Both the position numbers and the translations under genes were made by a program. From Usitatibacter rugosus (lineage in GTDB: Bacteria > Pseudomonadota > Gammaproteobacteria > Burkholderiales > Usitatibacteraceae), in the NCBI RefSeq assembly GCF_013003965.1, contig NZ_CP053069.1, forward strand, positions 2,759,419 through 2,823,418: DNA of 64,000 bases, read 5' to 3'. Position 1 is the stretch's first letter; each line of letters starts with the position of its first letter. Shown piece by piece: positions 1 through 64,000 of this stretch. The notes below the pieces were generated by a model. The model saw only the letters and a list, made by a program, of their open reading frames with translations. It did no database searches and was not told where the DNA came from.

Positions 1-443
1 AAGGCGCCCTTCTGCCCGTTCACGGAAGACACGTTGATCACCCGGCCCCAGCCGCGCTCGACCATGCCGTCGACCACGGGCTTGGTCACGTTGAAGACGC
101 TGTCGAGGTTGGTGGTGATCACCGCGTCCCAGTCGACCTTCGTCATCTTCTTGAAGGTCATGTCGCGCGTGATGCCGGCGTTGTTGATGAGGATGTCGAT
201 GGGGCCGAGCTCCTTCGTCACCTTGCCGACCATCGACGCGCAGGAGTCGAAGTCGGAGACGTCGCAGGCATACGCGGTGAAGTCGAGTCCGTGGCTCTTC
301 ATGTCCTTCAGCCACTCCGCGTGCTTGGTGTTGCCCGGCGAGTAGGTGACGACCACCTGGATGCCCATCTTGGCGAGCTTCATGCAGATGGCCTCGCCGA
401 GGCCTCCCATGCCGCCCGTCACCAGTGCGATGCGCTTCGTCAT
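1..443 (-). CDS. phbB: Acetoacetyl-CoA reductase (partial, 3' end outside window)
   Basis: SDR-family NADPH-dependent reductase that converts acetoacetyl-CoA to (R)-3-hydroxybutyryl-CoA, the monomer for PHB synthesis. The protein starts MTKRIALVTGGMGGLGEAI, showing the TGxxxGxG nucleotide-binding motif. It continues through the NNAGITRD segment to a VINVSSVNGQKGAF strand that would precede the catalytic YxxxK, which lies outside the window. The ATG at 443 is preceded by a strong AGGAGG ribosome binding site, which fixes the start. It lies 28 bases downstream of phaC on the same strand, the usual phaC-phaB operon order. Only about 147 residues are visible. Other SDR ketoreductases are possible, but the position after phaC makes PhbB very likely. 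Confidence 0.93.
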   Translation of the reverse strand, partial: MTKRIALVTGGMGGLGEAICMKLAKMGIQVVVTYSPGNTKHAEWLKDMKSHGLDFTAYACDVSDFDSCASMVGKVTKELGPIDILINNAGITRDMTFKKMTKVDWDAVITTNLDSVFNVTKPVVDGMVERGWGRVINVSSVNGQKGA

Positions 444-471
444 TGCAGCCTCCTCCTATTGTTTTCGAATC

Positions 472-2151
472 CTATTCGGCGCGTTCCTTGACGTACCGAC
501 CCGGCGCGGGCTCGATCGGCTTGTGCCGCGCGTCGCCCAGTGCCTTGCGTGCCTTGATCTTGCGCCCGCCGTATGGAGCGAGCCACTTCGACCACGTGCC
601 CCACCAGCTGCCCGGCGTTTCCTTCGCGCCTTCCAGCCAGCGCTGCGGATCCACGCCCAGCTTCGCGTTGCTCCAGAAGCTGCGCTTGCCCTTCGAGGCC
701 GGGTTGATCGTGCCCGCGATGTGCCCGGAGGCGCCGAGCACGAACGTCACAGGCCCGCCGAGGCAGCGCGCGCTTTCGAAGCCGCCCTTCCAGGGGACGA
801 TGTGGTCCTCGCGCGCCGAGAACACGAACGCGGGGATCTTGATGCGCTTCAGGCTCACCGGCACGCCGCACGTCGTGAGCGCATCGGGCTGGGCGAGCTT
901 GTTCTCGAGATACGTGTTCCTGATGTAGTAGGCATACATCGGGCCCGGAAGGTTCGTGGAATCCGAGTTCCAGTACAGGAGATCGAACGCCGGGGGCGAC
1001 TTGCCGCGCAGATAGTTGTTCACCACGTACGACCACACGAGGTCGTTGGCGCGCAGGAAGGAGAACGAGCTGGCGAGCTCGCGCCCAGGAACGATGCCGC
1101 CGCCGGAGAGCTGCGCCTCGCGCTTGTCCACGAAGCTCTGGTCGAGGAAGACGCGGATCTCGCCCACGTCGCGGAAATCCAGCAGCGTGGTGAGGAGCGT
1201 CACGCTCTCGACGATGGAGCGCTTCTTCGCCTCCATGACCGCGAGGCCCGAGGCGAGGAGCGTGCCGCCGACGCAGAAGCCCAACGCATTCACCTTGTCC
1301 GCTTTCGTGATCTTCTTCGCGGCCTCGAGGCTCGCGAGGATGCCCTCGCCGATGTAGTCGTCCCAGGTGAGAGAGCCCTGGGCTTCCTTCACGTTGCGCC
1401 ACGAGACCATAAAGACCGTGTGGCCCTGCTCGATCAGGTAGCGCACGAGGGAGTTCTCGGGCTGCAGGTCCATGATGTAGAACTTGTTGATCGCGGGCGG
1501 CACCAGCACGATCGGCCGCTCGTAGACCTGCGCGGTGAGCGGCGCGTACTGGATCAGCTGCACCAGCTCGTTCTCGAAGACGACCGAGCCTTTCGTGGTC
1601 GCGACGTTCTTGCCGAGCTCGAAAGCCGACTCGTCGGTCATCGACACGCGGCCCTTCGCGAGGTCCGCGAGCAGGTTCGCGTAGCCTTTCTGCAGCGTGT
1701 CCCCGCCGCTCTCCGCGGCCTCCTTCAGCGCCTCGGGGTTGGTCAACAGGAAGTTGGAAGGCGACATCGCGTCCAGGTACTGCTTCATCGCGAAGCGCAT
1801 GCGCTGCTTCGTCTCGTCGTCGAGGGTGGCGGATTCCACCGATTCCATCATCGCCTTCGAGCCGGCGAGGTAGGCATCGCGGTAGTAGCGAAAGACCGGG
1901 TGCTGGTTCCACTCCGGGGCGCTGAAGCGCTTGTCCAGGGGCGGATCCCCAGGCTTCTCGGGATGCCCGAACGTCTGCTGCCAGATGCGGAACTGGTCCT
2001 CGAAGTAGCGCCGCTGCAGGCCCGCGAACGTGTCCGGGCGCGCGGCCAACGATTCCATCCACGTGCCCCAGGTCTGCGCGAACGCCGACATCACCTGCTG
2101 GGTCGGCGTTTCACCCGGGGTCGTTGCGGGGGGATCGGGAAGCGGGGACAT
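472..2151 (-). CDS. phaC: Class I poly(R)-hydroxyalkanoate synthase
   Basis: Polymerises (R)-3-hydroxyacyl-CoA into polyhydroxyalkanoate granules in the cytoplasm. The 559-residue length is typical of class I PhaC. The N-terminal PhaC_N region (about 60-230) is followed by an alpha/beta hydrolase core. The lipase-like box reads GFCVGG, so the nucleophile is Cys293 rather than serine. The other triad members are Asp449 (in SAREDH) and His477 (in GASGHIAG). The C-terminal WWGTWSKWL tract is also family-typical. It is upstream of phbB on the same strand. No phaA or phasin gene is in the window. The start ATG at 2151 lies 48 bases from the ZIP transporter stop. Confidence 0.97.
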   Translation of the reverse strand: MSPLPDPPATTPGETPTQQVMSAFAQTWGTWMESLAARPDTFAGLQRRYFEDQFRIWQQTFGHPEKPGDPPLDKRFSAPEWNQHPVFRYYRDAYLAGSKAMMESVESATLDDETKQRMRFAMKQYLDAMSPSNFLLTNPEALKEAAESGGDTLQKGYANLLADLAKGRVSMTDESAFELGKNVATTKGSVVFENELVQLIQYAPLTAQVYERPIVLVPPAINKFYIMDLQPENSLVRYLIEQGHTVFMVSWRNVKEAQGSLTWDDYIGEGILASLEAAKKITKADKVNALGFCVGGTLLASGLAVMEAKKRSIVESVTLLTTLLDFRDVGEIRVFLDQSFVDKREAQLSGGGIVPGRELASSFSFLRANDLVWSYVVNNYLRGKSPPAFDLLYWNSDSTNLPGPMYAYYIRNTYLENKLAQPDALTTCGVPVSLKRIKIPAFVFSAREDHIVPWKGGFESARCLGGPVTFVLGASGHIAGTINPASKGKRSFWSNAKLGVDPQRWLEGAKETPGSWWGTWSKWLAPYGGRKIKARKALGDARHKPIEPAPGRYVKERAE

Positions 2152-2199
2152 GGTTCGGCGCGGGACGAGCTTCGATTGAAGTCCAAGCCCCGGGGGGTG

Positions 2200-2973
2200 T
2201 CAATGCCCCGCAAGCTCGTGCACGAGTGCGATGCTTCCTACACCGAGCAGGATGAACAGGATCTGCATGCCGGTCTCGCGGAGGTCGGCCTTCTTGTGCA
2301 GCCCGGGAATGAGGTCGGCCACCGCGACATAGATCATGCTCGCCGCGGCCAGCGCCAGCATCGCCGGCACCCAGTCCCGAGCGTTGTAAAGCATGACGTA
2401 GCCCAGCAGCGCGCCCACCACCGTGGCCAGGCTCGAGAAGAGATTCAGCAACAGGGCCTTCTTCTTGCTGAACCCGGAGTGCAGCAGGATCAGGAAATCG
2501 CCGATCTCCTGCGGGATCTCGTGGGCGATGATGGCAAGCGACGTGGTGATGCCCAGCCGGATGTCGGCCAGGAACGCGCCCGCGATGATCACGCCGTCGG
2601 TGAAGTTGTGGAACGAATCGCCGAACACGATCATCCAGCCCGAGCGCCCGTGGTCGTGGGCGCCGTGGCCGTGCTCCGACTCGTCGTCGCCGCCATGGTG
2701 GTGATGGTGGCGCCAGAGCAGTGCCTTCTCGAGCACGAAGAACACCAGGATGCCGGCCAGCAGCAGCCCCGCCGTGGCGCCCGGGTGCGCGTTGTTCTCG
2801 AAGAGGTGCGGAATGATGTCGAGGAACACCGCGCCCAGCAGCGCGCCGACCGCGTAGCTCACCAGCGTGCTGATCCAGCGCGCCTCCACGCGGAAGGCCA
2901 CGGCCGCCGCGATGGCGATCGAGAGCGCGCCGCCGGCGACGCAGGACAGGAGGATCCAGCCCAGCGTGCTCAT
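2200..2973 (-). CDS. ZIP-family divalent metal transporter
   Basis: Inner-membrane metal (probably zinc) permease of the ZIP family, 257 residues with about eight hydrophobic segments. Membrane helices carry the two family signatures HNFTDG (in FGDSFHNFTDG) and HEIPQE, whose histidines and acidic residues form the binuclear metal site. A histidine-rich cytoplasmic loop (HHHHH...HGHGAHDHG, about residues 89-110) between the third and fourth helices is the usual metal-sensing or buffering loop. The ATG overlaps the stop of pgeF by the ATGA arrangement, so it is translationally coupled to pgeF and rluD. Specificity cannot be read from the sequence. Confidence 0.93.
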   Translation of the reverse strand: MSTLGWILLSCVAGGALSIAIAAAVAFRVEARWISTLVSYAVGALLGAVFLDIIPHLFENNAHPGATAGLLLAGILVFFVLEKALLWRHHHHHGGDDESEHGHGAHDHGRSGWMIVFGDSFHNFTDGVIIAGAFLADIRLGITTSLAIIAHEIPQEIGDFLILLHSGFSKKKALLLNLFSSLATVVGALLGYVMLYNARDWVPAMLALAAASMIYVAVADLIPGLHKKADLRETGMQILFILLGVGSIALVHELAGH

Positions 2974-3710
2974 CGGCCGATCCAGATGAAGGAACCCATG
3001 CGTCCACTTTCCTTTTCGCGCCGGTAGGAGAAGAACCGCCCGGTCTCGGTGTAGGTGCAGTATCCGCCGCCGTAGACGCGCGTCACGCCGGCAAGGGCGA
3101 GACGCTGGCGTGCAAGGCGGTAGAGATCGGCGTGCAGCTTACCCGGCTTCCCGGGGCGGAAGGCCTCGGGTGCATCGGGATGCCCGGCACGGAAAGCCTC
3201 GAGCACCTCGGGCCCGACCTCGAAGGCGTCCTGGCCGATGGTCGGTCCCATCCACGCCATCACGGACTTCGGATCGACGCCCAGCGCGCGAACGCCGTTC
3301 TCGAGCACGCCCGCGGCCATCCCGCGCCAGCCGGCATGGACCGCGCCGACCTGCGTGCCTTCGTCGTTGCAGAGCAGCAGTTGCATGCAGTCTCCGGTGA
3401 GCACCGAGCACACGCGGCCCGGCACGGACGTCACGGCACCGTCGGCCACGGCGGATTCGGGATGGCGCTCGGCCTGCCAGCGAACCACGTCGACCGTGTG
3501 CTTCTGCACGAGCCAGTGCGGCATCTCGGGGAGATTCTCCCGGAGGATCTCGCGGTTGCGCGCGACGTGCTCCGGCTTGTCGCTACCGGAGGCCCGGAGG
3601 TTGAAGCTTCCATAGGGCCCTTCGCTCACGCCGCCGTGGCGCGTCGTGGCGAACGCGCGCACGCGCTCCGGCGCGGGCCAGTCGGGCACGATCCATTCAC
3701 GCGGCATCAT
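2970..3710 (-). CDS. pgeF: Polyphenol oxidase/laccase-domain protein, peptidoglycan editing factor
   Basis: Member of the multicopper-oxidase-like DUF152 (YfiH/PgeF) family, which in E. coli removes misincorporated L-Ser from cytoplasmic UDP-MurNAc. The 246-residue length is normal. Conserved segments include TTRHGGVSEGPYGSFNL, the LTGDCMQLLLCN strand, VGAVHAGWRGMAAGV and the C-terminal GGGYCTY...FFSYRRE. These supply the His-Cys-His zinc ligands. The start ATGATG at 3710 overlaps the rluD TGA, and its own TGA overlaps the ZIP gene ATG, placing it in the middle of a tightly coupled rluD-pgeF-ZIP operon. The rluD-pgeF pairing is widely conserved in Proteobacteria. Confidence 0.93.
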   Translation of the reverse strand: MMPREWIVPDWPAPERVRAFATTRHGGVSEGPYGSFNLRASGSDKPEHVARNREILRENLPEMPHWLVQKHTVDVVRWQAERHPESAVADGAVTSVPGRVCSVLTGDCMQLLLCNDEGTQVGAVHAGWRGMAAGVLENGVRALGVDPKSVMAWMGPTIGQDAFEVGPEVLEAFRAGHPDAPEAFRPGKPGKLHADLYRLARQRLALAGVTRVYGGGYCTYTETGRFFSYRREKESGRMGSFIWIGR

Positions 3711-4657
3711 TCGGCTCGCAGCTCCTCGAGCAGGGCACGGAAATCGGCGGGCACGGGCGACTCGAACGACACGTCCTTGCCGGTGCGCGGATGTCGGAAC
3801 GTGAGCTTCCACGCATGCAGCGCCTGGCGGCCGAAGCGCTGCGCCCCTCGCCCGCCGTATTCCGGATCGCCCTCGAGCGGGTGCCCGATCGAGGCCAGGT
3901 GCACGCGGATCTGGTGCGTGCGGCCGGTCTCCAATTGGCATTCGATCAGCGTGTGGTGCGGCAGCCGCTCCTTCACGTGGAAGTGCGTCACCGCGGGCTT
4001 GCCGGCGGGGACCACCGCCATGCGCGTGCGCTTCACGGGGTGCCGACCGATGGGTGCATCGACCGTACCCTTCTCGGCCACCTTGCCGCGCGCCACCGCG
4101 AGGTACGTGCGCTTCACGGTGCGCGCCTGCAACTGGCGCACGAGGTCGTTCTGCGCGGGCTCGGTCTTCGCGACGACGAGCAGCCCGCTCGTCTCCTTGT
4201 CCAGGCGGTGCACGATGCCCGCGCGCGGCAGGTGCTTCAGCGCCGGCGCGTGGTGGAGCAGCGCATTCAGCAGCGTGCCGGCCCAGTTGCCCGAGCCGGG
4301 ATGCACGACCAGCCCCGGCGGCTTGTCGACCACCAGCACGTCCTCGTCCTCGTGCAAGAGCGCGATCGCGACGGCCTCGGCGCGGAACGATTCCTCCTCG
4401 GGGCGGGGGACGAGCGTCACGTCGAGGTGCTCGCCGCTGCGCATGCGCTTGGCGCCTTCCACGCTCTCGCCGTCGACCAGCACGTGGCCGTCGGCGATCA
4501 GGCGGGAAAGGCGGCTGCGCGAGTGATCGGGCAGCAGCTTCGCCAGCGCCTGGTCGAGGCGCAGCCCCGCCAGCTCCGTCGGGATCGTGAGCCTCACGCG
4601 CGGGCTCGGCGCTTCGGGCGCGGTATAATTCGCGCTTCCGGAACCGGGATTCACCAT
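3707..4657 (-). CDS. rluD: 23S rRNA pseudouridine(1911/1915/1917) synthase
   Basis: RluA-family pseudouridine synthase with an N-terminal S4 RNA-binding domain (LRLDQALAKLLPDHSRSRLSRLI) followed by the catalytic domain. The catalytic Asp is in GIVHRLDKETSG. RVHLASIGHPLEGDPEYGG is the downstream family motif. Modifying helix 69 of 23S rRNA is the known RluD role. The start is uncertain. The ATG at 4657 overlaps the bamD ATG head to head on the other strand. A GTG at 4597 would start the protein at VRLTIPTELAG, closer to the conserved N-terminus, and would leave the bamD -10 box outside the gene. Neither start has a clear ribosome binding site. Confidence 0.93.
   Translation of the reverse strand: MVNPGSGSANYTAPEAPSPRVRLTIPTELAGLRLDQALAKLLPDHSRSRLSRLIADGHVLVDGESVEGAKRMRSGEHLDVTLVPRPEEESFRAEAVAIALLHEDEDVLVVDKPPGLVVHPGSGNWAGTLLNALLHHAPALKHLPRAGIVHRLDKETSGLLVVAKTEPAQNDLVRQLQARTVKRTYLAVARGKVAEKGTVDAPIGRHPVKRTRMAVVPAGKPAVTHFHVKERLPHHTLIECQLETGRTHQIRVHLASIGHPLEGDPEYGGRGAQRFGRQALHAWKLTFRHPRTGKDVSFESPVPADFRALLEELRAE
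4624..4629 (+). promoter_or_regulatory. Perfect -10 box of the bamD promoter
   Basis: TATAAT matches the sigma-70 -10 consensus and sits 27 bases upstream of the bamD ATG, which would give a leader of about 20 bases. No recognisable -35 box lies 16-18 bases upstream. If rluD really starts at 4657, this promoter lies inside the rluD reading frame on the other strand. Confidence 0.55.
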
Positions 4658-5462
4658 GAACCGAAGTGTAATGGGATTGGCCGCGCTGGCCCTGGCCGTG
4701 TTGATCGGCGGCTGCGGCTGGTTCGGCGACAAGAAGGACCCCAAGAAGGACTGGGGCCCGTCCGAATTCTATGGCGCGGCCAAGGAAGAGTTGAACAACG
4801 GCAACTACGAGAACGCGATCAAGCTCTACGAGCAGCTCGAGTCCAAGTTCCCGTTCGGCAAGTTCGCGCAGCAGGCGCAGATGGAGATCGCCTACGCCTA
4901 CTACAAGCTCGGCGACTCGGCGCAGGCCCTCTCGGCCATCGACCGCTTCGTGAAGCTCCACCCCAACCATCCCAACCTCGACTACGCCCTGTACCTGAAG
5001 GGCCTGGTGAACTTCAAGGAAGACCTGGGGCCGCTCGCCCGCGTGATCAGCCAGGATCTCGCCGACCGGGATCCGAAGGCCGCCCGCGAATCCTTCGAGG
5101 TGTTCAAGGAATTGGTGAACCGCTTCCCGGAGAGCCGCTACGCCGGCGATTCGCGCGAACGCATGATCTACCTGATCGAAGCCCTCGCCCGCCACGAAGT
5201 GCACGTCGCCCAGTACTACCTCAAGCGCCGCGCCTACCTCGCGTCCGCCAACCGGGCGCAGGACGTGCTGACGCGCTTCCCGCAAGCCAACCCCGAGGAC
5301 CGCCGCCTCGCGCTGGGCATCATGGTGGAAGCCTACGACCGCATGGGCATGGGCGATTTGCGCGACGACGCGAAGAAGGTCCTCGCGCGCAACTTCCCCA
5401 ACGACCCGCTCGTCGCCGAGGGGAAGAACCGCACGACTTCGTGGTGGAAATTCTGGAACTGA
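4656..5462 (+). CDS. bamD: Outer membrane assembly lipoprotein BamD (ComL)
   Basis: Essential lipoprotein of the BAM complex that inserts beta-barrel proteins into the outer membrane. The signal peptide ends in lipobox LIGGC, making Cys20 the lipidated residue. Residues after about 35 form TPR-like helical repeats (SEFYGAAKEELNNGNYENAIKLYEQLESKFPFG, then PNLDYALYLKGLVNF, then RFPESRYAGDSRERMIYL). Length 268 residues is normal for the YfiO/ComL family. It is head to head with rluD, an arrangement common in Betaproteobacteria, and has a TATAAT box upstream. It ends 19 bases from the convergent ppk stop codon. Confidence 0.96.
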   Translation: MNRSVMGLAALALAVLIGGCGWFGDKKDPKKDWGPSEFYGAAKEELNNGNYENAIKLYEQLESKFPFGKFAQQAQMEIAYAYYKLGDSAQALSAIDRFVKLHPNHPNLDYALYLKGLVNFKEDLGPLARVISQDLADRDPKAARESFEVFKELVNRFPESRYAGDSRERMIYLIEALARHEVHVAQYYLKRRAYLASANRAQDVLTRFPQANPEDRRLALGIMVEAYDRMGMGDLRDDAKKVLARNFPNDPLVAEGKNRTTSWWKFWN

Positions 5463-5481
5463 CGCGCGGCCGAGCGGCCCG

Positions 5482-7581
5482 CTAGCGCTTCGTCAGCTTC
5501 GCCAGCAGCTCGTCCTGGGCGCTGCGCGCCTTCACCTTGCCGCGCTTCTTCCGCGTGTACGTCCCGTCGGACTGCATCTCCCAGGCGTGCGTGTTGTCCT
5601 CGAGGTAGGACTTGAGGCCTTCGGCCACCACGCGTGAGCGCAGCTTCTTGTCGGTGAGCGGAAAGCACAGCTCGATCCGGCGGAAGAAGTTGCGATCCAT
5701 CCAGTCCGCGGAAGAGAGGTACACGTGCGGCTCGGATCCGTTCCTGAAATGGAAGATGCGCGTGTGCTCGAGGAAGCGCCCGATCACGGAGCGCACGCGG
5801 ATGTTCTCGGAGACCTTCGGAATGCCGGGGCGCAGCGCGCAGACGCCGCGGACGATGAGGTCCACCTTCACGCCGGCCTGCGAGGCCTTGTAGAGCGCCT
5901 CGATCACCAGCGGCTCCAGCAGCGCGTTCATCTTGGCGATGATGCGCGCGGGCTTGCCGGCCTTCGCATGCTTGGTCTCGTTCTCGATCGCGTCCAGCAC
6001 GCGCTGGTGCATCGTGAACGGCGCCTGCCAGACATGGTTCAGCTTGGTGGACTTGCCGAGGCCCGTGAGCTGCTTGAAGACCTCGTTCACGTCCGAGCCG
6101 ATGGCCTCGTTGCAGGTGAGGAGATCGAAGTCGGTGTAGAGCTTGGCGGTACGCGGGTGGTAGTTGCCGGTGCCGAGGTGCACGTAGCGCACCAGCCGGC
6201 CCTCCTCGCGCCGCACGACCAGCGACATCTTGGCGTGCGTCTTGTGGCCGACCACGCCGTACACGACGTGGGCGCCGACCTCCTCCAGCTTCGCCGCCCA
6301 GTTGATGTTCGCCTCCTCGTCGAAGCGCGCCATCAGCTCCACGACGACGGTGACTTCCTTGCCGGCGCGCGCCGCGTCGATCAGCGTCTGCATGATGATC
6401 GAGTCGGTGCCGGTGCGGTATACGGTCTGCTTGATCGCGATCACCTGGGGATCGCGCGCCGCTTCGCGGATGAACTCGATCACCGGAGCGAAGGACTCGA
6501 ACGGGCGGTGCAGCAGCACGTCGCCCTTGCGGATGGTCTCGAAGAGGTCGGAGGATTTCGCGAGCGCCTTGGGGAGCCCCGCCGTGAACGGCTGGAAGAG
6601 GAGGTCCGGGCGATTCACTTCGTCAGGCACGCTCATCAGGCGGACCAGGTTCACCGGTCCGTTCACCTTGTAGACGTCGGTCTCGTCGAGGCCGAACTGC
6701 TCCTGCAGGAACTTCGTCATCGACTCCGACATGTTGTCGGCGACTTCGAGGCGCACGGCGTCGCCGAAGTGGCGCTGCGGCAATTCCCCCTGCAGGGCCT
6801 TGCGCAGGTCCTTCATCTCCTCCTCTTCCACGAAGAGGTCGGAGTTGCGCGTGACGCGGAACTGGTAGCAGCCCAGCACGTTCATGCCGGCGAAGAGCTC
6901 GCCCACGTGCTTGTGCAGGATCGAGGTGAGGAAGACGAAGTCGTTGTCGCCCTGGGCCACGCCCTTGGGAATGCGGATCACGCGCGGCAGTGCCCGCGGA
7001 GCCTGCACGATCGCGGCCCTCGAGTCGCGACCGAAGGCATCGCGCCCTTCCAGCTCCACCGCGAAATTGAGGCTCTTGTTGAACACGCGCGGGAAGGGAT
7101 GCGCCGGATCGAGCCCGATCGGGGTCAGCAGCGGCATCATCTCGCGGAAGAAATAGTCCTTCACCCATTCCTGCTGCGCGTTGTTCCACTGCGCCCGGCG
7201 CAGGAACCGGATGCCTTCCTTCGCCAGCGCCGGGAAGATCTCGTTGTTCAGCAGAGCGTACTTGCGGTCGACCAGCGCGTGGGCACTGACGGTAACGCGG
7301 GCGTAGACCTCGGAGGGCGACAGGCCATCGGGCTCGGCGGTCGAGCTGCCGAGCTTGATCTGCTCGCGCACGCCCGACAGGCGGATCTCGAAGAACTCGT
7401 CCAGGTTGGACGAGACGATGGCGAGGAACTTGAGCCGCTCCAGAAGCGGCATCGACTTGTCCTCGGCCTGGGCCAGGACGCGTCGGTTGAACTCGAGGGC
7501 CTGCAGCTCTCGATTCAGGAAATGCTCGGGGGAAAGGCGCGCCACGCGCTTGGGCTCGAACCGGGGGGGTTTTTTAGCCAT
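5482..7581 (-). CDS. ppk: Polyphosphate kinase 1
   Basis: Makes long-chain inorganic polyphosphate reversibly from ATP. The 699-residue protein shows the PPK1 domain order. It begins with an N-terminal domain (NRELQALEFNRRVL, SSNLDEFFEIR) and a middle/head domain, followed by two phospholipase-D-like C-terminal domains. The autophosphorylated histidine lies in HLGTGNYHPRTAKLYTD, and the second HxK element is in VGHKTHAKMSLVVRR. The 5' end carries a run of six A followed by seven C (codons 3-7, MAKKPPRF), a slip-prone tract. It is divergent from ppx, with a 62-base shared regulatory region, so synthesis and breakdown of polyphosphate are controlled from the same intergenic space. Confidence 0.97.
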   Translation of the reverse strand: MAKKPPRFEPKRVARLSPEHFLNRELQALEFNRRVLAQAEDKSMPLLERLKFLAIVSSNLDEFFEIRLSGVREQIKLGSSTAEPDGLSPSEVYARVTVSAHALVDRKYALLNNEIFPALAKEGIRFLRRAQWNNAQQEWVKDYFFREMMPLLTPIGLDPAHPFPRVFNKSLNFAVELEGRDAFGRDSRAAIVQAPRALPRVIRIPKGVAQGDNDFVFLTSILHKHVGELFAGMNVLGCYQFRVTRNSDLFVEEEEMKDLRKALQGELPQRHFGDAVRLEVADNMSESMTKFLQEQFGLDETDVYKVNGPVNLVRLMSVPDEVNRPDLLFQPFTAGLPKALAKSSDLFETIRKGDVLLHRPFESFAPVIEFIREAARDPQVIAIKQTVYRTGTDSIIMQTLIDAARAGKEVTVVVELMARFDEEANINWAAKLEEVGAHVVYGVVGHKTHAKMSLVVRREEGRLVRYVHLGTGNYHPRTAKLYTDFDLLTCNEAIGSDVNEVFKQLTGLGKSTKLNHVWQAPFTMHQRVLDAIENETKHAKAGKPARIIAKMNALLEPLVIEALYKASQAGVKVDLIVRGVCALRPGIPKVSENIRVRSVIGRFLEHTRIFHFRNGSEPHVYLSSADWMDRNFFRRIELCFPLTDKKLRSRVVAEGLKSYLEDNTHAWEMQSDGTYTRKKRGKVKARSAQDELLAKLTKR

Positions 7582-7643
7582 GAATGGTGCCGTGGCGGTG
7601 TGACAATCCTGTTACGCTGCCGGCCTGCTACGCTCACGTTCGC

Positions 7644-9131
7644 ATGGAATATAACACCCTCGCCGCCGTCGACCTCGGCTCCAACAGCTTCCACCTGGAG
7701 ATCGGGCGCGTCGTGGACCAGCAGATCTACCCGCTGGACTCCCTCAAGGAAACCGTGCGCCTCGGCGCCGGCCTCACCGACGACAAGAAGCTCGACGCCA
7801 CGATCCAGGAGAAGGCGATCACCGCCCTCAAGCGCTTCCGCGAGCGCCTGGCGGGCATGCCGCCCGAGACCGTCCGCGTCGTCGGCACCAATACGCTGCG
7901 CGTTGCAAAAAATTCCAAGGAGTTCCTTGCGCGGGCCGAAGGTGCGTTGGGCTTCCCGATCGAGGTCATCTCCGGCCGCGAGGAAGCGCGCCTCATCTAC
8001 TCGGGCGTGGTCCACTCGCTTCCGCTCTCCGGCCAGAACCGCCTCGTCGTGGACATCGGCGGGGGCTCGACCGAGCTCATCATCGGCCACAAGCTGCGCC
8101 CGATCGTGATGGAGAGCCTCTACATGGGCTGCGTGAGCTACACGCGCCGCTACTTCCCCGACGGCAAGGTCGACAAGAAGCTGCTCAAGGCCGCCGAGCT
8201 CGCCGCGCGCGAGCAGGTGCAGGCCATCGTCGCCCGCTACCAGAAGACCGGCTGGAAGGAAGCCGTCGGTTCCTCCGGCACGGCGCGCGCGCTGGCCGAG
8301 GCGATCCGCGAGAACGGCCACTCCAGCGGCGGCATCACCGACACCGGCCTCGCCTTCCTGCGCGAGGAGCTGCTGAAGGCGGGCGACATGAAGAAGCTCT
8401 CGATCCCGGGGCTGCGCGAGGAGCGCGTGCCCGTGTTCCCCGGCGGCGTCGTGATCATGTCCGCCGTGTTCGCCGAGCTCGAGCTGGAAGAGATGCGCGT
8501 GGCCGACGGAGCGCTGCGCCAGGGCGTCCTGTGGGACCTCCTGGGCCGCGTCCACCATCGCGACATCCGCGAGGTGACGATCGAGCAGTTCGTGAAGCGC
8601 TATCACACCGACCAGACGCAGGCGCAACGCGTCGGCCACCTGGCACGCGCGCTCTACAAGCAGCTCGATCCGCACGAAGGCGAGGCGGAGTTCCGCAAGC
8701 TCTCGTTCCTGTCGTGGGCGGTGGAGCTCCATGAGATCGGCCTCACCATCTCGCAGGCCGGATACCACAAGCACTCGGCCTACGTGCTCGCCTATGCGGA
8801 CATGCCGGGCTTCTCGCGCCAGGAGCAGGGCTGGCTCTCCAACCTGGTGCTCGCGCAGCGCGGCAGCCTGGGCAAGATGCGCTCGCCCTTCGAGGACGAC
8901 CCGGACCTCCAGGACCTCGCCCTGGCGTTGCGCCTCGCGGTCATCTTCCATCGCAGCCGCCGCACGTTGAAGCTGCCGAAGATGAAGCTCGAGCACTCGC
9001 CCAAGGGCTACCGGCTCGAGGTGGAGCGCGGCTGGCTGGAACACAACACGCTCGTGGTGCACGCCCTCCAGGGCGAGCACGATGAGTGGGGCTCGATCGG
9101 CGTCTCGTTCGAATTCAGCGAAAAGGAATAG
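7644..9131 (+). CDS. ppx: Exopolyphosphatase (Ppx/GppA family)
   Basis: Hydrolyses terminal phosphate from polyphosphate, or pppGpp in GppA paralogues. The 495-residue protein begins [20 protein letters not shown], an ASKHA phosphate-binding loop. It continues with [11 protein letters not shown] and [13 protein letters not shown], the other two nucleotide/phosphate loops. A C-terminal HD-like helical domain follows ([23 protein letters not shown]). The ATG at 7644 is preferred over upstream in-frame codons because the family begins right at this strand. It is divergent from ppk. The gene is followed after 7 bases by an aldehyde dehydrogenase in the same direction. Confidence 0.94.
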
Positions 9132-9138
9132 CGGAACC

Positions 9139-10728
9139 ATGGATACACCTACCGGCCTCACCGGCCGCATGCTCATCGGCGCACAGGACGCGGAAGGCCG
9201 CGAAGCGGCGCTGAAGGGCCTCGATCCCGCAACCGGCGCCGAGCTGGAGCCCGCTTATGGCGGCGCCGATGCCACGCACCTCGAGCGCGCCTGCGGCCTG
9301 GCCGCGGCGGCGTTCGACACGTATCGCGAGACGTCGCCCGAGGCGCGCGCGAAATTCCTCGAGACGATCGCCGACAACATCCTGGCGATCGGCGACACGC
9401 TGATCGTCCGCGCGATGCAGGAAAGCGGCCTGCCCCGCCCGCGCCTCGAAGGCGAGCGCGGCCGCACGATGGGCCAGTTGAAGCTCTTCGCCGAGGTCGT
9501 GCGTGAAGGCAGCTGGATGGACCTGCGTGTCGATCCCGCGATGCCGGAGCGCAAGCCCATGCCGCGCTCGGACCTTCGCCTGCGCAACATTCCCGTCGGT
9601 CCCGTGGCGATCTTCGGCGCGAGCAACTTCCCGCTCGCGTTCTCGGTGGCGGGCGGAGATACGGCCTCGGCCCTCGCGGCCGGCTGCCCGGTCGTGGTGA
9701 AAGCTCACCCCGCGCATCCCGGTACGTCGGAGCTCGTCGGCCGGGCGATCCAGGCCGCCGTGAAATCGTGCGGACTGCCCGAGGGCGTGTTCTCGATGCT
9801 CTACGGCGCGGGCAACTGGCTGGGTGGCGCGCTCGTTTCAGACCCGCGCATCAAGGCCGTGGGCTTCACCGGCTCGCGCCAGGGCGGCGTCGCGCTGATG
9901 AAGATTGCCAACGCGCGTCCCGAACCGATCCCCGTCTATGCGGAGATGAGCAGCATCAATCCCGTGCTGGTGCTTCCGCATGCGCTCGCCTCTCGCGGCG
10001 AGGCGATCGCGAAGGCCTTCATCGGCTCACTCACGCTGGGCGCCGGCCAGTTCTGCACCAACCCGGGCCTGCTGCTCGGCGCGGCCGGCAAGGACCTCGA
10101 TGCCTTCGAGGGCAAGGTCGCGGAGAACCTGCCCGCGGCCGGTGCTTCGACCATGCTGACGCCTGGCATCGCCAGCGCGTATCGCGGCGGCGTCGATCGC
10201 CTCGCCAAGCACGCTCAAGTGAAGACCGTGGCGCGTGGCCAACCCGCGGGCGGCCCCAATGCCGGACAAGCCGCGTTCTTTTCCACGGATGCGAAGACGT
10301 TCATCGCCGATCACGTCCTGCAGGACGAGGTCTTCGGCTCGTCGTCGGTGCTCGTGCGCTGCCCCGACGTGAACACGATGCGCGACATCCTCGAGAAGCT
10401 CGAGGGCCAGCTCACCGTCACGCTGCAGATGGACCCCGAGGACCTCGAGTACGCGAAGAAGCTGCTGCCGGTGCTGGAACGCAAGGCCGGGCGTGTGCTC
10501 GTGAATGGATTTCCGACGGGCGTGGAAGTGGCGCATGCGATGGTGCATGGCGGCCCGTATCCGGCGACTTCCGACGGGCGCACGACCTCGGTGGGAAGTC
10601 TCGCCATCTATCGATTCCTGCGGCCGGTCTGCTACCAGGACTTCCCGGCAGGACTCCTGCCGGAGTCGCTTCGCGAGGGTGGGGCGGCGGGGGCTCCGAT
10701 TCGGCGGAATGGAAAGTTGGAAGGCTGA
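9139..10728 (+). CDS. Aldehyde dehydrogenase, 2,5-dioxovalerate (ketoglutarate semialdehyde) type
   Basis: NAD(P)-dependent dehydrogenase of the KGSADH subfamily, which oxidises 2-oxoglutarate semialdehyde to 2-oxoglutarate at the end of sugar-acid, pentose or hydroxyproline catabolism. The 529-residue length and motifs match that subgroup: [44 protein letters not shown] for the cofactor fold, a catalytic glutamate in [12 protein letters not shown], and a catalytic cysteine in [13 protein letters not shown]. The start at 9139 ([14 protein letters not shown]) lies 7 bases after the ppx stop. No dehydratase or sugar-acid permease is adjacent, so the substrate is inferred from family resemblance only. 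A polypurine inverted repeat follows the stop. Confidence 0.82.
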
Positions 10729-10740
10729 TTCAGGAAGAGC

Positions 10741-10880
10741 GAGGATGGGGAGGAAAAGCGGGGAGGAGGGAGAGGAAAGCAAAAGGGTGTTTGATGAAAG
10801 GATGCCGTCGACATTGGCACCAGAGATCCATCGTCAGTTTGCTTTCCTCCCCCTCCTCCCCGCTTTTCCTCCCCATCCTC
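10741..10880. repeat. Polypurine/polypyrimidine inverted repeat, copy 1
   Basis: The left arm 10741-10780 (40 bases, almost all G/A, containing AGGAAAAGCGGGGAGGAGGG) pairs with right arm 10841-10880 with a single mismatch. The spacer is 60 bases. It fills the gap between the convergent stops of the aldehyde dehydrogenase and the quinone oxidoreductase. Arms resemble those at 19894, 37071 and 48694. No open reading frame lies inside. Confidence 0.93.
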
Positions 10881-10899
10881 CCCTGCTCCAGCCAGCCAT

Positions 10900-11880
10900 T
10901 CAAATTTCGACAACGGCCTTCCCGACCTGCTCGCGGCCCTCGATGCGTTCGTGGGCCTGGTCCACGTTGTCGAGCGTGTAGCGGGCCACGATCGGAATCT
11001 TCAGCGTGCCATCGAGCAACGCCGCGAAGATGTCGTCCGCGCGGCGTTGCACGGTGGCCGCGTCGGCCAGGTGATCGTTCAGGCGCGGGCGCGTGAGGAA
11101 GAGTGACCCGGCCTCGCCGAGCTCATACGGATCGAGGTCCTTCACCGAACCCGACACATTGCCGTAGTTGACGACGATGCCCCGCGTCCTCGTGGCGCGG
11201 AAGCTCTCGCGCAACGTGGCCTTCCCCACCGAATCGAAGACAACGTCCACGCCGCGCCCACCCGTGGCCGCACGAACACGATCGGCGAAACCCTCGTAGA
11301 GCATTGCGTGGTCGGCGCCCAGGCTGCGAGCCACATCGCATTTCGCTTCGGAGCTGCCCGTGGTGAACACGGTCGCGCCGCGGCGCTTCGCCATCTGCAC
11401 CAGGATCTGCCCGATGATTCCCGAAGCGGCGTGGATGAGGCACGTCGAACCCCGGTCAAGCCGCGCAACGTCGTTCACGAGGTAGTGCGCGGTAGAGCCC
11501 TGGAAGAGGCTCGCGGCCGCCTGGTCCAGGCCGAGCGCATCGGGCACCTTCGCGAGCAGCCGCTCGGGGACGACGGCATAGTCCGCGTACGCACCCCACG
11601 AGATGCACCACGCGACGCGGTCTCCCTGGGCGAAGCGCGAGGTACCCGGCCCGACGCTCTCGACCACGCCCGCGCCTTCCATGCCCAGCGTGCACGGCGC
11701 GCGCACGAGATACGTCTGCGAGTCGCGGTACTTGCCCTGGCGCGTGTGCACATCCATGAAGTTGATGCCCGCGAAGGCGACCTTCACGAGCACCTCGCCC
11801 GCCGCGGGGACGGGCACGGGAACGTCGCGGCGCTGGAGGACTTCCGGCCCGCCGTACCCGTCGATCGTGATCGCGCGCAC
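10900..11880 (-). CDS. NADPH:quinone oxidoreductase-like zinc-free alcohol dehydrogenase
   Basis: Medium-chain dehydrogenase/reductase of the quinone oxidoreductase (QorA-like) group, 326 residues. The GroES-like N-terminal part contains GINFMDVHTRQGKY and GMEGAGVVESVG. The Rossmann part has the cofactor motif HAASGIIGQILVQMAKRRGATVFTT. The cysteine zinc ligands of zinc ADHs are absent. Members reduce quinones or enone/acryloyl-CoA type substrates with NADPH. The GTG start at 11880 follows the upstream aldehyde dehydrogenase stop by 2 bases, so they are probably co-translated. Substrate unknown. Confidence 0.88.
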   Translation of the reverse strand: MRAITIDGYGGPEVLQRRDVPVPVPAAGEVLVKVAFAGINFMDVHTRQGKYRDSQTYLVRAPCTLGMEGAGVVESVGPGTSRFAQGDRVAWCISWGAYADYAVVPERLLAKVPDALGLDQAAASLFQGSTAHYLVNDVARLDRGSTCLIHAASGIIGQILVQMAKRRGATVFTTGSSEAKCDVARSLGADHAMLYEGFADRVRAATGGRGVDVVFDSVGKATLRESFRATRTRGIVVNYGNVSGSVKDLDPYELGEAGSLFLTRPRLNDHLADAATVQRRADDIFAALLDGTLKIPIVARYTLDNVDQAHERIEGREQVGKAVVEI

Positions 11881-11882
11881 GC

Positions 11883-13319
11883 CTACTGCGAGGGACCGAC
11901 GAACATCTTCTCGATGGTCATGTCGTGGTACGTGTACGGAATGCCGCCCACGCCGAGCCCCGATTCGCGCAAGCCGGCGAACGGCATCCAGTCGACGCGG
12001 AAGGCCGTGTGGTCGTTGACCATGACCGCCGACGCATCGAGGCGCTGGTAGGCGCGCATCGCCGTCGGGTAGCTGCGCGTGAAGATGGACGCCTGGAACG
12101 CGACCGGGAGTGCATTCGCGCGCGCGATGGCCTCGTCCATGCTGTCGTACGCGTAGACGCACACGACCGGGCCGAACACCTCCATCTTCGAGAGCTTGCA
12201 ATCGGCCGGAGGCTCGAAGATCACGGTCGGCTCGTAGAACGTCTCGGAATTGGCGAGCGCCTTCCCGCCGCAGAGCAGCTTGCCGCCGCCCTTCACGGCC
12301 TCCTGAATCCATTCGTCCACGCGCTTCAGCTCGGCGGGGCGGATCAGCGGGCCCACTTCCGTCTCGGGCTTGGTCGCATCGCCGACGTTGAGCTTCTTCG
12401 CGAGCGCGGCGAGCCCATCGGCCACCTTCTGCGCGATCGAGCGGTGTGCGAAGACGCGCTGCACCGACACGCATACCTGCCCTGCGTGGTAGAAGCCGCC
12501 CTTCGAAAGCTTGGGCAGCGTGAGATCGAGATCCGCATCTTCGGCGACGATCGCCGGAGCCGCACCGCCGTGCTCCAGCGCCGCACGGGCACCGGGAGCG
12601 AGCTGGCCTTTCAGCTTCCAGCCCACCGCCGCGCTGCCGATGAACGAGAAGAACGCCACGCGCTTGTCCGCGACGAGCTGCGTCGCCACGTCCCGGTTCT
12701 CGGTGAGCAGCGACTGCGCCCACGCTTCCGGGTAACCCGCATCGCGCAGGATCTGGATGAAGGTGAAGCACGACAGCGGCGTGTCGGCCGCGGGCTTCAC
12801 CACCACGGGGCAGCCCGCGATCACCGCCGGCGCCACCTGGTGGACGATGAGGTTCAGCGGATGGTTGAACGCGCTCACGGCGACGACCACGCCGATCGGC
12901 TCCTTCTGCGTGAAGGCCATGCGCCCGGCCGAAGCCGGATTCACGTTCATCGGGATCACGTGCCCCGGATGCGAGCGCGGGAGATCGGCGCAGTTCTTCA
13001 CGCCGTCGATGGCGCGGGCGACTTCCACGCGCGCGTCGATGAGCGGCTTGCCGCCCTCCTTCGCGATCAGCAGCGCCAGCTCTTCGAAGCGGCCCTGCAT
13101 GATTTCGGCCGCCTTGTGCAGCACCTCGATGCGCTTGGGGACGGGGATCCATTTGTCGCGATCGCGGAACAGCGCGTACGCGGTGGAGAGCGCTTTCTCG
13201 ACCACCTCCGCGCCGCCCGTGTCGCACGTCGCGAAGACCTGCATGTCGTTGGGCGAGCGGACTTCCGCGCGCTTGGCGGCGGGCGTGGCGCCCGGGACCA
13301 TCAGGGGATAGTGCTTCAT
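11883..13319 (-). CDS. NAD(P)-dependent aldehyde dehydrogenase
   Basis: 478-residue ALDH-superfamily protein. Visible motifs: [29 protein letters not shown] for cofactor binding, catalytic Glu in AALEHGGAAPAIV, catalytic Cys in YHAGQVCVSVQRV, and the C-terminal PFAGLRESGLGVGG. It resembles the GapN/lactaldehyde/phosphonoacetaldehyde dehydrogenase branch more than betaine aldehyde dehydrogenases. It sits between a PhyH dioxygenase (4 bases upstream) and a quinone oxidoreductase (2 bases downstream) in one minus-strand operon. This suggests that it oxidises an aldehyde arising from the dioxygenase step. The exact substrate cannot be inferred. Confidence 0.88.
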   Translation of the reverse strand: MKHYPLMVPGATPAAKRAEVRSPNDMQVFATCDTGGAEVVEKALSTAYALFRDRDKWIPVPKRIEVLHKAAEIMQGRFEELALLIAKEGGKPLIDARVEVARAIDGVKNCADLPRSHPGHVIPMNVNPASAGRMAFTQKEPIGVVVAVSAFNHPLNLIVHQVAPAVIAGCPVVVKPAADTPLSCFTFIQILRDAGYPEAWAQSLLTENRDVATQLVADKRVAFFSFIGSAAVGWKLKGQLAPGARAALEHGGAAPAIVAEDADLDLTLPKLSKGGFYHAGQVCVSVQRVFAHRSIAQKVADGLAALAKKLNVGDATKPETEVGPLIRPAELKRVDEWIQEAVKGGGKLLCGGKALANSETFYEPTVIFEPPADCKLSKMEVFGPVVCVYAYDSMDEAIARANALPVAFQASIFTRSYPTAMRAYQRLDASAVMVNDHTAFRVDWMPFAGLRESGLGVGGIPYTYHDMTIEKMFVGPSQ

Positions 13320-13323
13320 GTCG

Positions 13324-14166
13324 TCAGGCGGCTTTCTCGGTTTCGTAGGCGGAAGACGGCGTGCCGTCCTTCCAGGGGAGATCCACGGGATACGGTTTCA
13401 GCAGGCAGTCGTCGGCCAGCGGCGCGATCGGCGTGAAGTCCCGGTGCGCGATGTATTCGGGCCGCTTGAAGCGGCGGATGTGGTTCGACACGGCGCACAG
13501 GCTCAAATACACCGCGACGCGATTCCACGGCGAGAGGTTCGCGGTGGACGCATGCACGAGGCAGCCGTGGAAGAGGATCATCGAGCCGGCCGGGCCCTTC
13601 GGCGCCACGATGCCGCCCTTGTCGACCAACTTGCGGATGGCGTCGTTGTCGATCGTCCACAGCGGGTAGCTCGTGGTGCTCGTGTCGTGCCCCGCGGGCA
13701 GCGCGCCCTGCTTGTGGCTGCCGGGGATGAACATCAGCGGACCGTTGAACTCGTTCACCTCGTCCAGGAAGATCGCGACGTTCATGGCGCGCGCCGTGGG
13801 CATGAGGTCGTCGTTCATCCAGGTGCCGTAGTCCTGGTGCCATTGCCACACGTCGCCGGCGAAGGCCATCTTCCCGTTGATCTTGAACTGGTGCATGTAG
13901 ACCTGCTCGTCGAAAAGCTGCACCACGGGCTCCACCATGCGGGGATGGCGTGCAAGCCGCGCGAAGGGTTCGCTGTACAGGTGGGCGGCGAAGTTCGTGC
14001 GCACCGCCTCGCTGTCCTTCTCGCGCACGTTCTCGGGGCGGCGGAGCGCATAGAGCTTGGGCACCTCGTCCAGCAGGACCTTCATCTCCGCCGGGGTGAA
14101 GATCGAGGGAAAGAAGAGATAGCCGTCGCGGTCGAACTGTTCTATCTGATGCGCAGTGAGCTTCAT
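13324..14166 (-). CDS. PhyH/EctD-like Fe(II)/2-oxoglutarate dioxygenase
   Basis: Phytanoyl-CoA dioxygenase family protein of 280 residues. Iron ligands are visible as the HxD motif His110/Asp112 in WQWHQDYGTW and a distal His205 in FHGCLVHAS. Arg216 (SPWNRV) is placed to bind 2-oxoglutarate. The spacing WHxDxxTWxxDDxMP resembles ectoine hydroxylase, but no ectABC genes are in the window. The start at 14166 (MKLTAHQIEQF) is chosen because GGAG lies 9 bases upstream; an in-frame ATG at 14226 lacks this. First gene of a dioxygenase-ALDH-oxidoreductase operon. Function inferred: hydroxylation of a small polar metabolite. Confidence 0.85.
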   Translation of the reverse strand: MKLTAHQIEQFDRDGYLFFPSIFTPAEMKVLLDEVPKLYALRRPENVREKDSEAVRTNFAAHLYSEPFARLARHPRMVEPVVQLFDEQVYMHQFKINGKMAFAGDVWQWHQDYGTWMNDDLMPTARAMNVAIFLDEVNEFNGPLMFIPGSHKQGALPAGHDTSTTSYPLWTIDNDAIRKLVDKGGIVAPKGPAGSMILFHGCLVHASTANLSPWNRVAVYLSLCAVSNHIRRFKRPEYIAHRDFTPIAPLADDCLLKPYPVDLPWKDGTPSSAYETEKAA

Positions 14167-14238
14167 GTCGGTGCTCCACGTTGGCGCGTTGAGCGGCGCC
14201 CAGCGTCCGCTCCAACGCGCGTTCATGATATGCCCTAC

Positions 14239-14694
14239 TTAGTCTTCCAGCAGGTCGGGATTGAGCACCGCCTTCAAGACGGTTTCGCTACCGCCGTCCC
14301 GTTCCCGCGCCACGAACCACCAGATGGCGCCCTTGCGAAACGCCACGTCCCCGTCGCAGCCGAGCAGACTCCCGGCCACCTGCCCCAGCGTCGGCTGGTG
14401 GCCCACGACGATCACCTTGCCGCCCTTGGGCCAGCCCGCCTCGCGCAGCACGTCCCTGGCGCCGCTGGAGGTGTCGAGGCGCTCGCGGGTCTCGACCTTG
14501 CGTCCGAGCGCCACGGCCGTCTGCTGCGCACGCACCGCGGGGCTTGCGAGCACGGTCCACTCCTTGCCGAGGCGCTTGTCGAGCCAAGCCGCCATCAGCT
14601 TTGCCTGCTTGTGGCCGCGCTTCGTCAGGGCTCGCGCCGCGTCGTCGCCGCTGCCGTCCTCTGCTTCCGCATGCCGCCAAAGAATCAGTTCCAC
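14239..14694 (-). CDS. sixA: Phosphohistidine phosphatase SixA
   Basis: Small histidine-phosphatase-superfamily enzyme, 151 residues, that dephosphorylates phosphohistidine proteins. The catalytic RHG-type motif is LWRHAEAEDG, and the second conserved histidine is in VIVVGHQPTLGQ. The start is the GTG at 14694 (VELILWRHAEA), because GGAGGG lies just upstream and the family begins at this strand. In-frame codons further upstream run into the inverted repeat at 14727. It is followed downstream by the PhyH operon on the same strand after 72 bases. Confidence 0.9.
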   Translation of the reverse strand: MELILWRHAEAEDGSGDDAARALTKRGHKQAKLMAAWLDKRLGKEWTVLASPAVRAQQTAVALGRKVETRERLDTSSGARDVLREAGWPKGGKVIVVGHQPTLGQVAGSLLGCDGDVAFRKGAIWWFVARERDGGSETVLKAVLNPDLLED

Positions 14695-14726
14695 CTCACC
14701 CTCCGGGTAGTACGGCGAAAGGCTCC

Positions 14727-14828
14727 CTCCGCAGATAAACACAGATAAACGCCGATGAACCCGATGACTTGGGTTTGGCCCTGCAAGGTTTTGACTTTAT
14801 CGGCGTTTATCTGTGTTTATCTGCGGAG
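14727..14828. repeat. Perfect 30-base inverted repeat (CAGATAAACACAGATAAAC type)
   Basis: The arms 14727-14756 and 14799-14828 are exact reverse complements of 30 bases with a 42-base spacer. Each arm contains two tandem AGATAAAC units. The repeat lies upstream of sixA and downstream of the EamA transporter stop at 14842. It is far more AT-rich than the neighbouring genes. No coding potential is evident. A transcript from either strand would form a strong hairpin, so it may insulate the two minus-strand genes. Confidence 0.93.
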
Positions 14829-14841
14829 GACGCTTTTTGCC

Positions 14842-15744
14842 CTAGTTTTTCAACGAGCGCCCGCGAGTGGTCAGGGCAATGCCCGCAAGGATCAACGCGA
14901 TCCCCACCAAATGGTAGAGCCGGATGCTTTCGCCGAGGAACATCCACGCCAGCAGGCTCCCGAAAGCCGGCATCAGGTGCACGAAGATGCCCGCGACGTT
15001 CGAGCCCACCTCCGCCACCCCACGGTTCCAGAAAATGTAGCCGAGGAAGGAGGGAAAGAGCCCCACATAGAGCATCGCGCCGATCGTGGGCAGCGTGAAC
15101 TCCGCATGGCCGCCGAAGACCGCGACCTCGAGCAGCATCATCGGGAACAGGATCGTCACGCCCACGCACGCGCAGCACGTGAGCATCACGAAGCCCGGAA
15201 GCTCCGCGGGCTTCTCGCGCAGCAGGATCGTGTAGACGGCCCAGAACACCATGCCGGCCAGCACGATGACGTCGCCCTTGTTCAGCTCCAGGTGCGCGAG
15301 CACCGAGATGTCGCCGCCGGTGAGCACCGCGAGCACGCCGGCCATCGAGACCGCGACGCCGGCGGCCTGGATGCGCGTGAGCGAATCGCGGTAGACGACC
15401 CAGCCCAGCAGGATGATGAGGATGGGAATGGCGCTGTTGAGGATGACGCCGTTGGTGGCCGTCGTGTACTGGAGGCCGACATACGCGAAGGCGTTGTGCA
15501 GGCCCGTGCCCCAGAAGCCCATGCGCGCGATGTACTTCCAGTGCCGCCGGATCTCGGGCCAGTGCTTCACCATCTGCGGCCACGCGAAGGCGAGGAGCGC
15601 CACCGTGGCCACCACCCAGCGGATGAACGTGAGGGTGAGCGGCGAGACATGCCCCACGATCGCCTTGCCGACCACCCAATTGAGCGACCAGAAAAGCGAC
15701 GTGAGGGTGAGCAGCAGGTAGGGCGAGGCGTGGAACGACTTCAT
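14842..15744 (-). CDS. EamA/DMT-family transporter
   Basis: Inner-membrane drug/metabolite transporter with two EamA repeats and about ten hydrophobic helices over 300 residues. Examples are YLLLTLTSLFWSLNWVVGKAI at the N-terminus, NGVILNSAIPILIILLGWVVY in the first repeat, and GIFVHLMPAFGSLLAWMFLGE at the end of the second repeat, the usual EamA glycine/glutamate signature. Substrate unknown; family members export amino acids or metabolites. It stands alone on the minus strand, divergent from the MFS gene with a 38-base gap, so both promoters must be compact or overlapping. Confidence 0.9.
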   Translation of the reverse strand: MKSFHASPYLLLTLTSLFWSLNWVVGKAIVGHVSPLTLTFIRWVVATVALLAFAWPQMVKHWPEIRRHWKYIARMGFWGTGLHNAFAYVGLQYTTATNGVILNSAIPILIILLGWVVYRDSLTRIQAAGVAVSMAGVLAVLTGGDISVLAHLELNKGDVIVLAGMVFWAVYTILLREKPAELPGFVMLTCCACVGVTILFPMMLLEVAVFGGHAEFTLPTIGAMLYVGLFPSFLGYIFWNRGVAEVGSNVAGIFVHLMPAFGSLLAWMFLGESIRLYHLVGIALILAGIALTTRGRSLKN

Positions 15745-15782
15745 CGAGCCTGCGATTATATCGGGGTGCTACGCTCATCCCG

Positions 15783-17393
15783 ATGAACGCCCCCGTTCCC
15801 GACTCCAACGCCGTCAGCGCCTGGACGCCGCTGCGCGAGCCGGTCTTCCGGATGATGTGGCTCGCGTGGCTCACGGCGAACACGTGCATGTGGATGAACG
15901 ACGTGGCCGCCGCGTGGGCCATGACGAGCCTCACGACCTCGCCGGTGCTGATCGCGCTGGTGCAGACGGCCTCGTCGCTGCCCGTGTTCCTGCTCGGGCT
16001 GCCGAGCGGCGCCGTGGCCGACATCGTCGATCGACGCCGCCTGCTGATGAGCACGCAGATCTGGATCGCGGCGAACGCCGCCGTGCTCTTTGCCGTCTCC
16101 GCGCTCGGAATGCTCACGGCGCCGATCCTGCTGGTCCTCGTGTTCACCAACGGCATCGGGCTCGCGATGCGCTGGCCGGTCTATGCCGCGGTGGTCCCGG
16201 AGCTGGTCGGACGATCGATGCTGCCGACGGCCCTCGCGCTGAACGCCGTCGCGATGAACGTTTCGCGCGTGGTGGGCCCCCTGATCGCGGGCGTGATCAT
16301 CGCCTCGGCCGGAACGCAATTTGTCTTCGCGCTGAACTTCGTGCTCTCGGTGGGCGCGGCGATCGCGGTCTCGCGCTGGAAGCGCGAGAGCAAGCCCTCG
16401 GTCCTTCCGGGCGAGCGCTTCCTCGGCGCGATGCGCCTGGGCGTGCAGTACGTGCGCGAGTCGCGGCGCATGAAGGACGCGCTGGCGCGCATCTCGGTCT
16501 TCTTCTTCCACTCCACGGCAGTGCTGGCCCTCCTGCCGCTGGTGGCCAAGCGCCTGGGGCACGACAGCGGCGCCAGCACCTTCACGCTGCTGCTGGCCTC
16601 CATGGGCGTGGGCGCCGTCGCCACCGCAACTCAGATGCCGCGCCTGCGCTCGTTCTGGACGCGCGACGACTTCACGCTCTACGGCACGTCGATCACGGGT
16701 GTGTGCATCGCGATCATGGCGTACGTGCCGAACAACTGGCTCGCCGTGCCGGTGATGCTCGTGATGGGCATGGCCTGGATCCTCGTGGCCAATGCCGTCA
16801 CCACGGCCGCGCAGCTGGCGCTCCCCGACTGGGTGCGCGCGCGCGGCATGTCGATGTACCAGATGTCGATCATGGGCGCCTCCGCGCTGGGTGCCTTCAC
16901 GTGGGGCAACATCGCCGGCTGGAGCAGCGTGCCGACGAGCCTCGCGATCGCCGGCGCCAGCACGGTCGTCGTGGCCTGGCTCACGCGCAACCGCACGCTC
17001 GATGCCGGCGGGGACGAGGACCACACGCCGACCCGCCCGTGGGACGAGCCGGTGCCGGCCGTTCCCATCGAGCCCGATGCCGGCCCCGTGATGTGCACCA
17101 TCGAATACTTCATCGATCCGGCGCGGGCGCGCGAGTTCGACTCCGTGATGGCGAGGAGCCGCAGTGCCCGGCTGCGCCAGGGCGCGGTGTCGTGGGGCCT
17201 CTTCGAGGACGTGCAGAACCCGGGGCGCTTCGTCGAATATTTTGCGAGCGACTCGTGGGCCGACTACCTGCGGCGCTTCGACCGCTTCAACGCGGGCGAC
17301 CAGCAGCTCCAGGCGGAGCGCTATGCCTTCCACACCGGGAGCGAGCCGCCGCGCGTCACGCGCTACCTCGCGCGCCACCCCTCGGCTACGTAA
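15783..17393 (+). CDS. MFS transporter (MFS_3/EntS-like) with C-terminal soluble domain
   Basis: Major facilitator permease of 536 residues. About the first 405 residues form the membrane part, with ADIVDRRRLL as the loop 2-3 signature and FNFVLSVGAA-like helices. The last roughly 105 residues (from about PVMCTIEYFIDPARAREFDSVM to the end) are soluble and look like a small ferredoxin-like ABM/monooxygenase-type domain. This C-terminal domain is known in MFS_3 proteins, but its role is unclear. It is divergent from the EamA gene and convergent with ybbP, whose stop codon overlaps by 8 bases. Substrate not determinable. Confidence 0.88.
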   Translation: MNAPVPDSNAVSAWTPLREPVFRMMWLAWLTANTCMWMNDVAAAWAMTSLTTSPVLIALVQTASSLPVFLLGLPSGAVADIVDRRRLLMSTQIWIAANAAVLFAVSALGMLTAPILLVLVFTNGIGLAMRWPVYAAVVPELVGRSMLPTALALNAVAMNVSRVVGPLIAGVIIASAGTQFVFALNFVLSVGAAIAVSRWKRESKPSVLPGERFLGAMRLGVQYVRESRRMKDALARISVFFFHSTAVLALLPLVAKRLGHDSGASTFTLLLASMGVGAVATATQMPRLRSFWTRDDFTLYGTSITGVCIAIMAYVPNNWLAVPVMLVMGMAWILVANAVTTAAQLALPDWVRARGMSMYQMSIMGASALGAFTWGNIAGWSSVPTSLAIAGASTVVVAWLTRNRTLDAGGDEDHTPTRPWDEPVPAVPIEPDAGPVMCTIEYFIDPARAREFDSVMARSRSARLRQGAVSWGLFEDVQNPGRFVEYFASDSWADYLRRFDRFNAGDQQLQAERYAFHTGSEPPRVTRYLARHPSAT

Positions 17394-19875
17394 CCGCGCG
17401 GATCGACTGCAGCGGCGGTGAAGAGACTGCCTTGCGCGTCCCCAGCAAGCCGGCGATCGCAACCCCGATGCCGCCCACGAAGAGACCGGCTACCGGCACC
17501 AGCGCATTGAACGTGTAGGGCACGCCCAGCACCTTGTCGGAGAGCACCATGGCCAGCCCCACGGAGCCGGCCGCGGCGACAGCGCCTGAGAGCAAGCCGA
17601 TGGCGAGGAACTCCGCGAGCTGCATCGTCGTCAACTGGCGGCGGCTTGCACCCAACGTGCGCAGCACCGCGCCTTCGAAGATGCGTTCCTCCTGCGTGGA
17701 GGTGATCGCGGCGAAGAGCACCACGAGCCCCGCGGCGATGGTGAACAGGAACACGAACTCCACCGCGCGCGCGACCTGCTCGGAGACGCGCACCACCTGG
17801 TCCATGATCGCGGAGAGGTCGATCACGCTCACGTTCGGGAAGCGCTGCACGAGGCCGGTCACGACGTCTTCCTGCCCGCGGGTCAAGTGGAAGCTCGTGA
17901 TCCAGCTCGCGGGATACGACTGCATGAGCTCCGGATTGCCGATCACGAAGAAATTGGCCTTGAAGGAATCCCAGTCGACCTTGCGCAGGCTCGTGACGGG
18001 CGCCGTGAAGCGCGAGCCCGCGACCTCGTAGGTGAGCTTGTCGCCCAGCTTGATGCCGAGGGTCTTGGCGATGCCCTCCTCGACCGAGAACTGCGGCTCG
18101 CCCGACTTCGGCTTCCAGAACGACCCCGCGACGATCTTGTTGTCCGGGCGCGGCGCATCCGTATAGGACAGGTTGAACTCGCGCTCGACCAGGCGCTTGG
18201 CACGCTCTTCCTTGTAGTCCGCGCCGGAGACGGCCTTGTCGTTGACGGAGACCAGGCGGCCACGAACCATCGGATAGAGATCGGGCGTGGCGAGCTTGCG
18301 CTCCGCGAAGAAGGCCTGGATCGCGGGAAGCTGGTCGGTCTGCATGTTGATCGCGAAGCGGTTGGGCATGTCCGCGGGCATCGACTTGCGCCAGGTCTCG
18401 ATGAGATCCGAGCGCACGATCGTGAGCAGCACCATCGCCATGATGCCGAGGCCGAGCGCCATCACCTGCACCAGGCTGGCGCCCGTGCGGCGGCGCAGGT
18501 TGGCGAGCCCATAGCGCCAGGGGCCCGGCGCCGCGCCGCGAAAGCGCGATACGAGGAGGATCAACGCATAACCCGCGACCGCGGCGACCACGAGCGCGAG
18601 CGCGAAGCCGCCCACGGCGATGGCGCCCAGCTTCACGTCCCCCGCCTGCCACACGATGAGGCCCGCGAGCGCGGCCAGGCCGAGCAGGAAGGCCGCGGCC
18701 GAGAGCGGCTCCGCGGGAGCGAGATCGCGGCGGAGCACGCGCAGCGTGGAGGCGTTGCGAAGCCGCAGCAGCGGCGGGAGCGTGAAGCCCAGCAGCAGCA
18801 CGAAGCCGATCACCGCGCCTTGCAGCGCCGGCTTGGGCGACGGCAGCGGGAGCTCGACCTTGAAGAAATCCGTGAGCCAGTACGCGAGCACGGCCTGCGC
18901 TCCGTAGCCCGCGATCGTTCCCAGCACGCACCCGGCCACGCCGAGGATCGCGAACTGCCAGCCGTTCAGCAGGAAGATGTCGGCCTGGCTCGCGCCGAGG
19001 CAGCGCATCATCGCCGCCGCATCGGTCTGGCGCTGCGAGAAGCGGCGCGCAGCGAGCGCCACCGCGACGGACGCGAGGATCACCGAGAGCAGCGAGGCCA
19101 GGCCGAGGAAGCTTTGCGCGCGGTCGAGCGACGAGCGGACTTCGCTCCGCGAATCGCGCACACCCTCGATGCGCTGGCCACGCACGAGCTGCGGCGTCAT
19201 CTCCTTTCGGAAGCGCGCCACGGCATCGGGCTCGCCTTTCACCAGGAAGCGATGGGTGACTCGGCTTCCCACCTGCATGAGCCCCGTCGCATCGAGATCG
19301 GCCGCGTTCATGAGGACGCGCGGTGCGATGCCGAAGTAGTCGAGCACGCTGTCGGGCTCGCGCGAGATGATCGCGGCCACCTGCAGCTTCGCGCGGCCGA
19401 CATTGAGCGTGTCGCCCACGCCGAGCGAGAGCCGCGCCGCGAGCGGAATGCCGATCCACACGGTGCCCGCCTTGGGCCCGCCCTCGACCTCGCGCTCCGG
19501 GGCACCCACCGCATCGGCGATGCGGATGCGGCCGCGAAGCGGAAAGCCGTCCGTGGCCGCCTTGATCTCCGCGAGATTCACCGCCTCGCCCTTCGAGACC
19601 ATGCTGGGGAAGGTGCGCGTCTGGGCGGCCACGAGGTTCTCGCGCGCCGCGGCTTCGGTGAATGCGGGCGGGATCGGGCGATCGGCGATCACGACGAGAT
19701 CGCCGCCCAGCAGCTCGTTGGCCTGGCGGTCGAGCGCTCCACGCACGCGATCGGCGAAGAACCCCACCGTCGTGACGCTCGACACGGCGATGAAGAGCGC
19801 GATCAGCAGGACGCGCGACTCACCCGCGGCCCAGTTGCGGCGAAGGAGGCGAAACGCGAGGCGGAAGCGATTCAT
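17386..19875 (-). CDS. ybbP: ABC transporter permease, FtsX/YbbP family
   Basis: Large 829-residue permease with two FtsX-type modules. It has one N-terminal transmembrane helix (VLLIALFIAVSSVTTVGFF) and a large periplasmic MacB-like domain (ELLGGDLVVIADRPIPPAF...). Further helices lie near 260-500 and a second periplasmic region near 500-690. The three C-terminal helices end near GLFVGGIGVAIAGLLG. It partners with the ATPase encoded just upstream (ybbA). The YbbAP/TesA neighbourhood is conserved in Proteobacteria; its transport role remains poorly defined but is thought to involve lipids or hydrophobic compounds. A polypurine inverted repeat separates it from ybbA. Confidence 0.92.
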   Translation of the reverse strand: MNRFRLAFRLLRRNWAAGESRVLLIALFIAVSSVTTVGFFADRVRGALDRQANELLGGDLVVIADRPIPPAFTEAAARENLVAAQTRTFPSMVSKGEAVNLAEIKAATDGFPLRGRIRIADAVGAPEREVEGGPKAGTVWIGIPLAARLSLGVGDTLNVGRAKLQVAAIISREPDSVLDYFGIAPRVLMNAADLDATGLMQVGSRVTHRFLVKGEPDAVARFRKEMTPQLVRGQRIEGVRDSRSEVRSSLDRAQSFLGLASLLSVILASVAVALAARRFSQRQTDAAAMMRCLGASQADIFLLNGWQFAILGVAGCVLGTIAGYGAQAVLAYWLTDFFKVELPLPSPKPALQGAVIGFVLLLGFTLPPLLRLRNASTLRVLRRDLAPAEPLSAAAFLLGLAALAGLIVWQAGDVKLGAIAVGGFALALVVAAVAGYALILLVSRFRGAAPGPWRYGLANLRRRTGASLVQVMALGLGIMAMVLLTIVRSDLIETWRKSMPADMPNRFAINMQTDQLPAIQAFFAERKLATPDLYPMVRGRLVSVNDKAVSGADYKEERAKRLVEREFNLSYTDAPRPDNKIVAGSFWKPKSGEPQFSVEEGIAKTLGIKLGDKLTYEVAGSRFTAPVTSLRKVDWDSFKANFFVIGNPELMQSYPASWITSFHLTRGQEDVVTGLVQRFPNVSVIDLSAIMDQVVRVSEQVARAVEFVFLFTIAAGLVVLFAAITSTQEERIFEGAVLRTLGASRRQLTTMQLAEFLAIGLLSGAVAAAGSVGLAMVLSDKVLGVPYTFNALVPVAGLFVGGIGVAIAGLLGTRKAVSSPPLQSIRAVT

Positions 19876-19893
19876 CGGACGCTGATTTTTTCA

Positions 19894-20020
19894 GGGGAGG
19901 ATGGGAAGGAAAGGCGGAGGAGGGAAAGGACTGCAGGGTCCGGAGTGTCGCGGATGGTCGTGACAGGACTGAAGAATTTGATTTCCTCTCCTTCCTCCGC
20001 CCTTCCTCCCCATCCTCCCC
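19894..20020. repeat. Polypurine/polypyrimidine inverted repeat, copy 2
   Basis: Left arm 19894-19930 (GGGGAGGATGGGAAGGAAAG...) pairs with right arm 19984-20020 with 4 mismatches in 37 and a 53-base spacer. It occupies the 160-base gap between the ybbA stop and the ybbP start. This is unusual because both genes face the same way and normally form one operon. Outer flanks include a T-run (GCTGATTTTTTC), comparable to the flank of copy 4. Confidence 0.92.
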
Positions 20021-20035
20021 TTTCCATTTCGGCGC

Positions 20036-20755
20036 TCACTCCTGCACCACGCCTGACGCGATACGAATCCTCCGCGCGCAGCGCTCCGCAAGATGCTCAT
20101 CGTGCGTGACGAGCACGAGCGTCGTGCCGCGTTCGCGATTCATCTGGAAGAGCAGCTCGATCACGTGGTCGCCCGTCACCGAATCGAGGTTGCCCGTAGG
20201 CTCGTCGGCGAAGAGGAGCTTGGGCTGCGTCACGAAAGCGCGGGCCACCGCGACACGCTGTTGCTCGCCCCCGGAGAGTTGCCGCGGGTAGTGGCCCAGG
20301 CGATCGCCCAGCCCCACCTCGCCCAGCACGCCCGCGGCGCGGGCCTTCGCATCGGTGCCGCCCGCGAGCTCCAGCGGGAGCATCACGTTCTCGAGCGCCG
20401 TGAGCGCGGGCAGGAGCTGGAACGACTGGAAGACGAAGCCCACCATGCGGCCGCGAAGGCGCGCCCGGCCGTCCTCGTCCAGGGCGAAGAGGTCCTCGCC
20501 GTCGATCCACACGCGGCCGCTGGAGGGAACGTCGAGGCCGGCCAGCAATCCCAGCAGGGTGGATTTACCCGAACCGGAGGCGCCGAGGATGGCCACGGCC
20601 TCGCCGGCATGCACCTCCAGGCTCGCCTCGCGGACGATGACCAGTGTATGGTCGGGCGTCGCGACTTGTTTCGTGAGGCGCTCCGCCTTCACAATGACCG
20701 CGCGCTGCGCCAAGTGCGCGGCTTCCTGACGTTCGCTCTCGCTCTGTGCGTTCAT
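20036..20755 (-). CDS. ybbA: ABC transporter ATP-binding protein YbbA
   Basis: ATPase of the MacB/LolD-like family, 239 residues. Walker A is GASGSGKST, the signature LSGGEQQR, Walker B LLFADEPTGNLD, and the switch histidine is in VLVTHDEH. It powers the YbbP permease encoded downstream. The ATG at 20755 overlaps the tesA GTG (20746) head to head. An alternative GTG inside IVKAERLTKQV would shorten the protein by about 20 residues, remove the overlap, and match the E. coli N-terminus better. The divergent ybbA/tesA arrangement is the same as in E. coli. Confidence 0.94.
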   Translation of the reverse strand: MNAQSESERQEAAHLAQRAVIVKAERLTKQVATPDHTLVIVREASLEVHAGEAVAILGASGSGKSTLLGLLAGLDVPSSGRVWIDGEDLFALDEDGRARLRGRMVGFVFQSFQLLPALTALENVMLPLELAGGTDAKARAAGVLGEVGLGDRLGHYPRQLSGGEQQRVAVARAFVTQPKLLFADEPTGNLDSVTGDHVIELLFQMNRERGTTLVLVTHDEHLAERCARRIRIASGVVQE

Positions 20756-21378
20756 TCCTTCTCGCCCTCCTGACGGGCTTCCTCGTGTTCACCGCCGGCC
20801 CGGCCGCCGCGGCGGAGGCCAACGTGCTCGTCTTCGGGGACAGCCTCTCGGCCGCCTACGGGCTTTCCACCACCACGCAGGGCTGGCCGGCCCTGCTCGA
20901 GAAACGCCTCGAGCAACGCGCCCTGCCCTGGAAGGTGGTCAATGCGAGCGTCTCCGGCGAAACCACCGCCGGGGGCCTGCGGCGCCTGCCGGAGGACCTG
21001 AAGCGGCATCAACCTCGGGTGGTGGTGATCGCGCTCGGCGCCAACGACGGGCTGAGGGGACAACCGATCGCCGCCGCGCGCGCCAACCTGGAGCAGATGA
21101 TCCGCCTGGCACGCTCGGCGAAGGCCGATCCCGTGCTCGTCGGGCTCATGCTGCCCCCGAATTATGGCATCGATTACACGGACCAGTTCCGTGCCATGTA
21201 CGCCGATATTGCGAAGCGCATGAAGGTCCCGCTGGTTCCGTTCCTCCTCGAAGGGATCGCGGAGAACCGCGACTTCTTCCAGGCCGACCAGCTGCATCCG
21301 ACCGCGGCCGCGCAGCCTCGCATCCTCGACAACGTGTGGGCCGTGCTCGGGCCGATCCTCTCGAAGAAGCCTTCGTGA
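20746..21378 (+). CDS. tesA: Periplasmic multifunctional lysophospholipase/thioesterase (arylesterase)
   Basis: SGNH-hydrolase, 210 residues, with a cleavable signal peptide (VRSFLLALLTGFLVFTAGPAAAAE). Block I is GDSLSAAYG with the nucleophilic serine, block II is NASVSGETTAGG, block III GANDG, and the Asp/His pair sits in QADQLHPTAAAQ. It hydrolyses acyl-thioesters and lysophospholipids in the periplasm. The GTG start at 20746 is the only reasonable codon that preserves the whole signal peptide, and it places the gene start inside the ybbA reading frame. The stop overlaps the mnmH GTG (GTGA), implying co-translation. Confidence 0.93.
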   Translation: MRSFLLALLTGFLVFTAGPAAAAEANVLVFGDSLSAAYGLSTTTQGWPALLEKRLEQRALPWKVVNASVSGETTAGGLRRLPEDLKRHQPRVVVIALGANDGLRGQPIAAARANLEQMIRLARSAKADPVLVGLMLPPNYGIDYTDQFRAMYADIAKRMKVPLVPFLLEGIAENRDFFQADQLHPTAAAQPRILDNVWAVLGPILSKKPS

Positions 21379-22463
21379 CCGAGCTGCCTTTCGTCCGCGA
21401 GCGCCCGCCCGGGACGATCGAAACGCCGCTGTCCCTCGACCGCCTGGGAGAGTTCGACGCCCTCATCGACGCGCGCAGCCCCTCGGAGTACGCCGAGGAC
21501 CACCTGCCCGGCGCGATCAACTGCCCCACGCTGGACGACGCCGAGCGCGTGCTCGTGGGCACCGCGTACAAGCAGCAAGGCGCCTTCGAGGCCAAGCGCA
21601 TCGGAGCCCCGCTGGTCGCGCGCAACATCGCCCGCCACGTGGAGGGGTTATTCGCCGACAAACCCCGCGAATGGAAGCCGCTCGTCTACTGCTGGCGGGG
21701 CGGCGCCCGATCGGGCTCGCTCGCCCATGTGATGCGCCAGGTCGGGTGGGACGTGATGCGCCTGGAAGGCGGCTACAAGGCGTTTCGCCGGCAGGTCGTC
21801 TCCGAGCTGGACGTGCTGCCCGCGCGCTTTCGCTTCGAGGTGGTCTGCGGCGCGACCGGCTCGGGCAAGAGCCGGCTGCTGGAGGCGCTCGCCCAGACGC
21901 CCGCCCAAGTGCTCGACCTCGAGCTCCTGGCCGCCCACCGCGGCTCGTTGCTGGGCGACCTGCCCGACGAGCCCCAGCCCACGCAGAAGGCCTTCGAGAC
22001 GGCGATCTGGAGCGCCCTCTCCCGCTTCGATGCCACGCGCCCGGTCTTCGTCGAGGCCGAGAGCAAGAAGGTCGGCAACCTGCGCGTGCCCGACGTGCTG
22101 ATGGACCGCATGCGCCAGGGCGACTGCTTCCGAGTGGAGACCGGTCGCGAGGGCCGAATCGCGCTGCTCCTGGAGGACTACGCCCACCTCATCGCGCGCC
22201 CGGCCCTGCTCGTGGAGAAGATCGACTGCCTGAAGCCCCTGCACGGCGTCGAGCGGATCGAGGGCTGGAAGGCGCGGATCGCCGCGGGGGACTGGAGGAC
22301 GCTTGTCACCGACCTGCTGGACGAGCACTACGACCCGGCGTACCGCAAGTCCATGTACCGCAACTACGTGGGAGCCGCGCAGGCCACGCCTGTAACCGTG
22401 GAAGACATCTCCCGCGACGGTTTCCTGCGGATCGCAGAGGGGATTTCGGCTAAACTCGCTTGA
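21375..22463 (+). CDS. mnmH: tRNA 2-selenouridine synthase
   Basis: Replaces sulfur by selenium at the wobble position of tRNAs through a geranylated intermediate. The N-terminal rhodanese domain has its catalytic cysteine in VYCWRGGARSGS. The C-terminal P-loop domain begins with Walker A GATGSGKSRLLEAL. Length 362 residues matches SelU/YbbB. The GTG start overlaps the tesA stop. The selenophosphate synthetase gene (selD), often adjacent, is not in this window, so selenium supply must be encoded elsewhere. Confidence 0.94.
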   Translation: MTELPFVRERPPGTIETPLSLDRLGEFDALIDARSPSEYAEDHLPGAINCPTLDDAERVLVGTAYKQQGAFEAKRIGAPLVARNIARHVEGLFADKPREWKPLVYCWRGGARSGSLAHVMRQVGWDVMRLEGGYKAFRRQVVSELDVLPARFRFEVVCGATGSGKSRLLEALAQTPAQVLDLELLAAHRGSLLGDLPDEPQPTQKAFETAIWSALSRFDATRPVFVEAESKKVGNLRVPDVLMDRMRQGDCFRVETGREGRIALLLEDYAHLIARPALLVEKIDCLKPLHGVERIEGWKARIAAGDWRTLVTDLLDEHYDPAYRKSMYRNYVGAAQATPVTVEDISRDGFLRIAEGISAKLA

Positions 22464-22496
22464 AACAATGACCCCGCGCACCTCCTCGTCGCGATA

Positions 22497-23786
22497 GTGT
22501 CCGACCGCCCTCACAAGATCGGCAAGTACAGCATCCTCTCGGAGCTCGGGCAGGGTGCGTCGGCCGTCGTGTACCTCGCCGAGGACCCGTTCAACGACCG
22601 CAAGGTCGCGGTCAAGCTCGCGAAGAGCGATGCGGACATGGGCGAGGAAGAGGCGAACCGCTTCGAGAAGCTGTTCCTGAACGAAGCCTCGCTCGCCGGC
22701 AAGCTGAACCACCCCAACATCGTCGGCGTGTTCGACGCGGTCGTCGAAGGCGACCAGCGCTACATCGTGATGGAGTACGTCACGGGGGGCTCGCTCAAGA
22801 AGTACTGCACGGAAACCAACCTGCTCCCGGTGCGCCAGGCCGTGCTGGTGATCTTCAAGATGTGCCGCGCGCTCGACTACGCCTTCCAGAACGGCGTGAT
22901 CCACCGCGACATCAAGCCCGCCAACATCCTGTTGAGCGACCGCGACGACATCAAGATCAGCGACTTCGGCACCGCCAAGATCTCGCATGCCACGCACACG
23001 CAGATCGACGGCTTCCTCGGCTCGCCGGCGTACATGTCGCCCGAGCAGATCAACGAGGAAGGCCCCAGCGTCCAGTCCGACATCTACTCGCTGGGTGTCG
23101 TGATGTACGAGCTGCTCACCGGCAAGCTCCCGTTCCGCGCCGAGAACTCGGTCGCGATGATCAACAAGATCCTGAACGAGGACCCGGTGCCGATCATGCA
23201 ACTGCGGCCGGACCTCCCCGACAAGCTGGTCGAGATCGTGCAGAAGGCCATGCACAAGGACCCGAAGGTGAGGTACGCCTCGTGGTTCGAGATGGCCACG
23301 GACCTTGCCAACACCTTCCCGCAGCTCGAGCGCTACTCGCACGAGATCAGCTCGACGGAGAAATTCAACAAGCTGCGCTCGCTGCCCTTCTTCCGCGAGT
23401 TCCGGGATGCGGAGCTCTGGGAGGTCCTGCGAGGCGCGGTGTGGGAAAGCCACGGGCGCGACGAGAACCTGCTGGTCGAAGGCGAGATCGGCCAGGCGTT
23501 CTTCATCGTGGTCGGCGGCCAGGTGAAAGTGGTCAAGGACGGCAAGCTCCTGAACGTCCTCAAGGAAGGCGACTGCTTCGGCGAGATGGCCTACCTCTCG
23601 GGCGATCGCGCCCGGCGCTCGGCCTCGATCATCTCCGTCTCCGAAGTGCACCTGCTGAAGATCCAGGCCACCCAGTTGGAGTCGCTCTCGGATGGCTGCC
23701 AGCTGCGCTTCAACCGCGAGTTCCTGCGCACGCTGATCGAACGCCTCACGTGGACCTCCTCGGTCCTCGCGCAATTCCGCCGCTAG
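22497..23786 (+). CDS. Serine/threonine protein kinase fused to a cyclic-nucleotide-binding domain
   Basis: 429-residue cytoplasmic protein. Residues about 11-285 form a Hanks-type kinase: glycine loop GQGASAVVYLAED, Lys40 in VAVKLAK, catalytic HRDIKPANILL (Asp138), DFG at 156-158 and SPEQ in place of APE. Residues about 295-429 are a cNMP-binding fold with the phosphate-binding cassette FGEMAYLSGDRARRSAS. No transmembrane or PASTA segment is seen. The domain order (kinase then cNMP) implies cyclic nucleotide control of phosphorylation; the ligand is unknown. GTG start at 22497, 33 bases after mnmH. A small exported protein follows 2 bases downstream. Confidence 0.92.
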   Translation: MSDRPHKIGKYSILSELGQGASAVVYLAEDPFNDRKVAVKLAKSDADMGEEEANRFEKLFLNEASLAGKLNHPNIVGVFDAVVEGDQRYIVMEYVTGGSLKKYCTETNLLPVRQAVLVIFKMCRALDYAFQNGVIHRDIKPANILLSDRDDIKISDFGTAKISHATHTQIDGFLGSPAYMSPEQINEEGPSVQSDIYSLGVVMYELLTGKLPFRAENSVAMINKILNEDPVPIMQLRPDLPDKLVEIVQKAMHKDPKVRYASWFEMATDLANTFPQLERYSHEISSTEKFNKLRSLPFFREFRDAELWEVLRGAVWESHGRDENLLVEGEIGQAFFIVVGGQVKVVKDGKLLNVLKEGDCFGEMAYLSGDRARRSASIISVSEVHLLKIQATQLESLSDGCQLRFNREFLRTLIERLTWTSSVLAQFRR

Positions 23787-23788
23787 CC

Positions 23789-24325
23789 GTGCTGCGCGTC
23801 GCCGCGGCTGCGCTCCTCCTCCTTGCCAGTCCCGCGGCCCATTCGGGCGAAGGCTGCAAGGCATTGGACGGCACCTACCGAAACGAATCCGAGGGCTCCA
23901 CGAAACGGAAGGAGTTCCTGGATGAGTTCGTGCGCATGCGCGACGGCGGGCGCGATCCAAAGCTCTTCCGTCGGGACGGCACCGGCAAGAGCGCGGTCAT
24001 CAAGCATTTCGCAGCGACGGCCACCCTCGCCAATGACGGCAAGGTGCTCCAGATTTCGTACCACGACGCCGGGGGCATGTTCCTCGCGCGCCATCCCGCC
24101 GACTATCCCTACGAGTGGCAATGCAAGGGATCCCGTTTCGAATGGGAGCACACGGGCCTTTCGGGCTTGGGCGACAACGTGAGTGAAATGCACACGCTCG
24201 TCACTCTCACGCGCCTCGATTCCGGTGACCTGCAGATGGTCGAGGAGCGCACGGACTCCCGAAAGAAGGGCGCCCCGTCTCGCACCGAGATCCTCTTCCG
24301 CGGCGTGCCGACACCGGCAAAGTAG
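23789..24325 (+). CDS. Hypothetical exported protein
   Basis: I do not recognise a family. The 178-residue product begins VLRVAAAALLLLASPAAHSGEGC, a good Sec signal peptide with cleavage near residue 19. The mature part starts with CKALDGTYRNESEGS and ends with a strand-rich lipocalin-like pattern (ATLANDGKVLQISYHD, TLVTLTRLDSGDLQMVEERTD). This could be a small beta-barrel or META-like fold, but that is inference. The GTG start is 2 bases after the kinase stop, so it is probably translated from the kinase mRNA. It ends 4 bases before the convergent ispF stop. Confidence 0.8.
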   Translation: MLRVAAAALLLLASPAAHSGEGCKALDGTYRNESEGSTKRKEFLDEFVRMRDGGRDPKLFRRDGTGKSAVIKHFAATATLANDGKVLQISYHDAGGMFLARHPADYPYEWQCKGSRFEWEHTGLSGLGDNVSEMHTLVTLTRLDSGDLQMVEERTDSRKKGAPSRTEILFRGVPTPAK

Positions 24326-24329
24326 GAGA

Positions 24330-24797
24330 CTACGCGAGCAGGCAGATCGCCTGCGCCGCGATGCCCTCGCCGCGGCCGGTAAACCCGAGCTTCTCCGTGG
24401 TCGTGGCCTTCACGTTGACCTGGTCCGGCTGCAGGTTGAGGTCCGCGGCGATGTTCAGGCACATCTGGCCGATGTGCGGCGCCATGCGCGGCGCCTCGGC
24501 GATGATCGTCGCGTCCACGTTCTCGACGCGGTAACCCCTCGAGGAAACGAGCGAAGCGACCGCGCGCAACAGTTCGCGCGAATCCGCGCCCTTGTAGCGT
24601 GGATCGGAATCGGGGAAGTGCTTGCCGATGTCGCCCAGCGACGCAGCGCCAAGGAGCGCATCGCAGAGGGCGTGCAGCAGCACGTCCGCATCGCTGTGGC
24701 CGAGCAGGCCCTTGTCGTGGGGAATCTCCACGCCGCCGATGATGAGCTTGCGGCCCGCGACCAGCGGGTGGACGTCGAAGCCCTGTCCGATGCGCAT
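24330..24797 (-). CDS. ispF: 2-C-methyl-D-erythritol 2,4-cyclodiphosphate synthase
   Basis: MEP-pathway enzyme that cyclises CDP-ME-2-phosphate. The 155-residue protein has the zinc ligands in GFDVHPL and [16 protein letters not shown], and the conserved [16 protein letters not shown]. The C-terminal [18 protein letters not shown] binds the cytidine nucleotide. The ATG overlaps the ispD stop by one base (TAATG), so the two are translated together, as in most Proteobacteria. Confidence 0.97.
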
Positions 24798-25498
24798 TAC
24801 GCCTCCACCATCTGCCTGCGCAGCAGGATCATCTCGGCCAGCTCGAGATCCTCCGCGAACGTGACCTTGAGGTTGGTGTTGTCGCCCTGGACCAGCTTCG
24901 GGGCGTTGCCGAGCATCTGCTCCACGGCGCTGGATTCGTCTGTCGACTCGGGACGCTGCGCGAGGCTGCGGCGCAGCAGCCCGCAACGGAACATCTGCGG
25001 TGTTTGCGCCCGCCAGAGGCCGTCGCGCGGGATGGTCTCCGCCACGCGCAGCGTTTCCTCGGCGCGCTTCAGCGTATCCGCGAGCGGCATGGCGAGGAGG
25101 CCGCCGACGGGATCGTTCTCCACCTCGTCGAGGAACTGCTCCAGCAGCGACTTCGTGATGCAGGGACGCGCCGCGTCGTGGACCAACACCCAGTCGTCCT
25201 TGGCGATGCGCGCATCGAGGTGGGCGAGCGCGTTGGTCACGCTTTCCGCGCGGTTCTTGCCGCCGGAAAAGACAGCCTCGATCTTCTCGGGGAACTCGCT
25301 CCAGTCATATTCGCCCCAGTGGCGGTCGAGCGGGGCCAGGATCGCGATGACCGCGTGGATGCGCGACACCGACGCCAGCGTCTCCAGCGCATGGAACATC
25401 ATGGGCTTTCCGGCAAGCGGGATGTATTGCTTGGGTACGGCATCCCCGATGCGCGTGCCCTGCCCCGCGGCGGGCACGAGTGCGAATATTTTCGGCAT
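24797..25498 (-). CDS. ispD: 2-C-methyl-D-erythritol 4-phosphate cytidylyltransferase
   Basis: MEP-pathway nucleotidyltransferase joining MEP and CTP. It starts [28 protein letters not shown], the glycine-rich CTP loop with its conserved lysine. [11 protein letters not shown] and a downstream [12 protein letters not shown] are further family motifs. The 233-residue length is normal. First gene of an ispD-ispF pair, divergent from the lytic transglycosylase gene with only 38 bases between the starts. Confidence 0.97.
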
Positions 25499-26909
25499 GG
25501 CATTCCGTGTCAGGCCGCCATTGTAAACTGGGGTCCATGCTGGCGCGGCGACTCCTCACGATCCTCGCGTGCCTTGCCGCCGGCTGCGACACGCCGCCGA
25601 AACCCATTGGCACTGTCGAGCAGGCAGGCGAGCTGGTCGTTCTCACGGTGAACGGCCCGTCGACGTATTCCGAGGACGCCGAGGGCCATCCTTCCGGGTT
25701 CGAGCACGACCTCGCGCTGCTCTTCGCGAAGGAGCTCGGCGTGAAGGCGCGCTTCGTGCTTGCCGACGACGCCTCGCGCATCGAGCCCGCCATCCGCAAG
25801 GACCGCGCCCACCTCGCGGCGGCGGGGCTCGTGAAGCAGCTCGATCTTCCCGGCGGCATCGCGTGGGGGCCTTCCTACTTCACCGCGCAGCACCAGATCA
25901 TCTACCGATCGTCCGAGCCGAAGCCCAAGGCCCTCGAGGACATCGCGGGCAAGCGCGTCGGCGTGGTCGAGGAGTCGTATGCGGACTCCCTGCTGACGGA
26001 GCCGCCCAAGCTCTCGGCGCCGATCGAGCACCTACCGCCGGGCACTCCGATGGTCGACCTGCTGCAGAAGGTCGCCGACGGCAAGCTCGACTACGCGCTG
26101 GTCGAGTCCACGCGCTTCACGCTGCTGCGCAAACACTTCCCGCAGCTCGAGGCCGCGTTCAACGTGGGCAAGCCCGTGGACCACGCGTGGATGATCGCGG
26201 CCGTCGACAAGGCCCGCCTCATGGCCGCGGCCAAGCCCTTCTTCGAGCGCATCTCGAAGGATGGGACGCTGAAGCGCCTCATCGACCGCCACTACGGGCA
26301 CGCGACGCGCATCACCACGATCGACTCCTCGACGCTGCTGGAGCGCATCGGCACCATGCTGCCGGCGCTCCGCTCGCAGTTCATCGAGGCCGAGCAACTC
26401 TCCGGCGTGGATTGGCGGCTGCTCGCCGCGATCGGCTACCAGGAATCGCATTGGGATCCAAAGGCCACGTCGCCCACCGGCGTGCGCGGGCTCATGATGC
26501 TCACCGAGGACACGGCGCAGCGCCTGCAGGTGAAGGACCGGCTGGATGCCCGCGAGAGCATCCTGGGCGGAGCGCGCTACCTCGTGCTGATGCGCGATGC
26601 GCTTCCCGCACGCATCACGGAGCCCGACAGGACGTATCTCGCACTCGCGGCGTACAACGTGGGCATCGGCCACCTGGAAGACGCGCGCATCCTCGCGCAA
26701 CGCTCGGGCCTCGACCCGGACCAGTGGCAGAACGTGCGCCTGCAGCTCACGAAGCTCGCCGACCCGGCCGTGTTCCCGACGTTGAAGCACGGCTACGCGA
26801 GGGGCTACGAGACGCGGGAGTTCGTGGACAACATCCGCAACTACATGGACATCCTCGACCGACTGGCCCCGCGCGATTCGCCGCTGGTGCCGCGCATGCC
26901 CGACGTCGC

Positions 26910-30240
<3,331 letters not shown>

Positions 30241-30249
30241 GCCGATATT

Positions 30250-31209
30250 CTAGGCCGAGGCGCGGCCTTTCCCGACCTTCCAGTAGCGCTTCATGGAGGC
30301 GGGCAGCGTGCGGAGCATCCCGGCCTCCCCCTCCTCCCGCAGGTACTTGTCGAAGGCGGCCGCGACCGGCGGCAGGCGCTTGCCGCGGCGGTGCACGCAG
30401 TACCAGCTGCGGTGGATGGGGAAGTCGATCACGTCCAGTACGGCAAGCCGCTTCGCTTCGAGTTCCAGCGCCACGGCATGGGCCGACATGAAGCCCACGC
30501 CGAAGCCCGCGGAGACCGCCTGCTTGCACGTCTCGTTGGACGGGGCCTCGATCACGATGCGCGGCTTCAGGCGCGCCTTGCGCATGGCTTCATCCATCAC
30601 GCCGCGCGTGAGCGAGCCCTGCTCACGGGCGATGAAAGGCTCGCCGGCCAGCGTGGCGAGCGGAATGCGCTTCTTCGAAGCCAGCGGATGGCGCACCGGA
30701 GCGATGATCACCATGGGGTGCGGCGCGAATTCCGTCGCGAGGAATTCACCGGGCGGGGGCAGGCCCATGATTCCCAGGTCCACGAGGTTGCGGTCGAGGC
30801 GGCGCAGCAGCTCCTCGCGATTGCACACCGCGAGCGCCACCTGCACGCCCGCGTACCGCTCGCAGAACGCGTTCAGGAGCGTCGGGAAGAAATAGTCGCC
30901 GGCGCTGATCACGCCCACGTTGAGCAGGCCGCCTTCGATGCCGCGGTGGGCGGCGAGGTCTGTCTCCAGGGCGTGCAGCTGGTCCAGGATGGCGGCGCTC
31001 GCCCGGCGCATGGCTTCACCCGCGGGCGTGAGATAGACGCGGCGGCCGAGGCGCTCGAAGAGGGGCAAACCCGCATGGCGCTCGAGCTCCGCGATCTGCA
31101 GCGAGACCGCCGGCGCAGTGAGATGGAGCTCCGCCGCGGCGCGCGCGAAGGAGAGATGATTGGCGGCGGCGGCGAAGACGCGGAGCTGCCGGAGCGTGGC
31201 GGAACGCAT
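30250..31209 (-). CDS. LysR-type transcriptional regulator (CbbR/QscR-like)
   Basis: 319-residue LysR regulator. The N-terminal winged helix-turn-helix is LRQLRVFAAAANHLSFARAAAELHLTAPAVSLQIAELERHAGLPLFERLGRRVYLT. Residues from about 90 form the periplasmic-binding-protein-like effector domain. The N-terminal sequence resembles the CbbR branch, which includes regulators of Calvin and serine-cycle genes. It is divergent from the hypothetical-panE-glyA-sgaA run, with a 123-base AT-rich gap. Control of that run is the likely role. It ends 9 bases from rarA. Confidence 0.9.
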   Translation of the reverse strand: MRSATLRQLRVFAAAANHLSFARAAAELHLTAPAVSLQIAELERHAGLPLFERLGRRVYLTPAGEAMRRASAAILDQLHALETDLAAHRGIEGGLLNVGVISAGDYFFPTLLNAFCERYAGVQVALAVCNREELLRRLDRNLVDLGIMGLPPPGEFLATEFAPHPMVIIAPVRHPLASKKRIPLATLAGEPFIAREQGSLTRGVMDEAMRKARLKPRIVIEAPSNETCKQAVSAGFGVGFMSAHAVALELEAKRLAVLDVIDFPIHRSWYCVHRRGKRLPPVAAAFDKYLREEGEAGMLRTLPASMKRYWKVGKGRASA

Positions 31210-31332
31210 GCGGATACTTTAGCAATAACTTATCTCAGAGGAAAGAAAGTTTAACTATCCCTTAGGCTTGGCCGTCGCTAGCATGGGTTCGTCGCGGCGC
31301 CACCTGCCGCACGCAGCCGGAGGAGAAGCCGA
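31210..31332. promoter_or_regulatory. Divergent LysR-controlled intergenic region (putative)
   Basis: The gap contains an AT-rich stretch at about 31213-31260 that contrasts with the GC-rich surroundings. This is where a LysR T-N11-A operator and overlapping divergent promoters would be expected. No single unambiguous operator can be named. The right half carries GGAGGAG as the ribosome binding site of the gene at 31333. Confidence 0.4.
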
Positions 31333-31608
31333 ATGGCTCCATCGCAATCCGCACCGCCCGCAATCGACGCCCAGGCCCTGGCCCAGGCGCTGTCGACGCT
31401 GGGCCTGATGTACGGCGCCCGTGATGCGCTCGTTGGCCACGCGGCCAGCGCGCAGGACGAATCCGAGGCGATCCGAAACTTCATCCGCGTCGAACGCGCC
31501 CATCTGCTGGCGACCTACGACCTGGAAGCGCTGGTGAACCTCGTGATGGACGCGAGGCACCGAAACCACAGCGCGCCGGCGTCCATCGAACAGTACACGC
31601 CCAACTAA
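31333..31608 (+). CDS. Hypothetical protein, 91 residues
   Basis: Unrecognised. The product has a proline/alanine-rich N-terminus (MAPSQSAPPAIDAQ), a helical central region (LAQALSTLGLMYGARDALVGHAASAQDESEAIRNFIRVERAHLL) and a short basic/polar tail. There is no signal peptide or membrane segment, so it is probably cytoplasmic. A strong GGAGGAG ribosome binding site supports translation. It is the first gene of the run going to panE-like, glyA and sgaA, 30 bases before the panE-like start, which suggests a small accessory role in that module. Confidence 0.72.
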   Translation: MAPSQSAPPAIDAQALAQALSTLGLMYGARDALVGHAASAQDESEAIRNFIRVERAHLLATYDLEALVNLVMDARHRNHSAPASIEQYTPN

Positions 31609-31638
31609 TCCTCCTCCCCCCAAAGGATCCCGCCGACC

Positions 31639-32640
31639 ATGAGAATCTGCATCGTCGGCGCCGGAGCCATCGGGGGTTTCCTCGGCGCGCGCCTTGCGGC
31701 CGGGGCTTTCAATGTCGCCCTCGTGGCACGCGGTCCGCACCTGGCGGCGCTGCGCCGCGACGGCCTCACCCTCATCGAGCGCGACGGCCAGCGGCGCACC
31801 CATGCCGTGGAAGCCTACGGGCGCATCGCCGAGGTGGGCCCCTGTGACGTGGTGGTGCTGGCCCTCAAGGCCCAGCAGCTCCCCGCCATCGCGGCCGAGG
31901 TCCCCGCCCTCTTCCACCGCGACACCGTCGTGGTGCCGATGCAGAACGGCATTCCCTGGTGGTACTTCCAGCGCCACGGCGGCGAACACGCCGGCACGCG
32001 CGTGGCGAGCGTCGATCCCGCAGGGGCCATCGGGGCGTGGATCCCGCCCGAGCGCATCGTGGGCTGCGTGGTCTACCCCGCTTGCGACATCGCCGCGCCG
32101 GGCGTCATCCACCACGTCGAAGGCGAGCGCTTCCCCCTGGGCGAGATCGACGGCACCGTGACGCCGCGCGTCGAGGCGCTCTCCGAAGCGTTCACGAAGA
32201 GCGGCTTGAAGGCCCCGGTGCTCACCGACATCCGAAGCGAGATCTGGCTCAAGCTCTGGGGCAACCTCACGTTCAACCCCATCAGCGCCCTCACCCGCGC
32301 GACGCTCGACCGCATCTGCGGCGAACCCCTCACGCGCGACCTCGCCGCCGCGATGATGACCGAGGCCGCCGCCGTCGCCGGCAAGCTCGGCATCTCCTTC
32401 CGCGTGCCGCTCGAGCGCCGCATCGAGGGCGCCGCGAAGGTGGGCAATCACAAGACCTCGATGCTCCAGGACATCGAGGCGGGACGCGCCACGGAGATCG
32501 ACGCATTGCTGGGCTCGGTGATCGAGCTCGCGCGCCTCACCCAGACCGAAGTGCCGCACCTGCGCGCGATGTACGCGTGCGCGCGGCTGCTCGAAGCCAC
32601 TGTCCGCCACGAAACCAAAACCGCCGCCCAAGCGGCCTAG
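31639..32640 (+). CDS. 2-dehydropantoate 2-reductase family protein
   Basis: 333-residue ketopantoate reductase (ApbA/PanE) family protein. The N-terminal Rossmann motif is [32 protein letters not shown] and the PMQNGIPWW loop follow. The C-terminal catalytic region has [22 protein letters not shown] with the conserved lysine and [18 protein letters not shown] with the conserved glutamate. The canonical reaction is NADPH reduction of ketopantoate. Because it precedes glyA and sgaA rather than panBC, another 2-oxoacid such as hydroxypyruvate is possible (inference). It is 11 bases upstream of glyA. Confidence 0.85.
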
Positions 32641-32651
32641 CGAGGAGAGAA

Positions 32652-33932
32652 ATGTTCGACGCACATGCCAACCCCGCCGCCTCCGATCCCGACCTCTGGA
32701 ACGCGATCGACGCCGAGGCCACGCGGCAGGAGCAGCACCTGGAGCTGATTGCCTCCGAGAACTACTGTTCGCCCGCCGTGATGCGCGCGAACGGCTCCGT
32801 GCTCACCAACAAGTACGCCGAGGGTTACCCGGGCAAGCGCTACTACGGCGGCTGCGAGCACGTGGACGACGTGGAGCGCCTCGCCATCGATCGCGTGAAG
32901 CAGCTCTTCGGCGCGGGCTACGCGAACGTCCAGCCGCATTCGGGCTCGCAGGCGAATCAAGCGGTCTACTTCGCGGCCCTGAAGCCCGGCGACGCGATCC
33001 TCGGCATGTCGCTCGCCCACGGCGGGCACCTCACGCACGGGGCTTCGGTCAACCTCTCGGGCAAGATCTTTCGCTCGATCGGCTACGGGCTCGATTCCGA
33101 CGAACGCGTCGACTACGACCAGGTCCGCTCGCTCGCCCGCGAGCATCGCCCGCGCATGATCGTCGCCGGCGCCTCGGCCTACTCGCGCGTCATCGACTGG
33201 TCGCGCTTCCAGGAGATCGCTCACGATGTGGGCGCGCTGCTGATGGTGGACATGGCGCACTACGCCGGCCTGGTCGCCGCGGGCCTCTATCCCAACCCGG
33301 TGTCGGTCGCGGACTTCGTGACCTCCACCACGCACAAGACGCTGCGCGGCCCGCGCGGCGGCTTCGTGCTCTCCTCCGCGCAGAACGAGAAGGCGCTCAA
33401 CTCGAGCGTGTTCCCCAGCCTTCAGGGGGGGCCTCTGATGCACGTGATCGCCGCGAAGGCCGCGGCCTTCAAGGAAGCGCAGACGCCGGAGTTCCACAAC
33501 TACCAAGTCCAGGTGCTCGCCAATGCGCGCGCCATGGCGGAGATCCTGACCGACCGCGGAATGCGCATCGTCTCGGGCGGCACCGACTGCCACATGTTCC
33601 TCGTGGATCTCCGACCGCTCTCGGTGACGGGCAAGGACGCGGAAGCCGCGCTCGGAGCCGCCAACATCACGGTGAACAAGAACGCGATTCCCAACGATCC
33701 GGAAAAACCTACGGTGACCTCCGGCGTGCGGCTCGGCAGCGCCGCCCTCACGACGCGCGGCCTGGGCGTGGTCGAAGCCCGCATCGTCGCGGGGCTCGTG
33801 GCCGATGCGCTCGTGGCTCGCGGCGACACGCTGCGTCTTGCGCGCGTGCAAAGGCAGGTGCGCGAGATCTGCGACGCCTATCCCGTCTACCGCAGCGCCA
33901 AGCGCCGCACGTTCGAAGAGGTGACCGCATGA
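32652..33932 (+). CDS. glyA: Serine hydroxymethyltransferase
   Basis: PLP enzyme interconverting serine and glycine with tetrahydrofolate, 426 residues. [20 protein letters not shown] is the N-terminal signature, [13 protein letters not shown] the substrate region, and the PLP lysine is in [15 protein letters not shown]. The ATG at 32652 has a GAGGAGAG ribosome binding site. The stop overlaps the sgaA start (ATGA), so serine hydroxymethyltransferase and the aminotransferase are translated together. Confidence 0.97.
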
Positions 33933-35176
33933 GGATGCCCGGCCGTCATTTCCTGTTTGTCCCGGGACCCACCAACGTCCCGGACCGCGTGATGCGCTCG
34001 ATGGTGATCGCGATGGAGGACCACCGCTCCTCGCGCTTCCCCGAGCTCACGCGCGGTCTCTTCCCGGACCTGATGAAGATCTATGGCTGCCGCAACGGCG
34101 AGGCGTACATCTTCCCCTCCACCGGCACCGGCGCCTGGGAAGCCGCGCTCACCAACACGCTCTCCCCGGGCGACAAGGTGCTGGCGCCGCGCTTCGGCCA
34201 GTTCAGCCACCTGTGGATCGACATGATGCAGAGGCTCGGCCTCGACGTGGAGGTGCTCGAGACCGAATGGGGCGAAGGCGCGCCCGAGGAGCGCATCGAA
34301 GCGGCGCTGCGCGCGGACAAGGACCACAAGATCAAGGGCGTGATGGTCGTCCACAACGAGACCGCGACCGGCGTCACCAGCGATCTCGCCGGAGTGCGCA
34401 AGGCGATGGATGCCGCGCGACACCCCGCGCTCCTGTACGTGGACGCGGTGAGCTCGCTCGGCAGCATCGAATTCAAGATGACCGACTGGGGCGTGGACCT
34501 CGCCGTGGCCGGCTCCCAGAAGGGCCTCATGCTTCCGGCGGGACTGGGCATCGTCTGCGCGAGTGCCAAGGCGCTCGAGACGATGAAGACGGCCAAGTGC
34601 ACGCGCGTGTTCTTCGACTTCGCCGACATGAAGCGCGCCAACGCCGACGGCTACTTCCCGTACACGCCGGCGCTTCCGCTGCTCTACGGCCTGCGCGAAT
34701 CGCTGAATCTCCTCCTGCACGAGGAAGGGCTCGACAACGTCTACGCGCGCCACACGCGCCTGGCCGAAGGCGTGCGCGAGGCCGTCGACGCCTGGGGCCT
34801 CGTCACCTGCTGCCGCGATCCGCGCTGGTACTCGAACACGGTGACCGCGGTGATGGTCCCGCAGGGCATCAACGGGGCGCACGTGATCGACGTGGCTTTC
34901 CGTCGCTACAACCTGGCGCTGGGCGCGGGGCTTTCGAAGATGGCGGGCAAGCTCTTCCGCATCGGCCACCTCGGCGACCTCAATGAACTGATGCTGCTGG
35001 GCGCGCTGGGCGGCGTGGAGATGGCGATGGCCGACGTCGGGATTCCCGTCGAGGCCGGGAGCGGGGTTGCTGCGGCGCAGACGCACTGGAGAAAGACCGA
35101 TACGGTGGTGAAGCGCAAGGTGGCTCGCTCCGAGGTCGTCTACGCGTCCCACTCAACCGGATCGATCAACACCTGA
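33929..35176 (+). CDS. sgaA: Serine-glyoxylate (alanine-glyoxylate) aminotransferase
   Basis: Class V PLP aminotransferase of 415 residues, about 20 longer than many homologues at its C-terminus. It begins [20 protein letters not shown] and contains [21 protein letters not shown]. The PLP lysine is in [16 protein letters not shown]. Transfers the amino group from serine to glyoxylate, giving hydroxypyruvate and glycine, as in photorespiration and the serine cycle. Coupled to glyA by ATGA overlap. Together they would turn glyoxylate plus a C1 unit into hydroxypyruvate. Confidence 0.92.
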
Positions 35177-35209
35177 CCATGTTCTTCTAAATTCGCTTTA
35201 ACGGACTCA

Positions 35210-35379
35210 AGAAAATCTTGAACCACGGAGGACACGGAGGCACGGAGGGCCACGGAGAAAAGCTTGAAGGGTAGGTAGCGTGGCTGTGGATGCGTCACCT
35301 CAGCTCCCACTTCACGATCCCACAAGTATTCCTCCGTGGCCCTCCGTGCCTCCGTGTTCTCCGTGGTTCAAGATCTTCT
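35210..35379. repeat. Inverted repeat of CACGGAGG words
   Basis: Left arm 35210-35257 and right arm 35332-35379 are 48 bases each and match in 46 positions after reverse complementing, with a 74-base spacer. Each arm is itself a chain of short CACGGAG repeats (ACCACGGAGGACACGGAGG and so on). It fills the gap between sgaA and the pseudouridine synthase gene. The spacer has no reading frame of note. Similar CACGGAGG words are a recurring intergenic theme in other proteobacterial genomes. Confidence 0.93.
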
Positions 35380-35423
35380 GTAGTTATCTACCTCAAGCGG
35401 GGTTTGCGTAACATGCGACGGGT

Positions 35424-36326
35424 ATGCCGTCGCCCCCGCCCACCGTCGCAGCCGTCGTTCGCGAGCAGACCGGCCTCTCCTGGTCCCGGGCCCGGAAGCT
35501 GTGCACGGACGGGCGCGTCACGCTCGATGGCGAGCGCTGCCTCGATCCCGCCGCGAGAGTTCCTGCGGGCGGCGCGGTCGTGGTCGACCTGCAGGCGCCG
35601 AAGCATCATGCCGGCCCGCTTTCCCGGGAAGCGATCCTGTTCTACGACCGCGACGTGGTGGTCATCGACAAGCCCGCCGGGATGCTGAGCGTGCCCGACG
35701 TGCCGGGCAACAAGGACACGCTCGGCGTCCACGCGCGAACACTACTGCGGCGGATGGGGGGCGGCGACACCGCATTGGGCGTCGTCCACCGCCTCGACAA
35801 GGACACGAGCGGCCCGATGATGTTTGCGCGAACGGCCACGGCCCAGCGCGCGCTCGCCGCGCAGTTCCGGGACCATGAGGTCGACCGCGTCTACCACGCC
35901 ATCGCCCACGGCGCCGTGGCCGCCGAGCGGATCGAGACCGACCTGCTCCCGGATCGAGGCGACGGTTTGCGGGGCTCTTTCGGCCACTACAAGCGGGCCT
36001 CGGGCGATCCGCCGGCTGTCGCCCGGCGCGCGATCACCACCCTCGCGCCACTGACCCCGCTCAAGGGGGCCACGCTGGTCGAGTGCCGCCTGGAAACCGG
36101 GCGCCAGCACCAGATTCGCATCCACCTGTCCGAGCTGGGGCATCCGCTGGTCGGCGAACGCGTGTACATCCGCGACTACTCCGGCGTGAAGATCGAGTCG
36201 CCGCGTCCGATGCTCCACGCGCAAACGCTCGGCTTCGTGCATCCCCGAACCGGCAAGCACGTCCTTTTCCAGCGCGAGGCGCCGGCCGATTTCCAGGAGA
36301 TGCTCGAACGCCTGCAAACCAAATAA
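35424..36326 (+). CDS. RluA-family pseudouridine synthase
   Basis: 300-residue pseudouridine synthase. A short S4-like N-terminal segment (LSWSRARKLCTDGRVTLDGERC) is followed by the catalytic domain. The catalytic aspartate is in GVVHRLDKDTSGPMMFAR, and RIHLSELGHPLVGERVY is the downstream signature. The RNA target cannot be assigned; it is distinct from the RluD at 3.7 kb. The last codons, ACC AAA TAA, lie inside an inverted repeat that also supplies the stop codon of the convergent lolA gene. Confidence 0.92.
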   Translation: MPSPPPTVAAVVREQTGLSWSRARKLCTDGRVTLDGERCLDPAARVPAGGAVVVDLQAPKHHAGPLSREAILFYDRDVVVIDKPAGMLSVPDVPGNKDTLGVHARTLLRRMGGGDTALGVVHRLDKDTSGPMMFARTATAQRALAAQFRDHEVDRVYHAIAHGAVAAERIETDLLPDRGDGLRGSFGHYKRASGDPPAVARRAITTLAPLTPLKGATLVECRLETGRQHQIRIHLSELGHPLVGERVYIRDYSGVKIESPRPMLHAQTLGFVHPRTGKHVLFQREAPADFQEMLERLQTK

Positions 36327-36385
36327 AGGGGTCAGACCACTTATTTGCGCCAGCAAATAAGTGGTCTGACCCCTTTATTTGGTTT
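36316..36385. repeat. Perfect 33-base inverted repeat, GGGGTCAGACCAC type, bidirectional terminator-like
   Basis: Arms 36316-36348 and 36353-36385 are exact reverse complements with a 4-base loop. The element contains the GGGTCAGA core shared with the repeats at 28832 and 55835. It lies between convergent genes and contains the stop codon of both, so the mRNAs of both end in the same hairpin. It probably serves as a bidirectional transcription terminator. Confidence 0.96.
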
Positions 36386-37034
36386 CGTCCATCACGTCGG
36401 CGCCCTTGGGCGGCGTGAAGGTGAAGGTCGCGGGCGGAAGCGCCGCGTTGGGCTTCATGTCGGAAAAGACGAGGCTGGTCCGGCCGCCCAGCGAATCCGA
36501 GAGCTCCATCGCCGCGAGCGCCTTGCCCTTCATCCCGATGCGGACACTCTCGAAGCCCGTGTCCTTCTCCTTCGGCGTGGCCACGACCCAGCCCAGGCCG
36601 TCCTTCTCGCCCGCGTCCGTGAGCGTGAAGACCTTGGTGATGTCGTCCTTGCCGGCGAGCAACGCCGCGGGCGTGGAGGAGACCGCCTTGTCGAGGCGCT
36701 TCACGGTGACCTGGTTCAGGTCCGCGTCGTGGATCCAGAGCTTCGACCCATCGCTCACCAGCAGCTGCTTCACCGGCTTCTCGTAGGCCCAGCGGAACTT
36801 GCCGGGGCGCGCGAAGGCGAACGAGCCCTGCGACTTGTCCACGACCTTGCCCTTCTGGTCGAAGACCTGCTGGTCGAAGCGCGCCGTGGCGCTCTTCGAC
36901 TGGCCGTTGAAGGCGAGGAAGTCGTCGAGCGCGCTGGCATTCGCGGCCGGGGCCGCGGCGAGAAACGTAGCGATCAGGAGCTTCTTCAGGCTGCGGGAGC
37001 CCATCAAGGCGCCGGCGAGCGAGGTGGTGGCCAT
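36375..37034 (-). CDS. lolA: Periplasmic outer-membrane lipoprotein carrier protein
   Basis: Carries lipoproteins from LolCDE to LolB across the periplasm. The 219-residue precursor has a signal peptide, MATTSLAGALMGSRSLKKLLIATFLAAAPAANA; the second ATG (MGSRSLKK) would give a more standard length and may be the true start. The mature protein has the LolA beta-sandwich pattern, with TARFDQQVFDQKGKVVDKSQGSFAFARPGKFRWAYEKP. The C-terminal DETK and stop are encoded inside the inverted repeat at 36316. Position next to ftsK is conserved. Confidence 0.93.
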   Translation of the reverse strand: MATTSLAGALMGSRSLKKLLIATFLAAAPAANASALDDFLAFNGQSKSATARFDQQVFDQKGKVVDKSQGSFAFARPGKFRWAYEKPVKQLLVSDGSKLWIHDADLNQVTVKRLDKAVSSTPAALLAGKDDITKVFTLTDAGEKDGLGWVVATPKEKDTGFESVRIGMKGKALAAMELSDSLGGRTSLVFSDMKPNAALPPATFTFTPPKGADVMDETK

Positions 37035-37046
37035 AGGGATTCTGTC

Positions 37047-37239
37047 GAAGTATGGAGGGTGGTTTTAGAGGGAAGGAGGGGAAGGAAAAGCGAAGGAAGG
37101 GAAGGAAATCGTTGAAAGTGACTGGAAGTACCATCGTGCCGAATTCACGCGACGCAGGACAAACTCACTTTCAGAGCTTTCCTTCCCTTCCTCCGCTTTT
37201 CCTTCCCATCCTTCCTTTTCAAAATCGGCGTTTGCACAG
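37047..37239. repeat. Polypurine/polypyrimidine inverted repeat, copy 3
   Basis: Core arms are 37071-37121 and 37165-37216 (about 51 bases, roughly 6 mismatches). The left arm contains GGGGAAGGAAAAGCGAAGGA. Outside the arms the left flank (TGGAGGGTGGTTTTAGAG) and right flank (AAAATCGGCGTTTGCACAG) match, in reversed orientation, the flanks of the copy at 48671. This shows that the conserved unit is about 190 bases. It fills the lolA-ftsK gap. Confidence 0.93.
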
Positions 37240-37278
37240 CGGCGTCGATCGCCTGACTCGCCTACGTCCCGCTCGCCG

Positions 37279-39590
37279 TTACTTCTCCGCGCGGGCGGGG
37301 TGGAGGATCTCGCGATTGCCGTTGGAGGCCATCGCGGAGACCAGGCCGGCGCGCTCCATGTCCTCGATCAGGCGGGCCGCGCGGTTGTAGCCGATGCGAA
37401 GGTGGCGCTGCACGAGCGAGATCGAGGCGCGCTTGTTCTGCAGCACGATCTGCACGGCCTGGTCGTAGAGCGGGTCGGCCTCGCCGGTGGCACCCTCGCC
37501 GCCGCCGGCTTGCTCGGCGAGATCCGGCTCGTCGAGGATGCCCTCGATGTACTGCGCCTCGCCCTGTTTCTTCACGTTCTCGACGACCTTCATGACCTCG
37601 CTGTCGGCCACGTAGGCGCCGTGCACGCGCTGCGTGAGGCCGGTGCCGGGCGGCAGGTAGAGCATGTCGCCCTGCCCCAGCAGGCTCTCGGCGCCTTGCT
37701 GGTCGAGGATGGTGCGCGAATCGATGCGCGACGACACCTGGAACGCGATGCGCGTCGGCACGTTCGCCTTGATGAGACCGGTAATCACGTCCACGGAAGG
37801 CCTTTGGGTGGCGAGGATCAGGTGGATGCCCGAGGCGCGCGATTTCTGCGCGAGGCGGGCGATCAATTCCTCCACCTTCTTTCCACTGACCATCATCAGG
37901 TCCGCGAGTTCGTCGATCACGACGACGATAAGCGGCAGCGCCTCCAGCTCCTCGGCACTATCCGGGGTGAGGCTGAACGGGTTCTTCAGCGGCTGCTTCT
38001 TCTCGATGCCCTCGTGGATCTTCGTGTTGTAGCTGGCGAGGTTGCGCACGGAGAAGGTGGACATCAGCTTGTAGCGCCGATCCATCTCGTGGACGCACCA
38101 GTTCAACGCGGCCCCGGCGTGCTTCATGTCGGTCACCACCGGCGCCAGCAGGTGCGGGATGCCCTCGTACATCGAGAGCTCGAGCATCTTCGGGTCGATG
38201 AGGATGAAGCGGACTTCCGAAGCCGTGGCCTTGTACATCAGCGACAGCAGCATCGCGTTGATCGCGACCGACTTGCCCGAGCCCGTGGTTCCCGCCACGA
38301 GCAAGTGCGGCATCTTGGCCAGGTCGGCCACGATGGGCTTGCCGGTGATGTCCTTGCCGAGCGCGATCGCGAGCTTCGACCCCATGTCGGCATAGACCTG
38401 GGAGCCGACGATCTCCGAGAGACGCACGATCTCGCGCTTCGGGTTGGGAATCTCCAGGCCCATCGACGAAGTGCCGGGAATCGTTTCGACGACGCGGATC
38501 GCCGTGACCGACAGCGCCCGGGAAAGGTCGCGCGCGAGGCTCACGATCTGCGCGCCCTTCACGCCCACCGCGGGCTCGATCTCGTAGCGCGTGATCACCG
38601 GGCCGGGATACGCGGCCACCACCTTCACGTCGACGTTGAAGTCCTTCAGCTTCCGCTCGATCAGGCGCGAGGTGTACTCGAGCGTCTCGGCCGTGGGACG
38701 CTCGATGTGCGTGTCGGGCGCATCGAGCAGCGACAGCGGCGGCAGCGGGGAATCGGGCAGGTCGGCGAAGAGCGGGACCTGCTTCTCGCGCACCACGCGC
38801 TCGCTCCTCGGGATCTCGAGCACCGGCATCTCGATGCGGATGGGCTCGTGCTCCTCGAAGACCTTCTTCGCTTCCTCCACCTTCTCCTCGCGCACCTGCG
38901 CGGCGATCTTGCCCTCCTCGCGGTCGCGCTTGGCCTCGAGGCGCCCGCGGATCTCGGTGAAGGCCCATTCGACGCCGGCGCCCACGCGCTCGGCCACCTT
39001 GATCCACGAAAGCCCGGTGAAGACGCTGAAGGCTGCGGCGAGCGCGGCGACCAGCAGCAGCGTGCCGCCGGTGAAGCCGAGGGCCGCCAGCACCAGGCGC
39101 GAGAGCACTTCGCCCAGCATGCCGCCCGGCACCCCGGGCAGCGCCACGTTCATGCTGTGCAGGCGCAGGGCCTCGAGCGTGGCGCTGGAAGCGAGCACGA
39201 GCGCGAAGCCCGAGAGGCACACGGCGAGCGTGCGGCGGTCGAGGATGCCCCAGGCCTCCACGCGGTCGTAGAGGCGGAGGATGCCCACGCCGGCCAGGGC
39301 CACCCACCACCAGGCCGACAGCCCGAAGAGATAGAGCATCGCGTCCGCGATCCACGCGCCGAGGGCGCCCGCGCGATTGGCGAGGGGCGCACCGCTGCCG
39401 CTGTAGAAGGGACCGGGGTCGCCCTTGTCGTAGCTGCCGAGGGCGAGCGCGAGGTAGAGGCCGGCTGCGAGGAGGAGGATCCAGAGCGCCTCGCGAAGGA
39501 GGCGGCCAAGCCGGGGATTGCCGTTCGGGGAGGCTGCGCGCTGCGGAATATCGGCCATCAGGGCATCGTCTTGCGTGACGGCCGATTCTC

Positions 39591-39594
<4 letters not shown>
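37279..39594 (-). CDS. ftsK: DNA translocase FtsK
   Basis: Cell-division and chromosome-segregation translocase, 771 residues. The first about 190 residues hold four transmembrane segments ([20 protein letters not shown]...), followed by a charged linker shorter than in E. coli. The motor domain has Walker [17 protein letters not shown] and Walker [17 protein letters not shown]. The C-terminal gamma winged helix ([44 protein letters not shown]) reads KOPS. The GTG start overlaps the crp stop (GTGA); an ATG at 39558 ([10 protein letters not shown]) is an alternative. Neither has a clear ribosome binding site. Confidence 0.96.
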
Positions 39595-41924
<2,330 letters not shown>

Positions 41925-41927
41925 GCG

Positions 41928-43568
41928 GTGAGCGCCACCGCCACCCGCGTCATCTTCGCGCTGCTGGTGCTGCTCGCGATCTTCGTGGGCATCGACAACA
42001 TGGAGCGCCCGCTCGCGAATCCCGACGAGGGGCGCTACTCGGAGATCTCGCGCGAGATGGCGCAGTCGGGCGACTGGGTCACGCCGCGCCTGAACGGCTT
42101 CAAGTACTTCGAGAAGCCCCCGCTGCAGTACTGGGCGAGCGCGGCGGTGTTCAAGGCGCTCGGCGAGAACGAATACACGGCGCGCCTCTACGTCGCGCTC
42201 TCGGGGCTGCTCGCGGTGCTGATGGTGGCCTACACGGTGCGCCGCCTGGTGTCGCTCCGCGTGGCGCTGCTCGCGGCCGGCGTGCTGGTCTCGTCGCCCT
42301 ACTTCTTCGCCATGTGCGGCGTGATCACGCTGGATACCGGGCTCACCGCCTGGCTCACCGTGGCCCTGTGCGCCTTCCTGCTCGCGCAGGCGGGGCCGGA
42401 AGCGGGACGGCGGCGCTGGATGATCGCCGCGTGGGCCGCGATCGCGCTTGCGGTGCTCTCCAAGGGCCTCGTGGGCTTCCTCTTCCCGGCCGCGACGATC
42501 TTTCTCTATTGCGCGGTCCACCGCGACTGGTCGCTGTTGAAGCGCGTCGAATGGCTGCGCGGGCTCGCGGTGTTCTTCGCGATCAGCGCCCCCTGGTTCG
42601 TGCTGGTGTCGCAAGCCAATCCGGAGTTCGCCCGCTTCTTCTTCATCCACGAGCACTTCGAGCGCTTCCTCAGCACCACGCACCGGCGCTACGAGCCCTG
42701 GTACTACTTCCTGCCGATCCTCGTGGGGGGATTCGGCCCGTGGATGCTGGCACTCTTCCCCGCGGCCTTCGGCGCGTGGCGCGGCGAGAATCCGGCACGG
42801 GAATTCGCCTGGCGGCGCTTCGCGCTGATCTGGTGCGCTTTCATCCTGGTCTTCTTCAGCATCTCGAAGTCCAAGCTGCCCGCCTACATCCTGCCGCTCT
42901 TTCCGCCGCTCGCGATGCTGGTGGGCGAATGGCTGGAAAGCGTGGACAGCCGCCGCCTCGCGCGCTACCTGGTGCCGGTGGCGGTGATCATCGCCGCCGG
43001 GCTCGCGGCGATGTGGGGTGCGCCGGAGCGTGCCAAGAGCGCGTGGACGCAGGAGCTCTACGCAGCGGCACGGCCGTACATCGCGTTCGGGTGCGTCGTG
43101 CTGATCGTGGGACTCGTCGCAGGGGCGGCGATGGCGCTGGCCCGCCTGAAGCACGCGGCGATCGCGATCGTCGTCGCCGCGGGGATGGGGTTCGTCGATG
43201 GCGTCGAGGACGGCTACGAGCAGATCTCGCCGCGCCAGTCCGGCCAGGACGTGGTCGCCGCGATGCGCCCGCACCTCACGGCCGATGCCCGCGTGTACTC
43301 GGTCGACTACTACGACCAGACGATCCCGTTCTACCTCGGGCGCGAGGTGACGCTCGCGAAGTACGTGGACGAATTCGAGCTGGGGCAACGCGCGGAGCCC
43401 TCGCGCGCCCTGCCGACGATCGAGGCTTGGCTGGCGGACTTCCAGCGCCCCGGGAGGGCGCTCGCTATAATGCAGCCCGGTCTCTACGACGACGTGCTCC
43501 GGCCCACCGGAATCCCCATGCAACTGATCCATCGAGACGATCGCCGCGTCGTCGTCGTGAAACCGTGA
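41928..43568 (+). CDS. arnT: ArnT-like lipid A glycosyltransferase
   Basis: 546-residue integral membrane glycosyltransferase (GT83/PMT-like) that moves 4-amino-4-deoxy-L-arabinose from undecaprenyl phosphate to lipid A, adding resistance to cationic peptides. The first periplasmic loop has the diagnostic NPDEGRYSEISREM with the acidic catalytic residues. Hydrophobic helices follow (ALLAAGVLVSSPYFFAMCGVI, AAWAAIALAVLSKGLVGFLF, and others), plus a soluble C-terminal periplasmic domain. GTG start at 41928. Its stop overlaps the following arnE-like GTG (GTGA). Other sugar specificities cannot be excluded, but context of arnB-C-A supports ArnT. Confidence 0.88.
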   Translation: MSATATRVIFALLVLLAIFVGIDNMERPLANPDEGRYSEISREMAQSGDWVTPRLNGFKYFEKPPLQYWASAAVFKALGENEYTARLYVALSGLLAVLMVAYTVRRLVSLRVALLAAGVLVSSPYFFAMCGVITLDTGLTAWLTVALCAFLLAQAGPEAGRRRWMIAAWAAIALAVLSKGLVGFLFPAATIFLYCAVHRDWSLLKRVEWLRGLAVFFAISAPWFVLVSQANPEFARFFFIHEHFERFLSTTHRRYEPWYYFLPILVGGFGPWMLALFPAAFGAWRGENPAREFAWRRFALIWCAFILVFFSISKSKLPAYILPLFPPLAMLVGEWLESVDSRRLARYLVPVAVIIAAGLAAMWGAPERAKSAWTQELYAAARPYIAFGCVVLIVGLVAGAAMALARLKHAAIAIVVAAGMGFVDGVEDGYEQISPRQSGQDVVAAMRPHLTADARVYSVDYYDQTIPFYLGREVTLAKYVDEFELGQRAEPSRALPTIEAWLADFQRPGRALAIMQPGLYDDVLRPTGIPMQLIHRDDRRVVVVKP

Positions 43569-43936
43569 ACCCGGTCTCCTTCGCGCTGGTGCTCTTCGGC
43601 GTGCTGCTGAACGCCGCCGCCCAGCTGCTGCTCAAGGCCGGCACGAACCGCATCGGCGAATTCGCCTTCTCGTTCGACAACATCCTGCCCATCGGCGGCA
43701 AGGTCGCGCAGAGCCCGTTCATCTGGGGCGGCCTCGCCTGCTACGGCGTGAGCGTGGTGGTGTGGATCCTCGCCCTCTCGCGCGTGCCGGTGAGCGTGGC
43801 CTACCCGATGCTCTCCATCGGCTACATCGTGAACGCCTTCGCGGCGTGGATGCTGTTCGGCGAATCGCTCGCCATGCAGAAGCTGGTGGGCATCGGCTTC
43901 ATCGTGATCGGCGTCTACCTGGTGGCGCGCTCGTGA
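43565..43936 (+). CDS. Small EamA-type flippase subunit (ArnE/ArnF-like)
   Basis: 123-residue protein with four predicted transmembrane helices, resembling the SMR-like ArnE/ArnF flippase subunits that move undecaprenyl-phosphate-Ara4N across the inner membrane. Sequence: NPVSFALVLFGVLLNAAAQLLLKAG... and GGLACYGVSVVVWILALSRVPVSVAYPMLSIGYIVNAFAAWMLFGE. E. coli needs two such subunits; only one gene is present, so a homodimer or a partner elsewhere is implied. The GTG start overlaps the arnT stop, and its TGA overlaps the aminotransferase GTG. Confidence 0.85.
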   Translation: MNPVSFALVLFGVLLNAAAQLLLKAGTNRIGEFAFSFDNILPIGGKVAQSPFIWGGLACYGVSVVVWILALSRVPVSVAYPMLSIGYIVNAFAAWMLFGESLAMQKLVGIGFIVIGVYLVARS

Positions 43937-45072
43937 CCCAGCCGTTCCTCCCCTTCGCGCGCCCCGGCATGGACGAGGCGACCATCGCCGCCGTCGCCGA
44001 GACGCTGCGCAGCCGCTGGATCGTGACCGGCCCGCGCGCGGCGGCGTTCGAGAAGGCGCTTTCCGAGCGCTTCGGCGGCCGCAGCGTCCGCGCCATGACC
44101 TCCGCCACGGCCGCGATGCAGCTCGCCCTGGAGATGCTCGGCATCGGCGCCGGCGATGAAATCATCGCCCCGGCCCAGAGCTTCTTCGTCACCGGCAACC
44201 TGATCGAGCGCAGTGGCGCGAAAGCCGTGTTCGTGGACGTCGACCTTCGCAGCCGCAACCTGGATTTCGCGCAGGCCCAGGCGGCCGTCTCGCCGAAGAC
44301 GAAGCTGCTGCTGCCCACGCACTACAACGCACCGCTCGATCCCGCCGCGCTCGACACCTTCCGAACGAAGAACAAGGTGCGCATCCTCGAGGATGCGGCG
44401 CTCGCGATCGGCTCGCGCTATCCCGACGGACGCGCGGTCGGCGCGAGCGGCGACCTGGTCACCTTCAGCTTCCACCCGAACAAGAACATGACCACCATCG
44501 AGGGAGGCGCCCTCGTGCTGGACGATGCGAAGGAGACGGCCACCGTCGAGGAGCTGCGCTTCCACGGCATCCGCCGCCAGGCCGACGGCACGCGCGACGT
44601 GGAGCGCGCCGGGACCAAGTACAACTTCTCGGATGTGTCCGCCGCCGTGGGCCTCGAACAGCTGAAGCACCTCGACGCGTGGTGCGCCCGGCGCGAGCAA
44701 CTCGCGAAGCGCTACTTCGAGGGCTTCGCGAACGACGACCTCATCACGCCGGAGTGCCTGCCGCCCGAGAACAACCCCGGCCATAGCTGGAACATGTTCA
44801 CGGTGCTGCTTCCGCTGCCGGCGCTCGGCGTCACGCGCAAGGCCTTCGTCGACGCGATGCAGAAGGAAGGCATCGGGATCGGCATCTCGTACGAGGCGAT
44901 CCACCTCACGTCGCTCTTCCGGAAGAAGGGATTCCGCGAGGGGCAGTTCCCGAACTCCGAGCGCATCGCGCGCGAGACCGTGACGCTGCCGCTCTTCCCC
45001 GAGATGCAGGACTCCGACGTCGAGCGCGTGTGCGCATCGGTGAGCCGCGTGCTGCGGCGGAAGGCGGCCTAG
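43933..45072 (+). CDS. arnB: ArnB-like UDP-4-keto-sugar aminotransferase (DegT/DnrJ/EryC1)
   Basis: 379-residue PLP aminotransferase of the DegT/DnrJ/EryC1 family. The PLP lysine is Lys184 in FSFHPNKNMTTIEGGA. Other conserved parts are TSATAAMQLALEMLGIGAGDEII and VLPTHYNAP. In the Arn pathway it makes UDP-Ara4N from UDP-4-ketopentose. The frame remains open upstream to 43762. GTG at 43933 is the supported start because it overlaps the previous stop (GTGA) and gives the family's usual N-terminus (PFLPFARPGMDEATIAAV). Confidence 0.88.
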   Translation: MTQPFLPFARPGMDEATIAAVAETLRSRWIVTGPRAAAFEKALSERFGGRSVRAMTSATAAMQLALEMLGIGAGDEIIAPAQSFFVTGNLIERSGAKAVFVDVDLRSRNLDFAQAQAAVSPKTKLLLPTHYNAPLDPAALDTFRTKNKVRILEDAALAIGSRYPDGRAVGASGDLVTFSFHPNKNMTTIEGGALVLDDAKETATVEELRFHGIRRQADGTRDVERAGTKYNFSDVSAAVGLEQLKHLDAWCARREQLAKRYFEGFANDDLITPECLPPENNPGHSWNMFTVLLPLPALGVTRKAFVDAMQKEGIGIGISYEAIHLTSLFRKKGFREGQFPNSERIARETVTLPLFPEMQDSDVERVCASVSRVLRRKAA

Positions 45073-45075
45073 AGC

Positions 45076-46020
45076 ATGGCGAAGCCCAACGTCTCGGTCG
45101 TCATCCCCGTCTACAACGAGGAGGCCGTGCTGCCGCAGCTCTTCGCGCGGCTCTATCCCGCGCTGGACAAGCTGGGCGTCAGCTACGAGGTCGTGTTCGT
45201 GAACGACGGCAGCATCGACAAGTCGGTGGCGATGTTGCGCGAGCAATTCCAGCTGCGCCCCGACGTGACGCGTGTCGTGCTCTTCAACGGCAATTTTGGC
45301 CAGCACATGGCGATCATGGCCGGCTTCGAATACTGCCGCGGCGATCGTGTCGTCACCCTCGACGCCGACCTGCAGAACCCGCCCGAGGAGATCGGCAACC
45401 TGCTCGCGAAGATGGACGAGGGCCACGACTACGTCGGCTCCATCCGCCGCAAGCGCAAGGACGCGGCATGGCGGCGCTGGGCCTCGCGCGCGATGAACCG
45501 GATGCGCGAGCGGCTGACCCACATCCAGATGACCGACCAGGGCTGCATGCTGCGCGCCTACGACCGGCCGATCATCGACGCGATCCGCGCCTCGCGCGAG
45601 GTGAGCACGTTCATTCCCGCCCTCGCCTACTCGTTCTCGCGCAATCCGACCGAGATCGAGGTCGGGCACGAGGACCGGCACGCGGGCGAGTCCAAGTATT
45701 CGCTCTACCGGCTGATCCGCCTTAACTTCGACCTCGTCACCGGCTTCTCCGTGGTGCCGCTGCAGCTCTTCTCGCTCTTCGGGATCCTCGTCTCGGTGCT
45801 CTCGGTGCTGGTCTACATCGTGGTCATCGTGAAGCGCATCGCGCTCGGCGAAGGCCACGGCATCGAGGTGATCTGGGACCGCGACATCCTCGAGTTCTTC
45901 CTGATCGGCGTGCAGCTCTTCGGCATGGGCCTGATCGGCGAGTACGTGGGCCGCATCTACCAGCAGGTGCGCGAGCGGCCGCGCTACCTCGTCCAGGCGA
46001 TCCTCGAAAAGCCGGAATGA
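45076..46020 (+). CDS. arnC: Undecaprenyl-phosphate Ara4FN transferase
   Basis: GT2 glycosyltransferase of 314 residues with an N-terminal catalytic domain and two C-terminal transmembrane helices ([24 protein letters not shown] and [22 protein letters not shown]). [17 protein letters not shown] starts the fold. [14 protein letters not shown] is the DXD-type metal/nucleotide site. Transfers the formylated sugar to undecaprenyl phosphate on the cytoplasmic face. The start lies 3 bases after the aminotransferase stop, and the stop overlaps the formyltransferase ATG. Confidence 0.91.
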
Positions 46021-46943
46021 AGTCCACCGCCGTCGTCTTCGCCTACCACGACGTGGGCGTGCGCTGCCTTTCGGTGCTGCTCGACGACGGCGTGGACGTG
46101 AAGCTCGTCGTCACGCACGAGGACGATCCGAAGGAGACGGTGTTCTTCGGCAGCGTCCGCGAGTTGGCGCAAAGCCGCGGGCTCGAGGTCGCAACACCCA
46201 CCGATGCGAACGATCCCGCCTTCGTGGAGCGCCTGCGCTCGATCGCGCCCGATTTCCTCTTCTCGTTCTACTACCGGAAGATGCTCTCGCCTGCCGTGCT
46301 CGCCTCTGCGAAGCGCGGGGCCTTCAACATGCACGGCTCGCTGCTGCCGAAGTACCGCGGCCGCGCGCCCGTGAATTGGGCGGTATTGAAGGGCGAGCGC
46401 GAGACCGGCGCCACGCTGCACGAGATGGTGGCGAAGCCCGACGCGGGCCGCATCGTCGGCCAACAAGGGGTGCCGATCGGCGAGGACGACCTCGCCGTCG
46501 ACGTCTTCGCTCGCGTGACGGCTGCGGCGGAGGCCACGCTGCGCCGGGAGCTTCCGAAGCTGCTGGACGGCTCGGCCACGCTCTCCCCGCAGGATCTCTC
46601 CCAGGGGAGCTACTACCGGGGGCGCAAGCCCGAGGACGGGCGCATCGACTGGACGCAGACAGCGAAGGCGATCCACGACCTCGTACGCGCCGTGGCGCCG
46701 CCCTATCCCGGCGCATTCACGCGCGTGGCCGGCCAGCAACTGCGCGTGTTGCGCACGCGCCTCGCACCCGGCAAAACCCTCGGGCCACGCTCCGCGCTGG
46801 TGGCGACGGCGGAGGGTTTGTACGCGGCGGGCGGCGACGGGGAGGCCCTGGAAATCCTCGAGCTCGAGGTGGACGGAAACCCCATCGCGCCACGGGGCTT
46901 CTGCGACAATATCGGTTTCGGCCCCCACCTTCCCGATCCCTAG
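46017..46943 (+). CDS. arnA: UDP-Ara4N formyltransferase (N-terminal half of ArnA as separate protein)
   Basis: 308-residue formyltransferase. The catalytic Asn104, His106 and Asp143 are visible in [21 protein letters not shown] and [11 protein letters not shown]. It corresponds only to the N-terminal domain of the fused E. coli ArnA; the decarboxylase domain is encoded separately at 47615. Uses N10-formyl-tetrahydrofolate on UDP-Ara4N. The ATG overlaps the arnC stop. The following gene, a TMEM175 channel, separates it from its usual partner domain. Confidence 0.9.
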
Positions 46944-46946
46944 GCC

Positions 46947-47618
46947 ATGGCTACCGCGACGGCGCACCCCGCCCGGTTCCTCCACAAGCACCGCATCGAG
47001 GCCCTCACCGACGGCATCTACGCCGTGGCGATGACGATCCTCGTGCTCGAGCTCAAGTTCGACCACGGCGCGACCTTCGCCACCGCCGCAGACTTCCATT
47101 CCGCGCTGCTGCACCTCTTCCCCAAGTTCTTCGCGTGGATCATCAGCTTCTCGATCCTCGCGACGTTCTGGATCTCCCACCACCGAGCCTTCCATTTCGT
47201 GAAGACGGTGGACGTGAAGCTCCTCTGGATCAATTTGTGGGGACTGATCTTCGCGTCCTTCCTGCCGTTCGCCTCGTCGATGGTCGGCGAGCACACGCGC
47301 TTCTTCACCGCGCAGGCGATGTACGCGGTGACGATGGCCGGCATGGCGCTGGTAGCCATCGTGCAGATCACCTACCTCGAGCGGCATCCGGAGCTGTGCG
47401 ATCCGCCCGTGCCGCACTACGTGGCCAACGGCGCCCGCTTCCGCTGCTTCAGCATCGTCGCGGTGGCGATCCTCGCCATCGTCATCTCCGCCTGGCAGCC
47501 GCTCTTCGGCACCGCGGCCTTCATCCTCATGGCCGTGATGGGCCGCATCGGACGGGGCATCGAAACGCGCGCCGCCGAACGCGAGGCCCAACTCTCCTCG
47601 GATCGACCCTTCCCATGA
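46947..47618 (+). CDS. TMEM175-family potassium channel-like membrane protein
   Basis: 223-residue bacterial TMEM175 (DUF1211) protein with six predicted helices. The first helix carries the family signature [22 protein letters not shown]. Later helices include [24 protein letters not shown] and [16 protein letters not shown]. Family members form potassium-selective channels. It lies 3 bases after the formyltransferase stop, and its own TGA overlaps the decarboxylase ATG, so it is co-translated with the arn genes. This is an unexpected partner; a role in membrane potential or stress from cationic peptides is only an inference. Confidence 0.88.
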
Positions 47619-48658
47619 AAAAGATCTGCATCCTCGGCGTCAACGGCTTCATCGGCCACCACCTCTCGAAGAAAATCCTCGCGGAGACGGACTGGGAGGT
47701 CTACGGCATGGACATGGGATCGGACCGCATCACCGACCTGATGGCCGATCCGCGCTTCCATTTCTTCGAAGGCGACATCACGATCAACAAGGAGTGGATC
47801 GAGTATCACGTCCGCAAGTGCGACGTGATCCTCCCGCTGGTGGCGATCGCCACCCCGGCCACGTACGTGCGCGAGCCGCTGCGGGTCTTCGAGCTCGACT
47901 TCGAAGCCAACCTGCCGATCGTGCGGAGCTGCGTGAAGTACAAGAAGCGCATCCTCTTCCCGTCGACCTCCGAGGTCTACGGCATGTGCGAGGACGGCGA
48001 ATTCGATCCGTACGCGTCCAACCTGGTGCTGGGCCCGATCGACAAGCAGCGCTGGATCTACTCCTGCTCCAAGCAGCTCATGGACCGCGTGATCTACGCC
48101 TACGGCTCCATGGACCAGCTCGACTTCACGCTCTTCCGCCCGTTCAACTGGATCGGCGCGGGGCTGGACTCGATCCACACCGCGAAGGAAGGCAGCTCGC
48201 GGGTCATCACGCAGTTCCTCGGCCACATCGTGCGCGGGGAGCCGATCCAGCTCGTGGACGGCGGCACGCAGAAGCGCGCCTTCACGTATATCGACGACGG
48301 CATCTCGGCGTTGATGAAGATCATCGAGAACAAGAAGGGCATCGCCACCGGGCAGATCTACAACGTCGGCAACCCGAAGAACAACTATTCGGTGCGCGAG
48401 CTGGCGGAGATGATGCTGGCCCTCGCGAAGACCTACCCCGAGTACAAGCGCAACGCCGCGAAGGTGAAGCTCGTGAACACCAGCGCCGGCAAGTACTACG
48501 GCAAGGGCTACCAGGACGTGAAGAACCGCGTGCCGAAGATCGAGAACACGAAGAAGGATCTCGGGTGGGCGCCGAAGGTGGACATGAACACGGCGCTGAA
48601 GAACATCTTCGATGCCTATCGGGGCCAACTCGACGAAGCGCGGACCTTGGCGAGTTAG
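47615..48658 (+). CDS. arnA: UDP-glucuronate oxidative decarboxylase (C-terminal half of ArnA)
   Basis: 347-residue extended [20 protein letters not shown] is the NAD fold. [11 protein letters not shown] and [10 protein letters not shown] provide the Ser/Glu and Tyr-x3-Lys catalytic residues, and the Arg in [16 protein letters not shown] matches ArnA Arg619. Makes UDP-4-keto-pentose from UDP-glucuronate. It appears as a stand-alone protein, as in several Betaproteobacteria. ATG overlaps the TMEM175 gene stop (ATGA). UDP-glucuronate would come from Ugd encoded at 61018. Confidence 0.93.
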
Positions 48659-48670
48659 GCAACGGACGCA

Positions 48671-48865
48671 CTATGCAGACGCCGATTTTTAAAGGGAAGG
48701 ATGGGAAGGAAAAGCGGAGGAAGGGAAGGAAACCCTTGAAAGGGATTTGAAGATGCAGTCGTCTCGAACTCACGCGGTGCAACCATTTCACTTTCAGAGA
48801 TTTCCTTCCCTTCCTCCGCTTTTCCTTCCCATCCTTCCCTCTAAAATAACCCTCCACACCTTCAC
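48671..48865. repeat. Polypurine/polypyrimidine inverted repeat, copy 4
   Basis: Arms 48694-48732 and 48801-48839 are perfect 39-base reverse complements (GGGAAGGATGGGAAGGAAAA at the left end) with a 68-base spacer. The outer flanks match the copy at 37047 in opposite orientation. It fills the 216-base gap between arnA and purE, so it separates two unrelated operons and ends 10 bases before the purE start. No reading frame is evident inside. Confidence 0.96.
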
Positions 48866-48874
48866 AGCCACCCA

Positions 48875-49372
48875 ATGACACCCACCCCCCTCGTCGGCGT
48901 AGTAATGGGTTCCCAGAGCGATTGGGACGTGATGCAGAACGCGGCGCGCGTGCTGAAGGATTTCGGCGTGCCCTATGAGCATCTCGTGGTCTCGGCCCAC
49001 CGCACGCCCGACAAGATGTTCGAGTACGCGTCCCAGGCGCGCACTCGCGGGCTGCAATGCATCATCGCCGGCGCCGGCGGTGCCGCCCACCTGCCCGGCA
49101 TGCTCGCGTCGAAGACCACGCTGCCCGTGCTGGGCGTGCCCGTGCCCTCGAAGCACCTTGCGGGACAGGATTCCCTCTATTCGATCGTGCAGATGCCCAA
49201 GGGCATCCCCGTGGCCACCTTCGCCATCGGCGAGGCGGGTGCGGCCAATGCCGGTCTCTTCGCCGTGAGCCTGCTCGCCGGTTCCGACACGGGCCTCGCG
49301 CAGAAGCTCGCCGAGTACCGCGCCAAGCTCGCCGAGCAGGTGGCGGCGATGCAGCTGCCCGACGTCTTGTGA
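48875..49372 (+). CDS. purE: N5-carboxyaminoimidazole ribonucleotide mutase
   Basis: Class I PurE of purine synthesis, 165 residues. [14 protein letters not shown] and [15 protein letters not shown] are the substrate-binding motifs. [17 protein letters not shown] and the GVPVPS loop complete the active site. The ATG at 48875 has no strong ribosome binding site. The stop overlaps the purK GTG. The gene follows the copy 4 repeat. Confidence 0.96.
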
Positions 49373-50526
49373 TCGCGCCGGGCAAAACCCTCGGCTTGCT
49401 GGGCGGCGGGCAGTTGGGCCGCATGTTCACCGTGGCCGCGCGCACGCTGGGCTACCGCGTCACGGTGCTCGATCCCGATCCGCTCTCGCCCGCGGCGGAG
49501 TTCGCCACGGGCCACCTCAACACGGCGTACACGCATCCGGTCTCGCTGGACGAGCTCGCGCAGACCTGCGCCGCGGTCACCACCGAGTTCGAGAACGCGC
49601 CCGCCGAGGCCCTCACGGCCCTCGCCGCCCGCACGGTCGTTCGGCCCAGCGGCGATTCCGTTTCCATCGCGCAAGACCGCGCGCGCGAAAAGGGCTTCTT
49701 CGCCGACCACGGCTTCCCGCTCGGCCCGTACGCGGTGATTCGCACCGATGAAGATTTCGGCCCGGCCCTGGAGCGCGTGAAGCTGCCGGCCCTCCTGAAG
49801 ACGGCGCGCTTCGGCTACGACGGCAAGGGGCAGGCGTCGATCGCCACGCGTGCCGACCTGGAGCGCGTCTTCGGCGACTGGAAGCGGGTCCCGTGCATCC
49901 TCGAGGAACGCCTCACGCTCGAACGCGAGCTGTCGGTGATCCTCGCGCGCGGCGCCGACGGCGAGGTGGCGGTATTTCCCGTCGCGGAGAACCGGCACGC
50001 GAACGGCATCCTCGACGTGACGATCGCCCCCGCGCGGATTCCCGACGCGATGGCGAAGGAGGCCACGGCCCTCGCGACGCGCCTCGCCTCCGAGCTGCAG
50101 TACGTGGGCGTGCTCGCGGTGGAGATGTTCGTGGTGGGCGGCAAGCTGCTGCTGAACGAGATCGCCCCGCGCCCGCACAACAGCGGCCACTACACGATGG
50201 ACGCGTGCCGCACGTCGCAGTTCGAGCAGCAGGTGCGCGTGCTCTGCGGCCTGCCGCTGGGCGACCCGTCGCAGCACACGCCGGCGGTGATGGTGAACCT
50301 GCTGGGCGACATCTGGCGCGGTGGCGGCGAGCCGCAATGGGACGCGGTGCTGCGGCATCCCGGCGCCCACCTGCACCTCTACGGCAAGCGCGAGGCGCGG
50401 CCGGGCCGCAAGATGGGCCATGTGACCGTGTGCGAACCGACGGTGGAGCGCGCGTACGAAGTGGCGATGGCCATCCGCCGCGACCTGGGCATCGCTGAAT
50501 CCGCTGGAACTCCCCTCCGCGTCTGA
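49369..50526 (+). CDS. purK: N5-carboxyaminoimidazole ribonucleotide synthase
   Basis: ATP-grasp enzyme of purine synthesis, 385 residues. [16 protein letters not shown] is the N-terminal motif. [30 protein letters not shown] and [18 protein letters not shown] are the ATP-grasp signatures. The GTG at 49369 overlaps the purE TGA (GTGA). With purE it converts AIR to CAIR. Confidence 0.96.
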
Positions 50527-50555
50527 GGCAATACTGGTCACGGAGGATCCAAACC

Positions 50556-51287
50556 ATGCAAACCATCCTGTCCCGCTTCGCCCTGCTCTTCCTTTCCACC
50601 GTCGCCACGACGGTCCTCGCCGCGTCGCTCACCGGCTCCGGCAAGCCCGTCACGGAGACGCGCGCGGTCTCCGGCTTCACGGGCATCGCCTTTTCGATCC
50701 CCGGCCAGCTCGAGCTCACCCAGGGCGACACGGAGAGCCTCGTGATCACCGCGGACGACAACGTGCTGCCCGAGATCCAGACGGTGGTCGAGAAAGGCAC
50801 GCTCAGGATCCGGTTCGCGAAGGACAGCCTCAGCACCTCGAACATCACCGTGCGGGTCAAGGTCACGGCGCGCACGCTCGAGCACCTGGCGGTCGGCGGC
50901 GCGGGCGACATGAGCACCGGTGCGCTCAAGGCCGGCAAGCTCTCGCTGTCGGTCGGTGGCTCCGGCAACATCGTCGTCGCGTCGCTCGTGGCGAGCGACC
51001 TTTCGGCCCAGGTCGGAGGCAGCGGCAACATCACGGTGAAGGGCGGCACGACGGATACGCTCAGCACGTCCGTCGGCGGATCGGGCAACGTGACCACCAC
51101 GCGGCTCGCCGCGCGCAAGGCCTCCGTGAACGTGGGCGGCTCGGGCAATGCGAGCCTGTGGGCGAGCGAGTCGCTCTCCATCAACGTCGCCGGCTCGGGC
51201 AACGTGCGCTACTACGGCGATGCGAAGGTGAGCCGTGCCATCGTGGGCTCGGGCGAGGTCAAGCGCCTGGGCGCCGCTCCCACCTGA
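50556..51287 (+). CDS. DUF2807 (GIN domain) exported protein
   Basis: 243-residue exported protein with a signal peptide (MQTILSRFALLFLSTVATTVLAA). The mature part is a GIN/DUF2807 beta-helix-like repeat protein: repeated GGSGN motifs (LSVGGSGNIVVAS, AQVGGSGNITVKG, TSVGGSGNVTTTR, VNVGGSGNASLW, NVAGSGNVRYYG) with a spacing near 20-25 residues. This family is secreted and common in bacteria, with no settled function. Stop and start of the next gene overlap (TGATG). GGAGG lies just upstream of the start. Confidence 0.88.
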   Translation: MQTILSRFALLFLSTVATTVLAASLTGSGKPVTETRAVSGFTGIAFSIPGQLELTQGDTESLVITADDNVLPEIQTVVEKGTLRIRFAKDSLSTSNITVRVKVTARTLEHLAVGGAGDMSTGALKAGKLSLSVGGSGNIVVASLVASDLSAQVGGSGNITVKGGTTDTLSTSVGGSGNVTTTRLAARKASVNVGGSGNASLWASESLSINVAGSGNVRYYGDAKVSRAIVGSGEVKRLGAAPT

Positions 51288-52117
51288 TGCTCGGGCTCGC
51301 CTGGCTGCGGCGCAAGCCCGGCGAGCCGACGCTCGCGGTCACCCCGGAGCTCTGGCAGCGCGCCACGGCGCCGTGGCTCTTCATGCGCGGCCTCGCTCCT
51401 GCCGATGTCGAGCGCCTGCGCTTGCTCTCGGAAAATTTCCTCTCGACGAAGCACTTCTCCGGCACGCACGACCTCGAGATCACGCCGCTCATGAAGGTGC
51501 ACGTGGCGGCGCAGGCCTGCATCCTCGTCCTGGAGCTCGGCATCGAGTGGTACGAGGGCTGGTCGGAGATCATCGTGTATCCCAGCCAGTTCGCCCCCGA
51601 GCGCGAGGTCATGGACGAAGCCGGGGTCGTGCACATCACGAACGACCCGATGGCGGGCGAGGCGTGGCTCGGCGGACCGGTCGTGCTCTCGTACGAGGAC
51701 GTGGCGATGACCGGCGACGAGGAAACGCGCGTCGCGGGCTACAACGTCGTGATCCATGAATTCGCGCACAAGCTCGACATGCGACACGGCGAGCCCAACG
51801 GCTTTCCGCCGCTGCATGACGGCATGAGCGTCGCGGCGTGGCGCAAGGCGTTTGCCGCGGCGTACGAGGATTTCTGCGCGCGCGTGGATGCCGCCGACGA
51901 GCTCTCGGAGCGAGACGACGGCGCGGCGCTGGACGAGCTGCCGATCGATCCCTACGGTGCGGAAAGTCCCGGCGAGTTCTTCGCCGTCATCTCGGAAGCG
52001 TTCTTCGAGACGCCGGAGCTGCTCTCGCCGGAATACCCGGCGGTCTACGAGCAGCTTCGGCTTTTCTACCGGCAGGATCCGCTCGCGCGGCTCACTTCGT
52101 CGAGTTCGCCTTCCTGA
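51287..52117 (+). CDS. mtfA: Zinc-dependent peptidase of the MtfA family
   Basis: 276-residue cytoplasmic metallopeptidase. The zinc motif HEFAHKLD (His157, Glu158, His161) is flanked by GYNVVIHEFAHKLDMRHGEPNGFPPL. MtfA of E. coli interacts with the Mlc repressor and so controls the glucose PTS; that partner has not been seen here. The ATG overlaps the previous stop. The 3' end overlaps the convergent small gene at 52092 by 26 bases. Confidence 0.91.
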   Translation: MLGLAWLRRKPGEPTLAVTPELWQRATAPWLFMRGLAPADVERLRLLSENFLSTKHFSGTHDLEITPLMKVHVAAQACILVLELGIEWYEGWSEIIVYPSQFAPEREVMDEAGVVHITNDPMAGEAWLGGPVVLSYEDVAMTGDEETRVAGYNVVIHEFAHKLDMRHGEPNGFPPLHDGMSVAAWRKAFAAAYEDFCARVDAADELSERDDGAALDELPIDPYGAESPGEFFAVISEAFFETPELLSPEYPAVYEQLRLFYRQDPLARLTSSSSPS

Positions 52118-52364
52118 CGTTCGGCGATTCGGCTTTCGAGCGGCTCGCTGCCGCCTGCTCGGCCTCGAGCATCTCCTTCGCCTCGGCATCGGATTTCGGC
52201 GCGGCGTCGCGCGCTTCCTTCTCGATGTCGTGGTGCTCCATGTGGTCCTTCACGCCCTTGTTGTACTGGCGCGTGGCTTCGTAGTTGCCCTCGCCGTACG
52301 GGCCCGGCTTGGCGCCGGCGTCTTTCGAGGGCTTGTCGGTGGGCTTGTCGTTCTGCGGCTTCAT
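52092..52364 (-). CDS. Hypothetical 90-residue charged protein
   Basis: Not recognised as a named family. Highly charged and disordered-looking (MKPQNDKPTDKPSKDAGAKPGPYGEGNYEATRQYNKGVKDHMEHHDIEKEARDAAPKSDAEAKEMLEAEQAAASRSK). No signal or membrane segment. GGAGA 7 bases upstream fixes ATG 52364, although an in-frame codon at 52403 exists. The YGEGNYEATRQYNKG segment resembles small stress-related proteins of Proteobacteria, a weak resemblance only. It overlaps the end of mtfA and lies downstream of glnB and the 45-residue gene. Confidence 0.7.
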   Translation of the reverse strand: MKPQNDKPTDKPSKDAGAKPGPYGEGNYEATRQYNKGVKDHMEHHDIEKEARDAAPKSDAEAKEMLEAEQAAASRSKAESPNVRKANSTK

Positions 52365-52471
52365 GGGTCGTCTCCACGGATGAATGGTCCGAGCAACGAT
52401 CATGAACGTGGGGATTTGCGGCCGTCAGCGGAGGACGGCACCGGCCGCGGTAGGACGCGGCCTACATTACC

Positions 52472-52493
52472 GGTCCCGGAGGTGCCCGGGACC
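52472..52493. terminator. Hairpin below the 45-residue gene
   Basis: GGTCCCGG, a 6-base loop and CCGGGACC form a perfect 8-bp stem just beyond the stop of the gene at 52502. There is no following T-tract on either strand, so it is at best a weak or factor-dependent terminator. The surrounding gap (52365-52501) contains no other gene. Confidence 0.45.
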
Positions 52494-52501
52494 ACGGCGC
52501 C

Positions 52502-52639
52502 TCAGAGGAAGAGGACGGCCGGGAAGACAGCGATGGCAAGAACGATCAGTACCCACTCGCAGTTCCACCGTTTGAGGTGCCCGGTGTAGTGCAGGATGAT
52601 CGCGGCGATCGCGAAGACATAGAAAGCGGCGAGCAGCAT
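52502..52639 (-). CDS. Small 45-residue membrane protein downstream of glnB
   Basis: Not previously listed as a named family that I can recognise. The product MLLAAFYVFAIAAIILHYTG.. ends ..LIVLAIAVFPAVLFL. Two hydrophobic segments (about 1-18 and 29-45) flank a short basic/polar loop (HLKRWNCEW), so it is a double-pass membrane peptide. An AGAGG-type ribosome binding site sits about 10 bases upstream of the ATG. It lies 62 bases after the glnB stop on the same strand, so co-transcription with glnB is plausible. Its small size makes it easy to miss in annotation. Confidence 0.65.
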   Translation of the reverse strand: MLLAAFYVFAIAAIILHYTGHLKRWNCEWVLIVLAIAVFPAVLFL

Positions 52640-52700
52640 TCTTTGGAGCCTCTTTTGGTACGTGCGCGGGGCTAGGATAGCAGGAAGGGGGTCCCCCGGC

Positions 52701-54651
<1,951 letters not shown>

Positions 54652-54688
54652 CGGGGTGGTGACGGCGGCTAGAATCGTTGTTCTCGCC

Positions 54689-54694
54689 ATTATA
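54689..54694 (-). promoter_or_regulatory. -10 box upstream of nadE
   Basis: On the minus strand TATAAT lies 38 bases upstream of the nadE ATG. No good -35 hexamer is at 17 bases. The intergenic region also holds the start of the divergent gene at 54720. Confidence 0.45.
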
Positions 54695-54719
54695 CGGTGC
54701 CGCACACCCCGCCTTTGCC

Positions 54720-55853
54720 TTGACGCAACCGCGCCTGCTCGCGTCGCTCGACGAAATCCCCGCTGCGCAATGGAACGCCCTGGCCGGTGACAATCCCACC
54801 GTCGCCTACGCGTTCCTGGACAGCTTGCACCGCTCCGGGAGCGCCGCGCCCGAGGCCGGGTGGGTGCCGCAGTACTACACGCTCTGGGACGGCCCGAAGC
54901 TGCGTGGCGCCGTGCCCCTGTATGTGAAGTCGCATTCCTATGGCGAGTACGTCTTCGACTGGGCCTGGGCCGATGCCCACGAGCAGCACGGGATCGCGTA
55001 CTACCCCAAGCTGCTGTCCGCGGTGCCGTTCACGCCGGCGACCGGGCCGAGGCTGCTGGCCGTGGATGCCGCGACGCGCACCGAGCTCGCCGCGGGGCTG
55101 CTCAGGCTGGCGAAGCACTCCGATGCCTCATCGGCGCACGTCCTGTTTCCGCCCGAGGACGATGCCGTGGCGTTACGAGAGGCGGGTTGGCTCGAGCGCA
55201 CCGGGGTGCAGTTCCATTGGCGCAATCCCGGCTATGCGAGCTTCGAGGCCTTCCTCGCCGAGCTCTCGCACGACAAGCGCAAGAAGATCCGCCAGGAGCG
55301 CCGCCGCGTGGCCGAGGCTGGCGTGGTACTTCGCCGCGTGACCGGACACGACGCGACCGCCGATGACTGGGACTTCTTCAATGCCTGTTATCGGCGCACC
55401 TACCGCGCACACCGCTCGACGCCGTACCTCAATCGCGCGTTCTTCGGGATGCTGGGCGAGCGCATGCCGGGCAACACGATGCTCGTGATCGCCGAGCGCG
55501 AGGGCAAGCCGGTCGCCTCGGCACTGAACCTCTACTCGGGGAGCGCGCTCTACGGGCGCTACTGGGGCGCCGCGGAGTTCGTGGCCGGCCTGCACTTCGA
55601 GGCGTGCTACTACCAGGCGATGGAGTTCTGCATCGAGCGCGGCATCGCGCTCTTCGAAGGCGGTGCGCAGGGCGAGCACAAGCACGCTCGCGGATTCCTG
55701 CCGCACGTCACCCGCTCCTTCCACTGGCTCGCCCACCCGGCCTTCTACCGCGCCGTCGACGAATACCTCGAGCGCGAGGGCGAGCACATCGCCCAGTACG
55801 TCGACGAGCTCAACGACCACTCCCCGTTCAAATCAAAACCCGGGTCAGAGTAG
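54720..55853 (+). CDS. GNAT/FemAB-like acetyltransferase-fold protein (DUF482 group)
   Basis: 377-residue protein of the peptidogalycan biosynthesis/recognition (DUF482) group of the GNAT superfamily, related to FemAB. Typical parts are DEIPAAQWNALAGDNPTVAYAFLDSLHRSGS near the start, GIAYYPKLLSAVPFTPATGPRLL, LSHDKRKKIRQERRRV, and the late GRYWGAAEFVAGLHFEACYYQAMEFCIERGIALFEGGAQGEHKHARGF. Substrate unknown. Start is uncertain: TTG 54720 is chosen, TTG 54678 is the alternative. The last residues (KPGSE) and the TAG are encoded by the inverted repeat at 55835. Confidence 0.82.
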   Translation: MTQPRLLASLDEIPAAQWNALAGDNPTVAYAFLDSLHRSGSAAPEAGWVPQYYTLWDGPKLRGAVPLYVKSHSYGEYVFDWAWADAHEQHGIAYYPKLLSAVPFTPATGPRLLAVDAATRTELAAGLLRLAKHSDASSAHVLFPPEDDAVALREAGWLERTGVQFHWRNPGYASFEAFLAELSHDKRKKIRQERRRVAEAGVVLRRVTGHDATADDWDFFNACYRRTYRAHRSTPYLNRAFFGMLGERMPGNTMLVIAEREGKPVASALNLYSGSALYGRYWGAAEFVAGLHFEACYYQAMEFCIERGIALFEGGAQGEHKHARGFLPHVTRSFHWLAHPAFYRAVDEYLEREGEHIAQYVDELNDHSPFKSKPGSE

Positions 55854-55894
55854 AGTTTTCTGGCGCGCGAAAACTCTACTCTGACCCGGGTTTT
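55835..55894. repeat. Perfect 26-base inverted repeat, CGGGTCAGAG type
   Basis: Arms 55835-55860 and 55869-55894 are exact reverse complements around an 8-base loop (TGGCGCGC). The GGGTCAGA core is shared with the repeats at 28832 and 36316. It lies between convergent genes, contains the stop of the gene at 54720, and ends one base before the exonuclease stop. It probably acts as a two-way terminator. Confidence 0.95.
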
Positions 55895-55895
55895 G

Positions 55896-56675
55896 TCACT
55901 TCCAGGCGTCGGAGAACTCTTTCCAGTGCGGCGCGGTTTGGTCGGCGAGGAAGGTGCGGAAGAGTGCCACTTCCCGCTCGTAGGATTCCGGCGAGAGCGC
56001 GCCGCGCATGTGCTGGAAGCGCAGGTAGAGGAGATAGGTGTTGGCGACGTCGGTCTCGCAGTAGTTGCGGATCGCCTCGATCTCGCCGCGCTTGTACGCG
56101 GGCCACACCTGCGAGCCATCCATGCCGAGCTTGCCCGGCAGGCCACAGAGCACGGCGATCTCGTTCAGCGGCGCCCATGCGCGATTCTGGTAGCCGGCGA
56201 GGACGTCCATCAGGTCCGTGTGGCGCAGGTGCCAGCGGCTGATGTAGTTGTTCCACTTGAATTCCTTGTTGTCCTCGCCGAGGTCCCAGTAGCTGCCCGC
56301 CTGCACGCCGTGGATCAGCGCACGGTAGTGAAGCACCGGAAGGTCGAAGGACGAACCGTTCCACGACACCAGCGTCGGCACGTACTTGTCGACGCCCTCG
56401 AAGAAGCGCTTCACGAGCTCGCGTTCGCCGTCCTCCGCGCCGCCCACCGACCACGCGCGCAGCGTCTCCCCGCCGGCGCGCAGCACGCACGAGATCGCGA
56501 CGATGCGCTGCAGGTGCGTCGGAAAGAAGTCGCTGCCGGTCGCCTGGCGCCGGCGCTGCGAGACGAGCTCGACGACCGCGTCGTCGGTCACCTCGTCGGA
56601 GAGCTCCCACAGCTTGCGCAGGCCCGCGACGTCCGGGACGGTCTCGATGTCGAAGACGAGGACGGGGGTGGCCAT
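55896..56675 (-). CDS. DEDDy-type 3'-5' exonuclease (PolB-like exonuclease domain)
   Basis: 259-residue nuclease of the predicted 3'-5' exonuclease family related to the DNA polymerase B proofreading domain. FDIETVP supplies Asp9 and Glu11, SWNGSSFDLPVL the third acidic residue, and YCETDVANTYLL the Tyr-x3-Asp of the DEDDy type. No polymerase domain is attached. Function in DNA or RNA processing is undefined. The ATG lies 1 base from the cysM stop, so it is co-translated with cysM. Confidence 0.87.
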   Translation of the reverse strand: MATPVLVFDIETVPDVAGLRKLWELSDEVTDDAVVELVSQRRRQATGSDFFPTHLQRIVAISCVLRAGGETLRAWSVGGAEDGERELVKRFFEGVDKYVPTLVSWNGSSFDLPVLHYRALIHGVQAGSYWDLGEDNKEFKWNNYISRWHLRHTDLMDVLAGYQNRAWAPLNEIAVLCGLPGKLGMDGSQVWPAYKRGEIEAIRNYCETDVANTYLLYLRFQHMRGALSPESYEREVALFRTFLADQTAPHWKEFSDAWK

Positions 56676-56676
56676 G

Positions 56677-57564
56677 TCAGGCGGGGAACACGCCGGTGGA
56701 GAGGTAGCGGTCGCCGCGATCGGCCACGATGTGCACGATGACCGCGTTCTCGACCTCGGCGCAAAGCCGCATGGTCGCCGCCGCGCCGCCTCCGGAAGAG
56801 ATGCCCATGAAGATGCCCTCCTCCGCCGCCATCCGGCGCGTCATCTCCTCGGACTCGGGTTGCGTCACCTCGATGATGCGGTCGACACGCGAGCGGTCGT
56901 AGATCTTCGGCTGGTAGGGCTCCGGCCACTTGCGGATGCCGGGCACCTGCGCACCCTCGGCCGGGTGCACGCCGATCACCTGGATCTTCGGGTTCATCTC
57001 CTTCAGGAACTTCGACGTGCCCATGATCGTGCCGGTGGTGCCCATGGTCGCGACGAAATGCGTGATCTTGCCCTGCGTGTCGCGCCAGATCTCGGGGCCC
57101 GTGCCGGTGTAGTGCGCGAGCGGATTATCGGGATTGGAGAACTGGTCGAGGATGATGCCCTCGCCCGCGTCGCGCATGCGCTTCGCGGTGTCGATCGAAA
57201 GCTCCATGCCGCCCTTCTCGGGAGTGAGCACGAAGCGCGCGCCGAACGCGCCCATCGTCTGGCGGCGCTCGATCGACAGGTGCTCGGGCATCACCAGGAC
57301 CATCTTGTAGCCGCGCATGGCCGCCACCATCGCGAGCGCGATGCCGGTGTTGCCGCTCGTGGCCTCGATCAGCGTGTCGCCCGGCTTGATCTCGCCGCGC
57401 TTCTCGGCGTTCACGATCATCGAGAGCGCCGGACGATCCTTCACGGAGCCCGCGGGGTTGTTCCCCTCGAGCTTGGCGAGGATCACGTTGGAGGTCTTCC
57501 CGGGGATGCGCTGCAGGCGGACGAGCGGCGTGTTGCCGACGAAGTGATCGAGCGTGGGGACCAT
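56677..57564 (-). CDS. cysM: Cysteine synthase B
   Basis: PLP-dependent O-acetylserine sulfhydrylase B, 295 residues. The N-terminal HFVGNTPLVRLQRIPG, PLP Lys42 in NNPAGSVKDRPA, EATSGNTGIALAM and GTTGTIMGTSKFL are the family motifs. CysM can use thiosulfate. A TATACT box at 57576-57571 lies so close to the ATG (57564) that the mRNA would be leaderless or nearly so. Upstream lies the terminator of comEA. Confidence 0.95.
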   Translation of the reverse strand: MVPTLDHFVGNTPLVRLQRIPGKTSNVILAKLEGNNPAGSVKDRPALSMIVNAEKRGEIKPGDTLIEATSGNTGIALAMVAAMRGYKMVLVMPEHLSIERRQTMGAFGARFVLTPEKGGMELSIDTAKRMRDAGEGIILDQFSNPDNPLAHYTGTGPEIWRDTQGKITHFVATMGTTGTIMGTSKFLKEMNPKIQVIGVHPAEGAQVPGIRKWPEPYQPKIYDRSRVDRIIEVTQPESEEMTRRMAAEEGIFMGISSGGGAAATMRLCAEVENAVIVHIVADRGDRYLSTGVFPA

Positions 57565-57570
57565 CGTTCG

Positions 57571-57576
57571 AGTATA
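57571..57576 (-). promoter_or_regulatory. -10 box upstream of cysM
   Basis: TATACT on the minus strand ends 7 bases before the cysM ATG, so transcription would start at or within a base or two of the ATG. The -35 region is not obvious and coincides with the preceding comEA terminator. Confidence 0.45.
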
Positions 57577-57583
57577 GCCAATG

Positions 57584-57610
57584 AAAAGCCCCGCTCGGAG
57601 CGGGGCTTTG
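57584..57610 (-). terminator. Rho-independent terminator after comEA
   Basis: On the minus strand an 8-bp GC stem (AGCCCCGC / GCGGGGCT, loop TCCGA) is followed by TTTTC. It lies about 30 bases beyond the comEA stop and directly before the cysM promoter. Confidence 0.88.
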
Positions 57611-57640
57611 GACTGCACGGGGCGGGAAGGCCTACTTCTT

Positions 57641-58444
57641 CTACTTCTTCTTCTCGTCCACGGCCTTCTTGTCGTCGGCGGCCTTCTTGTCGATGGCGTC
57701 CTTCTTGGCATCGGCCTTGGCGTCGGCGGCATCCTTCTTCGCATCGGCCTTCGTGTCGGCTTTCTTCGCGGCGGCCTTCTTGTCGTCGGCGGCTTTCTTG
57801 TCCGCGGCTTTCTTCTCGTCGGCTGCCTTCTTCTTGTCTTCGGCGGCGGCCTTGTCGGCAGCCTTCTTGTCATCCGCGGCCTTCTTGTCAGCGGCCTTCT
57901 TGTCGTCGGCCGCTTTCTTGTCGGCGGCTTTCTTCTCGTCCGCGGCTTTCTTCTTCTCGTCGGCGGCGGTCTTGTCGGCGGCCTTCTTGTCGTCGGCAGC
58001 CTTCTTGTCGATCGCCTTCTTCTCGTCGGCGGTCAGCTTCTTCGGCTCTTCCTTCTTGGGCTCGGCCGCGGCTTTCTTCGGTTCCGGAGCAGGCGCGGGT
58101 TCCGCTTTCTTCGGTGCGGGTGCGGGCTCGGCCTTCTTCGGCTCGGCCGCGGCCTTCTTCGGCTCGTCCTTCTTCGGCGCGCGATCGCTCGTGCCCGACA
58201 GCATGATGTCGCCCTTGATCTTGTCGTACGTGCCGTCGCCGATGCCGTCGACCTTCTTGATGTCTTCGAGCGACTTGAACGGGCCGTTCTTCTTGCGGTA
58301 GTCGATGATGGCCTGGGCCTTCACCGGGCCGACGCCGTTCAGCGTCTCCAGTTGTTCCTGCGTGGCCGAATTGATGTTGATGCCGGCAAACGCGAGGCCC
58401 GCATACGCGAGCAACGCCGCCAGAAGTCCGATGAGCTTGCGCAT
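57641..58444 (-). CDS. comEA: ComEA-like helix-hairpin-helix protein with a long Lys/Ala/Asp repeat tail
   Basis: 267-residue exported protein. A signal peptide (MRKLIGLLAALLAYAGLAFA) is followed by the ComEA helix-hairpin-helix domain at about residues 21-80 (GININSATQEQLETLNGVGPVKAQAIIDYRKKNGPFKSLEDIKKVDGIGDGTYDKIK), which binds DNA during competence. From residue about 90 it changes into PKK/AEP-rich sequence. From about 135 to 267 it is almost only K, A and D/E in motifs such as DKKAADDKKAADKKAADD. ComEA proteins normally end shortly after the HhH. The opposite strand is also open here, an effect of composition. A ribosome binding site (GGGGAG) and a TATAAT box precede it. Confidence 0.88.
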   Translation of the reverse strand: MRKLIGLLAALLAYAGLAFAGININSATQEQLETLNGVGPVKAQAIIDYRKKNGPFKSLEDIKKVDGIGDGTYDKIKGDIMLSGTSDRAPKKDEPKKAAAEPKKAEPAPAPKKAEPAPAPEPKKAAAEPKKEEPKKLTADEKKAIDKKAADDKKAADKTAADEKKKAADEKKAADKKAADDKKAADKKAADDKKAADKAAAEDKKKAADEKKAADKKAADDKKAAAKKADTKADAKKDAADAKADAKKDAIDKKAADDKKAVDEKKK

Positions 58445-58487
58445 GAGGCTCCCCTTGTGAATTGGAATAATGTGGTGAAACTTGCTG

Positions 58488-58493
58488 ATTATA
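58488..58493 (-). promoter_or_regulatory. -10 box of comEA
   Basis: TATAAT on the minus strand, about 44 bases upstream of the comEA ATG and overlapping the stop codon of the upstream lipoprotein gene. A -35 match is weak. It suggests that comEA has its own promoter although it follows the LPS operon. Confidence 0.5.
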
Positions 58494-59070
58494 ATAGCTT
58501 TTTAGCCGGAGCTGTAGCCCCGAGGTGCTCCAGGCGTGCGGCGTCGATCCAGAGCTTGCCCGGGCCTTCCAGCATCGCCCCCACCTCGAACGACTCCGCG
58601 TTCACCGGGATGTCGAACTCGACCGACACGCGCTTCCAATCGGCGGTACCCGACGTGAGTTTCTGGTCGTGGTGGACCGTGGCCCCGCCCGGGCCGTGGA
58701 CGAGCACGAAGGGCCCGCCACCGTTGCCGGTCGCGCCTTCGGTGCGCACGGCGAGCGTGAAGCGCAGGCGCGCGCCTCGGAGCGTCGGATCGATGACGTG
58801 CTGCATGACGAGCGTCCAGGGCTCCTCGCGAACGCGCTCGATGCGCAGGCTCCGCTGGCCCTCGGCACTCACCGTGCCGTCGATCTCATGGCGGAAAGCG
58901 TTCGGATCCGAATGCGAGCTGCACCGCCATCCCGGCGCGCACCCGTGCGCGGGCCCGTCGGCTTCGAAGCCCGGATTGCGCAGCGTGACCAGGCGGCTCT
59001 CGGCGGACGGCCCCGGCGATGCGCATCCCGCGACCGCCGCGGCGAGCAGCGCCGCCCAAAGGCGGATCAA
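58489..59070 (-). CDS. Putative lipoprotein with carbohydrate-binding-module-like fold
   Basis: 193-residue lipoprotein; lipobox VAGC gives lipidated Cys16 ([16 protein letters not shown]). The mature part starts [25 protein letters not shown] and continues with strands such as [31 protein letters not shown] and [37 protein letters not shown], a jelly-roll pattern like CBM4/9-type modules. The start is TTG at 59070, overlapping the hldD stop (TTGA). Carbohydrate binding is inferred only. Co-translation with heptose-synthesis genes suggests an envelope role. Confidence 0.75.
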
Positions 59071-60077
59071 GGACGGCCTTCGCCGCGTTCCCAGCGCGCC
59101 GCGACGTAGCGGCCGACGCCCTCGTCCACGGAGAGGAACGGCTCGGCATAGCCCGCCGAGCGCAGCGCCGAAACGTCGGCCTGCGTGTAGCTCTGGTACT
59201 TGCCCACCAACGCGGGCGGGAACGGGATGTACTCGATCGTGCCGGCCTTGCGAAGTGCGTCCAGCGTGAGCGGCGCCTCGCCGCGCGCCTTGCGCACCGC
59301 GTTCACCGTGGCCACCGCGACGTCGTTGAAGCTCTGCGCCTGGCCCGTGCCGACGTTGAAGATGCCCGAGACCCCGGGATGGTCGAGGAAGAAGAGGTTC
59401 ACACGCACGACGTCTTCCACGCTCACGAAGTCGCGGATCTGCTCGCCGGGGCCGTACTCGCCGCCGCCCTCGAACAGGCGCACCTTGCCTTCCTTCAGGT
59501 ACTGGTTGAAGAAGTGGTACGCCACGGAAGCCATGCGGCCCTTGTGCGACTCGCGCGGGCCATACACGTTGAAGTAGCGGAAGCCGGCGATCTGGGCGCT
59601 CCGCCCCTCGAGCTGCCGGCGCACGGCCTGGTCGAACAGGAACTTCGAGTAGCCGTAGACGTTCAACGGCGCCTCGTGCTCGCGCGACTCCTTGAACACG
59701 CGCCCGCCGCCGTACACCGAGGCGGACGACGCATAGATGAACGGCACGCCGTGCTCCTGGCACCACGCGAGGAGATCGAGCGAATAGCGGTAGTTGTTCT
59801 CCATCATGTAGTTGCCGTCCTGCTCCATCGTGTCGGAGCAGGCGCCCTGGTGGAGGACGGCGCCGATGTCCCGGGCGAACACGCTGTGGCGGATGCGGCC
59901 GATGAAGTCCTGCTTGTCGTAGTAGTCCGCGATCTCGAGGTCGACGAGGTTCGGCACCTTGTCGGCGCGCGTGAGGTTGTCGACGGCGATGATGTCCTTC
60001 ACGCCGCGGTCGTTCAGCGCGCGCACGAGGTTCGCGCCGACGAACCCGGCCGCGCCGGTCACGATGAGCGTGGTCAT
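59067..60077 (-). CDS. hldD: ADP-L-glycero-D-manno-heptose 6-epimerase
   Basis: Extended SDR that epimerises ADP-heptose for the LPS core, 336 residues. [19 protein letters not shown] is the NADP motif. The catalytic tyrosine and lysine lie in SSASVYGGG...[32 protein letters not shown] is diagnostic for HldD. The ATG overlaps the hldE stop (ATGA). Confidence 0.96.
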
Positions 60078-61021
60078 GGGGACTCCAGGGATTTCTCGAG
60101 CTCCGCACGGCTCGCGGTGGCGGTGCCGAGCTTGGCCACGACGATGCCGGCGGCGTGGTTCGCGACCTTCATCGCGTCGTGGAGGTCGGCGCCCGCGGCC
60201 ACCATGAGGGAGAGCGCGCCGATCACGGTATCGCCCGCGCCGGAGACGTCGTAGACCTCGCGCGCGACGGTCGGCTCGCGGTACGACTCGTCCTTCGTGA
60301 AGAGCGACATACCCTCTTCGCTGCGCGTCACGATGAGCGCGGCGAGATCGAGACTCTCGCGGAGCTTCCGCGCGCGGGCTTCGAGGTCGGCCTCGTCGCT
60401 CCAGCGTCCCGCCACCTCGCGGAACTCGGACCGGTTGGGTGTCAGCAGCGTGGCGCCGCGGTAGCGCGTGTATTCGGAGCCCTTCGGGTCCACGAGCACG
60501 GGTTTGCCGTGCTGCTTGGCGAGCTGGATCATGCGTTGCACGTGCGCGAGGCCGCCCTTGCCGTAGTCGGAGAGCACGATCGCATCCGCCTCGTCGACGA
60601 GCTTCTCGTACTCGTCGAGCTTGGCGGCGAGCACCTCGTGGCTGGGGACGCGCTCGAAGTCGATGCGCAGGAGCTGCTGCTGGTGGCCAACCACGCGCAG
60701 CTTCACCGTGGTGGAGAGCTCCCGGTCGCGGTGAAGCGAGGCCGTCACGCGGTCGCGGAGCAGGAGGTCTTCGAGCGCGCGGCCCGCGTCGTCCTCGCCC
60801 ACCACCGAGAGCAGCGTGCAGCGGCCGCCCAGCGAGGTGATGTTGCGGGCCACGTTCGCGGCCCCTCCCGGGCGCTCCTCGGTGCGCTTCACGAGCACCA
60901 CGGGCACCGGCGCCTCCGGCGAGATGCGATTCACGTCGCCGAACCAGTAGCGGTCGAGCATGACGTCGCCGACGACGAGTACGCGCCGGCCCGCGAAATC
61001 GGGAAGCTTGAGCGCGCTCAT
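60074..61021 (-). CDS. hldE: D-glycero-beta-D-manno-heptose-7-phosphate kinase
   Basis: PfkB-family sugar kinase, 315 residues, covering only the kinase half of the E. coli Hld[30 protein letters not shown] and [18 protein letters not shown] bind the sugar; [20 protein letters not shown] holds the catalytic aspartate. The adenylyltransferase half (RfaE2) is not here, so it must be encoded elsewhere, as in other Betaproteobacteria. Both ends overlap neighbours by ATGA. Confidence 0.93.
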
Positions 61022-62337
61022 CGGCCGATCGGGTAGTACTCGAAGCCCTTCGAGCGCACGACGGCGGGCTCGTAGAGGTTGCGGCCGTCGAAGATGACGG
61101 GCGACTTGAGGCTCGCCTTCAGCGCGTCGAAGTCGGGGCTGCGGAAGGCTTTCCACTCGGTCGCGATCAGCAGCGCGTCGGCGCCCTGCGTGGCCTGCAT
61201 CGCGGTACCGGCGAAGGTGATTCCACTCTCGCTCTTGTAGGTCTTCTCGGCCTCCTCCATCGCCACCGGGTCGAACGCGGTGACGGTGGCGCCGGCCTTC
61301 AGCAGGCGCTCGATGATCACGAGGCTCGGGGCCTCGCGCATGTCGTCGGTGTTGGGCTTGAACGCGAGACCCCAGAGCGCGAACTTGCGGCCCGCGAGGT
61401 CGCTGCCAAATTTCTTCAACACCTTGTCCACGAGCACACCCTTCTGGCGCTCGTTGGCCTCCTCGACCGCTCCAACCACCTTGAGGTCGAGGCCGTGCTC
61501 CTGGGCCGTGCGCAGCAGCGCGGTGACGTCCTTCGGGAAGCACGAGCCGCCGTAGCCGGTGCCCGGATAGAGGAAGTGGTAGCCGATGCGCGGGTCGGAG
61601 CCGATGCCGATGCGAACGTGCTCGATGTCGGCGCCCAGGCGCTCGGCGAGGAGCGCCAGCTCGTTCATGAACGAGATGCGCGTGGCGAGCATGGCGTTGG
61701 CCGCGTACTTGGTGAGCTCGGCGGAGCGCACGTCCATCACCTGCAGGCGGTCGTGGCTGCGCTGGAACGGGCCGTAGAGCTCGCGCAGCGCCGTGACGGC
61801 CACGGGATCGTCGGCGCCGACCACGATGCGGTCGGGGCGCATGAAGTCCTCGACGGCCGCGCCCTCCTTCAGGAATTCCGGGTTCGACACGACGCTGAAC
61901 GCGATGTCGGCGCCGCGCTTCTTCAGGCCCTCGGCGATGGCGGCGCGCACCTTGTCCGCCGTGCCGACGGGCACGGTCGACTTGTCGACGACGATCTTCG
62001 GCGCGTCCATGTGCTCGGCGATGTTGCGCGCGGCCGCGAGCACGTGCGAGAGGTCGGCCGAGCCGTCCTCGCCGGGCGGCGTCCCCACGGCGATCATCTG
62101 GATGCGGCCATGGCGCGTGGCCTGCTTCGCATCGGTGGTGAACGTGAGGCGGCCGGCGGCGGCGTTGGCGCGCACGATCTCGCGCAGGCCCGGTTCGTAG
62201 ATGGGGATCTCGCCGCCCTCGAGCATCGCGATCTTGCGCGCGTCCACATCGAAGCAGAGCACATCGTTGCCCACGTCGGCCAGGCAGGCACCGGTGACGA
62301 GGCCCACGTAGCCGGTGCCGATCAGGGTGACCTTCAC
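61018..62337 (-). CDS. ugd: UDP-glucose 6-dehydrogenase
   Basis: Oxidises UDP-glucose to UDP-glucuronate with two NAD, 439 residues. [24 protein letters not shown] is the NAD motif, [11 protein letters not shown] and [24 protein letters not shown] follow. The catalytic cysteine lies in [20 protein letters not shown]. The GTG at 62337 overlaps the pyrF stop (GTGA). Its product is the entry compound for the Arn pathway at 41.9-48.7 kb. Confidence 0.96.
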
Positions 62338-63044
62338 GCGGCCTCCTGCGACAGGCCCAGCTCGCGGCGGATGCCCTCGAGCACGGCGACGGGATCCGTC
62401 GCGCGCGTGATGGGACGGCCGATCACCAGGTAGTCGGCGCCGAGCTTCACCGCCTCGGCCGGCGTCACGGTGCGGACCTGGTCGCCCTTCGCGTCGGTGG
62501 CGAGGCGGATGCCGGGAGTGACCAGGGTGAACGATGTTCCCGCGGCAGCGCGCACCCACGGCGCTTCCTGTGCGGAGCAGACCACGCCATCCAGCCCGCA
62601 CTCCTTCGTGAGGCGGGCGAGCCGCTCGACGTTCTCGCGCACCGAGCCGCTGAAGCCGACGCGCGCGATCGATTCGTCGTCGAGGCTCGTGAGGATGGTG
62701 ACGCCGATGAGCAGCGGCGGCTTGGTGACCGAGGCCACGGCTTCGCGCGCGGCTCGCAGCATCGCCTCCCCGCCGCTTGCGTGCACGTTCATCATCCACA
62801 CGCCCAGGCGCGCGGCCGACTTGCAGGCGCCCGCGACGGTGTTCGGGATGTCGTGGAACTTGAGGTCGAGGAAGACTTCGAAGCCGCGCTGGTGGAGCTG
62901 CTCGACCACCGCGGGTCCGGCGGCGACGAAGAGCTCCTTGCCGACCTTTACGCGGCACAGCCGCGGATCGAGGCGCGCGGCCATCGCGAGCGCGCTCGCG
63001 GCATCGGGGAAGTCCAGGGGGACGACGACGATCTTATTGTCCAA
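62334..63044 (-). CDS. pyrF: Orotidine 5'-phosphate decarboxylase
   Basis: Last step of UMP synthesis, 236 residues, short type I family. The catalytic [14 protein letters not shown] motif and [11 protein letters not shown] are clear, and VTPGIRLA and [12 protein letters not shown] are late markers. The start is TTG at 63044, overlapping the lapB stop by 11 bases. LapB-PyrF adjacency is widely conserved in Proteobacteria. Confidence 0.95.
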
Positions 63045-64000
63045 TCTGCATCCTTGCGAGGTGGCGGCCCGCGGTGTCCAGCTCGGCGGTGCGCCGCGGC
63101 GGGAAGGTCTCCCAGCCGCCGCAGGCCGGGCACTGCCAGAAGAACTGGCGCGCCTTGAAGCCGCAGGTGCCGCAGAGATAGACCGACAGGGCCTGGGCGT
63201 GCGAATGCACCAGGTTCTTCATGAGCTGCAGGTCCTGGCGGCGCTCGGGCGGGGCGCGCAGCAGCTCCGCGTCGATGAGGCGGTCCAGCCCGACCAGCGT
63301 GGGGTTGCGCCGGACTTCCTCGCGCACCAGGCGCCAGGCGGCCTCGTCGCCCTCCGCCTCGGCCGTGGCCTGGTAGACGACGTTCAGGAGGTCCAGCCCC
63401 GGATAGCGGTGCTGCAGGCCGCGCAGCAGCGTGAGGCCCTCGGTAAGCTTCCCGAGCGCCTTGAAGCTCTCGACCATGCCTTCGGCGGCGAGGCCCAGGT
63501 ACGCCGGGTCCTGCTCCTCGACCTTCTTCCACGCCTCGATGGCGCCGGCATGGTCGCCATCGCGCGAGCGCCATTCGCCGCGCAGCAGGTTCGCGCGGAC
63601 GCATTTGCGGTTCGACTCGAGCGCGCGGTCGAGGTAGGCATCCGCGCCCTCTTTCCGGCCGTGGATCTGCTCGGTGATCGCGAGCTCGCAGTAGTAGTTC
63701 GCGATCTCCTTCTGGTAGTTGCGCTTGGCGCTCACCTCGAGCTTCTTGGCCGCCTCGATGGCCTTCGCCCAATCCTTCTCCTGGATGTAGATGTCGAGGA
63801 GGTTGCGATGCACGCTCGGCGTGGGATCGACCTCGGCCAGCTTCGTGAGGACTTCCTCGGCATGGTCCAGGAGGCCGGCCTTGAAGTAGTCCTCGGCCAG
63901 CTCGAAGGAGGCCTTGCGACGTTCTTCCGGCGGGAGGTCCTCGCGGTTCATGAGGTCCTGGTGCATGCGGATCGCGCGGTCCACCTCGCCGCGGCGCCGG
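63034..64000 (-). CDS. lapB: Lipopolysaccharide assembly protein B (partial, 5' end outside window)
   Basis: TPR protein with a C-terminal rubredoxin-like metal-binding domain that regulates LPS synthesis through LpxC turnover. TPR-like helices run through the visible part ([37 protein letters not shown], then [33 protein letters not shown]). The [21 protein letters not shown] motif at the end holds four metal-binding cysteines. The N-terminal membrane anchor lies beyond the right edge of the window. First visible gene of the minus-strand lapB-pyrF-ugd-hldE-hldD operon. Confidence 0.94.

Follow-up and report, generated by a model that had tools for sequence, protein, structure and literature searches.

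The gene cluster at positions 41928-48658 of the window (the whole stretch of Usitatibacter rugosus DNA analysed, 64,000 nucleotides) is very probably the main operon of a pathway, conventional and complete, that modifies lipid A with 4-amino-4-deoxy-L-arabinose (Ara4N), a positively charged sugar added to the outer membrane, as judged from the protein families that its genes encode. The unusual point of this otherwise ordinary pathway is an ion-channel-like gene within the operon, which several relatives have retained there as well.

Gene content and the predicted Ara4N pathway

Seven genes were identified on one strand in tight packing, in the order arnT, ArnE/F-like gene, arnB, arnC, formyltransferase, TMEM175-like gene and decarboxylase. 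Four of the six junctions were 4-base overlaps (GTGA or ATGA); at the remaining two, the genes stood 3 bases apart. An ATGA overlap joined arnC to the formyltransferase gene, and another joined the TMEM175-like gene to the decarboxylase gene. An earlier note had given the same gene order, which the open reading frames and the NCBIfam/Pfam profile matches supplied with strand and coordinates; the ATGA coupling that it ascribed to the TMEM175-like gene was seen at the decarboxylase junction, while the formyltransferase side was a 3-base gap. The genes of the operon, and one further gene of the window, were as follows:

41928..43568, + strand: arnT, lipid A 4-amino-4-deoxy-L-arabinosyltransferase, 546 aa; NF009784 E 1.2e-70, 238.7 bits (below the cut-off of 567); Pfam Arnt_C PF18583 102.7 bits (above the cut-off of 26.5)
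43565..43936, + strand: single ArnE/ArnF-like SMR flippase subunit, 123 aa, GTG start; NF002816 ArnF E 3.2e-20 and NF011625 ArnE E 6.4e-15 (both below cut-off); PF00893 29.7 bits (above the cut-off of 23.7)
43933..45072, + strand: arnB, UDP-Ara4N aminotransferase, 379 aa; NF008658 E 4.4e-89, 298.8 bits (below the cut-off of 631); 36% identity to E. coli ArnB
45076..46020, + strand: arnC, undecaprenyl-phosphate Ara4FN transferase, 314 aa; NF007986 E 3.5e-102 (below the cut-off of 529); 47% identity to E. coli ArnC
46017..46943, + strand: stand-alone gene for the formyltransferase half of ArnA, 308 aa; NF005414 425.7 bits (above the cut-off of 316)
46947..47618, + strand: TMEM175-like six-helix membrane protein (predicted fold), 223 aa; Pfam PF06736 86.7 bits (above the cut-off of 25)
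47615..48658, + strand: stand-alone gene for the UDP-glucuronate decarboxylase half of ArnA, 347 aa; NF008872 659.7 bits (above the cut-off of 294); 56% identity to ArnA 306-660
61078..62334 (extent of the profile match), - strand: UDP-glucose 6-dehydrogenase-like gene; TIGR03026 447 bits (above the cut-off of 189.8); top-scoring model TuaD UDP-glucose 6-dehydrogenase, 464.5 bits (below the cut-off of 700)

Both ArnA activities were encoded by separate genes (46017-46943 and 47615-48658), as had been claimed. The residues aligned to N102, H104 and D140 of ArnA, which we take to be catalytic, were identical in the formyltransferase, and so were those aligned to S433, E434 and R619, presumably at catalytic positions, in the decarboxylase. 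The split of ArnA was considered as an unusual trait and rejected, since an excerpt of PMC12650200 reports the fusion in 39 of 1299 species and in 1 of 42 Betaproteobacteria, and most decarboxylase reading frames among the matches listed were too short to include the formyltransferase as well. According to the same excerpt, independent genes for the two activities are the common and ancestral state outside Gammaproteobacteria; the genes here are alike in their independence but have a third gene between them.

By family assignment, genes for all steps of Ara4N synthesis and transfer appear to be present (decarboxylase, aminotransferase, formyltransferase, ArnC, ArnD, flippase and ArnT), and we infer each enzymatic step from established families. 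UDP-glucuronate, for which the UDP-glucose 6-dehydrogenase-like gene (61078..62334) is the likely source, would be decarboxylated by the product of 47615-48658, then aminated by ArnB and N-formylated by the formyltransferase (46017-46943). ArnC would load the sugar onto undecaprenyl phosphate, ArnD, encoded about 675 kb away, would remove the formyl group, the ArnE/F-like SMR protein would flip the product and ArnT would transfer it.

Curated NCBIfam cut-offs were passed only by the two ArnA halves. The other Arn proteins matched below cut-off with E values of 3.2e-20 or lower, and these sub-threshold matches count against a complete pathway.

Compared with arnBCADTEF of E. coli K-12 (NC_000913.3), the enzyme inventory was the same when the distant arnD was counted, with 25 to 56% identity per protein, but ArnA was split into two genes, a single ArnE/F gene replaced two, arnT came first, arnD lay elsewhere and a TMEM175-like gene was inserted. 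For Burkholderia thailandensis and B. cenocepacia, an excerpt of PMC7835334 describes a Burkholderiales pathway with one EmrE-like ArnEF homologue, not two, and with arn genes in two transcription units, to which the separated arnD can be likened. In Burkholderia, however, the split falls between biosynthesis and transport units, whereas here the genes from arnT to the decarboxylase stand together and only arnD is separate; a TMEM175 gene goes unmentioned in that excerpt's account of the arn operons.

The distant arnD and a probable older gene order

No arnD was found within the operon (41928-48658). A profile search of the single-contig genome revealed a full-length homologue at G000:C1:2125729-2126646 on the minus strand. 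The protein of 305 aa matched NF011923 over model positions 3-293 of 294 (E 1.8e-74, 251 bits) and the ArnD crystal sequence 8t0j with E 1.6e-55. It shared 37% identity with E. coli ArnD and kept the segments DVDTFRGTR, HxWDH and HAE(V/L)EG, which we take to form the metal site. The full-length match and these segments identify the gene as an arnD, with predicted deformylase activity. The score was below the 382-bit cut-off of NF011923, which was passed by only one of the 177 genomes of the order with a match; scores of about 250 bits were usual across these genomes.

The earlier note had described arnD as absent, which was right for the cluster and wrong for the genome: the genome-wide search that it called for located the gene, one of the two outcomes that it had named as speaking against its claim. 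It had also proposed that another deformylase acts or that the formyl step works differently. The cluster itself, being without arnD, fits that proposal, but a full-length homologue in the genome makes either device unnecessary, and gene neighbours tie the distant arnD to the arnD that lies directly 3' of the decarboxylase in related genomes, so a pathway lacking ArnD is extremely improbable. With arnD present, a split ArnA being normal and a single ArnE/F being known in Burkholderia, the standard formylation-deformylation route would be expected.

Among 137 genomes of the order with both places listed, 99 had arnD no more than 3.5 kb from the decarboxylase, as did 0 of the 9 that belong to the window's family (the count was drawn from 146 of 149 genomes with the decarboxylase and 149 of 177 with arnD). 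In the full set of the family, the two genes were close in 0 of the 23 genomes that have both, namely 3 single-contig genomes and 20 drafts. In the drafts they were on different contigs, and a few arnD matches lay near contig ends, so it is for the 3 single-contig genomes alone that the two genes are strictly known to be apart.

In the window's genome, the distant arnD has a bcp-like (peroxiredoxin) and a phoH-like gene as neighbours. Within flanks of up to 1.5 kb, the 26 arnD loci of the family had a bcp-like gene in 24 cases, a bcp- or phoH-like gene in 25 and the decarboxylase in none. Decarboxylase, arnD, bcp and phoH were contiguous in three loci (L193, L200 and L218) and also in L118, where TMEM175 was in place. 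Thus formyltransferase-decarboxylase-arnD-bcp-phoH was probably part of an older gene order, and a chromosome break between decarboxylase and arnD would have separated the two in the window's family. We infer this order, since bcp or phoH occurred within the examined flank in only 3 of 20 order-level loci with the decarboxylase adjoining arnD, and two of eight loci with arnD apart (L206 and L209) had neither in the examined flank.

For another genome of the same genus (G023), the arn operon was missing at the trxB-purE site, with no decarboxylase, no ArnT C-terminal domain and no TMEM175. Its arnD was decayed: the protein had a gap of 29 residues, and the histidines of the HxWDH and HAE segments were missing. 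A genome from which both the entire operon and an intact-looking arnD have gone provides a natural control for the assignment of ArnD across Burkholderiales. The puzzle of the missing deformylase is closed in that arnD is merely detached, and gene orders linking both places are visible.

The TMEM175-like protein and its slot

The AlphaFold2 monomer model of the TMEM175-like protein had six helices and a mean pLDDT of 90.9. Its top structural match was CmTMEM175 (5vre_A, Z 20.4, rmsd 2.7 over 184 residues, 24% identity over the structural alignment), MtTMEM175 (6hd8) gave Z 12.5, and the 16 best Foldseek matches were all TMEM175 chains, some with neutral titles. Both the PF06736 score above cut-off and the six-helix fold of the predicted model place the protein in the TMEM175 family. 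R16, D22, T30 and W75 are kept and spaced like R24, D30, T38 and W74 of MtTMEM175, as numbered in an excerpt of PMC7176437. The pore threonine (T38 of MtTMEM175, here T30) was invariant in 8 family proteins and 29 aligned relatives; the relatives were collected with peptide patterns that fix helix 1 residues 22-29, where conservation is partly by construction, and T30 is outside these patterns. The FSD motif of bacterial TMEM175 channels was not found at the start of helix 1, which reads L20-T21-D22 in the window protein and L-[TSG]-D in the 8 family proteins, with the first residue always L and the middle one variable. The excerpt of PMC7176437 assigns FSD to a hydrogen-bond network and not directly to selectivity. 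Unlike those channels, the present one has LTD and is encoded in an arn operon, and its channel activity is predicted.

The other outcome that the earlier note had named as speaking against its claim, a TMEM175 adjacency limited to this strain, was rejected by the survey: 9 of the 28 genomes of the family, spread over 3 of its 4 genera, had the gene between the ArnA halves, and so did a betaproteobacterial contig from elsewhere (L118). In a sample of 349 genomes of the order, TMEM175 was beside the decarboxylase in the window's family only. The slot was without TMEM175 in 14 of the 28 genomes, with the ArnA halves adjacent, so the pathway presumably runs without the channel. As to the remaining genomes, the contig was cut before the slot in G003 and G015, neither with a PF06736 match elsewhere, and G016, G021 and G023 had no decarboxylase; G011, whose channel gene is divided between the ends of two contigs, was scored as present.

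Possible roles of the channel gene

The TMEM175-like gene may be a passenger, inserted where the operon tolerates it and with a role of its own unrelated to Ara4N; this is a serious possibility that falls somewhat short of probable. Its patchy presence in the family agrees with this, and on the decarboxylase tree it takes 5 changes, at least 4 of them forced by well-supported branches (G015, scored "no" in one tree, was left out of this one). A single clade of arn-linked TMEM175 proteins was disfavoured (p-AU 0.028 and 0.012) and not kept. Several deep forks are not resolved in either tree, and a single recruitment, followed by losses and one escape to Caenimonas, may still account for the pattern. 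In Duganella, Massilia, Caenimonas and others, relatives stand apart from arn clusters. Of the 80 loci collected, many of them of distant relatives and some with short flanks, 71 had no arn gene in the DNA examined, and no shared neighbour of the non-arn loci was established from neighbour lists made with a crude gene caller.

Against a passenger, slot and strand were identical in all 10 arn-linked lineages, and spacing was close on both sides in the 9 lineages with a whole gene, at 6 to 134 bases from the formyltransferase and from overlap to 89 bases from the decarboxylase (matched ends). The ATGA overlap with the decarboxylase is kept in G024, and the dN/dS of 0.32 (window versus G024), compared with 0.105 to 0.41 for the arn genes, shows that the TMEM175-like gene is under purifying selection.

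The repeated co-location and tight packing also suggest, more tentatively, a functional partner, which could set K+/H+ balance or membrane potential for the flipping of undecaprenyl-phosphate-Ara4N, a proton-driven step, or could help cells to survive the stress, by acid or peptides, under which the operon is induced. Help under membrane-active peptides is the role that the earlier note had suggested for the channel. The predicted fold and the conserved pore threonine (PMC7176437, in excerpt) are consistent with such a partner, and an excerpt of PMC7835334 connects Ara4N modification in B. thailandensis with membrane potential by way of DbcA, which is another membrane protein; the related genomes without TMEM175 and the altered FSD motif argue against it. 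A service to the operon, in which the channel would adjust ion balance or membrane potential to suit proton-driven flipping, is held with low confidence. It is unlikely that a TMEM175-type cation channel was recruited as a dedicated aminoarabinose part that tunes the potential of the inner membrane, or K+/H+ exchange, to let flipping keep pace under acid or peptide stress.

No link between TMEM175 and arn genes was found in the open-licence literature among the matches listed, which is weak evidence of absence. The excerpt on bacterial TMEM175 (PMC7176437) covers structure and selectivity and names no cellular role. A partnership in the operon with a lipid modification that depends on membrane potential would offer a concrete place to seek that role and is a testable lead; dedicated recruitment, if true, would mean that bacterial TMEM175 channels have a definite function in the cell.

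Gene content of the arn cluster and the distant arnD

Profile scans identified arnT, arnB, arnC, a formyltransferase, a TMEM175-family protein and a UDP-glucuronate decarboxylase in the cluster, and the small gene 3' of arnT encoded an SMR protein with ArnF and ArnE as nearest models. All seven genes were thus found where the earlier note had placed them, and the scans likewise bore out separate genes for both ArnA activities. Four of the six junctions were 4-base overlaps (GTGA or ATGA) and two were 3-base gaps, so the cluster is likely transcribed as one message. The residues aligned to ArnA N102, H104 and D140 in the formyltransferase, and to S433, E434 and R619 in the decarboxylase, were identical; we take these to be catalytic-position residues. 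The ArnA fusion was counted in 39 of 1299 species and 1 of 42 Betaproteobacteria, separate halves being the usual state (PMC12650200, in part). The single ArnE/F-type gene was shared with B. thailandensis, which has one EmrE-like ArnEF homologue (PMC7835334, in part).

A homologue of the deformylase ArnD, which had been thought missing, was revealed by a search of the whole genome (one contig, 4,563,145 bases), with one full-length match about 675 kb from the cluster. The Ara4N chemistry of the host is expected to be standard.

2125765-2126640, minus strand, ArnD model match, full length
2125729-2126646, minus strand, arnD open reading frame, 305 codons
window 61078-62334, minus strand, UDP-glucose dehydrogenase-like gene (profile match)

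The arnD product aligned with crystallised ArnD (8t0j) at E 1.6e-55, shared 37% identity with the E. coli K-12 protein, and retained the DVDTFRGTR, HxWDH and HAELEG segments. Its model score (251 bits) was under the NCBI cut-off of 382, a value that went unreached in 176 of the order's 177 matching genomes, many of which have arnD immediately 3' of the decarboxylase.

Two palindromic elements in the window resemble REP-like or other small dispersed repeats; a core 24-mer had three exact copies in the window, with none expected from shuffles, and among 236 loci occurred only in stretches from the host's own genome.

window 48687-48846, element 1, about 160 bases, 59-base arms, 92% complementary, 42 bases apart
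window about 37062-37226, element 2, about 160 bases, arm sequence in common with element 1 (by eye)

Separation of arnD from the decarboxylase

In the Burkholderiales sample, 137 genomes were listed for both genes, and in 99 of them the start of arnD was no more than 3.5 kb away from the decarboxylase; this held for 0 of 9 Usitatibacteraceae genomes among those listed. Both genes were present in 23 of 28 family genomes and close together in none, the 23 being three single-contig genomes (genes hundreds of kb apart) and 20 drafts (genes on different contigs). In the flanks examined, a PrxQ/Bcp-like peroxiredoxin gene accompanied arnD in 24 of 26 family loci, and 25 had at least one of this gene and a PhoH-like gene, both neighbours being named by models over Pfam and below NCBI cut-offs. 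An unbroken decarboxylase-arnD-bcp-phoH order was observed in other families in 3 of 20 loci with adjoining decarboxylase and arnD (L193, L200 and L218), and the betaproteobacterial contig L118 carried arnB-arnC-formyltransferase-TMEM175-decarboxylase-arnD-bcp-phoH in one piece. A single break between decarboxylase and arnD, predating family diversification, would be the simplest account. Since arnD was also apart from the decarboxylase in other order families (L194, L195, L196, L205, L216, L219; also L206 and L209), with bcp or phoH kept beside it in 6 of 8 such loci, the break may have occurred more than once in the order. L206 showed arnC-formyltransferase-arnD without decarboxylase.

In the same-genus, single-contig genome G023, trxB and purE-purK flank the site that holds smr and the whole operon in the window. 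This site gave no match to smr or to arn genes, and genome searches found no decarboxylase, ArnT C-terminal domain or TMEM175. The site contained one putative coding frame; by eye, its predicted product was rich in alanine and began like a signal peptide, and a Pfam scan of its main part gave no match.

L226 436-1503, open frame of 336 codons between trxB and purE-purK

The arnD of G023 was still beside bcp-phoH, with a 29-residue gap and the HxWDH and HAE histidines gone. Loss of the operon together with decay of the distant arnD supports a functional link between them.

Distribution and history of the TMEM175-like gene

The TMEM175-like gene was the sole PF06736 match in the host genome. The TMEM175-arn adjacency raised in the earlier note extends beyond one strain, since 9 of 28 family genomes, representing 3 of 4 genera, had the gene in the same slot, with formyltransferase on one side and decarboxylase on the other (in one of these genomes it was interrupted by contig ends), as did L118. 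The ArnA halves were adjacent without it in 14; in the rest, the contig ended before the slot (two) or the decarboxylase was absent (three). A TMEM175 gene was present in 53 of 349 genomes of the order sample; 35 of the 53 were also listed for the decarboxylase, and in 4 of these, all of the window's family, the two genes lay within 3.5 kb. A genome-contig scan gave nine arn-linked relatives among 80 kept of 186, namely L118 as new and eight apparent family genomes again, equated by inference from matching spans and identities.

On the decarboxylase tree, TMEM175 presence required five changes, at least four forced by well-supported branches. In the TMEM175 trees the arn-linked proteins clustered (0 of 500 shuffles as low) and were not one clade. 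A non-arn Caenimonas protein branched within the group, and the larger tree had further non-arn rows intermixed at unresolved forks. A single arn-linked clade was disfavoured (p-AU 0.028 and 0.012 in two trees). A single recruitment followed by losses and one escape would fit, as would multiple recruitments. The Caenimonas protein, around which no arn genes were found in the DNA examined, is possibly a transfer out of an arn cluster.

L117 4632-5243, Caenimonas koreensis TMEM175-like protein, 47% identity with the window protein

A different TMEM175 kind with the canonical FSDG motif was present in L012, L013 and L014 (family genomes G027, G025 and G019), with no arn genes in the flanks examined.

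Predicted fold and possible role of the TMEM175-like protein

An AlphaFold2 model had six helices (mean pLDDT 90.9), and the best 16 Foldseek matches of this predicted model were all TMEM175 chains, the best alignment being CmTMEM175 5vre (Z 20.4, rmsd 2.7 over 184 residues). R16, D22, T30 and W75 were invariant in 8 of 8 family proteins and 29 relatives, the latter gathered by peptide patterns that include D22 and leave R16, T30 and W75 outside. By spacing they match R24, D30, T38 and W74 of MtTMEM175, whose basal K+ selectivity comes from the T38 layer (PMC7176437, in part). The FSD motif of TMEM175 channels is LTD here. Between the window and comparison genome G024, dN/dS was 0.32, within the range of the arn genes (0.105 for the decarboxylase to 0.41 for arnT), so its protein product appears to be under selection to be kept.

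In B. thailandensis, Ara4N modification follows membrane potential and acid tolerance requires the arn operons (PMC7835334, in part). On this basis, the idea most worth testing is that the putative channel may help to adjust the ion balance or the membrane potential for the flipping step, which is proton-driven. The TMEM175-like gene is at least as likely to be a passenger in the operon.
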